Assembly: GCA_016791115.1 (NCBI GenBank)
Contig: JAEUNL010000053.1
Span: forward strand, 1-64,000
Direction of reading: 5' to 3'
DNA length: 64,000 nucleotides
Source of the DNA: Rhodocyclaceae bacterium
Lineage (GTDB): Bacteria > Pseudomonadota > Gammaproteobacteria > Burkholderiales > Rhodocyclaceae
The notes beneath the pieces are model-generated. The model was not told the origin of the DNA and did no database searches. It worked only from the letters and a program-made list of their open reading frames with translations. Position 1 is the stretch's first letter; every line of letters starts with the position of its first letter. Both the position numbers and the translations under genes were made by a program. Shown piece by piece: positions 1 through 64,000 of this stretch.

Positions 1-752
1 GCCGAGCCGATCATCAGGGTCACCGCCGTCGGCGCACCCTGATAGACGTCCGGAATCCACATATGGAAGGGCACCACACCGAGCTTGAACGCGAGTCCGG
101 CGACCAGGAACACGAGGCCGAAGGTCAGCACCGGCGTAAGGCCCATGTGGTTATGCAACGCGCCGGCCACACCGGATATTTCGAGCGTGCCGGTTGCACC
201 GTAGATCATCGACATGCCGTAGAGCAGCAGACCCGAGGCCAGCGCGCCGAGCACGAAGTACTTCATCGCTGCCTCGGTTGCACGCGCAGACTCGCGGTCG
301 AGCGCGACCATCGCATACAGTGAAAGCGAGAGCAGCTCGAGGCCGAGATACATCGTCAGGAAGTGGTTCGACGAAATCATGACCATCATGCCGAGCGTTG
401 CGAACAGCACCAGCAGGTAGTACTCGCCCCGATCCAGTCCTCGGGCCGCGTTGTAGCCCCGGCTGTAGAGCACGACGATTGCGACGGCGAGATAGAGGAC
501 CAGTTTGAGGAAATCCGCCATCAGGTCGCGCACGAACATGTTACTGAAGGTCAGCACGATGTTGCCGCCCTGCGTGGCGACCAGCCAGGCCGTGATCGCC
601 GCGGCACCGACGAGCGTTGCCTGCGTCAGGAAGTAGGCGAGCCAGCGACTGGTCTTGCCGAGAAACAGATCGGCAAGCAACACCACGCACGCCATGGTGA
701 GGATGAAGATTTCCGCCGCGGCGGGAGTGAAATCGGGCATCACGAAGTTCAT
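1..752 (-). CDS. nuoN: NADH-quinone oxidoreductase subunit N, partial (3' end outside window)
   Basis: This is the membrane-arm antiporter-like subunit N of respiratory complex I, which helps pump protons as NADH is oxidised by quinone. About 250 N-terminal residues are visible; the rest lies beyond base 1. The start is the ATG read leftward from 752, giving MNFVMPDF, followed by a run of hydrophobic helices and the conserved stretch [20 protein letters not shown], typical of the NuoL/M/N family. It lies 22 bases after nuoM and is the last gene of the nuoA-N operon. An internal Met (MPDF) is an alternative start. The assignment is secure because of order and family motifs. Confidence 0.95.
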
Positions 753-774
753 GGTTTTCTCTCGTCCGCGCGGC

Positions 775-2256
775 TCAGAGCTTGCTCATCGCGACGTGCT
801 TGAGCAGGTTGTCCACCGAGGCATGCATCACTTCGGTGAACGGATAGGGATAGAGACCCATAGCCAGCACACAGATGGCGAGCAGCGCGAGGAACAGGAA
901 TTCACGACTATTTACGTCGGTCAGTTCGGCAACATGCGAATTGCCGATGTCTCCGAACACCACGCGCTTGTACATCCAGAGCGTGTAGGCGGCACCGAGG
1001 ATCAGCGTGGTCGCTGCTGCGACTCCGGTCCAGAAGTTGAACTGGATCGCACCGAGCACAACCATGAATTCGCCCACGAATCCGCTGGTCGCGGGAAGGC
1101 CGGAATTGGCCATCGCGAAAAGCATGAACAGCGCAGCGAACTTGGGCATTGTATTGACCACGCCGCCGTAGTCGGCAATCTGGCGGCTGTGCATGCGGTC
1201 ATACATCACACCGATACAGGCGAACATCGCCGCCGACACGAAGCCGTGGGAGATCATCTGCACCAGCGCGCCTTCGATGCCGAGCTGGTTGAAAATGAAA
1301 AAACCAAGGGTAACGAAGCCCATGTGCGAGATCGACGAATACGCGACCAGCTTCTTCATGTCTGTCTGCACCAGGGCGACGAAGCCGATGTAGATCACCG
1401 CGATCAGCGAAAGTCCGATGACGAACGGCGCCATGGCGTGCGAAGCATCCGGCACGATGGGCAGCGAGAACCGCAGGAAGCCGTAGGCACCGAGTTTCAG
1501 CGCAATCGCGGCCAGCACGATCGAACCGCCCGTCGGCGCTTCGACGTGTGCATCCGGCAACCAAGTATGGACCGGCCACATCGGCACCTTCACCGCGAAG
1601 CTGACGAGGAACGCCCAGAAAATCAGCGTCTGTGCCGTCATTCCGATCGGCAGTTCGTGCCAGTCGAGGATGCCGAACTTGCCGCCGGCCTCGAGGAACA
1701 GCCACAGCAGCGCAACCAGCAGCAGCAGCGAGCCGAGCAGCGTGTAGAGGAAGAACTTTATCGCCGCATAGACGCGATTCGGGCCGCCCCAGATACCGAT
1801 GATCAGGTACATCGGGATCAGCGAGGCTTCGAAGAAGACATAGAACAGAATGCCGTCGAGCGCCGAAAAGATGCCGTTCATCAGACCGGACATGATCAGG
1901 AACGCGGCCATGTACTGCGCGACCTTCGTCTGGATGACTTCCCAACCCGCCATCACGACGATCACGGTGATGAAGGCGTTCAGAATCACAAACCAGACCG
2001 AGATGCCATCGACGCCAAGGTGGTAGTGGATGTTGAAGCGCGGTATCCACTGCGACAGTTCAACGAACTGCATCGCACTCGATGCGGTATCGAAATGGGT
2101 GTAGAGCGGGATGGTTACCAGAAAGCCGAGGATCGCGGCGATCAGCGCGATGCCGCGTGCCATCGGCGCGTTGCGATCGCCGCCTGTGGCAAGCACCAGC
2201 AGGCCGCCGACTATCGGCACCCAGATCGCCAAGCTGAGCAGAGGTGTTCCCGTCAT
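775..2256 (-). CDS. nuoM: NADH-quinone oxidoreductase subunit M
   Basis: This is a proton-pumping membrane subunit of complex I (Mrp antiporter-like family). The 493-residue length is normal. About 14 hydrophobic helices are evident, and the conserved core reads [20 protein letters not shown] near residue 225, followed by [10 protein letters not shown], with the functional Lys and His residues of the proton channel. A second landmark is [17 protein letters not shown]. It sits between nuoL and nuoN with short spacers, consistent with one polycistronic message. Confidence 0.97.
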
Positions 2257-2331
2257 CTCAAAGTTCCGTTTGCGGCAGCGCTGCCGCTGCCTTCAGTTCG
2301 AATTGTTGTCTCGCCGTCCCTGCAGCGCCGG

Positions 2332-4365
<2,034 letters not shown>

Positions 4366-4371
4366 GAAGCT

Positions 4372-4677
4372 TTATCCCTTGAGGCTGTCGAGGTCATCGA
4401 CGTGGATCGATCGCAGATTGCGGAACAGCACGATCAGGATCGCAAGTCCGATGGCCGACTCAGCCGCGGCAACCGTGAGGATGAAGAAAACGAAAATCTG
4501 TCCCGCCGTGTCGCCCAGATAATGGGCGAATGCGACGAAATTCATGTTCACAGACAGCAGCATCAACTCGATGGCCATCAGCAGGATGATCAGGTTCTTC
4601 CGGTTGAGGAAGATGCCCACGACGCTGATCGCAAACAGGATCGCGCCGAGGATCAGGAAATGTTGCAGCGAGAGCAT
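4372..4677 (-). CDS. nuoK: NADH-quinone oxidoreductase subunit K
   Basis: This is the small membrane subunit K of complex I (101 residues, the normal size). Three transmembrane helices are visible. The second helix carries the essential buried acidic residue in the conserved stretch [17 protein letters not shown], and a second conserved Glu follows in [12 protein letters not shown]. It is located between nuoJ and nuoL in the canonical order. K, J and A link the quinone site to the antiporter-like subunits. Confidence 0.97.
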
Positions 4678-4705
4678 GCGCGTGTCGTCCTTGTCCGTCC
4701 GCGGT

Positions 4706-5308
4706 TCAGTCTTTTTCCGTCGGCATGGAGACCATGCGGATACGGTCGTTGCGCTTGATGGCGACCTGCGAAGCCGGGTCGGTCCACTTCGTGTCCTGCC
4801 GGCGGCGCATCGTGAGGGCGATCGCCGCGATGATGGCGACCACCAGGATCACAGCCGCCAATTCGAACGGATAGACGTAATCCGTATATATCAGTCGGCC
4901 GAGTTCCTTGGTATTGCTGTAGCCCGCCTCTGGTGACGGCGGGTTCGGTGCGCTTTCCGGACCGAAATATTTCGCCCCAAGCACCATCACCATTTCGGCA
5001 AGCATCAGTCCGCCGACCACCAGTCCGGGTATCAGGTTGTTCCAGAAGCCCTGGCGCATGCGCTCGAGGTTGATGTCGAGCATCATCACGACGAACAGGA
5101 ACAGCACCATTACCGCACCGACATAGACAAGCACCAGCGTGATCGCCAGGAACTCAGCCTGCAGCAACAGCCAGACACCACCCGCGGTGAAGAAGGCCAG
5201 AACCAGCCAGAGGGCCGCATGCACCGGATTGCGCGCGACAATGACCCGCAACGCCGACACCAGCAATATTGCCGAGAGAAAGTAGAAGACGAACGTCTTG
5301 AATTCCAT
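4706..5308 (-). CDS. nuoJ: NADH-quinone oxidoreductase subunit J
   Basis: This is a complex I membrane subunit of about 200 residues. Five hydrophobic helices are visible. The conserved TM3 region reads [17 protein letters not shown], which forms the pi-bulge helix gating the proton path in structures of the family. The soluble C-terminal tail ([15 protein letters not shown] onward) is the variable part. It starts at ATG 5308, upstream of nuoK and downstream of nuoI in the expected order. Confidence 0.96.
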
Positions 5309-5382
5309 GGCTATCCTTGTCGCTTGGACGGTGGCCTGCCAGGCTGCGCCCCGTCCTGCTCCCCAGTCAGTTCTATCCAGCC

Positions 5383-5871
5383 TCAGCGATACGGCGCATC
5401 GGCTTCGCGATCCTTGGCAATCTGGTCCTCGTGGCGATCGCCCACCGCCAGCAACATCTGCTTGGTGTAATAGAGATCACCGCGCTTCTCGCCGTGATAC
5501 TCCAGCACGCGTGTTTCCACGATGGCATCCACCGGACAAGCTTCCTCGCAAAACCCGCAGAAGATGCATTTGGTCAGGTCGATGTCGTAGCGCGTGGTGC
5601 GACGCGTTCCATCGTCGCGCTGGTCCGATTCGATCGTGATCGCCAATGCCGGGCAAACCGCTTCGCACAGCTTGCAGGCGATGCATCGCTCTTCGCCATT
5701 GGGGTAGCGGCGCAACGCATGCAGCCCCCGGAATCGGTTGCTCTGGGGCGTCTTCTCTTCGGGAAACTGCACCGTGATCTTGCGCTCGAACAGGTGGCGC
5801 CCAGTCAGGGCAAGGCCCTTGACTAGTTCCCGCAGCATCAGGCTGCCGACGATTTCCTTCATTGCACCCAT
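5383..5871 (-). CDS. nuoI: NADH-quinone oxidoreductase subunit I (2x 4Fe-4S)
   Basis: This peripheral-arm subunit holds clusters N6a and N6b, which pass electrons toward N2 and quinone. It has 162 residues. Two ferredoxin-type motifs are visible: [12 protein letters not shown] near residue 63 and [16 protein letters not shown] near residue 102, each CxxCxxCxxxCP. The N-terminal amphipathic helix ([16 protein letters not shown]) is typical. MKEIVG at 5862 is an alternative start. It lies between nuoH and nuoJ. Confidence 0.97.
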
Positions 5872-5881
5872 GGCGCGACTC

Positions 5882-6934
5882 TCACTTCCAGATCGACAAC
5901 GGCGACACCATCCACACCCCGATCACGACCAGCCATACGATGGTGAGCGGGATGAACACCTTCCAGCCCAGACGCATGATCTGGTCGTAGCGGTAGCGCG
6001 GGAACGTCGCACGAAACCAAAGGAACAGAAACAGCACAAAGCACACTTTCCCGACGAGCCACGGAAGACCATCGGGCAGGAAACTGACAGGCGACAGCCA
6101 GCCTCCCAGAAACATGGTCGCGACCAGCGTCGAAACCAGGATCATGTTCGCGTATTCGGCAAGGAAGAACAGTGCGAATGCCATGCCGGAATATTCGATC
6201 ATGTGGCCGGCGACGATTTCCGATTCGCCTTCCACCACGTCGAACGGCGCACGGTTGGTTTCCGCGATACCGGAAATCAGATAGACGAGAAACATCGGAA
6301 ACAGCGGAATCCAATTCCAAGAGAGAACCGACAGACCCATGTCGGCGAAGCGCCCGCTACCCTGCTGCATGACGATCTCGCGCAGATTCAGGCTGCCCGA
6401 AACCATCAGCACGGTGACGAGTGCAAATCCCATCGCAATTTCGTAGGCCACGATCTGCGCCGCCGAGCGCATGCTGCCAAGGAACGCATACTTGGAGTTG
6501 GTTGCCCAGCCGGCGATGATCACGCCGTACACACCCATCGATGTGATGGCCATGATGTAGAGCAAGCCTGCATCGATGTCGGCAAGTATCAGCCTATCGC
6601 TGAACGGCACCACCGCCCAGGCCGCCAGTGCCGGCGCAAGCGCAAGGATCGGCGCCAGGATATAAAGCACCTTGTTCGCCTGCGACGGAACGATGACTTC
6701 CTTGAAGAACAGCTTAAGGCCGTCCGCAATCGGTTGCAGATAACCGCCCGGGCCGACGCGGTTGGGGCCGATGCGCACCTGTATCGCGCCGATGACCTTG
6801 CGCTCTGCCAGGGTAAGGTAGGCGACGCAAAGCATGAGCGGCGCGATGATGACGATGATCTTGACCAGCGTCCAGACTGCCGGCCAGAGGGGGCCGAACA
6901 GTTCCGCGACAGGTTGCAGCAACTGCTCCATCAT
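5882..6934 (-). CDS. nuoH: NADH-quinone oxidoreductase subunit H
   Basis: This membrane subunit forms much of the quinone-binding chamber at the junction of the two arms. It has 350 residues and about eight hydrophobic helices. Landmarks are [20 protein letters not shown] near residue 64, the conserved first cytoplasmic loop, and [20 protein letters not shown] with its cluster of acidic residues at the quinone site. Its ATG overlaps the nuoG stop by 4 bases (ATGA), a sign of translational coupling. Confidence 0.97.
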
Positions 6935-9276
6935 GCACGCTCCACACTAATCGGGCCGACCAGGTCGCCCAACGCAGACGTCGACTCGTGCCCAGCTGCG
7001 ATGCGTACGCAGCCGTCGGCAACTGCTTCGTCGCAAACCGCAGCGAGCACCGCTTCGCCCTGTCCCTGCCGCACGACGACCTTAACGCCCGCTTCGAGCC
7101 CAAGTCGCGCCATCATCGCGGCACTCATTCGAGCAGCCGGTTCTGCGGCATCACGCGTGCGTTGCAGCGACGGCGCACGGCGCACGACCGGATCGGCAAA
7201 ATGTATCGGCACATCCGCCACGCGCTCGATCTGGCCGCCGGCAACCGGCAGACTGAAGGAAACACCGTCAAAGTCGTTGGAAAGCAAATCCGACACCGAC
7301 GCTTTGTCACCGCCAAGCACCGCCTTGCGCACTTCCTCCGAACTTTCGTAGTCGAACCCGGCTATGCCGAGCAGATTGCCCACTACGCGCAGTACCTTCC
7401 AGGCCGGGCGGGTGTCGCCGAGCGGTCTGACCACCGCGTGGAAGCTTTGTACGCGACCTTCGGTATTGATAAAGGTGCCGGATGTCTCGGTAAATGGCGA
7501 GACGGGCAGAATCACGTCCGCATACTCGGTGGCACGCGTCACGAACGGCGTCATCGCCACGACCATTTCCGCCGCAGAAACCGCCTGGGCAGCGAGCAGC
7601 GGGTCGGCGCAATCGAGCTCAGGTTCCGCATGCAGAACCAGATAGGCCTTGCGCGGCTGCTCGAGCATGCTGCGCGCGTTGAGTCCGTTGGCACGAGGCA
7701 GCGCGCCGGCAATATAGCCGCCCACACTGTTGGCTGCTTCGCCCAGGACCCCGAAACTTGCACCGAGCAGACGCGCCAGTTCCCCCAGCAAGGCAGAAAG
7801 CTGAGCGGCCTGCGGGTGTTGCTGACCGAGGTTGCCGAGGAATACGCCGATGCGCTCTCCCGAAACGAGACTGGAAGCAATCCTGCGCGCCTCGGCGCTG
7901 ACCGGAAGCGTCTGAGTCTGCTGGTAGAGCGCTTCATCGAATGCCACGGCCTTCTGTTCGGCAACCGATTTGATCACCTCGGCAAGCGCCGTAGCGAAAG
8001 CCGACGGGGCCACCGTCATGCGTCCGGTGACCGGCACCAGCAGATCGTCTGCTGTGGCGTGTATGACGCTGACTTGAGCGCCCTTCTTGGCCGACTGGCG
8101 CAGCCGTTGCGTTAGCAGTGGGTGATCCTTGCGCAGGAAGCTGCCGATCACCAGAACCCGGTCGAGCCTGCCGAATTCCGCGATGCTGGTGCCCAGCCAA
8201 GGCACCCCCGCACGCTTGCCATCCAGCGAGAAATCACGCTGGCGCAAGCGAAAATCAACGTTGTTGGAACCCATGCCGCGCATCAATTGCTGCAGCAGAT
8301 AGAGTTCCTCGAGGGTGCTGTGGGGCGAGCCCAGCGCGCCAACGGCCGCAGGACCATGCGACGAAACGATGTTCTTCAGGCCGTTGGCAACGTACTCGAG
8401 CGCCGTCTGCCAGTCGACCTCCTTCCACTGGCCGCCCTGCTTGAGCATCGGGCGGCGCAGGCGCTGCTCTGTATTGAGCGCCTCGTAGGAAAAGCGATCC
8501 TTGTCCGACAGCCAGCACTCGTTGACGTCTTCATTCTCGAGGGGAAGCACGCGCTTCACCTCGTTATGTTTTACTTGGACGACAAGGTTTGCGCCGAGGC
8601 CATCATGAGGGCTGACCGATTTGCGGCGCGACAACTCCCACGTTCGCGCCGAGAAGCGGAACGGCTTCGATGTCAGCGCACCAACCGGACACAGATCGAT
8701 CACGTTGCCGGACAACTCCGAGTCAACGGTTCGATCGACGAAGGCGAGGATCTCGGAGCGCTCGCCACGATTGGCGACACCGAGTTCCATGATGCCTGCG
8801 ATCTCCTGGCCGAAGCGAACACAGCGCGTGCAGTGGATGCAGCGCGTCATGTCCGTCGAAATCAGGGGCCCGAGGTTCTTGTTCACCACGACGCGCTTTT
8901 CTTCCTGATAGCGCGATGTGCTGCCGCCGTAGCCGACCGAGAGATCCTGCAACTGGCACTCGCCACCCTGGTCACATATCGGGCAATCGAGCGGATGGTT
9001 GATCAGGAGGAACTCCATCACGCCCTTTTGCGCCGTGACCGCGAGATCGGAATGCGTTTTCACCTTCATTCCGTTGGTCACCGGCGTGGCACAGGCCGGC
9101 AACGGCTTCGGCGCCTTCTCGACCTCGACCAGACACATGCGGCAGTTGGCCGCGATGGAAAGTTTCTTGTGGTAGCAGAAGTGCGGAATGAAGGCGCCAA
9201 TCTTGTTCGCAGCGTCCATGACGGTGCTGCCCTCGGGCACCTGCACCTGCTTGCCGTCGATTTCGAGTTCTAGCAT
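6931..9276 (-). CDS. nuoG: NADH-quinone oxidoreductase subunit G
   Basis: This is the large peripheral-arm subunit of complex I, carrying several Fe-S clusters on the path from NuoE/F. It has 781 residues. Visible parts in order are an N-terminal 2Fe-2S ferredoxin domain ([19 protein letters not shown]), a His-Cys3 site ([17 protein letters not shown]), a 4Fe-4S site ([15 protein letters not shown] ... [11 protein letters not shown]), and a degenerate molybdopterin-oxidoreductase domain to the C-terminus. It overlaps nuoF by 7 bases and nuoH by 4. Confidence 0.97.
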
Positions 9277-10613
9277 GCCGCTTGTTCCACGTAGATCTTG
9301 CTGCCTTCGCGCTGGACATCAGGCGACACGAGGCACTTCTTGTTCTCAATGTGATATTCGAATTCCGGACGAAAGTGCTTGACGAAGCTCTTCACCGGAA
9401 ATGCTGCCGCGTCGCCGAGGGCACAGATCGTGCGGCCGGCGATGTTGTCCGATACGTTGGTCAGCAGGTCGAGATCTTCCGGACGCCCCTCGCCATGCTC
9501 GATGCGATGCACGACGCGATACAGCCAGCCTGTGCCTTCACGGCACGGCGTACATTGCCCGCACGATTCCTCATGGTAGAAGTACGACAGGCGTTCCAGC
9601 GCCTTCACCATGCACACCGTCTCGTCCATGATGATGACCGCACCCGAGCCCAGCATCGACCCCGCCTTGGCGATGGAGTCGTAGTCCATCGTGCAATCCA
9701 TCATGATGTCACCCGGCACGACCGGCGCCGAGGAACCGCCCGGAATACAGGCCTTGAGCTTGCGTCCGCCGCGCATGCCGCCGCACATTTCAAGCAGTTT
9801 CGAGAAGGGCGTGCCGAGCGGAATCTCATAGACGCCGGGACGCACGACGTGCCCCGACACGGAAAAGATCTTGGTTCCGCCGTTGTTCGGCTTCCCCGCT
9901 TCGAGATATCTGTCGCCGCCGTTCATGATGATCCACGGCACCGCGGCAAAGGTCTCGGTGTTGTTGATTGTCGTTGGCTTGCCATAGAGGCCAAAGCTCG
10001 CCGGAAAAGGCGGCTTGTAGCGCGGCTGGCCCTTTTTGCCCTCGATCGATTCGAGCAGCGCCGTTTCCTCGCCGCAGATGTAGGCGCCGTAACCGTGATG
10101 CGCGAAAAGTTCAAAACTGAATTCGGAGCCCAGAATCTTCGGGCCGAGGAAACCGGCCGCGCGCGCCTCGTCGAGCGCTTCTTCGAACCGCTTGTAGATA
10201 TCCCAGACTTCGCCGTGGATATAGTTGTAGCCGCGGCCGATGCCCATCGCGTAGGCGGCAATCGCCATGCCCTCGATGACGATGTGCGGGTTGTAGCGAA
10301 GGATGTCGCGATCCTTGAAAGTGCCCGGCTCGCCTTCGTCCGAATTGCAGACGAGGTACTTGTCGCCCACGTAATTCTTGGGCATGAAGCTCCACTTGAG
10401 CCCTGTCGGGAAACCCGCACCACCGCGACCCCGCAGGGCCGACTTCTTGACCTCGGCGATCACGTTCTCGGGCGAAATCTTCTCCTGGAGAATCTTCTTC
10501 AGCGCGGCATAGCCGCCGCGCGCAAGGTAATCGTTCAGCCGCCAGCCCCTGTCGCCGGAAAGCCCGGCGAGGATCTGCGCGTTGATCAGCATCGGTTGGT
10601 CGATATTGAGCAT
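9270..10613 (-). CDS. nuoF: NADH-quinone oxidoreductase subunit F (NADH/FMN site)
   Basis: This subunit binds NADH, FMN and cluster N3 and is the entry point for electrons. It has 447 residues. Visible motifs are [16 protein letters not shown] (NADH-binding glycine loop), [15 protein letters not shown] (FMN region), and the 4Fe-4S ligands [14 protein letters not shown] with the distal Cys in [13 protein letters not shown]. The start is [18 protein letters not shown] at 10613. It lies between nuoE and nuoG in standard order. Confidence 0.98.
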
Positions 10614-10626
10614 TCCGCCGCGGCCC

Positions 10627-11100
10627 TTATTTCAGTTCTGCGAGCAGTTTGTCGATCTGCTCGGGGGTCATCCAGCTGCACATGCGAGTGTTGTTCACCA
10701 GCAGCACCGGCGCATCGCCGCAGGCGCCCATGCACTCGCCTTCCTTCAGCGTATAGCGCCCGTCTGCAGTGGTTTCGTTGAAACCGATGCCGAGCTTCTT
10801 CTGCACATACTCCGCCGCGTCGTAGCCGCCGGACAGCGCGCACGGCAGATTGGTGCAGACGGTGATCTTGTATTTGCCGACCGGCGAAAGGTCGTACATG
10901 TTGTAAAAGCTCGCCACCTCGTACAGTGCGATCGGCTGCATGCCGAGATAGCTGGCGACGAACTCGATCGTCTCGTTCGACAACCAGCCTTTCTCTTCCT
11001 GCGCGATCGCGAGCGAGGCCATCGCGGCGGACTGTTTCTGGTCGGCCGGATATTTCGCGATTTCACGATCGATTTTCTTGAGGGCGTCCTGGCTCAGCAT
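10627..11100 (-). CDS. nuoE: NADH-quinone oxidoreductase subunit E (2Fe-2S)
   Basis: This is the thioredoxin-fold subunit with cluster N1a, partner of NuoF. The ligands are in [12 protein letters not shown] and [17 protein letters not shown] place the start at [18 protein letters not shown] (11100), giving 157 residues. An upstream in-frame ATG at 11127 would add MPRTAPKTL, which is not typical of the family. It ends 13 bases before nuoF. Confidence 0.96.
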
Positions 11101-11147
11101 GAGGGTCTTGGGTGCAGTTCGCGGCATCTGCCGCAGGAATTCATTCT

Positions 11148-12401
11148 CTAGCGGTCGATCTCGCCGAACACGATGTCCATCGTGCCGATCAGTGCAACGA
11201 TGTCGGCAATCATGTGGCCCTTGCCGACCTCGTCCAAGGCGGCAAGGTGCGAAAAACCGGGGGCTCGCAACTTCAGCCGGTAGGGCTTGTTTGCGCCGTC
11301 GGAAATCGCATAGACGCCGAACTCGCCCTTCGGGTGCTCGACTGCGGCATAGACTTCACCCGGCGGAACATGAATGCCTTCGGTAAAGAGCTTGAAGTGG
11401 TGTATCAGCTCTTCCATGTTAGCCTTCATTTCCTCTCGCGAAGGCGGCGCGACCTTGTGGTTGTCAGTGATCACCGGGCCGGGGTTCTTGCGCAGCCACT
11501 CGATGCACTGCTTGATGATCCGGTTGGACTGACGCATCTCCTCGATGCGACACAGGTATCGGTCGTAGCAATCCCCCTCGACACCGACCGGCACGTCGAA
11601 TTCGACGCGGTCATACACTTCGTAGGGCTGCTTCTTGCGCAGATCCCACTCGACCCCCGAACCGCGCAGCATGGGGCCGGTGAAGCCCAGCGCCAGCGCA
11701 CGATCCGGCGTCACAACCCCGATACCGACCGTACGCTGCTTCCAGATACGGTTGTCCGTCAGCAGCGTTTCGTAATCGTCGACGTAGGCCGGGAAACGGT
11801 TGGTGAAATCCTCGATGAAATCCAGCAGCGAGCCATGCCGGTTTTCGTTCAGCCTCTTGACCGCAGCCGCGCTCTTGAACTTGTTCTCGACATACTGCGG
11901 CATGTGATCCGGCAGGTCGCGATAGACGCCTCCCGGGCGATAGTAGGCCGCATGCATGCGCGCACCCGACACGGCCTCGTAGGCGTCCATCAGATCCTCG
12001 CGCTCCCGGAACGTATAGAGCACCATCGTCATCGCACCGATGTCCAGCGCGTGCGTGCCGATGTTGAGCAGATGGTTCAGGATGCGCGTGACCTCGTCGA
12101 ACAGAACACGGATGTACTGGGCACGCAGCGGCACCTCGATTCCCAGCAGTCGCTCTATCGCCATGCAGTAAGCATGCTCGTTGCACATCATCGAGACGTA
12201 GTCGAGGCGATCCATGTACGGCACCGACTGGATCCACGTACGCGTTTCGGCGAGCTTCTCGGTCGCGCGATGGAGCAGACCGATGTGCGGATCGGCGCGC
12301 ACCACGACTTCGCCGTCGAGTTCGAGCACGAGGCGGAGCACGCCGTGCGCCGCCGGATGTTGCGGGCCGAAGTTGAGCGTGTAGTTGCGAATCTCAGCCA
12401 T
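11148..12401 (-). CDS. nuoD: NADH-quinone oxidoreductase subunit D (49 kDa)
   Basis: This hydrogenase-like subunit forms the quinone pocket next to cluster N2. It has 417 residues from the start [20 protein letters not shown] at 12401, which carries the canonical HPAAHG quinone-site loop. Other conserved stretches are [18 protein letters not shown] and the C-terminal DIVFGEIDR. The open frame extends further upstream, but that part lies inside nuoC and is not family-like. It overlaps the nuoC end by 8 bases. NuoC and NuoD are separate proteins here, unlike the fused form of E. coli. Confidence 0.97.
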
Positions 12402-12999
12402 GGCCGACGTTCCCGTAGTTCTCTTCGCGGATGATGCGCGGCGTATTCTCGCGTGGCTCGATGGTAATCGGCTGGTATACCACCCGGCCTTGATCCGGGT
12501 CATACCGCATTTCCACATACCCCGAAACCGGGAAATCCTTGCGGAACGGATGACCGATGAACCCATAGTCAGTCAGGATGCGGCGCAGGTCCGGGTGGCC
12601 CGAGAACATGATGCCGTAGAGGTCGAAGGCTTCGCGTTCGAACCAGTTCACGGCGGGCCAGATGTCGTTCAGCGTGGGAACGACCGGGAAATCGTCCTCG
12701 GGTGCGAAAACACGCACGCGCAACCGCCAGTTGCGGCTGACCGACAGCAAATGGCTCACTGCGGCGAAGCGCCGGCCCTCCCAGGCCCCGTCGCCGTAAG
12801 CCTGATAGTCCACGCCGCTGAGATCGATCAGTTGTTCGAACCGAAGATCCGGGTGGTCACGCAGCAAACGTGCGGTTTCGATCAGATTCACGGCGGCCAC
12901 TTCGATAGTGACTTCGCCACGATCCGCGACAAGCTTGTCGATCCGGGCGCCGAGCACGTTGCGCAACGTGTCGGCCAGGCGTTCCAGTCTTGTGCTCAT
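12394..12999 (-). CDS. nuoC: NADH-quinone oxidoreductase subunit C (30 kDa)
   Basis: This is the peripheral-arm scaffold subunit of complex I, with 201 residues. The signature of the 30 kDa family is visible as [24 protein letters not shown], followed by the C-terminal [16 protein letters not shown]. The protein starts [17 protein letters not shown] at 12999, 4 bases after nuoB ends, and overlaps the nuoD start by 8 bases. Confidence 0.97.
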
Positions 13000-13003
13000 G
13001 AAT

Positions 13004-13480
13004 TCAGCGGGCGATGGTGTTGGTGCGCTTGATCTTGTTCTGCAACTGGACGAGGCCGTAGAGCAGCGCCTCGGCAGTCGGCGGGCAACCCGGCACGTAA
13101 ACGTCGACCGGCACGATGCGGTCGCAGCCGCGCACGACGGAGTAGGAATAGTGGTAATAGCCGCCGCCGTTGGCGCACGAGCCCATCGACACCACCCAGC
13201 GTGGCTCGGGCATCTGGTCGTACACTTTGCGCAGCGCGGGTGCCATCTTGTTGCAAAGCGTGCCGGCGACGATCATCAGGTCCGACTGGCGCGGGCTGGG
13301 GCGGAACACGATGCCGAAACGGTCGAGGTCGTAGCGCGAACAGCCGGCGTGGATCATCTCCACAGCACAGCATGCCAACCCAAACGTCATCGGCCACAGC
13401 GAACCGGTACGCGTCCAGTTGATGACCTTGTCCAGCGTGGTGGTTACGAACCCTTCCTGCAGGACACCTTCAATACTCAT
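13004..13480 (-). CDS. nuoB: NADH-quinone oxidoreductase subunit B (cluster N2)
   Basis: This subunit holds the terminal 4Fe-4S cluster N2 that reduces quinone. It is 158 residues from the start [19 protein letters not shown] at 13480. Cluster ligands appear as the tandem Cys in [13 protein letters not shown], then [11 protein letters not shown] and [14 protein letters not shown]. The frame is open further upstream to an ATG at 13510, but that adds non-conserved residues. It lies between nuoA and nuoC. Confidence 0.97.
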
Positions 13481-13516
13481 GCGACTCCCCCAAGACCTGC
13501 TTACCGCCAACGACGG

Positions 13517-13873
13517 TCACTCCCAGTCCAGCGCGCCTTTCATCCACTCGTAGATGAAGCCGACGACCAGAATGGCGAGGAACACCATCATCGAGACAAA
13601 ACCGAACATGCCAATTTCCTTGAGCACGATGGCCCAAGGGAACAGAAACGCGATTTCAAGATCGAACAGGATGAACAGGATGGCGACGAGGTAATAACGT
13701 ACGTCGAACTTCATCCGCGCGTCTTCGAAAGCTTCGAAGCCGCATTCGTAGGGGGAGAGTTTCTCGGCATCGGGCTTGTTGGGCGCCACGAGCCAGCCGA
13801 GAAGGATGGGAACACAACCGAAAGCGAGGCCGACCAGAATGAACAACAGAACGGGGAAATAGTTTTCCAACAT
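13517..13873 (-). CDS. nuoA: NADH-quinone oxidoreductase subunit A
   Basis: This is the first gene of the nuo operon, a 118-residue membrane subunit with three helices. The start [19 protein letters not shown] at 13873 matches the family; an upstream ATG at 13942 is less likely. The conserved loop reads [22 protein letters not shown], with the Cys involved in the active/deactive switch of the family, and is followed by [13 protein letters not shown]. The operon promoter is not obvious: a tRNA-Leu gene ends about 90 bases upstream on the same strand, so readthrough from it is possible. Confidence 0.97.
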
Positions 13874-13933
13874 GGTTCTAGCCGGTTCTTCCTTGTTGTC
13901 TGCGGCCCCACGAGCGGGCCGGCTTCGACGAAC

Positions 13934-13951
13934 TGCCCGCATTCGCGGGCA
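13934..13951 (-). other. Small hairpin between tRNA-Leu and nuoA
   Basis: TGCCCGC and GCGGGCA pair around a 4-base loop, starting 12 bases beyond the tRNA 3' end. No T-tract follows on the minus strand, so it is not a clear terminator. It may protect or guide processing of a tRNA-nuo transcript. Confidence 0.4.
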
Positions 13952-13962
13952 ATCCTGAATCT

Positions 13963-14047
13963 TGGTGCCGACGGCGAGACTCGAACTCGCACAGCTTTCG
14001 CCACTACCCCCTCAAGATAGCGTGTCTACCAATTTCACCACGTCGGC
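13963..14047 (-). tRNA. tRNA-Leu (anticodon GAG)
   Basis: The minus strand reads a full cloverleaf. The 7-bp acceptor stem is GCCGACG with CGTCGGC, then discriminator A and an encoded CCA. There is a D-arm with AATTGGTAGA in the loop, an anticodon stem CTATC/GGTAG with loop TTGAGGG (anticodon GAG), a long variable arm (class II, as expected for Leu), and a T-arm GCGAG-TTCGAGT-CTCGC. It lies between secG and nuoA, all on the same strand. Confidence 0.97.
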
Positions 14048-14144
14048 ACGGGTGTAGCGGAACGGCGCGCATTATACGACGTTGCTGCTCCGCAGAAAAG
14101 CTTTGTAACCACTTCCGTGCATCCATCGGCGCACGAACGCGGAC

Positions 14145-14531
14145 TTACTTCGGGATGTCCTGCGCCTTGGAGCCGGCCGGCGCGTTCGGCGCATCGCCCG
14201 ATGGTGCAGGAACGGCCGGCGCATCCGGCGCCTTGGGTGCCGGCGCAGTCTGCGCCGGCACATTATCCATGACGCTGCCGCCCGCCTTCGGACGGCTCGT
14301 CGCCAAATACGACAGCGCGAGGCTGGTAACGAAAAAAACGCCTGCCAGAACCGCGGTCGTACGCGACAGGAAGTTCGCCGAACCGGTCGCACCGAACAGG
14401 CTGCCCGATGCGCCGCTGCCGAACGCTGCACCCATGTCGGCGCCTTTGCCGTGCTGCATCAGCACCAGGCCGACGATGCCGAGTCCGGCCAGAACGTGGA
14501 TCGTGAGTACGAGAGGAAACAGGAATTCCAT
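14145..14531 (-). CDS. secG: Protein-export membrane protein SecG
   Basis: This is a small auxiliary subunit of the SecYEG translocon. It has 128 residues: two hydrophobic helices (roughly 5-25 and 55-75) separated by the hallmark MQHGKGADMGAAFGSGASGS. A low-complexity Ala/Pro-rich C-terminal tail follows and is variable in the family. It sits between tpiA and tRNA-Leu, a common arrangement upstream of nuo in betaproteobacteria. Confidence 0.96.
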   Translation of the reverse strand: MEFLFPLVLTIHVLAGLGIVGLVLMQHGKGADMGAAFGSGASGSLFGATGSANFLSRTTAVLAGVFFVTSLALSYLATSRPKAGGSVMDNVPAQTAPAPKAPDAPAVPAPSGDAPNAPAGSKAQDIPK

Positions 14532-14593
14532 GTTTTCACCATCTCGGGCGGAAACCGCCCGTTTGAATGTTCGTCATGACATCACACTGCCGC

Positions 14594-15355
14594 TCAGCTT
14601 GCAGCCGCGCAGATTGCAAGAAAATCGGCCGCAACCAGCGATGCACCGCCAATCAGGCCGCCATCGATGTCTGATTGCGCAAACAGGTCGCGCGCGTTGC
14701 CGGCCTTGACGCTGCCGCCGTAGAGGACCTGGACGCCCCGCGCGACACCCGCATCGGCATCGGCCACCTGGGTGCGGATCAGCGCGTGAACTTCCTGCGC
14801 CTGGTCCGGCGTTGCCGTCTTACCAGTACCGATCGCCCACACCGGCTCATAGGCAATGACAGACTTCGCAATGCCTTGCGCGCCGACCGCGTCAATCACC
14901 GCCGCGAGCTGCCGACGCACTACGTCCGCAGTGACGCCGGACTCCCGCTCCGCCAGGGTTTCCCCGACGCACACGATCGGGCACAGACCCGCCGCGATTG
15001 CCGCCTTCGCCTTCGCCGCGACGGCGCCGTCGCCCTCGCCGTAAATGGCGCGGCGCTCGGAATGGCCGACGATCACGTAACGGCAGCCGAATTCCCGCAG
15101 CATGTCGCACGACACTTCGCCGGTGAATGCGCCGGAAGCCTGGTCGCTGACGTTCTGCGCCCCCCAGGCAATCGGCGTCGCGGCCAGGGCTGCCTGCACC
15201 TGCGCCAGGTAGGGAAACGGAACGCATACCGCCGCCTGCGCGCGGCCGAACGAGGGTGCGCCCTTGACGATTTCTGCAAGCAACGCAGCGTTCGCGGCGA
15301 GCGAACCGTTCAACTTCCAGTTGCCGGCAACCAGCGGTGTGCGGTACGGATTCAT
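14594..15355 (-). CDS. tpiA: Triosephosphate isomerase
   Basis: The enzyme interconverts dihydroxyacetone phosphate and glyceraldehyde 3-phosphate in glycolysis and gluconeogenesis. It has 253 residues, the normal length. The catalytic Lys is in [10 protein letters not shown], the catalytic His in [15 protein letters not shown], and the catalytic Glu in [14 protein letters not shown]; the phosphate-binding end is [10 protein letters not shown]. It lies directly upstream of secG, 62 bases away, and probably shares a transcript with it. Confidence 0.98.
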
Positions 15356-15461
15356 CCTGGCAGCCCCCAGGTGAGAAAAGCCTGAGATTGTAGCCGTTCG
15401 CGTGGAATCCGGTCAAATTGGATCTGCCGGATCCGGCGGGTGGCGCTCGATGCGCCGTTGC

Positions 15462-15476
15462 CCTGGAAGGCGCATG
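15462..15476 (+). repeat. Dispersed intergenic repeat, copy 1
   Basis: An exact copy of the 15-mer CCTGGAAGGCGCATG lies in the 252-base gap between pstB and tpiA. The same word recurs at 39576 (direct) and 39672 (inverted), with near copies at 23988, 39635 and 56493. The rest of this gap (15356-15607) shows no gene. Confidence 0.6.
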
Positions 15477-15607
15477 AATAGGCGATCTCGGGCACACATG
15501 CCGTGGCAACCGCATCCCGCCTGCCTTCCGGAGCCGCCTGCCGGAAAACGCCCAACTCGCGGACTTTGCCGCGGGGTGGGTTCAGGAACCGCTGTCCAGG
15601 GCGAGGG

Positions 15608-16384
15608 TCAGCCGAAACGGCCGGTGATGTAGTCCTCGGTTTCCTTTTTCTGCGGCTTGATGAATATCTGGTCGGTGATGCCGAACTCGACCAGGTCGCC
15701 GAGGTACATGTACGCGGTGAAGTCGGAGACACGCGCCGCCTGCTGCATGTTGTGCGTGACGATCGCGATGGTGAACTCGGTCTTGAGCTCGCTCACCAGT
15801 TCCTCGATGCGCGAGGTCGAGATGGGATCGAGCGCCGAGGTCGGCTCGTCGAGCAGCAGCACCTCAGGCTTGACCGCGATGCCGCGGGCAATGCACAGCC
15901 GCTGCTGCTGGCCGCCCGACAGGCTGGTGCCGCTTTGCTTGAGCTTGTCCTTCACCTCGCCCCACAGTGCCGCCTTGTTGAGCGCCCATTCGACGCGCTC
16001 GTCCATGTCCGCCTGCGAGAGCTTCTCGTGCAGACGCACGCCGAATGCGATGTTGTCGTAGATCGACATGGGAAATGGCGTCGGTTTCTGGAACACCATC
16101 CCGACGCGGGCACGCAGGTTGTTGAGGTCGATGCCCGGATCGAGGATGTTCTGGCCGTCGAGAGTCAGCTCGCCCTCGGCACGCTGCTCGGGATAGAGGT
16201 CGTACATGCGGTTCATCGTGCGCAGCAGGGTCGATTTGCCACAGCCAGACGGGCCGATGAATGCCGTCACATGCCGCTTGTAGATCTCGAGGTTGATGTT
16301 CTTCAGCGCATGGAACTTACCGTAATAGAAGTTGAAGCTGCGAAAGCTCATCTGCGACTGAAGCGCGGCAGTATCGTGATGCAT
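15608..16384 (-). CDS. pstB: Phosphate ABC transporter ATP-binding protein
   Basis: This is the ATPase of the high-affinity phosphate importer PstSCAB, on the cytoplasmic face of the inner membrane. It has 258 residues. The Walker A motif is [14 protein letters not shown], the ABC signature [16 protein letters not shown], and Walker [25 protein letters not shown], 11 codons in, is an alternative start. In many relatives phoU follows pstB; here the next gene is tpiA and no phoU is present. Confidence 0.97.
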
Positions 16385-16403
16385 GGTTCTTCCCGGGGTG
16401 GAT

Positions 16404-17342
16404 TCAGCCAGAAATCTTGCGGTGGAACATCAGCCGGGCCGCTACATTCAGCCCGAGCACGCCGAGCGTGATCAGGAAGACGCCGGCCCACGCGAGTTGC
16501 TGCCAGTCCTTGAACGGGCTCATCGCGAACTTGAAGATCGTCACCGGCAGATTGGCCATCGGATCGTTGAGGCTCAGGCTCCAGAACTGGTTCGACAGCG
16601 CGGTAAACAACAGCGGCGCAGTTTCGCCAGAGATGCGCGCGACCGCCAGCAGCACGCCAGTCACGATACCGGCAGTCGACGCTCGCACCGTGACCTTGGT
16701 GATCACCTTCCAGCGTGGTGCGCCGACCGCGAATGCAGCCTCGCGCAATGTATTCGGCACGAGCAGCAGCATGTTCTCGGTCGTACGAACCACCACGGGA
16801 ATCACGATCAGCGCCAACGCGATCACGCCGGCCATGCCGGAAAACTTTCCGATTTGCGCAACGTAGATCGTGTAGACGAACAAACCGATGACGATAGACG
16901 GTGCTGACAGCAGGATGTCGTTGATGAAGCGCGTCGCGCTGCCCAGCCAGGTGTGCCTGCCGTACTCGGCAAGGTAGATGCCGCAGAACATGCCGATCGG
17001 CGTGCCGATCAGCGTTGCCATCCCGACCATGACAAAGCTGCCGGCGATGGCATTGGCCAGGCCGCCGGCGCTTCCCGGCGGCGGTGTCATCTGCGTGAAG
17101 AGGGTCGGCGACAGACCCCCGATGCCGTACTGGAGCACCGTAAGCAGAATCCAGATCAGCCAGAACAGCCCGAATGACATTGCCATCAAAGACAGCGTCA
17201 GCGCGAACTTGTTAACGATCTTGCGGCGCCGGCGCAGCCCGGCATCCGGGATTGCCGTGGCAGCGCCGCGCCTCGATGCCTCGGGCGGCAGGCTGGTCGC
17301 GACGGGACGGTCGGTGCTCATGCCGGCGACATTGGTGTTCAC
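16404..17342 (-). CDS. pstA: Phosphate ABC transporter permease PstA
   Basis: This is one of the two inner-membrane permease subunits of the phosphate importer. It has 312 residues with about six hydrophobic helices after a basic N-terminus ([10 protein letters not shown]). The binding-protein-dependent transport motif is visible as [19 protein letters not shown]. It overlaps pstC by 4 bases and lies 19 bases before pstB. An Ala/Pro-rich N-terminal leader precedes the first helix. Confidence 0.96.
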
Positions 17343-18292
17343 GTCTTCGTTCCCTCCTGGCGACCGAGCCGCAGTAGCAGAACCTTCGACAGCGCAAGCA
17401 CGAGGAAGGTAATCAGGAACAGGATCAGCCCGAGTTCGATCAGCGATGAGGTATGGAACCCGGGATCGGCCTCGGCAAATTCGTTTGCCAGCGACGAGGC
17501 GATGCTGTTGCCCGGCGCGAACAGCGACGCGCTGTTGAGGAAATTCGTGTTGCCGATGACGAAGGTGACTGCCATGGTCTCACCTAGCGCGCGGCCCAGT
17601 CCGAGCATGATGCCGCCGATCACGCCGGCCTTGGTGTAAGGCAGCACAACCGTCCACACGACCTCCCAGGTCGTCGCGCCCAGGCCGTAGGCCGACTCCT
17701 TGAGCATCGCGGGCGTCACCTCGAACACGTCGCGCATTACCGAGGCGATGAACGGTATCACCATCACCGCCAGGATGATGCCGGCGGCAAGCAGTCCTAT
17801 GCCGAGCGGCGCCCCTTGGAACAGGTGCCCGATCACCGGCACATTGCCGAGCGTCGCCTGCATCCAGGGCTGCACGTACTTGGAAAAGATGGGTGCGAAG
17901 AACAGCAGACCCCACATGCCATAGACGATGCTTGGAATCGCCGCCAGCAGTTCGATCGCGATGCCCAGCGGCCGGCGTAGCCAGATTGGCGACAGCTCGG
18001 TCAGGAACAGGGCGATGCCGAACGAAACCGGCACGGCGATGATCAGCGCGATCAGCGAAGTCACCAGCGTGCCGTACATCGGGATCAGCGCCCCGAACTT
18101 GTCCATCGGCGGATTCCAGTCGCTGGTCCAGAGAAATGCCACACCGAACTGCTTGATCGACGGCCAGGCGCCGTAAAACAACGAGACGATGATGCCGCCC
18201 AGCATCAGCAGCGTGAGCACCGCGCTCAGCCGCGTCATGTTGAAGAATACCCAGTCTCCCACTTGGGCGTTGCGTTTGCTCAGGGCTGCCAT
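17339..18292 (-). CDS. pstC: Phosphate ABC transporter permease PstC
   Basis: This is the partner permease of PstA. I use the ATG at 18292 ([17 protein letters not shown]), giving 317 residues; the open frame reaches 18367, but the extra residues are not family-like. Six helices are evident. The permease motif reads [20 protein letters not shown], the EAA loop that docks on PstB. pstS ends 150 bases upstream. Confidence 0.96.
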
Positions 18293-18442
18293 GTCGAATA
18301 TTGCCGCACGATGGGAACTTGTAACTGCCTCTTCCGGAACCCGGCCCTCACGACCCGCTGGCCGCAACGATCGCGCCCGGGGGATACGGCCAGTGCGGGA
18401 CGGGATCGGTCCGGCACTGGCGAATGTTGCACCTTCCTGATA

Positions 18443-19486
18443 TTACTTGGCAAAGACCGGCTTGCCCGACGCGTCCTTCATCGCGCCCCAGGACGTTTCG
18501 ATGGTCTTGACCAGCGCATCCGGCAGCGCGACATAGTCGAGATCTTCGGACATCTTCCCGCCGTTCTTGTACGCCCAGCTGAAGAACTTGAGCGCCTCGG
18601 ATGCCTGCGCCGGCTTGTCCTGTGTCTTGTGCATCAGGATGAAGGTAGCGCCGGTAATCGGCCATGCGTCCTTGCCAGCCTGGTTGGTCAGGATCTCGTA
18701 GAAACCCGATTTGGTCCATTCCGCTCCGGCAGCCGCCGCCTTGAAGGTCAGATCATCCGGCGAGACGAAGTTGCCGGCAGCGTTTTGGATGACCACATAG
18801 GCCATCTTGTTCTGCTTGGCGTAGGCGTACTCGACATAGCCGATCGACCCCGGAAGCTGCTGTACGAAGGCCGAAACACCCTCGTTGCCCTTGCCACCGG
18901 TACCCGTCGGCCACTGCACCGCCGTACCCTCGCTGACCTTGGTTTTCCACTCCTCGCTGACCTTGGACAGGTAGTTGGTGAAGATGAAGGTCGTACCCGA
19001 GCCGTCGGCGCGGCGCACCACGGCGATCGGCTGGTCGGGCAGCGCGAGCTTCGGATTCAGCGCGGCGATCGCCTTGTCATTCCACTTGCTGATCTTGCCG
19101 AGGAAGATGTCAGCGAGAACCGGGCCGGTCAGCTTCAGGTCGCCGCCCTTGATGCCCTGTACGCTGACCACCGGCACGACGCCGCCGATCACCGTCGGAA
19201 ACTGCTGCAGACCTTCCTTCTCGAGATCTTCCGGCTTGAGCGGCATGTCCGACGCGCCGAAATCGACCGTCTTTGCCTTGATCTGCTTGATGCCGGCGCC
19301 CGACCCGACCGACTGGTAGTTGATCTTGTTGCCGGTCGCCTTCTGGTAAGCCTCGGCCCACTTGGCGTACAGCGGGGCCGGAAACGTCGCGCCGGCGCCT
19401 GTGACTTCAGCAGCCTGAACCCCCGGAGCGATCAACCCGAAAGACAGCGCAGATGCAGCCAACCACTTGATGGAAGGGAAACTCAT
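18443..19486 (-). CDS. pstS: Periplasmic phosphate-binding protein
   Basis: This periplasmic receptor delivers phosphate to PstCA. From [18 protein letters not shown] at 19486 there is a clear Sec signal peptide ending near GVQAAEVTG. The mature protein starts with [18 protein letters not shown], the phosphate-binding loop of the family, and also has [13 protein letters not shown] and [18 protein letters not shown]. It has about 347 residues; an upstream ATG at 19510 is possible. It is first in pstSCAB and lies behind a Pho box. Confidence 0.97.
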
Positions 19487-19538
19487 TTCACTCGGTCCTT
19501 TGATCATCAATCGATAAAGGCGAGTGTAGTCAGCGAGT

Positions 19539-19556
19539 GTGACAGCCCTGTTACAT
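19539..19556 (-). promoter_or_regulatory. Pho box (PhoB operator) upstream of pstS
   Basis: On the minus strand the sequence is ATGTAAC-AGGG-CTGTCAC. This fits the PhoB site architecture of two 7-base half-sites 11 bases apart (consensus CTGTMAY-N4-CTGTCAY); only the first base of the upstream half-site departs. It sits about 50-70 bases upstream of the pstS start, where activation under phosphate starvation would be expected. phoB itself is not in the window. Confidence 0.75.
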
Positions 19557-19578
19557 GAAACAAATCTGTCGAAACAGA

Positions 19579-20931
19579 CTACCCGGCAACCGCCTCGACG
19601 ACGCGGGCGATCTGGCCGGCAAGTTCGTTCACCAGTTTTTCGTCGCGCCCTTCGACCATCACCCGCAATAGCGGTTCAGTGCCGGAGGGCCGCAGCAGCA
19701 CCCGCCCGGCCTCGCCCAGCGTGCGCTCGGCGTCGAGCCGGGCCTGCTCGATCGACGGCTGGGCACGCCAGTCGAAACCGGCCTTGAGACGCACATTGAC
19801 GAGTTTTTGCGGAAACAGCACGAGATCTTCGCACGCCTGCGCCAGCGTCACGCCGCGCCTGCGCAAGGCCGCCAGCACCTGCAGCGCAGACACGATGCCA
19901 TCGCCGGTGGTGTGCTTGTCGAGACAGATGATGTGGCCGGAATTTTCGCCACCCAGCTTCCAGCCTCGCTCGTGCATCACCTCGAGTACATAGCGATCGC
20001 CCACCTTGGCACGCGCGAACGGCACGCCGTGGCGCCCGAGCGCCTGTTCGAAGGCGAGGTTGCTCATCAAGGTTCCGACCACGCCATCGACCCGGCCGTG
20101 CACCATTTGCGCCGAAGCGATCACGTAGAGCAGCTCGTCGCCATCGTAGAGACGGCCGTTCGAATCGGCCATGATCAGCCTGTCGGCGTCACCGTCGAGC
20201 GCGATGCCAAGATCGGCGCCGGCATCGAGCACCGCGCGGCGCAGAGATTCAGGCTTGGTCGCACCGACCTTGTCGTTGATGTTGAGGCCGTTCGGCTCGA
20301 CGCCGACCGCTGTCACCTCCGCCCCGAGTTCATGGAACACCTTGGGGGCGATGTGATACGCCGCGCCGTGGGCACAATCGACGGCAATCTTCAGGCCGCG
20401 CAGATCCAGCTCGTTGGGGAAAGTGCTCTTGCAGAATTCGATGTAGCGGCCCGCCGCATCATCGATGCGCCGCGCTCGCCCCAACTGTCGTGATTCGGCG
20501 CAACCCGTCGGCTGCTCGAGGCGAGCCTCGATCTCCAGCTCGACCGCATCAGGGAGCTTGGTGCCGCCAGCCGAGAAAAATTTGATGCCATTGTCGTCGA
20601 ACGGGTTGTGCGATGCCGAGATCACCACCCCCGCCTGCAGGCGCAGCGCACGCGTGAGGTAGGCCACGGCCGGCGTGGGCATCGGCCCGGCGAGCATGAC
20701 ATCTACGCCTGCCGCGGCAAGCCCCGCTTCGAGCGCCGCTTCCAGCATGTAGCCGGATACCCGTGTGTCCTTGCCGATCAGCACCGCAGGTCGGTCGCCA
20801 GCCGGCAACTGCTCGCGCGCCACCAGCGTGAGGCCGGCCGCATAGCCCAGCCGCAGCACGAAATCCGGGGTGATGGGCGATTCGCCGACGCGGCCGCGCA
20901 CGCCGTCCGTACCAAAGTACTTTCTGCTCAT
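19579..20931 (-). CDS. glmM: Phosphoglucosamine mutase
   Basis: The enzyme converts glucosamine 6-phosphate to glucosamine 1-phosphate for UDP-GlcNAc, peptidoglycan and lipopolysaccharide. It has 450 residues starting [19 protein letters not shown] at 20931. The phospho-Ser loop is [17 protein letters not shown], the metal loop [11 protein letters not shown], and the C-terminal phosphate site [16 protein letters not shown]. The frame stays open well upstream, but that part lies inside folP. It overlaps folP by 4 bases (ATGA), and ftsH-folP-glmM is a conserved order. Confidence 0.98.
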
Positions 20932-21779
20932 TGTGCCACCCCCGGAAGCGTCGATTTTGCAGCCACACACCATACCGCAAGCGCATCGCGCGTCGCCGCG
21001 ACATCGTGCACACGCACGATCGACGCGCCACGCGCCACCGCGGCAATGGCAGCGGCCACGCTGGCGGCAACGCGTTCGGTGACCTTGCGCCCGGTAAGCC
21101 GGCCGAGTACCGACTTGCGCGACAGCCCGACCAGCACCGGATAGCCGGTCGCGACGAAGCGGTCGAGTCCGCGCAGCAGTTCCAGATTGTGTTCCGAGGT
21201 CTTGCCAAACCCGAAACCGGGGTCGATGACGATACGCTCGCGCCCGATGCCGGCTGCGCGGCAAGCTTCGATGCGCTCAACCAGGAAAGCCTTCACCTCG
21301 GCGACGACGTTTTCGTATGCCGGGTCGTCCTGCATGGTCTGGGGCGTACCCTGCATATGCATCAGGCAGATGCCCGCATCGGACGCGGCGGCCACCTCGA
21401 CGGCGCCCGGCGCGCGCAACGCGTTGATGTCGTTGATCAGCGTGGCGCCGGCAGCCAGTGCGGCACGCATCACTTCGGGCTTGAAGGTGTCGATCGACAG
21501 CGGCACTTTCAATTCGCGCAGCGCCTCGATCAGCGGCACCACGCGACGGATTTCCTCCTCAGCACCCACCGGGACCGCGCCGGGGCGAGTCGATTCGCCG
21601 CCGATGTCGAGGATGTCGGCACCATCGGCGACGAAGGCGTGCGCCTGCTCCACCGCGCGGACGAGGTCGAACGCCACACCGTCACCCGAGAACGAATCCG
21701 GCGTCGCATTGATGATGCCCATGATCAACGGGCGATCGAGCGGGAGTCGGTAAGGCCCGCAGTGCAATTCAGCTGGCAT
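20928..21779 (-). CDS. folP: Dihydropteroate synthase
   Basis: The enzyme joins p-aminobenzoate and hydroxymethyl-dihydropterin pyrophosphate in folate synthesis; it is the sulfonamide target. Motifs are [15 protein letters not shown] and [15 protein letters not shown] near the N-terminus, [13 protein letters not shown], and [18 protein letters not shown] place the start at [17 protein letters not shown] (21779, 283 residues); an upstream ATG at 21800 would add MLFFVSA. It overlaps glmM by 4 bases. Confidence 0.97.
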
Positions 21780-21848
21780 GGCAGAGACGAAAAACAACAA
21801 GGCCGCAGCGACATGGCTGCGGCCCCGATTATCCCAGAAGCGTGGGCG

Positions 21849-23744
21849 CTACGCCGGCGCTGTAGCGCTCGGTGCGGTGCCGGTCGGATTGTTGTCGCCG
21901 CCCGATGGCTTGAGCGGCTGCGAGGTCGGCTTGGGCGGGCGCGGCGGCTTGCCTTCCATAATGTCGTTGATTTGGTCGGCGTCGATGGTTTCCCATTCGA
22001 GCAATGCGGCTGTCATCGCCTCGACCTTGTCGCGATTCTCCTCCAGCAACCGACGGGCGAAATTATACTGCTCATCGATGATGCGGCGAATTTCGGAATC
22101 GACCTTCTGCATCGTCGCTTCGGAAACGTTCTTGTGCGTAGTAATCGAACGGCCGAGGAACACCTCGCCCTCGTTCTCGCCATAGACCATCGGACCCAGC
22201 ACTTCCGACATGCCGTAGCGCGTGACCATGTCGCGGGCCAGATTGGTGGCGCGCTCGAAGTCGTTCGACGCGCCGGTGGTCATCTGGTTCATGAACAACT
22301 CTTCTGCAATGCGACCGCCGAACAGCACCGAAATCGTCTGCAACATGCGCTCGCGGTCCATGCTGTAGCGATCCTGCTCGGGCAACTGCATGGTCACGCC
22401 CAGCGCACGGCCGCGCGGAATGATGGTGACCTTGTGCACCGGGTCGGTCTTGGTGCACAGCTTGGCCACCACTGCGTGGCCGGACTCGTGGTAGGCGGTG
22501 TTGCGGCGCTCTTCCTCGGGCATGATCACGGAGCGGCGCTCCGCGCCCATCATGATCTTGTCCTTGGCACGCTCGAAGTCGTCCATATCCACGAGGCGCT
22601 TGTTGGCGCGGGCGGCGAACAGCGCGGCCTCGTTGACCAGGTTGGCGAGGTCGGCACCGGCGAAACCGGGCGTGCCGCGGGCGAGGATGTCGGCCTTGAC
22701 GTCGGGCGCGATCGGCACCTTGCGCATGTGGACCATGAGAATTTGCTCGCGGCCGCGGATGTCGGGCAGCGGGACGACCACCTGGCGGTCGAAACGGCCC
22801 GGCCGCAGCAGCGCCGGGTCGAGCACATCCGGGCGGTTGGTCGCGGCGATCACGATGACGCCGGTGTTGCCCTCGAAGCCGTCCATCTCGACCAGCAGCT
22901 GGTTGAGCGTCTGTTCGCGTTCGTCGTTGCCGCCGCCGAGGCCGGCGCCGCGCTGGCGGCCGACAGCGTCGATTTCATCGATGAAGATGATGCACGGCGC
23001 ATGCTTCTTGGCCTGCTCGAACATGTCGCGCACGCGCGCCGCACCAACGCCGACGAACATTTCGACGAAATCTGAGCCAGAAATCGAGAAGAACGGCACC
23101 TTCGCTTCGCCGGCAATCGCCTTGGCGAGCAGCGTCTTGCCGGTGCCGGGCGAACCCACCATCAGCACACCCTTGGGAATGCGGCCACCCAACTTTTGGA
23201 ACTTGGACGGGTCACGCAGGAATTCGACCAGCTCGGCGACTTCCTCCTTTGCCTCATCGCAGCCGGCGACGTCAACGAAGGTGATGGTGTTGGCCGATTC
23301 GTCGAGCATGCGCGCCTTCGACTTGCCGAAAGAGAACGCACCGCCGCGCCCGCCGCCCTGCATCTGGCGCATGAAAAAGATCCACACGCCGATCAGCAGG
23401 ATCATCGGGAACCAGCTGACGAAGATGTTCATCAACATCGATTGCTCTTCGTCCGGCTTGGACGCGACAACCTTCACGCCGGACTTCATCAGGTCGCTGA
23501 CCATCCAGATGTCCTGCACGCCGGGCGTGTAGACGATGAGTTGCTTGCCCTCCTGGGTGGTGGCCTTGAGTGTGCGGCCGTCGATCACGACGCGGGAAAT
23601 CTTGCCAGCACGCGCGTCGTCCATGAACTGCGAGTACTCGACCGTGTTCTGGGCAACCTGGCGCGAGCTGAACTGGTTGAATACCGTCATCAGCACGATG
23701 CCGATGACCAGCCAGATCGCAAGGTTTTTGAAAAGATTGTTCAA
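21849..23744 (-). CDS. ftsH: ATP-dependent zinc metalloprotease FtsH
   Basis: This membrane-anchored AAA+ protease degrades damaged membrane proteins and regulators such as sigma-32 and LpxC in relatives. It has 631 residues. There are two N-terminal helices (about 8-24 and 105-125) around a periplasmic domain, Walker A GSPGTGKT at 197-204, Walker [10 protein letters not shown] at 252-260, and zinc motif HESGH at 419-423. The C-terminus is Pro/Gly-rich. It lies between rlmE and folP, with 258 bases before it. Confidence 0.98.
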
Positions 23745-23987
23745 GGCAGCTCCTTACATGCGTGCCGCAAATGCGCGGCAGCGCCGGGATAGACCGATTC
23801 TATGATTGATCGTTCCGGGTGGCAAACTGGAAAAATCAATAGCTTCCATAGGTTTTTCCATGCGCCGCTTGACATTGCCCCAACCGACCGGCCTGCAGGC
23901 CGCATGGTTGCTGCCTTACAGCCACGCCATCGCCAAGCGCCGCACCCATACTGTGTCTGCGGGTTACCACGCCTGAAACCCAATATC

Positions 23988-24002
23988 CATGAGCCTTCCA
24001 GG
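23988..24002 (-). repeat. Dispersed intergenic repeat, near copy directly after rlmE
   Basis: The minus strand reads CCTGGAAGGCTCATG beginning at the first base after the rlmE stop, one mismatch from the 15-mer found at 15462, 39576 and 39672. The remainder of the ftsH-rlmE gap (23745-23987) shows no convincing gene. Confidence 0.5.
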
Positions 24003-24629
24003 CTACCCACATTTGCGCGGTCGAATGCCCAACAGATAAACTTCGGCGGAACGGTCCCGCGAGGCCTTGGGTTTGCGCACCTCGACCTTGGCGAACGCCT
24101 GCTCCATCGCCTTGCGGAATTCCATGAATCCGCTGCCCTGGAACACCTTGACCACGAAACGGCCGTCCGACGCCAGCTTGTCGCACGCAAACTCCAAGGC
24201 CAGTTCCGCCAGGTGGATGCCACGCACCTGATCGGTCAATGCCACACCCGACAGATTGGGGGCCATGTCGGACATCACAAGCCCCACTGGTGCATCGCCC
24301 ACCAGTTTTTCGAACGCGGCCAGCACGGCATCGTCGGTGAAGTCGCCCTGCAGGAATTCGACACCCGCCACCTGCTCCATCGGCAGGATGTCGAGCGCCA
24401 CCACGCGGCCGCGCCCTGCCAGCCGCCTGACCGCGACCTGGCTCCAGGACCCCGGCGCGCTGCCAAGGTCCACCACCAGCATGCCCGGGCGCAGGAGCTT
24501 GTCGCGCTCGTCGATCTCCAGCAACTTGTACGCGGCCCGGGCTCGGTAGCCTTCCGCCTGCGCACGCTGAACGTAGGGGTCGTTGATGTGGTCGTGCACC
24601 CAGGCACGGCTGGTCTTGTTCTTCTTCAC
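24003..24629 (-). CDS. rlmE: 23S rRNA (uridine-2'-O)-methyltransferase
   Basis: This enzyme (RrmJ/FtsJ) methylates U2552 in the A-loop of 23S rRNA on the large subunit. It has 208 residues starting [19 protein letters not shown]. The SAM-binding motif is [16 protein letters not shown]; the K-D-K-E catalytic set is represented by [32 protein letters not shown] and the late [15 protein letters not shown]. It is divergent from yhbY with 33 bases between start codons, and upstream of ftsH as in many proteobacteria. Confidence 0.97.
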
Positions 24630-24662
24630 GGCGTAGAATCGCGCCCCTTGTCGGGAACAATC

Positions 24663-25127
24663 ATGATCGAACTTACCTCAGCCCAGCGTCGCGAACTGCG
24701 CGCCCGGGCGCACAGCCTGCAGCCGGTGGTTTCCGTGGCCGGCAACGGCCTCACCCAGAGCGTACTGGCCGAAATCGACCGCTCACTCAAGGCGCATGAA
24801 CTCATCAAGATCCGCACCTACGGCATCGAGCGCGACGAGCGCGACGCGCTGATGGCGGAAATCTGCGCGCAACTGGGCTGCGCTCCCGTGCAGCATATCG
24901 GCAACCTGCTGGTAGTGTTTCGCGAACGCCCCGCCGAGGCCGCAGCGCCGCCCAAGGCGCCACCCGCGCCGAAGGGACGCGCCACCAAGAAGCAGATCTC
25001 CGCCGGTGTCACGGCCGCCAAGCCGGCGCCACGCCGACGGGTTGCCCAGCCCGCGGCGCCAACCGCGCCACGCCGCCGTGCCACACCCAATCCGCCACGC
25101 CGCGCCAACAACACACGCGGCCGCTGA
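24663..25127 (+). CDS. yhbY: YhbY-family ribosome-associated RNA-binding protein
   Basis: This is a CRM-domain protein that associates with pre-50S particles. From [20 protein letters not shown] at 24663 the first ~95 residues match the fold, including the [20 protein letters not shown] loop and the strand [12 protein letters not shown] ~55-residue basic, Pro/Ala/Arg-rich tail follows (KATK-like [10 protein letters not shown], then [15 protein letters not shown]), likely disordered and RNA-binding. A TAGAAT hexamer at 24634-24639 is a candidate -10. Divergent from rlmE. Confidence 0.9.
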
Positions 25128-25151
25128 GCCCAGCTTCGAAACGCGATCGGC

Positions 25152-25613
25152 TTACCGCCCGCGCTGCTGAATCGCCACCAGCGCGGCGCCGAGCAGGCTC
25201 TGGATCAGGTAGAGCACGCTCGAGATGCCGTGCCAGCGCGCGAAGCGATCTCGCAGCACACTTTCCATGACTTCGCGCGGCAGCGCTTCGACCTTGAGCT
25301 GCGCCATGATCGGCTGGATGCCGAAATGGCCCGCCAGGGTCAGCAACAGCATCAACAGCACGAGCCAAAACACGCTCGACTTGAATGACGCCGCACCGCG
25401 TCGCAGGACGATGAAGGCGATCAGGTATGCCGCACAGCCGATCCCGACCCAGGCAATCATGGCAAACATGCGCCCGGCCAGATTGCCTGCCAGCGCGCGA
25501 TTGCCCGACAGTTCGTGGAACAGCGTCGGCGCGACGATGTAACCGACGGCCCACAGGCCGCCCACCCACAGGGTGATCGCGAGGACGTAGAGAAAATCGG
25601 CGAATCTGCGCAT
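25152..25613 (-). CDS. DUF4149 (TMEM205-like) membrane protein
   Basis: This 153-residue integral membrane protein is of unknown function. Four hydrophobic helices are visible: about 5-27, 48-70, 80-100 and 130-147. The first contains LWVGGLWAVGYIVAPTLF, which is characteristic of this family. It is the last gene behind carA-carB-greA, 25 bases after greA, and converges on yhbY. Its position after greA is common in betaproteobacteria, but I know of no assigned role. Confidence 0.8.
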   Translation of the reverse strand: MRRFADFLYVLAITLWVGGLWAVGYIVAPTLFHELSGNRALAGNLAGRMFAMIAWVGIGCAAYLIAFIVLRRGAASFKSSVFWLVLLMLLLTLAGHFGIQPIMAQLKVEALPREVMESVLRDRFARWHGISSVLYLIQSLLGAALVAIQQRGR

Positions 25614-25638
25614 CGTGCAGCCGGCCCGCGCGTGGCAG

Positions 25639-26115
25639 TCAGACGTAGCGCACGTCGAGGAGTTCGTATTCCTTGACGCCGCCCGGCGCTTGCACTTCGG
25701 CCACGTCGCCGGCGTACTTGCCGATCAGCGCGCGCGCGATCGGCGAACTCACCGAAACCTTGCCGGCCTTGAGGTTGGCCTCGTCGTCGCCGACGATCTG
25801 GTAGGTCACCTTCGTGCCGCTGTCGAGGTCCTCGAGATCCACGGTGGCGCCGAACACGCAGCGCCCGTCCGCATCGAGCAATTTCGGGTCGATGATCTGC
25901 GCATTGGACAGCTTGCCTTCGACTTCCTTGATGCGCCCCTCGATGAAGCCCTGCCGCTCCTTCGCTGCATCGTATTCAGCGTTTTCGGACAGGTCGCCAT
26001 GGGAACGCGCCTCGGCGATCGCGGCAATCACATTGGGACGATCCACGGTCTTGAGGCGATGGAGTTCGACGCGCAGTTGCTCGGCGCCGGCCAGCGTAAG
26101 GGGAATCTTGTTCAT
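25639..26115 (-). CDS. greA: Transcription elongation factor GreA
   Basis: GreA enters the RNA polymerase secondary channel and stimulates cleavage of backtracked RNA. It has 158 residues, the usual length. The N-terminal coiled coil includes the acidic tip [20 protein letters not shown] with the catalytic Asp/Glu pair, and the C-terminal FKBP-like domain ends [20 protein letters not shown]. It lies 6 bases after carB, a conserved carAB-greA order. Confidence 0.97.
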
Positions 26116-26121
26116 GCGCGA

Positions 26122-29340
<3,219 letters not shown>

Positions 29341-29421
29341 GGTCTTACCGGACACCGTGGCGCAATGGCGCCAATGCGATTCCGGCAGCCGCACGAATCC
29401 GGCAGCCGGCGTATGTCAACT

Positions 29422-30594
29422 TCAGGCCTTCCGCTCCTGCATCAGTCGCACGAAGCGGTCGAACAGATAGGCAACGTCGTGCGGCCCCGGGCTCGCCTCG
29501 GGGTGACCCTGAAAACAGAATGCCGGCACATCGGTCCGCGCAAGGCCCTGCAGGCTGCCGTCGAAAAGCGAAACATGCGTCGGACGCAGATTTGCCGGCA
29601 GCGTCGCCGGATCGACCGCAAAACCGTGGTTCTGGCTGGTGATCAACACCTGACCGGTATCGAGATCCTTGACCGGGTGATTCGCGCCATGATGGCCGAA
29701 TTTCATCTTCATCGTCCTGGCGCCGCTGGCCAACCCCATCAACTGGTGACCGAGACAAATGCCGAAAGTCGGCCGCTTTGCTGCCAGAAACTCACGGATC
29801 GCCTCGATCGCGTAGTCGCAAGGCTCAGGATCGCCCGGACCGTTCGACAGGAAAATGCCATCCGGCTTGAGCGCCATTGCGTCCCTGGCAGACGTTTGTG
29901 CCGGGACGACGGTCAGGCGGCACCCGCGAGCGGCCAGCATGCGCAGGATGTTGCGCTTGACGCCGTAGTCGTAGGCCACGACATGATGCTTTGCATTCGC
30001 GACCGCCTGATGCCCGCGACCGAGTTGCCAGACACCCTCGCTCCATTCATAGGGCTCGCGGGTACTGACCACCTTCGCCAGATCCATGCCCGCCAACCCC
30101 GGAAACGCGCGTGCCTGACGCAGGGCTTCGTCGACATCGATCCGACCGGCCATCAGACAACCGTTCTGCGCACCCTTTTCACGCAGGATGCGCGTCAGCT
30201 TGCGCGTGTCGATGCCGGCAATGCCGACAATGTTCTCGGATCGCAGGTAGGCGTCGAGCGTCTGCTCCATGCGGAAATTCGACGGGCAGATCGGCAGGTC
30301 GCGAATGACCAGACCGGCGGCGTGGATTTTCGGGTCTTCGCAATCCTCGCGATTGACGCCGGTGTTGCCGACGTGCGGGTAGGTCAGCGTGACGATCTGA
30401 CGCGAGTACGACGGATCGGTGAGGATTTCCTGATACCCCGACATCGCGGTATTGAACACGACTTCGCCCACCGTGGAACCCTCCGCGCCGATCGATTGGC
30501 CGTGGAACAAGGTTCCGTCGGCGAGCGCAAGGAGGGCTGGCGGGGCGGCTGTCAAGTCGAACTCCTGGATGGCGGCGGGGTCGTGCGGAATCAT
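29422..30594 (-). CDS. carA: Carbamoyl-phosphate synthase small subunit
   Basis: This is the glutamine amidotransferase subunit that feeds ammonia to CarB. It has 390 residues. The N-terminal CPSase small-chain domain includes [17 protein letters not shown], and the class I glutaminase nucleophile is in [15 protein letters not shown]; the His/Glu partner is in [14 protein letters not shown]. The start ATG (30594) directly follows the TGA of an 11-codon leader ORF in the same frame, and I see no Shine-Dalgarno sequence of its own, so translation may depend on coupling. A strong hairpin lies upstream. Confidence 0.97.
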
Positions 30595-30630
30595 TCAAGC
30601 CCGGCGCACCGCGATTGGCGTGCCGGACAT
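30595..30630 (-). CDS. Putative 11-residue leader peptide of carA
   Basis: A short ORF, MSGTPIAVRRA then TGA, ends immediately before the carA ATG (TGAATG on the minus strand). It starts 2 bases after a 13-bp hairpin. Arg codons at residues 9 and 10 could respond to arginine supply, but this is inference. A regulatory leader upstream of carA has been described in Pseudomonas aeruginosa; whether this one is translated is unknown. Confidence 0.35.
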   Translation of the reverse strand: MSGTPIAVRRA

Positions 30631-30632
30631 AC

Positions 30633-30665
30633 AAAGCGGGACGGGCTGCTCACCCATCCCGCCTT
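30633..30665 (-). promoter_or_regulatory. Strong leader hairpin upstream of carA
   Basis: On the minus strand AAGGCGGGATGGG pairs with CCCGTCCCGCTTT over 13 bp (two wobble pairs) around a 7-base loop. It lies between the likely promoter and carA, followed only by a short TTTG tract. It could act as an attenuator or as an mRNA stability element. Confidence 0.55.
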
Positions 30666-30679
30666 GTTTTAACGGCAGC

Positions 30680-30709
30680 ATTATAGCCTGATACGCCCGC
30701 CCGCCGCAA
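30680..30709 (-). promoter_or_regulatory. Candidate carAB promoter
   Basis: The minus strand holds TATAAT (30680-30685) and, 18 bases upstream, TTGCGG (30704-30709). This is a good sigma-70 -10 with a fair -35, placed so that the transcript would include the hairpin and the short leader ORF. Confidence 0.55.
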
Positions 30710-30716
30710 CGCGACG

Positions 30717-33050
<2,334 letters not shown>

Positions 33051-33135
33051 AGGATTCCTGGCCTGGTTGCGCGACGTTCGGCGCGCAGCGACTTCACGAG
33101 TGAATATGAGTTTACGTTATTGCAGTCCCCAGTGC

Positions 33136-33149
33136 GCAGCATATGCTGC
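33136..33149. promoter_or_regulatory. 14-bp perfect palindrome upstream of the hybrid kinase
   Basis: GCAGCATATGCTGC is a perfect inverted repeat 86-99 bases upstream of the kinase start, in the gap between the kinase and dapB. A second imperfect dyad TTCAC-GA-GTGAA lies nearer the gene. It could be an operator, but no regulator can be named. Confidence 0.3.
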
Positions 33150-33262
33150 CCCGCGTCAGACGCGCTGGCACCCGCGCAATCCACCGCGCAACAACATGTA
33201 AACGTCGGCTGGCGCCACCACTTGAGCGGAATCCCGTTTCCGCGGGTGGTGCATGCACTCCT

Positions 33263-34581
<1,319 letters not shown>

Positions 34582-34692
34582 CGGACAGGCCGGAAACGGG
34601 ATGGACAGGCGCCGCAGCATCGTTCGCGCGGCTCGCAGAACTCGCGAAACTATATCATAATCAGCGCCTTCGTCCCGGTCACGGTGGGTGGC

Positions 34693-35136
34693 ATGACCAA
34701 CTCGCAAAACCTCAAGAGCATCGGCCTCAAGGCAACGTTCCCGCGCCTCAAGATCCTGGACCTGTTCCAGACGACCGACATGCGGCACATGACCGCGGAG
34801 GACGTTTACAAGCACCTGATCAACGAGGGCATGGACATTGGACTCGCCACCGTTTATCGGGTGCTGACCCAGTTCGAGCAGGCCGGATTGCTGGTGCGGC
34901 ATTATTTCGAATCCGGCAAAGCTGTGTTCGAGCTCAACGAGGGCAAGCACCACGACCATCTCGTCTGCCTGCAGTGCGGCCGCCTGGAAGAGTTCTACGA
35001 CCCCGAGATCGAAGCGCGCCAGCAGCAGGTTGCCGCAGAGCGGGGCTATACGGTGCATGACCACGCCCTGTACCTGTACGTAGACTGCGTCAAGCCGAAC
35101 TGCCCGAACAAGAAGCACGGCCCGCACGGCGGCTGA
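34693..35136 (+). CDS. fur: Ferric uptake regulator Fur
   Basis: This is the Fe(II)-responsive repressor of iron uptake genes. It has 147 residues from [20 protein letters not shown] at 34693; an ATG three codons upstream is possible. The winged helix includes [18 protein letters not shown], and metal-binding elements include the [16 protein letters not shown] segment and a late CxxxxC pair (CVKPNC). The A/T-rich patch at 34645-34662 between bamE and fur may hold promoter or autoregulatory sites, but I see no strong Fur box. Confidence 0.97.
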
Positions 35137-35173
35137 GTCCGCTTTCCTCAATCAAATCCTGTTGAATCCTTTT

Positions 35174-35202
35174 CGCGCGGGGCACAGCACACCCCCCGCG
35201 CG
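35174..35202 (+). other. GC-rich hairpin between fur and the GDT1-family gene
   Basis: CGCGCGGGG pairs with CCCCGCGCG over 9 bp around an 11-base loop. No T-tract follows on the plus strand, so termination of fur is not certain. It sits 14 bases upstream of the next start codon and could affect its translation. It does not fit the yybP-ykoY manganese riboswitch. Confidence 0.45.
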
Positions 35203-35216
35203 ATACCACGTCCGCG

Positions 35217-35792
35217 ATGTTCGAAGCCTTCAGTACCTCCACCCTGCTCGTCGCCCTGGCCGAAATCGGCGACAAGACGCAACTCCTGTCGTTCGTACTC
35301 GCTGCGCGGCTGCGCAAGCCGTGGCCGATCATCTGGGGCATCCTCGTCGCGACGCTGGCCAACCACGCGCTCGCCGGCTCGCTGGGCGTGTGGCTCGCGA
35401 GACTGTTGCCGGAAGGATGGCTGGGCTGGATCGTCGGCCTGACCTTCATCGGCTTCGGGCTCTGGGCTTTGTGGCCGGACAAGCTCGACGACGAACCGGC
35501 GATGCACCCGGCCGGCGCCTTCGTCACGACAGTTATCGCGTTCTTTCTGGCGGAAATGGGTGACAAAACCCAACTCGCCACCGTCGCGCTCGGCGCGCGC
35601 TTCGATTCGCTGACGGCGGTGGTGGTAGGCACCACGCTGGGCATGATGATTGCCAACGTGCCGGCCGTGCTGATGGGCGAAGTCCTCGCGCGGCGCTTTC
35701 CGCTCGGCGCCATGCGCTATGTCGCCGCCGCCCTGTTCATCGTCACCGGGCTGCTGACACTGCACGCCGGCGCATCGATCCAGCCGGGCTAG
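35217..35792 (+). CDS. TMEM165/GDT1-family cation exporter (UPF0016)
   Basis: This is an inner-membrane exporter of about 191 residues and six helices. The family hallmark E-x-G-D-K-T occurs twice, as LAEIGDKTQLLSFVLAARL (near residue 12) and LAEMGDKTQLATVALGARF (near residue 118), forming the two pseudo-symmetric halves. Bacterial members export Mn2+ (for example MneA of Vibrio cholerae). Placement next to fur may reflect metal homeostasis. Its stop overlaps the convergent recN end by 4 bases. Confidence 0.9.
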   Translation: MFEAFSTSTLLVALAEIGDKTQLLSFVLAARLRKPWPIIWGILVATLANHALAGSLGVWLARLLPEGWLGWIVGLTFIGFGLWALWPDKLDDEPAMHPAGAFVTTVIAFFLAEMGDKTQLATVALGARFDSLTAVVVGTTLGMMIANVPAVLMGEVLARRFPLGAMRYVAAALFIVTGLLTLHAGASIQPG

Positions 35793-37447
35793 CCGGCGAG
35801 GCCGAGCATCTCCTGCGCGTGGCGGCGCGTGGTGTCGGTGATCCTGACGCCACCCAGCATGCGTGCAATCTCTTCGATACGACCGGCATCGTCCAGCTGG
35901 GTCACGCGCGACAGCACTTCATCGCCATGCTGCTGCTTGGCGATCGACCATTGCCAGTTGGCGCATGCGGCCACCTGTGGCAGATGCGTCACGCAGAGCA
36001 CCTGGCGGTCCCTGCCGAGCTGGTGGAGCATGCGGCCGACCACCTCGGCGACACCGCCGCCAATACCGACATCGACCTCGTCGAAGATCAGGGTCGGCAC
36101 CGAGGCGCTGCGGCTGGCGATCACCTGGATCGCCAGGCCGATGCGCGACAGCTCGCCGCCCGATGCCACTTTCGCAAGCGGTCTCAGGGGCTGATTCAGG
36201 TTGGCCGCGACCTGGAATTCAACGTTCTCCAGCCCATACGAGGCGCCGTCATCAAGCGCCGGCAAGGCTATCTCGAAGCGGCTGCCGGCAAGGGCGAGAT
36301 CCTGCATCGCCGCCGTCACGGCCTGCGACAGTTCCGCAGCCGTTTTGCGCCGCGCGCCTGAGAGTTTGGTCGCCGCCCGGCGATACGATTCCTCAGCGTC
36401 GCGCTCGCGCTGCGCGAGCAGCGCCGGGTCGGACAGTGCCTGCATCTCGGCCAGGCGCGCCGCGAGCTGTTCGCGCAATGCCGGAATCTGTTCCGGCACG
36501 GTGCGATGCTTGCGCGCCGCGGAATGCACGGCATCGATGCGCGCGTCGAGTTCCTTCAGCCGCGCCGGGTCGAGATCCAGCCGGTCGCGGTAGCGGCGCA
36601 GCGCATGGGCCGCTTCGTCGAGCTGGATCGCCGCGCCGGCAAGCAGTTCGCGCGCATCGGCAAGTCCGGCATCGACTTCGGCGAGCTGGCCGATGCGCGC
36701 CGCGATCTGCGACACCGCGGGTGCGGCGGCAGCCTCGCCCTCGCTGGTCACCGCCAACGCCTCAGCCACACCTTCCAAGAGGCTCGCCGCGTGGCCAAGG
36801 CGGCGCTGCTCGGCGAGCGTAGCCACCCAGTCGTCCGGCACGAAAGCCAGCGCGTCGAGTTCCTTGACCTGCCACTCGAGCAGTTCGCGCTCGCGCGCCA
36901 GGCTTTGCGTCTGGTGCTCGGCCTGTTCGCGCGCCTCGGCGAGCCTGCGCCACTCGCGATGCAGCACCGCAACCTCGCGCGCCAGCGCAGACTGCCCGCC
37001 ATGCGCATCGATCAGCGCACGCTGCGCGTCGCTGCGCAGCAGGGCGTGGTGCGCATGCTGCCCGTGGATGTCGGCGACCAGATCGCCCAGTTCGCGCAAT
37101 TGCGCCGCCGTAGCAGGCGAGCCGTTGATGTAGCCGCGCGAACGGCCGCCGGCCTCGATTACGCGACGCATCAGGCAGGCGTCGTCGGCAGCAAGGTCGT
37201 TCGCGGTCAGCCAGTCGAGCGCCGGAGAGGTTCCGGCCAGTTCGAACTCGGCCGATACCTCGGCCTGCTTGCAGCCGTTACGCACCACGCCCGCATCGGC
37301 GCGATCGCCCATTGCGAGTGCCAGCGCATCGACCAGGATGGACTTGCCGGCCCCGGTTTCGCCGGTGAGCGCGCCGAAACCGCTCTCGAACTCAAGCTCG
37401 AGACGATCGACGATGACGAAATCGCGTATGGTCAGGCGACGCAGCAT
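35789..37447 (-). CDS. recN: DNA repair protein RecN
   Basis: This SMC-like ATPase acts in double-strand break repair. It has 552 residues. The N-terminal Walker A is GETGAGKSILVDALALAMG, long coiled-coil regions fill the centre (about 150-350), and the C-terminal head carries ASGGELSRIGLAIQ (signature) and LIFDEVDVGIGGGVAE (Walker B) then VTHLPQVAACA. It is 15 bases downstream of nadK, the classic nadK-recN pair next to hrcA. Confidence 0.97.
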   Translation of the reverse strand: MLRRLTIRDFVIVDRLELEFESGFGALTGETGAGKSILVDALALAMGDRADAGVVRNGCKQAEVSAEFELAGTSPALDWLTANDLAADDACLMRRVIEAGGRSRGYINGSPATAAQLRELGDLVADIHGQHAHHALLRSDAQRALIDAHGGQSALAREVAVLHREWRRLAEAREQAEHQTQSLARERELLEWQVKELDALAFVPDDWVATLAEQRRLGHAASLLEGVAEALAVTSEGEAAAAPAVSQIAARIGQLAEVDAGLADARELLAGAAIQLDEAAHALRRYRDRLDLDPARLKELDARIDAVHSAARKHRTVPEQIPALREQLAARLAEMQALSDPALLAQRERDAEESYRRAATKLSGARRKTAAELSQAVTAAMQDLALAGSRFEIALPALDDGASYGLENVEFQVAANLNQPLRPLAKVASGGELSRIGLAIQVIASRSASVPTLIFDEVDVGIGGGVAEVVGRMLHQLGRDRQVLCVTHLPQVAACANWQWSIAKQQHGDEVLSRVTQLDDAGRIEEIARMLGGVRITDTTRRHAQEMLGLAG

Positions 37448-37462
37448 GGCTTGCAGTTCGAA

Positions 37463-38350
37463 CTACGAGGGATAACGCGGCGCCTCCGACCAGCGCAGCT
37501 TCTCGCGCAGCATGGCGAAGTAGCTATACCCGACCGGGTGCAGCATGATTGTCGAATGGCGCGAGCGCTGCACGCGGATCTCGTCGCCGCCGGTAAGGTC
37601 GATGCGTGTCTGGCCGTCGCAGTACAGGCGCGCATCGTGCAGCGGCATCACGCGCAGGTCGATCACGCTGGTGTCGGCCACGGTGATCGGGCGGGCCGAC
37701 AATGCATGCGGGCACAGCGGCACCAGCGCAATGGCCGAGATCGCCGGTTGCAGGATCGGCCCGTTGGCCGACAGCGCATAGGCGGTCGAACCCGTCGGGG
37801 TGGCGACGATGAAACCGTCCGAGCGCTGGTTGTAGATGAATTCGCCGTCGATGCTGACCTCGAACTCGATCATGCGACCGGCATCGCCCTTGTTGAGTAC
37901 GACGTCGTTGAGGGCCAGGCCGTCGTCCAGCGGCTTGCCGTCGCGCGAAACGCTGGCTTCGAGAAGGATGCGCGATTCGCGCCGATAGTGTCCGTCGAGC
38001 AGGTCGCCGATGCGATCGGTCATCTCGTCGCGTGCGATGTCGGTCATGAAGCCGAGGCGTCCTTGGTTGATCCCGACCAGCGGCACGCCGCTCGCGGCGA
38101 GCGTGCGTGCGGTGGCAAGCATCGTGCCGTCGCCGCCGATGACGATCGCCAGATCGGCGCGCCGGCCGATCTCCTCGTAGCTCGCTTCGTCAAACCCGGC
38201 GGCGTCGGTGACGGTTGCGGTATCGCTCTCGACCAGCACTTCCAGGTCGCGCGCGCGCAGGTAGGCCACCAGTGTGAGCAGTGCCTCGGCCACTTCGGGC
38301 GCCTGGTATTTGCCGATCACGGCGACAGTGCGGAAGCCGCCCGGCGTCAT
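37463..38350 (-). CDS. nadK: NAD kinase
   Basis: It phosphorylates NAD to NADP. It has 295 residues, the normal length. The diacylglycerol-kinase-like motif GGDGTMLATAR is near residue 71 and NQGRLGFMTDI near residue 94; the nucleotide site includes TPTGSTAYALSANGP. It is divergent from hrcA and followed by recN on the same strand. Confidence 0.97.
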   Translation of the reverse strand: MTPGGFRTVAVIGKYQAPEVAEALLTLVAYLRARDLEVLVESDTATVTDAAGFDEASYEEIGRRADLAIVIGGDGTMLATARTLAASGVPLVGINQGRLGFMTDIARDEMTDRIGDLLDGHYRRESRILLEASVSRDGKPLDDGLALNDVVLNKGDAGRMIEFEVSIDGEFIYNQRSDGFIVATPTGSTAYALSANGPILQPAISAIALVPLCPHALSARPITVADTSVIDLRVMPLHDARLYCDGQTRIDLTGGDEIRVQRSRHSTIMLHPVGYSYFAMLREKLRWSEAPRYPS

Positions 38351-38544
38351 CGCGCGTCACCCGACCGGCGCGGCGCGGCGCGCTTCGAAGCGCATGCGTG
38401 AAGGGCGCGGCTGCGGGAGCAGATTGTCATGCGCGGCATTAAACCACAATTGACTGTGCCGGCGGCGCCTGTCGCGTGCGGCGAAAATTCCTTAGAATGC
38501 AGCGATCTAACCGATGCTCAGCCGGCCGGAACGGCGGCCCCGAC

Positions 38545-39564
38545 ATGCTCGACGAACGCGCCCGCATACTGCTCAAGACGCTGATCGAACACTACATCGC
38601 CGAAGGCCAGCCGGTCGGCTCGCGCGCGCTGTCGAAGTACTCGGGGCTCGAGTTGTCGCCCGCAACGGTGCGCAACGTGATGTCCGATCTCGAGGAACTC
38701 GGCTACATCGCGAGCCCGCACACATCGGCCGGACGCGTCCCAACGCCGCGCGGCTACCGGTTCTTCGTCGATTCGCTGCTCACCGTGCGCCCGCTGGCGC
38801 GCGACACCATCCAGGAAGTCGAGCAGCACCTGCACCCGGACCAGCCGCAGCGCGTCATCAGCACCGCCTCGCAACTGCTCTCCGAACTCACGCAGTTTGC
38901 AGGCGTGGTGGTCACCCCGCGGCGCAAGTCGACGCGCATCCGGCAGATCGAGTTCGTCAGCCTGGGCGAGAAGCGCATCCTGCTCATCCTCGTCACCGCC
39001 GACGGCGACGTGCAGAACCGCATCCTGTTCACCCAGCGCACCTACTCGGCCTCGGAACTGGTGACGGCGGCGAACTACCTGAGCCAGAATTTCGCCGGCC
39101 TGGAACTGGACGAGATCCGCAACCGCGTGCGCGAGGAACTCAACCAATTGCAGACCAACATGAGCGAACTGATGACGGCGGCGGTCGAGTTCGGCAACGA
39201 AACCTTGAACGACGTGCGCTCGGCCTACGTGCTGTCGGGCGAACGCAACCTGCTCGAGGTCGAGGATCTGTCGTCGAACATGCGCCGCCTGCGCGAGTTG
39301 TTTGCGCTGTTCGAGCAGCGCACCGGCCTGCTGCAGTTGCTGGACATCTCGAACCGCGCCGAGGGCGTGCAGATCTTCATCGGCGGGGAATCGGGCCTGG
39401 CGCCACTCGACGAATGCAGCGTGATCACGGCGCCCTACGAGGTGGACGGCCAGGTGGTCGGTTCGGTCGGCGTGATCGGCCCGACGCGCATGGCCTACGA
39501 ACGGGTGATTCCGATCGTCGATATCACCGCCAAGCTGCTTTCGAGCGCACTGAGCACGCATTGA
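38545..39564 (+). CDS. hrcA: Heat-inducible transcription repressor HrcA
   Basis: HrcA represses groE/dnaK-type operons by binding CIRCE elements. It has 339 residues from [20 protein letters not shown] at 38545; the frame opens earlier (38476) but that is not family-like. The winged helix includes [19 protein letters not shown] and [26 protein letters not shown] hexamer at 38493-38498 may be its -10. I found no CIRCE repeat upstream of hrcA or of the grpE-dnaK genes here, so its target is likely elsewhere (groESL). Confidence 0.97.
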
Positions 39565-39575
39565 AATCAACCCAG

Positions 39576-39590
39576 CCTGGAAGGCGCATG
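39576..39590 (+). repeat. Dispersed intergenic repeat, direct copy after hrcA
   Basis: Exact CCTGGAAGGCGCATG, 12 bases after the hrcA stop. With the inverted copies at 39635-39646 and 39672-39686 it could form alternative hairpins across this 151-base gap. Confidence 0.6.
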
Positions 39591-39634
39591 GACAGGGCGT
39601 TTCGGGCCTGCCATGCCTGTATGGCTCAACCGAC

Positions 39635-39646
39635 GCGCCTTCCAGG
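39635..39646 (-). repeat. Dispersed intergenic repeat, inverted partial copy
   Basis: On the minus strand CCTGGAAGGCGC, a 12-base match to the core of the 15-mer. It lies between the direct copy and the full inverted copy in the hrcA-hemH gap. Confidence 0.5.
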
Positions 39647-39671
39647 CAATGCAACCCCAGACCGGCCGACC

Positions 39672-39686
39672 CATGCGCCTTCCAGG
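39672..39686 (-). repeat. Dispersed intergenic repeat, inverted exact copy before hemH
   Basis: The minus strand reads CCTGGAAGGCGCATG exactly, 30 bases upstream of hemH. It is fully complementary to the copy at 39576-39590, so RNA crossing the gap could form a 15-bp stem. Confidence 0.6.
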
Positions 39687-39715
39687 CCATCCGGCTGCAA
39701 AACCGACTCCACACG

Positions 39716-40813
39716 ATGCCACGCTACCTGACCGAACCCGCCCATTCCCACGCCAGCGCCGCCCGCACCGCCGTGCTGCTGGTCAACCTCGGCACGCCGG
39801 CCGCGCCGACCGCGGCCGCGCTGCGACCCTACCTGCGCGAGTTCCTCTCCGATCCGCGCGTAGTGGAAATCCCGCGCGCCCTGTGGCTGCCGATCCTGCA
39901 CGGCATCATCCTGAACACGCGGCCGGCGAAGTCGGCGAAGAAATACGCCTCGATCTGGACACCTGACGGTTCGCCGCTCAAGGCCCATACCGAGCGTCAG
40001 ACCAAGCTGCTGCGCGGCTACCTTGGCCAGGCCGGCCATGGCGAGGTGATCGTCGAGTACGCGATGCGCTATGGCGCACCCTCGGTCGCCTCGGTGCTGG
40101 ATGCGCTGCGCGCGCAGCGCTGCGAGCGCATCCTCGTGGTGCCGCTCTATCCGCAATACGCGGCAAGCACGACGGCAAGCGTGTTCGACGCGGTGAGCGG
40201 GCACTTCGCAAAATGCCGCAACGTGCCGGAGCTGCGTTTCGTCCGCAGCTTCCACGATCACCCGGGCTATATCAAGGCGCTGGCAGCCTCGATCGGCGAG
40301 CACTGGATGAAGCACGGCCGCGCCGACAAGCTGGTGATGAGCTTTCACGGCGTGCCGCGCTACACGCTGGACAAGGGCGATCCGTATCACTGCCTGTGCC
40401 ACAAGACGGCGCGGCTGGTCGCAGAGCAGCTCGGACTCCAGCCCGAAGCCTGGCAGGTGACGTTCCAGTCGCGCTTCGGCAAGGCGGAATGGCTGCAGCC
40501 CTACACGCAGCCGACGCTGGAGGCGCTCGGCCGCGGCGGCACGGCCAGCGTCGACCTGGTCTGCCCGGGCTTCGTCGCCGACTGCCTCGAAACGCTGGAG
40601 GAAATCGCGATGGAGAACCGCGACGCATTTCTCGCTGCGGGCGGCAAAACGTTCAACTACATCCCCTGCCTGAACGAGCGGCATGAGTGGATCGCCGCGC
40701 TGCAGGACATCGTGCAGACCCACCTCGGAAACTGGCCCACATTACCGGTTCCCGATGCGACGCAACGGGCGGCATCGCAGGCGCGTGCGAAAGCCATGGG
40801 AGCAAGGGAATGA
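39716..40813 (+). CDS. hemH: Ferrochelatase
   Basis: It inserts Fe2+ into protoporphyrin IX to make protoheme. It has 365 residues. The family signature is [21 protein letters not shown] near residue 205 with the catalytic His, and the second catalytic region [19 protein letters not shown] near residue 285 with the conserved Glu. The N-terminus [13 protein letters not shown] is typical. It overlaps the next gene by 4 bases (ATGA). Confidence 0.97.
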
Positions 40814-41160
40814 GACTGATACTGCGCTGGATCCTGTCTGCCGCCGCCCTGATGCTGCTGCCGCAACTGATCGATGCGATCCGCGTCGACAGCTTTTACG
40901 CGGCCCTCGCGGCGGCGCTGTTCATCGGCCTGGTAAATGCACTGATCCGGCCGATCCTGATCGTCGTCACGCTGCCGATCAACATCCTGACGCTGGGCTT
41001 GCTGACCTTTGCGATCAATGGCCTGCTGTTCTGGTTCGTGGCGAGCTTCGTCAAGGGATTCGCGGTCACCGGCTTCTGGCCCGCGGTGTTTGGCGCGATC
41101 CTCTACAGCATCGCGACCTGGGCGATCAACGTCTTTCTGCGCGACGTCGCCGCCAAATGA
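40810..41160 (+). CDS. Small four-helix membrane protein (COG1950 / phage holin superfamily IV-like)
   Basis: This is a 116-residue membrane protein starting [20 protein letters not shown]. Four hydrophobic helices fill almost the whole chain, with the conserved-looking [20 protein letters not shown] loop of the COG1950 family. Despite the 'holin' label in databases, members are chromosomal proteins with no established lytic role. It is translationally coupled to hemH and followed at once by a hairpin. Confidence 0.75.
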
Positions 41161-41162
41161 AA

Positions 41163-41183
41163 AGCGGGGCAGACCGCCCCGCT
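41163..41183 (+). terminator. Probable terminator after the hemH operon
   Basis: AGCGGGGC and GCCCCGCT form an 8-bp stem with a 5-base loop starting 3 bases after the stop codon. The following TCCTCCTT is only moderately T-rich. Confidence 0.6.
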
Positions 41184-41208
41184 CCTCCTTCTGGCGGCAC
41201 CCGGCCCC

Positions 41209-41748
41209 TCAGCGCGGGTGTTGCGCCACGATCGCACGGCCGCTCGGCGCGCTGCTGCGACGCGCCACCGGCTTGCGCCGCCCGGCACCCGGATCGAAGC
41301 TGCCGTCGACTTCCTTCATCGCCGTCTTGCGGGCCTTGAGCGCCATCTTGAACGCGCCCTCCTCGCCATACTTCTTGACCGAGAACTTGACGCGCTTGCG
41401 GCGCCCGCCCGGCATCGGCCACGAGGCCACCCAGAACCAGCGCTGCTGGTCTTCCGGCAGGTCGCGCGTTTCCGACGCACAGTAGCGGCACACGCCGACC
41501 ACGCCAGAGCGATTGCTGCTCTTGACGATGCTCGAATACTCGCGCATCGAGAACGGGGGGAATTTATCGATGATGTCGTCGCGGTACTGCTTGGCGGCGC
41601 CGAACGACTTGGTCTTGCCGCCGTGCACGCCATCGCTGAAATGCTTGCGATAGATGACGCCACGACGCTGAATGGTCACCAACCAGCCGTGGGTGCGGCT
41701 GGCGTCATTGTCGACGCGACTGATGCCATAAGTTGAACTGCGGCTCAC
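41209..41748 (-). CDS. AP2-domain protein
   Basis: A 179-residue basic protein with two AP2/ERF-like segments: residues about 17-62 (SRTHGWLVTIQRRGVIYRKH ... AAKQYRDDII) and about 81-143 (SGVVGVCRYC ... FWVASWPMPGGRRKRVKFSV ... ALKARKTAM). Both show the YRG/W-x-A strand pattern and Ala-rich helix of AP2, a DNA-binding fold better known from plants, apicomplexans and homing nucleases. No HNH nuclease domain is attached. The start is GTG at 41748, chosen because GGAGGT lies 6 bases upstream; the open frame extends to 41877 without conservation. The tail is Arg/Lys-rich. Function is unknown; a DNA-binding role is inference. Confidence 0.7.
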   Translation of the reverse strand: MSRSSTYGISRVDNDASRTHGWLVTIQRRGVIYRKHFSDGVHGGKTKSFGAAKQYRDDIIDKFPPFSMREYSSIVKSSNRSGVVGVCRYCASETRDLPEDQQRWFWVASWPMPGGRRKRVKFSVKKYGEEGAFKMALKARKTAMKEVDGSFDPGAGRRKPVARRSSAPSGRAIVAQHPR

Positions 41749-42010
41749 GCTGTTACCTCCAAAAAATCCCAACACAATCGAGAGCAGAGATCCGGCCGGC
41801 TTCGACTGCGTTCCCCCCAGAACGCATGCAGCGGTGCAGATTGCGCGCTGCCACTTGATCCCGCGAACTTCACACACATCTAGGGTGGCGATGAACGCTC
41901 CCGGCGATGCAGTGGAGCGAAGAATGAAGGGTTCGCTAATGGAGTGCCGTGAAGGAATTCCTCACCCTTCAAGGCATTAGGATCGAAGCGAAGGGAATTG
42001 GAGAATCGAC

Positions 42011-42448
42011 GTGACGGAATTCATGCAGCTCGCGTGTCCGCATTGCCGAACGGCGAACCGCGTACCGCGCATGCGGCTCAACGAACACCCGAATTGCGGC
42101 CGCTGTGGCGGCACCCTGTTTACCGGCGCACCGATCGAACTGGACGACACCAGCTTCGCGGCTTTCGTGGGCCGTAGCGAACAACCGGTAGTGGTCGATT
42201 TCTGGGCTGCGTGGTGCGCACCATGCAGGGCGATGGCGCCGGCGTTTGCCTCGGCAGCCGCACAACTCGAACCGCATGTGCGGCTCGCCAAGCTGGATAC
42301 CGAAGCGGCGCCGCGGGTCGCGGCGCAGTACGGCATCCGCAGCATTCCGACCCTGGTGATCCTGCAGGGAGGACGCGAAATCGCGCGTCAGTCCGGCGCG
42401 ATGGATGCAGCCAGCATCGTACGCTGGGTGCGCGCCAGCACGGGTTGA
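42011..42448 (+). CDS. trxC: Thioredoxin 2 (zinc-containing)
   Basis: This cytoplasmic disulfide reductase has 145 residues. The N-terminal zinc module shows CPHC near residue 9 and CGRC near residue 29, and the thioredoxin domain has the active site WAAWCAPCRAMAP with the CxxC redox pair and cis-Pro in RSIPTLVIL. The GTG at 42011 is favoured over ATG 42023 because GGAG lies 7 bases upstream. It converges on the kinase gene. Confidence 0.92.
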   Translation: MTEFMQLACPHCRTANRVPRMRLNEHPNCGRCGGTLFTGAPIELDDTSFAAFVGRSEQPVVVDFWAAWCAPCRAMAPAFASAAAQLEPHVRLAKLDTEAAPRVAAQYGIRSIPTLVILQGGREIARQSGAMDAASIVRWVRASTG

Positions 42449-42473
42449 GGGTCGGGGACGGGGCCGGAAGCGC

Positions 42474-43844
42474 TCAGCGCACCGGCGGGGCGTCGACGAG
42501 CTGCAGGTCGAGCGCGGAGATCTTGGGCGCCTTGGCCGCGACCTGCGCCTGCTCGCCCCTGGCAGCGAGTTGCTTCTCGGCGTCGACCAAGCGACGGGAG
42601 GCGATCGTCACCAGCCGCTCGCGGAAATGTTCGAGGCACTCTTCAGAGGCGAGTTGCAGCGCCGCCGGATTGATCTCCAGCCAGGTCACCCTCCCCAGCG
42701 CAACAACGGATGCGTGGCGCTTGTGCTCGAAGGCATCGAGGTAAGCGGCTTCGCCGACCACCTCGCCCGCCCCGAGAGTACGGATCCGCCTGCCTCCGCT
42801 CGAGATTTCGACCTCGCCGTCGAGGATGATGCCGAAACGGCTGTCGGTGTCCCCCTCGCGCATGATCGTGGCACCCGCCTCGATTTCGACCCAGGCCGAA
42901 ATGCGCAGCGCCTCCCATACCTCGACGTCCTCGAACTCGGTGAAGAATGTCAGTTTGCGCAGCACGGAAAAGCGCGTGGTGTCTGGCGCAACGTAATTCT
43001 CGTCGACAATCTTGTAGCGCACTGCCGACAGGTCCTTGGCCATGTCGGCGCCGTTCTTGTAGCGCGAGTAGAGATCCTTTTCGAGCGCCTTTCTGATGAT
43101 GGCGTCCATCTGCTCCGGCACGTCGGGATTGAGCTGGCTCACCGAAGGCGGGTCGGCATTGATGATCTTGTAGACGAGCTGTGCAGGATGCTTGGCACGG
43201 AACGGCAAGCGCCCGGTGAGCAGGTGGAACAGCACGACCCCCAGCGAGTAGAGGTCGGTTTTCTGGTTGAGCGGATAGCTCTTGATCTGTTCGGGCGACA
43301 TGTAGGCCGGCGAGCCCACGCCCATGATGAAGGTCGAATCGTGCGTCTTCTTGTTGACGTTGATTGCCAGCCCGAAATCCGTGATCTTCACGTTGTCCTT
43401 GCTGTCGATCATGATGTTCGCCGGCTTGATGTCGCGATGGACGATCCCCTGGCGATAGGCGTAGTCGAGCGCAAGACAGCACTTGAAGACAATGCTGACC
43501 GTACGATGGATCGGCAGCATGCGGTCGAAGCTGCAGAACTGGTCGAGCGGCTGGCCGTCGACGAATTCCATGACGATGTAGGCGCGCGTTTCCTCGACCA
43601 CCACGTCGTAAAACTTGATGATATTGGGGTGGTCGAGTCGCTTGGCGATCGCGGACTCGGTGGTCAGCAGCTTCATCTGGCGCCGCGTCCACTTGCCCTC
43701 GTCCTTGTTCTTGTCGCCGAACTGGATCAGTTTGACCGCCACGCCTTCCGGGTGATCGTCGCTTTCGCACAGATAGACCGTCGCGGTCGCGCCCTTGCCG
43801 ACCTCGCGGATCACTCGGAATTTGCCGATGGTTTCAGGCGTCAT
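42474..43844 (-). CDS. Serine/threonine protein kinase with C-terminal cyclic-nucleotide-binding domain
   Basis: A 456-residue soluble Hanks-type kinase. The Gly-rich loop is GKGATATV (16-23), ATP Lys38, catalytic loop HRDIKPAN (Asp138), DFG at 156-158, and APE-like MSPEQ (182-186), so all key residues are present. Residues about 300-415 form a cNMP-binding fold; its phosphate cassette has Gly364-Glu365 and RHASV (376-380), with the conserved Arg, so nucleotide binding is plausible. There is no transmembrane helix. It is divergent from grpE-dnaK-dnaJ. Kinase control by cAMP or c-di-GMP/cGMP is inference; substrates are unknown. Confidence 0.9.
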   Translation of the reverse strand: MTPETIGKFRVIREVGKGATATVYLCESDDHPEGVAVKLIQFGDKNKDEGKWTRRQMKLLTTESAIAKRLDHPNIIKFYDVVVEETRAYIVMEFVDGQPLDQFCSFDRMLPIHRTVSIVFKCCLALDYAYRQGIVHRDIKPANIMIDSKDNVKITDFGLAINVNKKTHDSTFIMGVGSPAYMSPEQIKSYPLNQKTDLYSLGVVLFHLLTGRLPFRAKHPAQLVYKIINADPPSVSQLNPDVPEQMDAIIRKALEKDLYSRYKNGADMAKDLSAVRYKIVDENYVAPDTTRFSVLRKLTFFTEFEDVEVWEALRISAWVEIEAGATIMREGDTDSRFGIILDGEVEISSGGRRIRTLGAGEVVGEAAYLDAFEHKRHASVVALGRVTWLEINPAALQLASEECLEHFRERLVTIASRRLVDAEKQLAARGEQAQVAAKAPKISALDLQLVDAPPVR

Positions 43845-43968
43845 TGACTGAATGGCGGTGGCGTCCCCGGCTGCAAGGCCCCGACCTGCAACCGGGTTTG
43901 GTCCGATTGTCGCATGATCCCGACGAGCAGGGGCTATTCACATCTTGAACGGCACACGGGCACGCGGA

Positions 43969-43996
43969 CTTGAATTTGTTTCGACCACCCCAATAT
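43969..43996 (+). promoter_or_regulatory. Sigma-32 (RpoH) promoter of grpE
   Basis: CTTGAA (43969-43974) and CCCCAATAT (43988-43996) are separated by 13 bases, very close to the heat-shock consensus CTTGAA-N13/14-CCCCATNT. It is 30 bases upstream of the grpE ATG. Confidence 0.8.
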
Positions 43997-44025
43997 CGGG
44001 GAGGTTTGATAAGGGAGACCGTGCA

Positions 44026-44577
44026 ATGTCCGACGAAACCATCAACCCGGGCCCGACCAACGCGCCTGCAGAATCGCCACTCCAGGCCGCAGCGGCCGCA
44101 CCGGTCGATACCATGCCGAGCCTCGAGGAGGCATTGCGCACGGCCGAACTCAAGGCGTCCGAACACTACGACGCGTGGCTGCGCGCCAAGGCGGAAACCG
44201 AGAACGTGCGCCGCCGCGCCGCCGAGGATGCGATCAAGGAACGCAAGTTTGCCGCCGAGAAGTTCGCGAGCGCCATGCTGCCGGTGAAGGACAGCCTGGA
44301 AGCCGCGCTGGGTAGCGAGAATGCCTCGCTGGAAACACTGCGTAGCGGCGTCGAGCTGACGCTCAAGCAGCTTCAGCAGGCCTTCCAGGGCGCCAACCTG
44401 ACCGAGGTTGCCCCGCAGGGCGAGAAATTCGACCCGAACAGGCACCAGGCCATCTCGATGGTCGAGTCCGACGCCGAGCCGAACACCGTCGTCCAGGTGC
44501 TGCAGAAGGGATATCTGCTGCACGAACGGGTGATTCGCCCCGCGCTGGTCATCGTCGCCAAGGCCAAGGCGCAATAA
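44026..44577 (+). CDS. grpE: Nucleotide exchange factor GrpE
   Basis: It releases ADP from DnaK in the Hsp70 cycle. It has 183 residues from [20 protein letters not shown] at 44026, preceded by AGGGAGA; the frame opens earlier at 43945. The long dimerising helix spans roughly 35-90 ([20 protein letters not shown]), and the C-terminal beta domain has [20 protein letters not shown] and [18 protein letters not shown]. It is directly behind a sigma-32 promoter and 89 bases before dnaK. Confidence 0.97.
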
Positions 44578-44580
44578 GCG

Positions 44581-44608
44581 CTTGAAAGCGGACGGCAAAA
44601 CCCCATAT
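44581..44608 (+). promoter_or_regulatory. Sigma-32 (RpoH) promoter of dnaK
   Basis: CTTGAA (44581-44586), 14-base spacer, then CCCCATAT (44601-44608), a near-perfect heat-shock promoter. It starts 3 bases after the grpE stop and would give dnaK its own heat-inducible transcript in addition to readthrough from grpE. Confidence 0.85.
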
Positions 44609-44666
44609 CGGATGCAGACCCGCCGGACGATCCGGCGCCAGGACACAGCTTAGAAAGGACCAAGCA

Positions 44667-46604
44667 ATGGGCAAGATCATCGGTATCGACCTCGGCACCA
44701 CCAACTCGTGCGTCGCCGTGATGGAAGGCGGCAAGCCGAAGGTCATCGAAAACTCCGAAGGCGCGCGCACCACGCCGTCGATCGTCGCCTATGCCGACGA
44801 TGGCGAAGTGCTGTGCGGGGCGTCGGCCAAGCGCCAGGCGGTCACCAACGCGAGGAACACCCTTTATGCGGTCAAGCGCCTGATCGGTCGCCGCTTCGAG
44901 GAAAAGGAAGTGCAGAAGGACATCGACCTGATGCCCTACACCATCGCCAAGGCCGACAACGGCGACGCCTGGGTCGAAGTACGCGGCAAGAAGATCGCAC
45001 CGCCGCAGGTTTCGGCCGAAGTGCTGCGCAAGATGAAGAAGACGGCCGAGGACTACCTCGGCGAGGAAGTCACCGAGGCGGTGATCACCGTGCCCGCTTA
45101 CTTCAACGACAGCCAGCGCCAGGCTACCAAGGACGCCGGCCGCATCGCGGGCCTCGAGGTCAAGCGCATCATCAACGAGCCGACCGCCGCCGCGCTCGCC
45201 TTCGGCATGGACAAGAAGGCCGGCGACAAGAAGATCGCTGTCTATGACTTGGGCGGCGGCACCTTCGACATCTCGATCATCGAGATTGCCGAACTCGACG
45301 GCGAGCACCAGTTCGAGGTGCTCTCGACCAACGGCGACACCTTCCTCGGCGGCGAGGATTTCGACCAGCGCCTGATCGACTACATCGTCACCGAGTTCAA
45401 GAAGGAACAGGGTGTCGACCTGAAGAACGACGTGCTCGCGCTGCAACGCCTGAAGGAAGCGGCCGAGAAGGCCAAGATCGAGCTGTCGTCGAGCCAGCAG
45501 ACCGAACTCAACCTGCCGTACATCACGGCAGATGCCTCGGGCCCGAAGCACCTGACGATGAAACTCACGCGCGCCAAGTTCGAAAGCCTGGTGGACGAGC
45601 TGATCGAGCGCACCATCGAGCCTTGCCGGATCGCGATCAAGGATGCCGGCGTCAAGGTCGGCGACATCGACGACGTGATCCTCGTCGGCGGCATGACGCG
45701 CATGCCCAAGGTGCAGGACAAGGTGAAGGAATTCTTCGGCAAGGAGCCGCGCAAGGACGTCAACCCGGATGAAGCCGTTGCCGTCGGTGCCGCCATCCAG
45801 GGCGGCGTTCTGCAGGGCGAAGTGAAGGACGTGTTGCTGCTCGACGTGACCCCGCTGTCGCTGGGCATCGAGACGCTCGGAGGCGTGATGACCAAGCTGA
45901 TCGCCAAGAACACGACCATCCCGACCAAGACCAGCCAGGTGTTCTCGACGGCGGACGACAACCAGTCGGCCGTGACCATCCACGTGCTGCAGGGTGAGCG
46001 CGAGATGGCGTCGGGCAACAAGAGCCTCGGCCAGTTCAACCTCTCCGACATCCCGCCGGCGCCGCGCGGCATGCCGCAGATCGAAGTTACCTTCGACATC
46101 GACGCCAACGGCATCCTGCACGTGTCGGCCCGTGACAAGGGCACCGGCAAGGAGAACAAGATCACCATCAAGGCGAACTCGGGCCTGTCCGAGGACGAGA
46201 TCAACCGCATGGTGAAGGACGCCGAGGCGCACGCCGAGGAAGACAAGAAGCTGCACGAGCTGGTCGATGCCCGCAACCAGTGCGACGCGATGATCCACTC
46301 GGTGAAGAAGGCGCTGACCGAACACGGCGGTTCGATCGATGCCGACGAGAAATCGAAGATCGAAGCTGCACTCAAGGAAGCCGAGGAGGCGATCAAGGGT
46401 TCGGACAAGGACGCCATCGAGTCGAAAACCCAGGCGCTGGCAATGGCCAGCCAGAAGCTGGGCGAGAAAATCTATGCCCAGCAGCAGGCGGCAGGCGGCG
46501 CGCAGGGCGCCGCGGAACCCGAAGCCGGTAGCGGCGGAAGCGCGAAGAAGGACGACGGCGATGTGGTGGACGCCGAGTTTACCGAGGTGAAAGACAAGAA
46601 GTGA
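44667..46604 (+). CDS. dnaK: Molecular chaperone DnaK (Hsp70)
   Basis: An ATP-dependent chaperone for folding and stress recovery. It has 645 residues. The N-terminal ATPase has [36 protein letters not shown] and [17 protein letters not shown]; the linker [17 protein letters not shown] leads into the substrate domain, and the C-terminus ends with the Asp/Glu-rich [25 protein letters not shown] lies just upstream of the ATG. It has its own sigma-32 promoter and is followed by a strong terminator. Confidence 0.98.
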
Positions 46605-46624
46605 CGGATGACATGTAGCAAGCG

Positions 46625-46651
46625 ACGGGGCAGGTGCAATACCTGCCCCGT
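46625..46651 (+). terminator. Intrinsic terminator between dnaK and dnaJ
   Basis: ACGGGGCAGGT and ACCTGCCCCGT make an 11-bp perfect stem around GCAAT, followed by TTTCCGCTT. It should reduce dnaJ expression relative to dnaK; dnaJ may depend on readthrough or an unseen promoter in the remaining 57 bases. Confidence 0.8.
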
Positions 46652-46708
46652 TTCCGCTTGCGGCACCCAGAACAATGTTGCCCGCAACCCGTAACCGGTC
46701 ACCGCACT

Positions 46709-47836
46709 ATGGCTAAACGCGACTTTTACGAAGTTCTCGGCGTCAATCGCGACGCGTCGGACGACGAGATCAAAAAGGCCTACCGCAAGCTGGCCATGAA
46801 ATTCCACCCGGACCGCAATCCGGACAATCCGAAGGCCGAGGAGCAGTTCAAGGAAGCCAAGGAAGCGTACGAAATCCTTTCGGATGCGCAAAAGCGCCAG
46901 GCCTATGACCAGTTCGGCCACGCCGGCGTCGACCCGCAGGCAGGCATGGGCGGGGGTGCGGGCATGGGCGGCTTTGCCGACGCCTTCTCGGACATTTTTG
47001 GCGACATCTTCGGCGGCGGCCGGGGCGGTGGCGGTGGCCGTTCGACGGTCTATCGCGGCGCCGACCTGCGCTACAACCTCGAAATCTCGCTGGAAGAGGC
47101 TGCACGCGGCACCGATACGCGCATCCGCATTCCGACCATGGAGGAATGCGACACCTGCCACGGCAGCGGCGCCCGGCCCGGCACGCAACCGAAGAGTTGC
47201 CCAACCTGCGGCGGCGCCGGCCAGGTGCGCATGCAGCAGGGCTTCTTTTCGATTCAGCAGACCTGCCCGAAATGCCACGGCACCGGCCGCGTCATACCCG
47301 AGCCCTGCCCCACCTGCCACGGCGCAGGTCGCGTGAAGCAACACAAGACGCTGCAGGTCAAGATTCCCGCCGGTGTCGACGAAGGTGATCGCATCCGCCT
47401 GGCCGGCGAGGGCGAACATGGCGTCAACGGCGGCCCGCCGGGTGACTTGTTCGTGCAGATCCACATCAAGCAGCATCCGGTTTTCCAGCGGGACCACAAT
47501 GACCTGCACTGCGAAATGCCGGTGAGTTTCGCGACTGCCGCACTGGGCGGCGAGATCGAGATCCCCACGCTGGACGGTGCGGCGAAGATCAAGATCCCGG
47601 CCGAAACCCAGTCGGGCAAGGTATTTCGCCTGCGCGGCAAGGGCATCCGCGGCATCCGCTCGAGCGGGCCGGGCGACCTCATGTGCCACGTCGTGGTTGA
47701 AACACCGGTCAACCTCACCGACCGCCAGAAGGAACTGTTGCGCGAGTTCGAGGCCATCAGCGACAAGGACGCCGGTCGCCACAACCCGCGCGCCAAGTCC
47801 TGGATGGACAAGGTCAAGGATTTCTTCGCCTCCTGA
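46709..47836 (+). CDS. dnaJ: Chaperone DnaJ (Hsp40)
   Basis: The co-chaperone that stimulates DnaK ATPase. It has 375 residues from [20 protein letters not shown] at 46709. The J domain contains the HPD motif in [11 protein letters not shown]; a Gly-rich segment (about 75-115) follows, then four zinc-finger repeats [24 protein letters not shown] and CPTCHGAG (about 148-210), and the C-terminal substrate domain. It is third in the heat-shock cluster. Confidence 0.98.
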
Positions 47837-47909
47837 AGCCGTTCGCCTCGTCTGCCCACGGCCTTGCTCTGCGGCCGGTCAATCCAGGTCCGTTTTCCGG
47901 CAAGGAATC

Positions 47910-47929
47910 GGGGCGGAGGGCGTCGCCCC
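47910..47929 (+). terminator. Possible terminator after dnaJ
   Basis: GGGGCG and CGCCCC pair around an 8-base loop about 75 bases after dnaJ; the nearest T-run (TTTT) is 11 bases further on. Weak evidence. The rest of the gap 47837-48111 has no gene. Confidence 0.3.
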
Positions 47930-48111
47930 AAGGCCCCTGTTTTCAGCCTGATCCTGCATCGGGTTTGACAACGATCCCGCCCGAATCGGCCTGTCGCGGA
48001 ATATCACCTGACGTACGACAAATACCCGAGTGCGGCATGGGTATATACATCCTCTGATGCAACCAGATGTCCGGGCCACGCGATCCGGATGACAACCAGA
48101 GGAGAAATACC

Positions 48112-49242
48112 ATGAGGACCCTGTTCAGAAGGTTGGGGGGACTGGCTTTGTCCTTCATTGCGACACTCGCGCCAGCGGCATCGCCGGGAGTGACGGACGG
48201 CGCAGTTTCGATCGGCATGTCGGCACCTTTCACCGGGCCGAATGGTGCCTATGGCGTTGCAATGCGCGAGGCGATTGCCGCCTATTTCGCGCGACTCAAC
48301 AAGGCCGGCGGCATCAATGGCCGCAAGGTCGAACTCGTGTCGCTGGATGACGGCTATGAGGTCGAACGCACCGTTGCCAACACCAGGACGCTGATCAACG
48401 AGAAGAAGGTCTTTGCGCTCGTCGCCTACTATGGATCGAGCAGCACGACGTCGGCGATGGAGGTGTTCTCAGCCGAGAAGGTGCCACTGGTCGGCACGAT
48501 CAGCGGTGCCGATTCGTTGCGCATGCCGCCGAATCGGTACATGTTCAACGTGCGCGCGAGCTACGCCAACGAGACGGAGGCCATCGTGCGCCAGCTCACG
48601 TCGCTCGGCGTCAATCGGATCGCCGTTTTCTACCAGAACGACGGCTTCGGCAAATCGGGCCTGGACGGCGTCACGGCGTCGCTCAAGAAGAGCAACCTGA
48701 CCCCGGTCGCGGTCGCGTCGGTGGAGCGCAATTCGCTGGAAGTGGCACCTGCCGTGCAGGCGATCGCCAAGGCCAATCCGCAGGCGATTGTCATGATCAC
48801 GCTCTTCAAACCCACCGCAGAATTCGTGCGCCAGCTGCGCAAGCAGGGGCAGCAGCCTCAGTTCATGACGCTGTCGCCGGTGGGTGCCGATGCGCTTGCC
48901 AAAGAGCTTGGCGACGAGGCGCGCGGGATCGGCATCTCGCAGGTCATGCCCTACCCTTGGGATACGACCGTCGCCATGGTAGGCGAGTACCAGGCACTAC
49001 TCGGCAAGGCCGGCGAGAATGCCTATTACGGGCTGGAAGGCATGGCGATGGCGAAGGTACTCGTCGAAGGGCTGCGACGATCGGGGCGCGACCTGACAAG
49101 GGACAAGCTGGTGTCGTCGCTCGAAACGCTGAACGATTTCGACCTCGGCGGCTACCGGATCGGTTTCGGCCCCTCCGATCGATCAGGATCGCGTTTCGTC
49201 GACCTGACCGTAATCGGCGCCGGCGGCAGCGTCCTGCGGTGA
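48112..49242 (+). CDS. ABC transporter periplasmic substrate-binding protein (LivK-like), paralogue 1
   Basis: A periplasmic receptor of the branched-chain amino acid/amide family (Peripla_BP_6). It has 376 residues from MRTLFRRLGGLALSFIATLA at 48112, preceded by AGAGGAGA; signal peptide cleavage is likely near APAASPG. Family features include IGMSAPFTGPNGAYGVAMRE, INGRKVELVSLDDGYEVERT and VFYQNDGFGKSGLDGV. No permease or ATPase gene is near, so it may serve a distant transporter or a sensor. The ligand is unknown. It is a close paralogue of the next gene. Confidence 0.85.
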   Translation: MRTLFRRLGGLALSFIATLAPAASPGVTDGAVSIGMSAPFTGPNGAYGVAMREAIAAYFARLNKAGGINGRKVELVSLDDGYEVERTVANTRTLINEKKVFALVAYYGSSSTTSAMEVFSAEKVPLVGTISGADSLRMPPNRYMFNVRASYANETEAIVRQLTSLGVNRIAVFYQNDGFGKSGLDGVTASLKKSNLTPVAVASVERNSLEVAPAVQAIAKANPQAIVMITLFKPTAEFVRQLRKQGQQPQFMTLSPVGADALAKELGDEARGIGISQVMPYPWDTTVAMVGEYQALLGKAGENAYYGLEGMAMAKVLVEGLRRSGRDLTRDKLVSSLETLNDFDLGGYRIGFGPSDRSGSRFVDLTVIGAGGSVLR

Positions 49243-49411
49243 CCCCGCGACTGTCCAGGGTTCGTACAACCCGGGCACGCAGCAAGCGCGAATTTGGACA
49301 CACATCGCCATTAATTGCCGGCGAAGCCCCAGAAGGAGCGTGACAGTCTTCATGGCAGGCATGAACCACGGAGCATAGATTCTCTCAGTCAATCGTGACG
49401 AGGGGGGTTAC

Positions 49412-50551
49412 ATGCACGGAATTGCGAAATGGCTTGCTATCGTGGCGAGCGCCTGCTGCTTCGTGGCCCAACCTTCACGTGCCGACGAGGGGGTCACGGA
49501 TCGAACCATTCTGATCGGCCAGTCGGCCGCCCTCAGCGGTCCTGCCCAGGAACTCGGCAGCGAAATGCGGCAGGGTGCGCTCGCCTATTTTGGCGGCATC
49601 AATGCCCAGGGAGGCGTCAACGGTCGCCAGATCGAGCTTCGCACGCTGGACGACGGCTATGAACCGGATCGTGCAGCTGCAAACACGAAGAAACTGATCA
49701 ATGAAGAACGCGTCTTCGCACTGCTTGGCTATGTGGGCACGCCGACCAGCCAAGCCGCCCTGCCGATCTTCACCGAGGCACGCGTTCCCTTCATCGGGCC
49801 GTTCACCGGCGCACAACTGCTGCGCGACCCGTTCAACCGCCATATCTTCAACATCCGCGCCAGCTACTTCGACGAAACCGAAAAAATCGTCGAGCAGTTG
49901 TACGCGGTCGGGCTGAAGAACATCGCCGTCTTCTATCAGAACGATGCCTATGGCAAGGCTGGGCTCGCCGGCGTGGAGCGCGCGATGAACAAGCGCAACC
50001 TCAAGATCGCCGCTGCCGCGACGGTGGAACGCAACTCGACGGATGTTGCCGCCGCAGTTCAGGCTCTCCACGCAGCCAAACCGGACGCCGTGATCCAGAT
50101 CAGCGCGTACAAGTCATGCGCCGCGTTGATCAAGGACATGCGCAAGGCGGGCAGCGCGACCCAGTTCTACAACGTCTCCTTCGTCGGGAGCCGTGCACTG
50201 GCCAATGAGTTGGGCAGCGCCGGCGTCGGGGTCGTCGTGTCGCAGGTCGTGCCGCTGCCGTGGAGCGGCACCCAGCCGATCGTGCGCGAGTACCAGGCGG
50301 CGATGCAGAAGGCGGGAGCGACCGATTTGTCGTTCACCAGCCTGGAGGGCTATATCGCTGCCAAGGTTTTGGTCGAAGGTCTGCGCCGCGCCGGCAAGTC
50401 ACCGACGCGCAGCGGCCTGATCACCGCGCTGGAATCGATGCAGGATCTCGACCTTGGCGGCTTCGTCGTCAATTTCTCGCCGAAGAGCCACAACGGTTCG
50501 ACGTTTACCGACCTGACGATCATCACCCAGGGCGGCAAATTCCTGCACTAA
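49412..50551 (+). CDS. ABC transporter periplasmic substrate-binding protein (LivK-like), paralogue 2
   Basis: This 379-residue protein has the same fold as its neighbour: signal peptide to about residue 24 (QPSRADEG), then ILIGQSAALSGPAQELGSEM, VNGRQIELRTLDDGYEPDRA and IAVFYQNDAYGKAGLAGVER. The same DDGYE, YQND and late DLGG blocks occur in both proteins, indicating a tandem duplication with divergence in the ligand region. A 169-base gap separates them with no gene. A GGGG tract lies upstream of the ATG. Ligand and partner transporter are unknown. Confidence 0.85.
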   Translation: MHGIAKWLAIVASACCFVAQPSRADEGVTDRTILIGQSAALSGPAQELGSEMRQGALAYFGGINAQGGVNGRQIELRTLDDGYEPDRAAANTKKLINEERVFALLGYVGTPTSQAALPIFTEARVPFIGPFTGAQLLRDPFNRHIFNIRASYFDETEKIVEQLYAVGLKNIAVFYQNDAYGKAGLAGVERAMNKRNLKIAAAATVERNSTDVAAAVQALHAAKPDAVIQISAYKSCAALIKDMRKAGSATQFYNVSFVGSRALANELGSAGVGVVVSQVVPLPWSGTQPIVREYQAAMQKAGATDLSFTSLEGYIAAKVLVEGLRRAGKSPTRSGLITALESMQDLDLGGFVVNFSPKSHNGSTFTDLTIITQGGKFLH

Positions 50552-50558
50552 GGCCCAT

Positions 50559-51992
50559 TCAGGCGCGGCGCCACTCGGTGACGCCGCCGGGCTTGTCCTC
50601 GAGGACGATGCCTGCAGACTTGAGTTCGTCGCGGATGCGATCGGATTCGGCGAAATTCTTCGCCTTCTTTGCCTCGAGACGCGCGGCGATCAGATCGGCG
50701 ATGGCTTCCGCCGACAGGGTGCTGGTCTGCATCTCAACGGATTGGCCGACGATCTGCCCCGGCATGGCCCGCCCGCGCCCTTGGAGAAATGCAGTCGGAT
50801 CGCCCTGAACCAGCCCAAGCACGCCTCCCAGTGCCTTCAACAATCCCGACACTTCAGCCGAACCGTTCCGGTTGGCCTCCGCCGCAAGATCGAACAGTAC
50901 GGCGATCGCATCCGGCGTCCCGAAGTCATCGTTCATCGCCTCTGCAAAATGCTTGGGCGCCGGCGCGTTCCAGTCGATCGCGACATCTGCCGGCGGCACG
51001 TTCTTGAGCGCGGTATAGAGCCGCGTCAGCGCGCTGCGCGCATCGTCCAGGTGCGCATCGCTGTAATTGAGCGGGCTACGGTAGTGCGCGCGCAGGATGA
51101 AGAAGCGCACCACCTCGGCGTCGTACTGCTTGAGCACATCGCGGATGGTGAAGAAGTTGCCCAGCGATTTCGACATCTTCTCGTTGTCGACACGCACGAA
51201 ACCGTTGTGCATCCAGTAATTCACGAAGCGGCCATGGTCATGGCCGCAGGCGCCTTCGGACTGCGCGATCTCGTTTTCGTGATGCGGAAACTGCAGATCC
51301 TGCCCGCCGCCATGGATGTCGAAATGTTCACCGAGCAACTGCGAGCTCATCGCCGAGCATTCGATGTGCCAGCCGGGGCGGCCCTCGCCCCACGGCGACG
51401 GCCATTTGGCTTCGGCCGGCTCCTCGGCCTTGGCGTGCTTCCAGAGAACGAAATCCAGCGGATCCTGCTTGTCCGAGGCGACCTCGACGCGCTCGCCGGC
51501 GCGCAGTTCGTCGAGAGACTTGCCCGAGAGCTTGCCGTAGCCGGGGAACTTGCGCACCGCATAGCAGACGTCGCGACTCGCCGCGACATAGGCCAGGCCC
51601 TTGTTCTCGAGGCGGCTGATCAGGCTCTGCATCGCCTCGACGTATTCGGTGGCGCGCGGCTCGTGGTCGGGCGGCAGCACACCAAGTGCGGCAGCGTCCT
51701 CGTTCATGAAGCCGATGTAGCGCCCGGTCAGCACATGAATCGACTCGCCATTTTCCTGCGCGCGGCGAATGATCTTGTCGTCGATGTCGGTAATGTTGCG
51801 AACGTAGGTCACGCGGTATTCGCTTGCCCGCAGCCAGCGCGCCACCATGTCGAACACCACCAGTACCCGTGCGTGGCCAAGATGGCAGTAGTCGTAAACC
51901 GTCATGCCGCAAACGTACATGCGGACATGCCCGGGTTCGATGGACGAAAAGACCTCTTTCTCGCGGGTCAGCGTGTTGTGGATTCTCAGCAT
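50559..51992 (-). CDS. cysS: Cysteinyl-tRNA synthetase
   Basis: It charges tRNA-Cys. It has 477 residues from [20 protein letters not shown] at 51992; an ATG at 52034 is open but not typical. The HIGH-type motif is [16 protein letters not shown] and the KMSKS motif [15 protein letters not shown]. Zinc ligands are the early Cys in YVCGMTVYD, then WHIECSAMS and the HHENE region. The C-terminal helical domain ends [16 protein letters not shown]. It is convergent with the SBP genes and divergent from the TPR gene. Confidence 0.97.
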
Positions 51993-52117
51993 GCGATCGG
52001 AATGGGGAAGGCTAAAGACGGTGTTCGGGGACAAACTGCAGGATTCGGGGGTTGCGTCAGAGAGAAAACGATTGATCCACCGCCCGTGGAAACATACTCA
52101 AGCAGCAGCCTTCTTGC

Positions 52118-52123
52118 TAGAAT
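52118..52123 (+). promoter_or_regulatory. Candidate -10 of the TPR/L,D-transpeptidase/ppi operon
   Basis: TAGAAT in the context TTGCTAGAATC, 45 bases before the proposed start of the TPR gene. No convincing -35 was found. Confidence 0.3.
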
Positions 52124-52167
52124 CTCCCGTTGAAATCGACACTAACTCATTCCCGGGCGACACTATT

Positions 52168-53298
52168 TTGGATCATACCAGATTGACTTTCGGCAGTTTC
52201 CGCCATGTCGCCGGCACGGCAGCCGCCATTGCTCTGGCATTGGGCCTCGCGTTGCCCGGGCCGGCGCACGCCGACAACCTGGCCGATGCGCAGGCTCTGC
52301 TGAAGCAGGGTCAGCTACAGGCTGCCCTCGAACGCGTTGACCAGATCCTGGCGACCAAGCCCAAGGATGCGCAGGCGCGCTTTCTGAAGGGGCTGGTTTT
52401 TACTGAGCTGAACCGCCCTGCCGATGCGATAGGCGTGTTCACCAAGCTCACCGAGGATTATCCGGAACTGCCGGAACCGTTCAACAATCTCGCCGTCATC
52501 TACGCGCAGCAAAAGCAGTACGACAAGGCCAAGGTGGCGCTGGAAATGGCAATCCGCACGCATCCGAGCTATGCCACGGCGCACGAGAATCTCGGCGACA
52601 TCTACGCCCGTCTCGCCAGTCAGGCCTACGACAAGGCACTGCAACTCGACTCGACCAACGCAACGGCACAGAACAAGCTCGCCATGATGCGCGACCTGAT
52701 GAGCCTCTCGGGACGCCCGGTGGGACGCCCGCCAGCGACGGCTGTTGCGGCTGCAACGCCGGCGCCGGCCCCCGTCGCATCGCCAGCCCCTGCGCCAGCC
52801 CCGGCTGCGCCAAACGCGAAGCCTGCGGCGGCGCCCGGCTCCGTGGTTCCCGCGCCGGTCGCCGTGCCGGCACCGACACCCGCTGCCAGACCGGCTGCAC
52901 CTGCGCCGGTTGCAGCCGCAAGCCCGGCACCGGCTGCCAAGCCCGCAGCCGAACCTGATGGCAGCGCGGACGTCGCGAAGGCGGTCGAACGCTGGGCAAG
53001 CGCCTGGTCGAACAAGGACGTCAAGGGCTATCTGTCGCAGTATGCGGCGGGCTTCCAGACACCCGGCGGCGCCCCGCGCGCGGCATGGGAGCAGGAACGC
53101 ACGCAGCGCATCACCAAGCCAGGCAAGATCGACGTCGACATCGCCGACCTCGACGTGAGCGTCGATGGCGACAAGGCCACGGCGAAGTTCCGCCAGCATT
53201 ACCGCTCGGCCAACCTGAACACTTCGTCCAACAAGACGTTGATCCTGGTTCGCAACGGAGGCAAGTGGCAGATCCAGCAGGAGCGTCTGGGCCGCTGA
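52168..53298 (+). CDS. TPR protein with Pro/Ala-rich linker and C-terminal NTF2-like domain
   Basis: A secreted or periplasmic protein of about 376 residues. The signal peptide (about 5-35, ending GPAHADN) is followed by TPR helices (about 36-175; ALERVDQILATKPKDAQARF, FNNLAVIYAQQKQYDKAKVA, ATAHENLGDIYARLA), a ~75-residue Pro/Ala-rich linker, and an NTF2-like domain (about 265-376) beginning VAKAVERWASAWSNKDVKGY. There is no suitable ATG outside cysS; TTG at 52168 (or 52183) gives a proper signal peptide. Its stop overlaps the L,D-transpeptidase start (TGATG), so the two are translationally coupled and may act together in the envelope. Confidence 0.75.
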   Translation: MDHTRLTFGSFRHVAGTAAAIALALGLALPGPAHADNLADAQALLKQGQLQAALERVDQILATKPKDAQARFLKGLVFTELNRPADAIGVFTKLTEDYPELPEPFNNLAVIYAQQKQYDKAKVALEMAIRTHPSYATAHENLGDIYARLASQAYDKALQLDSTNATAQNKLAMMRDLMSLSGRPVGRPPATAVAAATPAPAPVASPAPAPAPAAPNAKPAAAPGSVVPAPVAVPAPTPAARPAAPAPVAAASPAPAAKPAAEPDGSADVAKAVERWASAWSNKDVKGYLSQYAAGFQTPGGAPRAAWEQERTQRITKPGKIDVDIADLDVSVDGDKATAKFRQHYRSANLNTSSNKTLILVRNGGKWQIQQERLGR

Positions 53299-54509
53299 TG
53301 GGCGCACGGGTGAAAAAACTGGCACTGCGCGCGTCGCTGCTTGGCGCGCTCGGATTGATCGCGAGCCCGGTCTCGATCGCGGACCGTTTCACGCTGCCCG
53401 GCGCGCTCAATCCGCTGGCCCGGCCGGAGCCGATTCTGGCCCAGGTTTTCGGCGATATCGAGGTGTTGCGCATCGACCGGGCGCTCGACCGGCTCGATGC
53501 GATGCTGCAGTCCTTCCCGAATTTCCGCCTCGGCCACCTGATCAAGGGCGACCTGCTGCTGGCGCGCGGACGGCCGCTCGCCACCTTCGGCAACGCCGAC
53601 TACGCGCCGCCGGATCGCGTCGCGGAACTGCGCGACGAGGCGATCGCACGCGTCAAGGCCTACCGCGACAAGCCGCCCGCCAACAGCCTGCCGCGCGCGC
53701 TGGTGCAGTTGCAGCCGGCACAGAAGCACGCGCTGGTGGTCGATACGCTGCGCTCGCGGCTCTACGTGTTCGAGAACGACCACGGCCGGCCGCGCTACGT
53801 GTCGGACTACTACATCACCCAGGGCAAGGCCGGCGCCGAGAAGATGCAGCGCGGCGACCGCAAGACACCGGTCGGCGTCTACTTCGTCACCGACAGTCTG
53901 CCGCGCGAGAAGCTGGGCGATTTCTACGGCAGCGGCGCTTTCCCGATCAATTATCCGAACGAATGGGACCGCCGCCTCGGCCGCAACGGCTACGGCATCT
54001 GGCTGCACGGCACGCCGAGCGACACCTTCTCGCGGCCACCGCGCGCCTCGGACGGCTGCGTCGTGCTGTCGAACCCCGACCTCGACGAAATCGCGCAGCG
54101 GCTGCAGATCGGCGTCACGCCGGTGATCATCGGCAACGGCATCGAATGGACCAGTGCCGGCGACTGGGAGGCCGAACGCCGGCAACTTTCGCAGCAGTTC
54201 GAATCCTGGCAGCTCGACCGCGACAGCGGCATGGCCGATCGCCTGCTGTCCCACTATTCGCCGCGCTATGCCGGCGAAAAGGCAAACTTCGCGCAGTTGT
54301 CGCGGAGCCTGCGCGATGCAGCGCAGCGCACGCAGGCGCCGGTGCGCAATGTCGCGATATTCCGCGACCCGGGCAAGGACCAGATGGCCGTCGTCACGTT
54401 CGAGGAAGACGGACGCAACAGCAAGGGACGTCCGACCGTCGTCACCAAGCGGCAGTACTGGATCGTCGAAGACGGCCGCTGGAAGATCATCCACGAAGGC
54501 CAGGCCTGA
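53298..54509 (+). CDS. L,D-transpeptidase (YkuD family) with C-terminal NTF2-like domain
   Basis: An envelope enzyme of 403 residues. The N-terminal segment (about 8-28) looks like a signal peptide or anchor. The YkuD catalytic domain spans about 144-280, with His238 in IWLHGTPSD and the catalytic Cys254 in RASDGCVVLSNPDL. Residues about 292-403 form an NTF2-like domain (FESWQLDRDSGMADRLLSHY ... YWIVEDGRWKIIHEG), resembling the end of the preceding TPR protein. It likely cross-links peptidoglycan or attaches a protein to it; which one is unknown. Confidence 0.88.
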   Translation: MGARVKKLALRASLLGALGLIASPVSIADRFTLPGALNPLARPEPILAQVFGDIEVLRIDRALDRLDAMLQSFPNFRLGHLIKGDLLLARGRPLATFGNADYAPPDRVAELRDEAIARVKAYRDKPPANSLPRALVQLQPAQKHALVVDTLRSRLYVFENDHGRPRYVSDYYITQGKAGAEKMQRGDRKTPVGVYFVTDSLPREKLGDFYGSGAFPINYPNEWDRRLGRNGYGIWLHGTPSDTFSRPPRASDGCVVLSNPDLDEIAQRLQIGVTPVIIGNGIEWTSAGDWEAERRQLSQQFESWQLDRDSGMADRLLSHYSPRYAGEKANFAQLSRSLRDAAQRTQAPVRNVAIFRDPGKDQMAVVTFEEDGRNSKGRPTVVTKRQYWIVEDGRWKIIHEGQA

Positions 54510-54588
54510 GCCGCGCACGAGCAATGCGCGCGGTTTCGCGCCGGACGGCCTTCAACCACCGCTTTCACTCACCAGCAGGAAGACACGC

Positions 54589-55161
54589 ATGAAGCAACTC
54601 GTCGCCGCCATCGCATTCGCACTCACATCGGCCATGGCATGGGCAGCACACCCGACGGTCGAAATGAAGACCAGCCTCGGCACCATCGTCATCGAACTCT
54701 ACGAAGACAAGGCGCCGAAGACCGTCGAGAACTTCGTGCAATACGTGCAGGAAGGCTTCTTCAACGGTACGGTGTTCCATCGCGTCGTACCCGGTTTTGT
54801 CGTGCAGGGCGGCGGCTTCGACAAGTCCGACAACCAGAAGCCGACTCGCGCCCCGATCACCAACGAAGCCGCCAATGGCCTCAAGAACGCGCGCGGCACG
54901 CTGTCGATGGCGCGCACCATGGACCCGAATTCGGCAACTTCGCAGTTCTTCATCAATGTGGTCGACAACGCCATGCTCGACTTCCGCGACCCGAGCCCGC
55001 GCGGTATCGGTTACGCCGTGTTCGGCAAGGTCGTCAGCGGCATGGAAGTGGTCGACAAGATGACCACCATCGAGCGCCGGCCCAAACCCTACGCGCCGGA
55101 TGGTTCTCCGGTCACGCCGATCGTCATCGAATCGGCCAAGCTCCTGCCCGCAGCCAAGTAA
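54589..55161 (+). CDS. ppiA: Periplasmic peptidyl-prolyl cis-trans isomerase (cyclophilin)
   Basis: A cyclophilin of 190 residues with an N-terminal signal peptide (LVAAIAFALTSAMAWAA), so it acts in the periplasm. The cyclophilin core includes VFHRVVPGFVVQGGGF (catalytic Arg and Phe region), SMARTMDPNSATSQFFINV and GYAVFGKVVSGMEVVDKM. It sits 18 bases before its cytoplasmic paralogue ppiB, and downstream of the L,D-transpeptidase. Confidence 0.95.
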   Translation: MKQLVAAIAFALTSAMAWAAHPTVEMKTSLGTIVIELYEDKAPKTVENFVQYVQEGFFNGTVFHRVVPGFVVQGGGFDKSDNQKPTRAPITNEAANGLKNARGTLSMARTMDPNSATSQFFINVVDNAMLDFRDPSPRGIGYAVFGKVVSGMEVVDKMTTIERRPKPYAPDGSPVTPIVIESAKLLPAAK

Positions 55162-55179
55162 CCCAACGAGAGATATCGA

Positions 55180-55671
55180 ATGATCAACCTGCACACCAAT
55201 CACGGCACCATCTCGCTCGAACTCGATGCCGAGAAGGCACCCGCCACCGTAGCGAACTTCCTCGAATACGTGCGTGCCGGCCATTACGACAACACCGTGT
55301 TCCATCGGGTGATCGACGGTTTCATGATCCAGGGCGGCGGCTTCGAACCCGGCATGAAACAGAAGCCGACGCGCGACCCGGTGAAGAACGAGGCCGACAA
55401 CGGCCTGAAGAACGACACAGGCACCGTCGCGATGGCGCGCACGCAGGATCCGCACTCGGCCAGCGCGCAGTTCTTCATCAACGTGGCGAACAACGACTTC
55501 CTCAACTTCCGCGCGCCGACCACGCAGGGCTGGGGTTACTGCGTGTTCGGCCGCGTCGTCGCCGGCCAGGACGTGGTCGACAAGATCAAGGGTGTGAAGA
55601 CCGGCTCGAAGGGCTTCCATCAGGACGTGCCGCTCGATGACGTGGTAATCACGCGCGCCGAGGAAGTCTGA
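55180..55671 (+). CDS. ppiB: Cytoplasmic peptidyl-prolyl cis-trans isomerase (cyclophilin)
   Basis: A 163-residue cyclophilin without a signal peptide. Core motifs are [36 protein letters not shown] and [19 protein letters not shown]. It follows ppiA with AACGAGAG upstream of its ATG and leads into lpxH; ppiA-ppiB-lpxH is a familiar betaproteobacterial order. Confidence 0.96.
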
Positions 55672-55744
55672 GGCAACACACCCGTAGCATTCGCGGGCGG
55701 CGCGCCGCATACGTGCCGCCCCGCCGACACTGTCCCTCGCCGAC

Positions 55745-56473
55745 GTGACCACGCTGTTTCTTTCCGACCTCCATCTCGCCGATGCACAACCGGGCATCAC
55801 GCGCCGGTTCCTCGACTTCCTGCGCTGCCCTGCGCGCGAGGCACAGGCGATCTACATTCTCGGCGATCTGTTCGAATACTGGGCGGGCGACGACGACCTC
55901 GACGACGCGCTCAACCGCGAGGTCGCCACGGCGCTGCGCGAAGTCACCGACCGAGGCGTGAAGGTGGCGTTCATTGCCGGCAATCGCGACTTCCTGGTCG
56001 GCACCGATTTCGCACAGCGCAGTGGCGTGACGCTGCTGGACGAATCGGTGGTCGTCAATGTCGAGGGCACGCCCACCCTGTTGATGCATGGCGACACGCT
56101 ATGCACCGACGACGTCGCCTACATGCAGTTCCGAAACATGGTGCGCAAGCCGGCGTACATCGCGCAGTTCCTGTCGCAGCCGCTCGCGGAGCGCAAGGCA
56201 CAGATCGCCGCGATCCGCGCGCGCAGCGAAGCCGACAAGCAGGCCAAGGCTGCCGCGATCATGGACGTCAATCAGGCGGCAGTGGAGGCCGCGTTTCGCG
56301 CACATGGCGTGAGCACGATGATCCACGGCCATACGCACCGGCCGGCCGACCATGAGCACCAGGTCGACGGCGCGCCCTGCACGCGCATCGTGTTGTGCGA
56401 CTGGCAAGCGTCGCGCGGTGAGTATCTGCGCTGCGAACCTGGCAGCCGCACGCGCATCGCGCTTGGCGGCTGA
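55745..56473 (+). CDS. lpxH: UDP-2,3-diacylglucosamine diphosphatase
   Basis: It hydrolyses UDP-2,3-diacylglucosamine to lipid X in lipid A synthesis. It has 242 residues from a GTG start at 55745. Metallophosphatase motifs are LFLSDLHLADAQPG (5-18), LGDLFEYWAGDD, IAGNRDFLVG, LLMHGDTLCTDD and IHGHTHRPADHEH, giving the usual two-metal site. It is the last gene of the plus-strand block and converges on metZ. Confidence 0.95.
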   Translation: MTTLFLSDLHLADAQPGITRRFLDFLRCPAREAQAIYILGDLFEYWAGDDDLDDALNREVATALREVTDRGVKVAFIAGNRDFLVGTDFAQRSGVTLLDESVVVNVEGTPTLLMHGDTLCTDDVAYMQFRNMVRKPAYIAQFLSQPLAERKAQIAAIRARSEADKQAKAAAIMDVNQAAVEAAFRAHGVSTMIHGHTHRPADHEHQVDGAPCTRIVLCDWQASRGEYLRCEPGSRTRIALGG

Positions 56474-56492
56474 CACTTCGCCGACCCACCTG

Positions 56493-56502
56493 CCTGGAAG
56501 GC
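56493..56502 (+). repeat. Dispersed intergenic repeat, partial copy after lpxH
   Basis: CCTGGAAGGC, the first 10 bases of the 15-mer, 20 bases after lpxH, inside the loop of a small dyad ACCTGC ... GCAGGT. A more divergent inverted form (CGCCCTCCAGGG) lies at 56593-56604. The rest of the 139-base gap has no gene. Confidence 0.35.
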
Positions 56503-56612
56503 AAGCAGGTCGGGCATCTTCAGGCAAACTGCCCCAGGTTCCACGTGGTGATTGCCTCCCGGGCATGGCACCTCGGAAATTGCCTATACACGCGCCCTCC
56601 AGGGCAGCCTGA

Positions 56613-57782
56613 TCAGCCCCCCAGGCCGCGCTGAAGGTCGGCCTTCAGGTCCTCGACCGACTCCAGTCCGACCGCGATGCGCAGCAGCCCTTCGGTAATG
56701 CCGGAAGCCGCACGGGCCTCGGCGCTGATGCGCCCGTGCGTCGTGCTGGCCGGGTGGGTGATCGTCGTCTTGGTGTCACCGAGATTGGCGGTGATCGAGA
56801 TCACCTTCGTGCTGTCGACCACACGCCAGGCCGCGTCGCGCCCGCCCTTGACCTCGAAGCTGACGATCGCGCCGCCACTCTTCTGCTGGCGCATCGCCAG
56901 CGCATGTTGCGGATGCGATTCCAGCCCGGGGTAATGCACGCGCGCAACCTGCGGCTGCGCCTCGAGCCAGCGCGCGAGTTCCAGCGCGGCGGCCGATTGC
57001 GCATCCATGCGGATGCGCAGCGTCTCGACCCCCTTGAGGATGACCCACGCATTGAAGGGCGACAGCGTCGGGCCTGCGGTACGCAGGTACTTGAACACCT
57101 CGTCCATCAGCGCATCGTTGCCGACCACCGCGCCGCCGAGCACGCGGCCCTGGCCGTCGAGATACTTGGTCGCGGAGTGGATGACGATATCGGCACCGAG
57201 TTCCAGCGGTTTCTGCAGCGCCGGCGTGCAGAAGCAGTTGTCGACCACCAGCAGCACGCCGGCATCCTTCGCAATCTGCGCGAGTCCGGCGATGTCGACG
57301 ATTTCGGTCAGCGGATTCGACGGCGTTTCGACGAATATCAGCTTCGTCTTCGGCGTCAGCGAGGCGCGGTAGGCGTCGAGGTTCGTCGCGTCCACGAAGG
57401 TGGTCGCCACCGCGAACTTGCCGATGATGTTCGAGAACAACTGCTGGGTCGCGCCGAAGATGCTGCGCGAGGCGACGATGTGATCGCCCGCCTGCATCAA
57501 CGCCATCACCGTGGCGAGGATCGCCGACATGCCGGACGCGGTGGCCACGCAGCGCTCGCCGCCCTCAAGTGCGGCAAGGCGCTCCTGCAGCATGTTCACC
57601 GTCGGGTTGGTGAAGCGTGCGTAGACCATTCCCGGCGCCTCGCCCGAGAAGCGCGCTGCCGCCTGCGCGGCATTCTCGAAAACAAAGCTCGAGCTGAGGT
57701 AGATCGCCTCACCGTGTTCGCCGAACTGGCTGCGCACCTGGCCGGCACGCACCGCGAGGGTGTCGAAATCGAAATCGGACAT
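56613..57782 (-). CDS. metZ: O-succinylhomoserine sulfhydrylase
   Basis: A PLP enzyme that makes homocysteine from O-succinylhomoserine and sulfide in methionine synthesis. It has 389 residues from MSDFDFDTLAVRAGQVRSQF at 57782; the open frame extends to 58043 without family likeness. The PLP Lys lies in DIVIHSATKYLDGQGRV, and YARFTNPTVNMLQERLAALE is typical of the Cys/Met family. A GGGAG ribosome site abuts a hairpin. It normally follows purF; here the intron separates them. Confidence 0.93.
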   Translation of the reverse strand: MSDFDFDTLAVRAGQVRSQFGEHGEAIYLSSSFVFENAAQAAARFSGEAPGMVYARFTNPTVNMLQERLAALEGGERCVATASGMSAILATVMALMQAGDHIVASRSIFGATQQLFSNIIGKFAVATTFVDATNLDAYRASLTPKTKLIFVETPSNPLTEIVDIAGLAQIAKDAGVLLVVDNCFCTPALQKPLELGADIVIHSATKYLDGQGRVLGGAVVGNDALMDEVFKYLRTAGPTLSPFNAWVILKGVETLRIRMDAQSAAALELARWLEAQPQVARVHYPGLESHPQHALAMRQQKSGGAIVSFEVKGGRDAAWRVVDSTKVISITANLGDTKTTITHPASTTHGRISAEARAASGITEGLLRIAVGLESVEDLKADLQRGLGG

Positions 57783-57794
57783 CGTCGTGCTCCC

Positions 57795-57814
57795 GCCCCG
57801 CACGCCTGCGGGGC
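57795..57814 (-). other. Hairpin next to the metZ ribosome-binding site
   Basis: GCCCCGC and GCGGGGC pair around a 6-base loop directly 5' of the metZ GGGAG. It could limit access of ribosomes to metZ or simply space the terminator from the gene. Confidence 0.4.
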
Positions 57815-57815
57815 A

Positions 57816-57855
57816 CAAAACAAAAACCCGTCCAGCTAAAAAGCTGAAACGGGTT
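57816..57855 (-). terminator. Intrinsic terminator (purF terminator or metZ attenuator)
   Basis: Minus strand: AACCCGT pairs with ACGGGTT, with an inner stem CAGCT/AGCTG, then TTTTTGTTTTG. It lies 11 bases beyond the intron's 3' end. With the intron removed it would stand about 50 bases after the purF stop, a normal distance for a purF terminator, but it is also in the metZ leader. Confidence 0.8.
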
Positions 57856-57907
57856 CGTTTCGCTTTGTCGGGTAAGGATGACGCATTGCTGCGCCACCCT
57901 CCCCTAA

Positions 57908-57941
57908 GAACCGGGCGTGCGAGTTTCCCCGCACCCGGCTC
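57908..57941 (-). ncRNA. Group II intron domain V
   Basis: A 34-base hairpin beginning GAGCCGGGTGCG and ending CGCACGCCCGGTTC with a GAAA-type terminal loop region, matching the near-invariant catalytic domain V. It lies 20 bases after the RT stop codon, as expected. Confidence 0.88.
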
Positions 57942-57961
57942 AAGCGTCCCAAAGCCTCCCA

Positions 57962-59650
57962 CTAAAGGGAGCCGGCTTCCAACTTCCAACCGTTCGCATG
58001 CAACTGCCGGTGGCAATTCGGATGTAACAGCGCCAGATTGCACTGTGCGTCGCTGCCGCCTTGCTCACGCGGGACCCGGTGATGGACATGCCATCCAGTT
58101 TCCGTTGTGATCGGCTCGCCACAGACCTCACAGCGCTTGTCCTGACGCCACCAGAGGTTCAGCAGTTTCCGCCTGCCCGCCACAGATCCTTGCATCTTCA
58201 GACCAAGACGGTCTTCGAAGTAAGTTTCCCATTGCGGGTCAAACGGATTCGCCTCACCCTTAATCTTTGTGTATCGGCGGATCTTCGTATCACTGGCTTG
58301 CACCAGCGACCGGAATTTCCGTCCTCCGTCCGAATCGGTGGTCCGGGAAGCAAACACCCAATTTCGGGCGCCAATTCTCCCAAAATATTTCACTTTGGTC
58401 CAACCAGCGCTTTTGTTCGGGTGCCGTCGCCTAGCCCACTGCCAGGTCTTCTGCCACAACCAAGCGTCGATCGCGGCGAATGTTTTGGAGGCATTCACCG
58501 TGCGGTGATAGTTGGCCCACCCGCGAACTACCGGGTTGAGCTTCAGAATCAGCGTCTCCTGCTTCGCGGTTCTCTGCTCAGCGAAGATCGACTTCACTTT
58601 GGTCTTGAAGGCTTGGACGTTCTTCTTGGACGGCGTGATGATGATTGCCATCCTGAACTTCCGCACCGTCTGACCCAGAAAGTCGAACCCTTCTGCGACA
58701 TGCGTGATCCGGGTCTTCTCTTGCGAGAGCTCCAGACCCCGAGTGGCGAGAAACGCTGCCACCATCGGTTTGACCTCGTTTTCCAGCAACTCTTTCGAGC
58801 TGCCGGTGATGATGAAGTCGTCCGCATAGCGCACCAGATTGACCTTGTTCTTTCCGGACCTGCGATTGCCCTTCGACCCGAACCGGGCCTCCAGTTCCGC
58901 TTCCAGCCCGTCCAAGGCCCAATTGGCCAACGTCGGCGAGATGATGCCCCCTTGCGGGGTGCCCGCCTCGGTCGGGAAGAGCCGTCCCATTTCGACATAC
59001 CCGGCCTTCAGCCACTTGCGCAGGATCTCCCGGTCCATGGGGACGTTCGAGACCAGCCAGTCATGACTGATGTGGTCGAAGCAGCCTTTGATATCCCCCT
59101 CGAGCACCCACTGCGCCTTGTCGCGACCGCTCAGCACCGTGTGGCACTGTTGGATCGCATCGGCCGTGGAGCGCTCGGGCCGAAACCCGTAGGAGTTCCG
59201 ATCCGCGCACGTTTCCGATACGGGCGACAAGGCGAGCAGATGTAGCGCCTGCATCGCCCGGTCGCGCAGCGTCGGGATGCCCAAGGCGCGCGTCTTGCCG
59301 TTTGCTTTCGGGATATGCACCCGTCTCAGTGGCAGCGACCGATAGCCGCGCCGTCCGAGTGTTTCGATGGCTTGACGCTTCGCCTCCGGGACGGACCATA
59401 TTGCGCGATCCACGCCCGGCGTGTGCTTACCTTGGTTTTCGGTCACCCGTTTCACGGCGAGTGCTTTGCCGCTGAACGAGCGGGTCAGGGCGCGTTGCAG
59501 GGCTTTCACCCTGCGCCAATCCCCGACCTGGGTTGCCTTCACGATACGCGCCTGCAGCCGTCTCACGGTTCCATGGATTCTGGACCAGTCGAGCTGGTGC
59601 CAGCCCAGTTGGGCCGCAGAGGCCGCAGACGCGGTCGATTGCGTACTCAC
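57962..59650 (-). CDS. ltrA: Group II intron reverse transcriptase/maturase with HNH endonuclease
   Basis: The intron-encoded protein of 562 residues. The start is GTG at 59650, with GGAGG 7 bases upstream; the open frame beyond it is intron RNA. RT motifs are IPTLRDRAMQALHLLAL (about 125), VLEGDIKGCFDHISHDW (182-198), TPQGGIISPTLANWALD (231-247) and YADD (275-278). The maturase X domain is about 350-440 (LNPVVRGWANYHRTVN). The C-terminal HNH domain runs from about 506 with CEVCG, HVHHRVPREQGG and LLHPNCHRQLH. All catalytic residues look intact, so splicing and homing are plausible. Confidence 0.95.
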   Translation of the reverse strand: MSTQSTASAASAAQLGWHQLDWSRIHGTVRRLQARIVKATQVGDWRRVKALQRALTRSFSGKALAVKRVTENQGKHTPGVDRAIWSVPEAKRQAIETLGRRGYRSLPLRRVHIPKANGKTRALGIPTLRDRAMQALHLLALSPVSETCADRNSYGFRPERSTADAIQQCHTVLSGRDKAQWVLEGDIKGCFDHISHDWLVSNVPMDREILRKWLKAGYVEMGRLFPTEAGTPQGGIISPTLANWALDGLEAELEARFGSKGNRRSGKNKVNLVRYADDFIITGSSKELLENEVKPMVAAFLATRGLELSQEKTRITHVAEGFDFLGQTVRKFRMAIIITPSKKNVQAFKTKVKSIFAEQRTAKQETLILKLNPVVRGWANYHRTVNASKTFAAIDAWLWQKTWQWARRRHPNKSAGWTKVKYFGRIGARNWVFASRTTDSDGGRKFRSLVQASDTKIRRYTKIKGEANPFDPQWETYFEDRLGLKMQGSVAGRRKLLNLWWRQDKRCEVCGEPITTETGWHVHHRVPREQGGSDAQCNLALLHPNCHRQLHANGWKLEAGSL

Positions 59651-60545
59651 TTGCTTGCCTCCTTCGAGTTGTCCCGTTCGGAGGCAAGCACAACCCCAGT
59701 GGGGCCGAGCTTGCCCCCTCGGGGATGTTTGCGGTTCTTCAGACTCTCTCGTGACGAGAGACCACGCGGAAGTCAGCGCTCTTTCGAGCGGGATGATGTT
59801 GCAATCCCTATCCATCCCATTACAGGACGGCCTTCGCTTGCTCCGCGATCCTTTACCCGCATGCCCATGGGCCTTCCTTGCGGTCGGCTTTGCCCTGACG
59901 GGCGGACGTACGGGCTTACCCTGTTCCATACGAGTAACACGCGTGGGTTAGACCTTGCCTATGCGCCGGTGGCGTTTGCGTCAGCGTTCCCCAACCAGCT
60001 TATGGGAGAACCCGCCACCTACCATTTTGGTTCAGGCCAGTCAGCAGCTTTGGCCTGTCAATAATCACGACGCGTTAGACGGCAATTCACGTGAGTTGGT
60101 CATACCACCCAGCCTGGCACCTCATCCGCCTCGCTGCTAGCAGAATCACGTCACGCCCCTCGCAGGGCATGGCATACACCTCGGGGTGTGGTTACGTTGT
60201 CAGGATCGCTTGGCACCTCTTCGTTGCCGAAGACGCACCGATCCCTAGGCTACCGCTGGCTGAACAGCGGGTCTCGCTACCGGATTGCCCGGTGAGACGA
60301 TTACTCGCATGGCTTCGCGCCATGTCAGGTGGGTGATCAGGACTTGCGCCCCAACTTCCCACACAACTTAAGGGCTGGGTTCCAGACCGAAGTCTGAGGT
60401 GCTCCCAGCTACCTTTACTGGCGACCTCAGGTCGCACAGCTGGATTTATTGAGCGCCCGCAAGCTGAATCAAATCGGCGCGTTGAATCGCAATCTACGCG
60501 CCGCACAGGGCGCTGTCAATCCTTCAACCCTGAACAGTTGCCCGC

Positions 60546-62069
60546 CTAGTGGGTCATCACGAGGTTGAGGTCGAGTTGCCCCCCTTCGCCATCGTCCGGT
60601 CCCGCCTTGGCACCGTCCTCGCGTGCCATCTCGACATTGTTCAGGTATTCGGCCGTGACGTCACCGGTGACATAGTGACCGTCGAAACACGATGTCTCGA
60701 AATGCGAGATTGCGGGATTGACATCGCGCACCGCCAGCTTCAGATCCTCGATGCTCTGGTAGACCAGGCCGTCTGCGCCGATCTCGCGGCAGATTTCCTC
60801 GTCGCTGCGATGGGCGGCAATGAGCTCGTTGCGCGAGGGCATGTCGATACCGTAGACATTGGCGAAACGCACGGGTGGCGCGGCCGATGCGAAATACACC
60901 TTGCGCGCACCGGCATCGCGCGCCATCTGCACGATCTCGCGGCTGGTCGTCCCGCGCACGATGGAATCATCGACCAGCAGCACGTTCTTGCCGCGAAATT
61001 CCTGCGCAATTGCATTCAGCTTTTGGCGCACCGATTTCTTGCGCGTTGCCTGGCCCGGCATGATGAAGGTGCGGCCGATGTAGCGGTTCTTCACGAAGCC
61101 TTCACGGTACGGCAGCCCGAGCCGGCTGGCGAGCTCCATCGCCGACGGGCGACTCGAATCGGGAATCGGCACCACGGTATCGATGTCCATGCGCGGCGAC
61201 ATCTGGCGGATGCGTTCGGCGAGATACTCGCCCATCTTCACCCGCGTCTCGTACACCGAGATCCCGTCGATCAGCGAATCCGGCCGTGCCAGATAGACGA
61301 ACTCGAACATGCACGGCGCATGAAGCGTGCGTTCGGCGCACTGGCGGGCGATGAAATTGCCGTCGATGTCAATCAGCACGGCCTCGCCCGGCGCGACGTC
61401 GCGCAGCACTTCGAAACCCAGCGTGTCGATAGCCACGCTTTCCGAAGCCACCAGATACTCGGTGCCGTCCTGCGTTTCATTGCGGCCGATGATCAGCGGA
61501 CGGATGCCGAACGGGTCGCGGAACGCGAGCAGGCCGTAGCCGGCAATCATCGCCACCACCGCATAGGCGCCGCGCACCCGCCGATGCACCCCGGCGACGG
61601 CGCGGAAGATGGTGTCGTCGTCGAGACGGAAGCCCGGTGCGGCAGCCTGCAGTTCGTGCGCCAGCACGTTGAGCAGCACCTCGGAATCCGAGTTGGTGTT
61701 GATGTGCCGCAGATCCTGCAGGTACATCTCGCGCTTGAGCTCGTCGGCATTGGTGAGGTTGCCGTTGTGCGCGAGCATGATGCCGAATGGCGAATTCACG
61801 TAAAAGGGCTGCGCTTCGCTCGCGTTGTACGCGGATCCCGCCGTCGGGTAGCGGCAGTGACCGATGCCCCAGTTGCCGACCAGGTCGCGCATGTTGCGTG
61901 TGCGGAATACGTCGCGCACCAGCCCGGGCCCCTTGTGCATGTGGAATTTCGCGCCATCGGCCGTGGCAATGCCTGCGGCATCCTGCCCGCGGTGCTGCAG
62001 CACCTGAAGTCCATCGTAGAGGAGCTGGTTAACAGGCGTGGTCGCGACGACGCCGAGGATTCCGCACAT
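60546..62069 (-). CDS. purF: Amidophosphoribosyltransferase
   Basis: It catalyses the first step of purine synthesis, making phosphoribosylamine from PRPP and glutamine. It has 507 residues. The nucleophile Cys2 is in MCGILGVVA, and the glutaminase domain includes [17 protein letters not shown]. The PRPP loop in the C-terminal domain reads [20 protein letters not shown]. It follows cvpA by 9 bases. The intron begins 39 bases after its stop. Confidence 0.98.
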
Positions 62070-62078
62070 GCTTCACCT

Positions 62079-62570
62079 TCACCGATACTTGATTCGTTTC
62101 GCCATCGCTGCCGGCAACCAGGGCTTGGCTGCGACCACCACGGTCTCGAGCGGCGGCACCAGCATCGATGCCTGCCACCAAGGCTCGCGCGGCAGCGCGG
62201 TCATCCCGGCAATCAACACGCCGAGCAATACGATCAGCACACCACGCCCGAGCCCGAAGCAGGCACCGAGCACTCGGTCGGTCACACCGAGCCCCGCAGC
62301 CTTGAGCAATTCGCGCAGCAGGAAGCGCAGCAACGCAATGAGCAAGATTACCGCGATGACGATCAGTGCGAAAGCGGCAATCGTCTGCACTGTCGGATCC
62401 TTCACGATGCCTGACAAAAGAGGCGCAATGTCGCCCGCGAATGTCTTGCCGGCCAGGATCGCCGCCACCCACGCCGCGATTGCGAGCACCTCGCTCACCA
62501 GACCGCGCCACAACCCGAGCACCATCGACAGGGCAAGCACGGCAAGAACGCAGAAATCCAGACCGGTCAT
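62079..62570 (-). CDS. cvpA: CvpA family protein (colicin V production / membrane)
   Basis: This 163-residue inner-membrane protein starts MTGLDFCVLAVLALSMVLGL. Four hydrophobic helices are seen, with family features GLWRGLVSEVLAIAAWVAA and LGACFGLGRGVLIVLLGVLI. It is paired with purF in many proteobacteria (cvpA-purF). It was first noted for colicin V export, and envelope roles are proposed, but its chemistry is unknown. Confidence 0.93.
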   Translation of the reverse strand: MTGLDFCVLAVLALSMVLGLWRGLVSEVLAIAAWVAAILAGKTFAGDIAPLLSGIVKDPTVQTIAAFALIVIAVILLIALLRFLLRELLKAAGLGVTDRVLGACFGLGRGVLIVLLGVLIAGMTALPREPWWQASMLVPPLETVVVAAKPWLPAAMAKRIKYR

Positions 62571-62587
62571 TTGGCGGAGAAATCATC

Positions 62588-63325
62588 CTAGCGCGATGCG
62601 ACGACGCCGGCGAGTCCCGCGTGCTTGAGCTTGGCAGCCGCCTGTTCCGCCGCCTCGCGCGTGGCGAACGGACCGGCGCGAACACGCGTCTGCTCGCCCT
62701 TCGCGCCCTTCACCATCTCGGTGTAGGAACCGAAGCCGGACTCCTTGACCCTCGCCCGCACCTTGCTCACGTTGGCCGGGTCGGAAAACGCCCCGAGCTG
62801 CACCACGAACTCGCCCGCGGCCGGGTTTTCCTTGCCCGAAAGGATGGCTTCGACACGGGCTTCGCGCTCGGCCTTGGGCGGCGGCTTGGGATCGCCGGCA
62901 TCCTTCTTCGGATCGGCGGCCGGCACCGGCTTGGCCGGTGCAACGGCTTCGGACTTGCCCGCGGGCACGGCGGGACGAACGGCATCATCGGCCGGTTTGG
63001 CCACGTCTGCGGGAGCGGCGGCGGGGCGCGCCTCCTCGAGAGCCTTGCCTGCAGTTGCGGGCAAGGCCACCTCGGGCTTGGGCTCAGCCCTGGTTTCGAC
63101 CCTGCTTTCGGCCTTCGGGGCCGCATCGGCCGCCTTGGAGGTGTTTCTGGACGCCGTGCCGTCGGGATTCGGAATGCGGATCTGGATGTCCTGCGTCAGC
63201 GGCCGCGGTTCGTGGTCCATCACCATCGGCAGGATGATGGCGGCGGTAAGCGCGAACGCCGCGGCACCAACTAGCCGTCTACGCGCACGCTTCTTGAGTT
63301 CGAGTTGCTTTTCGCTTTCAGCCAT
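62588..63325 (-). CDS. SPOR-domain membrane protein (DedD/FtsN-like)
   Basis: A 245-residue bitopic protein: basic cytoplasmic N-terminus (LELKKRARRRLVG), one helix (about 19-36), a long Ala/Pro/Lys-rich periplasmic linker (about 50-165), and a C-terminal SPOR domain beginning FVVQLGAFSDPANVSKVRAR near residue 172. SPOR domains bind denuded glycan at the septum, so a role in cell division is likely. It lies between folC and cvpA, where dedD is found in relatives. Confidence 0.88.
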   Translation of the reverse strand: MAESEKQLELKKRARRRLVGAAAFALTAAIILPMVMDHEPRPLTQDIQIRIPNPDGTASRNTSKAADAAPKAESRVETRAEPKPEVALPATAGKALEEARPAAAPADVAKPADDAVRPAVPAGKSEAVAPAKPVPAADPKKDAGDPKPPPKAEREARVEAILSGKENPAAGEFVVQLGAFSDPANVSKVRARVKESGFGSYTEMVKGAKGEQTRVRAGPFATREAAEQAAAKLKHAGLAGVVASR

Positions 63326-63337
63326 CGGTCGAAGGCT

Positions 63338-64000
63338 TCACTGGGGTGTTTGCCGGGATTGCAGAGTGCGCATCACGTCGGCCACGGTCAGAAACGAACC
63401 GAAGGCGACGATTCTATCACCTTCACCCGCCGCATCTCGCGCCGCAACAAAGGCTTGCGATGCCGAATCGAACTGGCGCACGTCGGCATGCGGCCTTTCC
63501 ACACACACGATTTCCGCCAGTTGTGCGGCGGTCGCCGCACGCGGACCTTCGAGCGACGCGCAAAACCAGTGATCCACTCGATCCCGCAGCAGCCGCACGA
63601 CGCTGGCAATGTCCTTGTCGCGCAGCATGCCGAAAACCGCCCAGGTCTCGGGAAAGAATCCCATGTTGGACAGGTTCTCGTTCAGCACGCCGGCAGCCTG
63701 TGTGTTGTGCGCCACATCGAGTACGATTGCCGGCTTTCCTGGCAATACCTGGAAGCGACCGGGCAGTTCGACCGTGATCAGTCCGCGCCGCAGGTCGCCC
63801 ATCGAGATCGGCAACTTGTCGCGCAGGGTATCCAGCGCCGCGATCACCGCCGAGGCATTGAGGAGCTGGTTTGCACCGCGCAAGGCCGGATAGGCGAGGC
63901 CGCCGCGCCTGACGAGTTGGCCGCCGTCATAGCGCCAGAATCCCCACTGCTGGCGATCGCCGGCGAAACCGAAGTCGCGACCGCTGATCTCGAGTTCCGC
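63338..64000 (-). CDS. folC: Bifunctional folylpolyglutamate/dihydrofolate synthase, partial (5' end outside window)
   Basis: The C-terminal ~220 residues of FolC, which adds glutamates to folates (and to dihydropteroate). The frame is open from the window edge to a stop at 63338. Conserved features are LAYPALRGANQLLNASAVIA (folate-binding region), VELPGRFQVLPGKPAIVLDV with AHN following, and VFGMLRDKDIASVVRLL. The N-terminal ATP-binding part is outside. It is first in the visible folC-SPOR-cvpA-purF-metZ block. Confidence 0.93.
   Translation of the reverse strand, partial: AELEISGRDFGFAGDRQQWGFWRYDGGQLVRRGGLAYPALRGANQLLNASAVIAALDTLRDKLPISMGDLRRGLITVELPGRFQVLPGKPAIVLDVAHNTQAAGVLNENLSNMGFFPETWAVFGMLRDKDIASVVRLLRDRVDHWFCASLEGPRAATAAQLAEIVCVERPHADVRQFDSASQAFVAARDAAGEGDRIVAFGSFLTVADVMRTLQSRQTPQ

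Follow-up and report, generated by a model that had tools for sequence, protein, structure and literature searches.

The locus between purF and metZ in this Rhodocyclaceae genome raises the question of which element its group II intron has entered, and of how a terminator switch that acts during transcription can work if its aptamer needs splicing first. The usual homes of group II introns are genes, other mobile elements and terminators (PMC8919778 for the last). The window is the whole 64,000-nucleotide stretch that was analysed, and the features of the intron and its neighbours are as follows.

60546..62069, minus strand: purF, amidophosphoribosyltransferase, the upstream neighbour (open reading frame; Pfam GATase and Pribosyltran)
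57867..60437, minus strand: group II intron, 2571 nt, GTGCGACC...ACCCGAC
60118..60271, minus strand: intron domain I core, Rfam group-II-D1D4-7 (RF02012), 120.7 bits, E 8.4e-26
57962..59929, minus strand: intron-encoded protein (IEP), 655 aa, with RVT_N, RT with YADD, maturase and HNH; open reading frame
57867..57943, minus strand: domains V and VI, RF00029, 63.2 bits (gathering 40)
56613..57782, minus strand: putative metZ, the downstream gene, O-succinylhomoserine sulfhydrylase-like (open reading frame; Cys_Met_Meta_PP, Pfam 477 bits), named from its family and place

Boundaries and class of the intron

The intron is real and looks intact, and it would be expected to splice itself; its IEP scores 374 bits against TIGR04416 (cut-off 300) and matches Pfam RVT_1, RVT_N, GIIM and HNH. 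Much of what an earlier note on this DNA had said of the element stands: the intact intron, the RT-HNH protein, the 3' end ACCCGAC (at 57867, with the RF00029 match, and in keeping with the AY rule for group II introns), the orientation with transcription, and the insertion just upstream of a hairpin, 11 nt beyond the 3' end, and not after it as in class C introns. The same note had put the 5' end at a GTGCG at 60506, 39 bases after purF. We place the 5' splice site at 60437/60438, 69 nt inward of that GTGCG, which makes the distance from the purF stop codon to the intron 108 nt. Aligned with tRNA-Gly introns, the intron begins GTGCGACC..GTCGC, its GTGCGAC at 60437 fits GUGYG, and SAM-II homology to intron-free leaders ends exactly at 60438. 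A search for other copies, which the note had proposed, found one copy in the genome (assembly 92% complete), and the purF locus is intron-free in all 29 other relatives read there.

The nearest solved relative of the IEP is 6me0 (E 5.7e-195, residues 95-646), the match to the GsI-IIC RT being far weaker (E 3.9e-38). PDB entries 6me0, 6mec and 8fli, which hold the closest solved IEP, we take to be the T.el4h intron RNP of group IIB; from the IIB/CL label of 6me0, the present lineage is presumably CL/IIB-like, and the T.el4h intron is not known to have a riboswitch target. Class C introns are not known to carry HNH. They likewise lie near transcription terminators, inserting just after them (PMC8919778). 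The window's intron does not fit class C: its site is inside an aptamer and before the hairpin, it is guided there by EBS1 and EBS2, its IEP has an HNH domain, and GsI-IIC RT is a weaker match than 6me0.

Guide sequences

59995..60000, minus strand: EBS1, AGCUGG, in a hairpin loop aligned by eye with tRNA-Gly introns
60059..60064, minus strand: EBS2, UUAUUG, placed by eye from the tRNA-Gly intron alignment, by pairing and by covariation
60438..60443, minus strand: IBS1, CCAGCU, exon positions -6..-1, 6/6 pairs with EBS1
60446..60451, minus strand: IBS2, CAAUAA, exon positions -14..-9, 6/6 pairs with EBS2, with a compensatory change in RYN_582

Together the two guides pair 12/12 with the exon ending at 60438, and none of the other 127,972 window positions examined is all-Watson-Crick. 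With wobbles counted, an empty SAM-II site of the L121 type also pairs 12/12. The EBS1 loop of the tRNA-Gly introns reads GCUUGG in 7/7 aligned and their 5' exons end in CCAAGC by eye; EBS1 and IBS1 covary between the SAM-II intron and the tRNA-Gly introns, and covariation with two other site versions in all supports the exon pairing. Another loop, AAAGCUGCUGA, was rejected as EBS1 because introns inserted elsewhere, for instance in L088, L092 and L094, retain an identical or closely similar loop.

A SAM-II riboswitch across the joined exons

60438..60481, minus strand: 5' exon, SAM-II P1, L1 (GATTTGA), P2 5' strand (TTGC), L3 and G42-C43-U44; nhmmer 44.8 bits
57860..57866, minus strand: 3' exon, SAM-II P2 3' strand, A45-A46-A47-G-C-G-A; joined exons 57.0 bits

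By homology to an nhmmer profile built from seven intron-free relatives, the joined exons are a SAM-II riboswitch, as far as sequence can tell. The 5' exon alone covers model positions 2-45, whereas the joined exons cover 2-52 and gain accordingly in score; a random 3' join reached 57.0 bits in 1 of 1000 trials. The insertion point is GCU|AAA, that is U44/A45 of the SAM pocket, inside the P2b pseudoknot helix. The pocket comprises G42-C43-U44-A45-A46-A47, and 13 conserved pocket positions have been listed (PMC3764141); all 13 are present in the joined exons of the window (UUU, UUGC, GCU|AAA), and one is lacking in relative L134 (GAGTTG). The P2 pairing given here is the P2b scheme of PMC3764141. 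The window differs from the seven relatives at 1 of their 41 invariant columns, a C for T just after P1.

Rfam SAM_alpha passes in one of the seven (40.1, threshold 36) and scores 23.7-31.0 in the other six. It has no match in the unspliced window, nor in the window's own genome, where the control is matchless too, so that this result is uninformative alone; a loose intact-SAM-II pattern gave three matches in that genome, none SAM-II-like by eye. The seven are those of the 29 intron-free relatives read at purF in which this gene is followed by an aptamer and a terminator ahead of metZ. More widely, of 395 genomes of the family 245 carry the 5' half of SAM-II, and GCTAAAG is intact in 29 of 30 fetched sites, with a one-base variant in the remaining one, so the riboswitch normally manages without the intron. 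Comparison with intron-free spacers, which the earlier note had suggested, went against its own junction at 60506 (seen in 0/29 spacers) and in favour of the corrected one; the metZ leader of an intron-free sister strain would be expected to carry CAGCTAAAGCG at the insertion place.

A second insertion at the same nucleotide

A scan of genome contigs, with a search of the genome concerned, revealed an intron at the same nucleotide of SAM-II in the Betaproteobacteria MAG RYN_582, with an IEP 74% identical. Its 5' half lies on L191 and its 3' half on L032, joined by an exact 127-nt contig overlap, and the joined exons score 57.6 bits. EBS2 and IBS2 show a compensatory change relative to the window; its EBS1 pairs 5/6 with its own IBS1, with one mismatch, as the window's EBS1 does with the RYN_582 exon. 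By eye, a promoter-like TTGACA-17-TAGTTT is present, and one intron copy was found in the genome. Between the two IEPs dN is 0.186 and dS 1.36 (NG86; dS near saturation), a low ratio that points to purifying selection. In the metZ tree the window groups with the intron-free L120 (97/90) and RYN_582 lies elsewhere, but an AU test does not reject the two together (p 0.3). The 5' junction pattern was met in 6/399 genomes of the order and 3/398 of the phylum, of which by eye only the window's is SAM-II in each set; the remaining matches look like chance.

Promoter-like site and terminator of the leader

60491..60519, minus strand: promoter-like site TTGACA-17-TAGATT of the metZ leader, 10/12 matches, containing the GTGCG decoy
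57825..57855, minus strand: terminator hairpin of the metZ leader, -17.9 kcal/mol

The promoter-like match says little alone because one was found against a shuffle mean of 0.8; six of the seven relatives with SAM-II likewise have TTGAC ahead of the aptamer. Positions 57832-57844 (GCUUUUUAGCUGG) are complementary to CCAGCU|AAAGC over the exon junction, and the resulting antiterminator duplex (-16.6 kcal/mol, against -17.9 for the terminator) was matched by 0/1000 shuffles. Among the relatives, shuffles reach as low an energy in 6 of 1000 cases for L121, where the antiterminator is clear, in 21-67 for each of five others, which are borderline, and in 601 for L134, which lacks it. The S. meliloti metZ SAM-II riboswitch is likewise predicted to act by termination (PMC9373788).

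Proposed splicing and the control of metZ by SAM

The observed site, boundaries and pairings, the empty sites of the relatives and the recurrence at the same nucleotide are best explained by a mobile group II intron that homed into the SAM-II core of the metZ 5' leader. We hold this explanation with high confidence, inferring both splicing and a restored SAM response. Homing would have split the pocket between U44 and A45. Because P1, L1, the P2 5' strand and L3 are in one exon and A45-A47 in the other, the precursor could not form the aptamer, and a sensor would exist only once the intron is excised. Splicing would be guided by the pairing of EBS1 with IBS1 and of EBS2 with IBS2, in L3 and P2, and ligation would bring the 13 nucleotides of the pocket back together, along with the antiterminator strand CCAGCU|AAAGC, so that SAM control of metZ transcription would depend on it. 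As the terminator is 11 nt past the intron, the termination decision would precede splicing in nascent unspliced RNA, and the likely effect of the intron is to weaken or uncouple SAM control; this argument loses force because pairing with the terminator is still open to the unspliced 3' exon (-10.5 kcal/mol alone, -16.8 with the intron's end).

From its wrong 5' end the earlier note had drawn the wrong host element, with the intron lodged between purF and purF's terminator and excision restoring a purF 3' end. There is indeed a GTGCG at 60506, and the hairpin was correctly located, yet the guides pair 4/12 at that exon, that GTGCG lies in the spacer of the promoter-like site, and the tRNA-Gly intron alignment puts the 5' end at GTGCGAC..GTCGC. 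The stretch 60438-60506 is promoter-like site plus SAM-II aptamer, carried by intron-free relatives too, in which the hairpin follows a SAM-II with its own promoter-like element upstream of metZ; the joined exons thus give SAM-II and terminator in a metZ leader, and the purF reading is hardly credible.

The intron might instead be a relic that has lost splicing and mobility, leaving the riboswitch broken and metZ expressed by read-through, leaky termination or another promoter. A single copy in each of two genomes and the 29 intron-free relatives would suit such a relic, which we nevertheless judge very improbable: the IEP is open and has RT, maturase and HNH domains, domains I and V match strongly, the exon pairing is 12/12, dN/dS against RYN_582 is low, and EBS2 carries a compensatory change. 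One might also speculate on a splicing-gated riboswitch, in which splicing and the sensing of SAM regulate one another. The L3 and P2 nucleotides by which EBS1 and EBS2 recognise the exon also enclose SAM in the fold, so exon recognition and ligand folding would compete for them and the SAM level could bias forward against reverse splicing; a lineage specialised on the SAM-II core would then be maintained so that metZ senses SAM only on spliced leaders, with the timing of splicing setting metZ read-through. CCAGCU is common to IBS1 and the antiterminator strand, the AGCUGG of EBS1 is that of the terminator segment pairing with the antiterminator, and the shared site and purifying selection on the IEP agree with such coupling. 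However, the insertion site accounts for this overlap without any selection, and the riboswitch normally does without an intron; we regard coupling as unlikely.

In the explanation that we prefer, homing into the SAM-II core, a group II intron lies within an aptamer that serves regulation, its guides are fitted to the site, and two genomes have it at the same base. That recurrence and fit make the riboswitch core a likely retrohoming site, apparently the home of an intron lineage, and the locus offers a natural setting in which to ask whether cutting out an intron can put a ligand sensor back together in vivo.

Related systems

The S. meliloti metZ SAM-II shares ligand class, gene and predicted transcription-terminating platform with the window, and differs in that the available text of PMC9373788 mentions no intron. 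A self-splicing intron and a riboswitch also share one leader in Clostridium, where a c-di-GMP riboswitch controls splice-site choice of a group I intron in tandem with it (PMC3073962); the metZ-leader intron is of group II and interrupts the aptamer itself. Closer kin are tRNA-Gly(CCC) introns found in the same bacterial family and in Methylocaldum, which form an adjoining clade of the IEP tree (92/82, not starred). They resemble the metZ-leader intron in 5' and 3' ends, EBS layout and splitting of a folded RNA, but target the anticodon arm, with EBS1 GCUUGG and not AGCUGG; this suggests a wider intron branch targeting conserved folded RNAs.

An intact-looking group II intron

As the earlier note had held, the window carries on its minus strand a group II intron that looks intact. 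Its domain I core matches RF02012 (120.7 bits), its domain V/VI matches RF00029 (63.2 bits), and its ORF, open over 655 residues, encodes RVT_N, RT (YADD), maturase and HNH domains. Among solved structures the protein comes closest to 6me0 (E 5.7e-195), the T.el4h IIB intron RNP. The intron as such is therefore of a known kind. A single copy was found in the genome (92% complete). Within its 5' part, at 60325-60414 on the minus strand, lies a sub-threshold match to the Rfam 'DUF3085 RNA' (34.5 bits, gathering 40.6).

The intron splits a SAM-II leader in front of metZ

The boundary and the host given in that note, on the other hand, both had to be corrected. We read the stretch following purF in 29 relatives of the same family. 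Seven possess GCGCCGATTTGA..CAGCTTGCGGGCGC..AAATnCAGCTAAAGCGA between purF and metZ, with small variants in some, followed by a G+C-rich hairpin with a T run and then by metZ; a TTGAC element is visible ahead of it in 6 of the 7. The stretch of one of them (L137) matches Rfam SAM_alpha (SAM-II) at 40.1 bits, above the gathering threshold of 36, the other six scoring below it (23.7-31.0 bits), and the remaining 22 of the 29 relatives show by eye no SAM-II-like element after purF. The same stretch is present in the window, but in two pieces, ..AAATCCAGCT/GTGCGACC...ACCCGAC/AAAGCGA... (slashes mark the junctions). Searched with a profile built from the seven relatives, the window gives a match over model positions 2-45 (44.8 bits) that ends exactly at base 60438. 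When 60438 is joined to 57866, the match grows to positions 2-52 and 57.0 bits, a score also reached by 1 of 1000 random joins, and 40 of the 41 columns invariant among the seven are kept. Together, the profile stop, the joined-exon match and the kept columns place the intron at 60437..57867 (2571 nt); without it, the purF-metZ spacer is 192 nt.

The profile thus gives as host the SAM-II stretch in front of metZ, and not purF. The GTGCG at 60506, 39 nt past purF, formerly taken for the 5' splice site, was rejected: it falls within the spacer of a promoter-like TTGACA-17-TAGATT site (weak as a standalone pattern), the SAM-II match ends at 60438, and only 4 of 12 EBS (exon-binding) positions pair there.

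Sub-gathering matches to Rfam Bp2_287 (RF02424, 'Burkholderia sRNA') were also seen in the purF-metZ spacers of six of the seven relatives (L117, L118, L120, L121, L134, L138). In 6/7 loci the matches lie on the strand opposite the SAM-II leader, which suggests that RF02424 may model such a SAM-II/metZ leader in reverse complement.

Related introns in tRNA-Gly genes and exon-guide pairing

Same-family introns with 57-60% identical proteins are inserted in tRNA-Gly genes, as is a Methylocaldum intron (L054). ARAGORN returned tRNA-Gly(CCC) from the joined exons in 7/7 tested; L004, L149 and L150 were left out of this set and placed by the same 5' junction. All of these introns (L004, L005, L054, L148, L149, L150, L151, L152, L153, L155) cut the anticodon stem, with 5' exon ..CTTCCCAAGC and 3' exon T..GGGTTCGA...

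In alignment with them, the window intron starts with GTGCGACC..GTCGC. By eye, a hairpin loop GCUUGG in seven tRNA introns faces the 5' exon end CCAAGC, and the same loop in the window intron, AGCUGG, faces CCAGCU, which is the predicted EBS1-IBS1 pairing. Upstream of EBS1, UUAUUG (EBS2) pairs with CAAUAA at -14..-9 (IBS2); the tRNA introns have AAGCU there in 7/7, with exon partner AGCUU in six and UGCUU (4/5 pairs) in L148. The corrected site has 12/12 Watson-Crick pairs and is unique among 127,972 positions on both window strands; with wobbles allowed, 2 positions, this one included, have 12 pairs. Against 37 intron-free SAM-II sites (the seven and 30 fetched, many near-identical), the window guides make a mean of 10.7 pairs (range 9-12; background mean 5.18), 9 pairs being attained by 2911 of the 127,972 positions. 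Judged by predicted pairing, the intron guide matches the riboswitch consensus.

A second insertion at the same nucleotide

A scan of genome contigs found one relative with a 74% identical protein, in the betaproteobacterial MAG RYN_582 (L032), the other 79 of the 80 listed from 128 relatives being at most 61% identical. Its 3' junction reads ACCCGAC/AAAGCGAGGG..terminator..metZ. A pattern search of the same genome gave the other half (L191), where purF is followed by a promoter-like site, the 5' half of the SAM-II and GGCT/GTGCGACC; the two contigs share an exact 127-nt overlap, and joining the exons gives 57.6 bits. Here EBS2 is UUAUAG facing UUAUAA, one compensatory change from the window. 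Of the RYN_582 EBS1, 5/6 positions pair on the RYN_582 exon and 3/6 on the window exon; the window EBS1 also makes 5/6 pairs on the RYN_582 exon. No further copy of this intron was found in RYN_582, the three other matches being fragments (31-39%).

Between the two genomes (NG86), the intron protein has dN 0.186 and dS 1.36, and metZ dN 0.232 and dS 1.25, both dS values being near saturation; the former contrast speaks for selection on the intron protein. In the protein tree the two introns group together (100/99), adjoining the tRNA-Gly clade (92/82, not starred), where three rows are without a tRNA-Gly label: L149 and L150, which have the tRNA-Gly 5' junction, and L154, which does not. Either vertical descent or separate homing may account for the two insertions: the metZ tree groups the window with the intron-free L120 (97/90) and places RYN_582 elsewhere, yet the AU test does not reject a window-RYN_582 pairing (p 0.3).

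Consequences for the riboswitch

The SAM-II pocket comprises U10-U12, U20, U21, G22, C23, G42, C43, U44, A45, A46 and A47, with U44 contacting the SAM adenine and A47 the methionine part (PMC3764141). Carrying this numbering over via the conserved words GAUUUG, UUGC and GCUAAA, we found 13/13 pocket nucleotides in the joined window sequence, the intron lying between U44 and A45. The unspliced precursor would lack the P2b helix, and hence any aptamer.

The 3' strand of the pseudoknot can pair with the terminator (CCAGCUAAAGC vs GCUUUUUAGCUGG, -16.6 kcal/mol, 0/1000 shuffles as low; the terminator itself, -17.9). This pairing is clear in L121 (6/1000), borderline in L118, L138, L137, L120 and L117 (21, 33, 39, 42 and 67 per 1000) and absent from L134 (601/1000), which also misses one pocket U. 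The S. meliloti metZ SAM-II riboswitch is predicted to act via SAM-induced termination (PMC9373788), and the window leader may do likewise. Because the terminator is only 11 nt past the 3' splice site, polymerase would pass it before the 2.6-kb intron is likely to be excised, and the nascent transcript would probably be there without a working SAM sensor. Against this counts that the unspliced 3' exon can still pair with the terminator (alone -10.5, with the intron end -16.8).

Frequency and novelty

The SAM-II 5' half is present in 245 of 395 family genomes, and GCTAAAG is intact in 29/30 fetched sites (a one-base variant in 1/30). The intron-junction pattern matches 6/399 order and 3/398 phylum genomes, in overlapping sets; apart from the window, none is SAM-II by eye in either set. 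The genome to which the window belongs (92% complete) has one match to the 5'-half pattern, at this site; three places in it fit a loose pattern for the uninterrupted element but, judged by eye, none of them resembles a SAM-II.

Among the matches listed, open-access titles and abstract openings (subscription literature lying mostly outside) describe no group II intron inside a riboswitch, nor, among those listed, one in a bacterial tRNA-Gly gene. The nearest found, a clostridial tandem (PMC3073962), combines a group I intron with a c-di-GMP-sensing riboswitch. The intron type is known; a group II intron lineage with a riboswitch pocket as its home appears, against that literature, to be new.

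Other recurrent home sites were noted: five Paraburkholderia introns of this intron group (L036, L046, L050, L052, L055) have a common 3' exon, AATTCACTCTTGGACTAAGCCGCCGAGG, and the introns of genome G008 and, twice, of gamma proteobacterium HdN1 (L003, L033, L034) have a similar coding-like one (CCTTGCAACAAGCC / CGCTTCAGCAAGCGG), a further recurrent insertion site.
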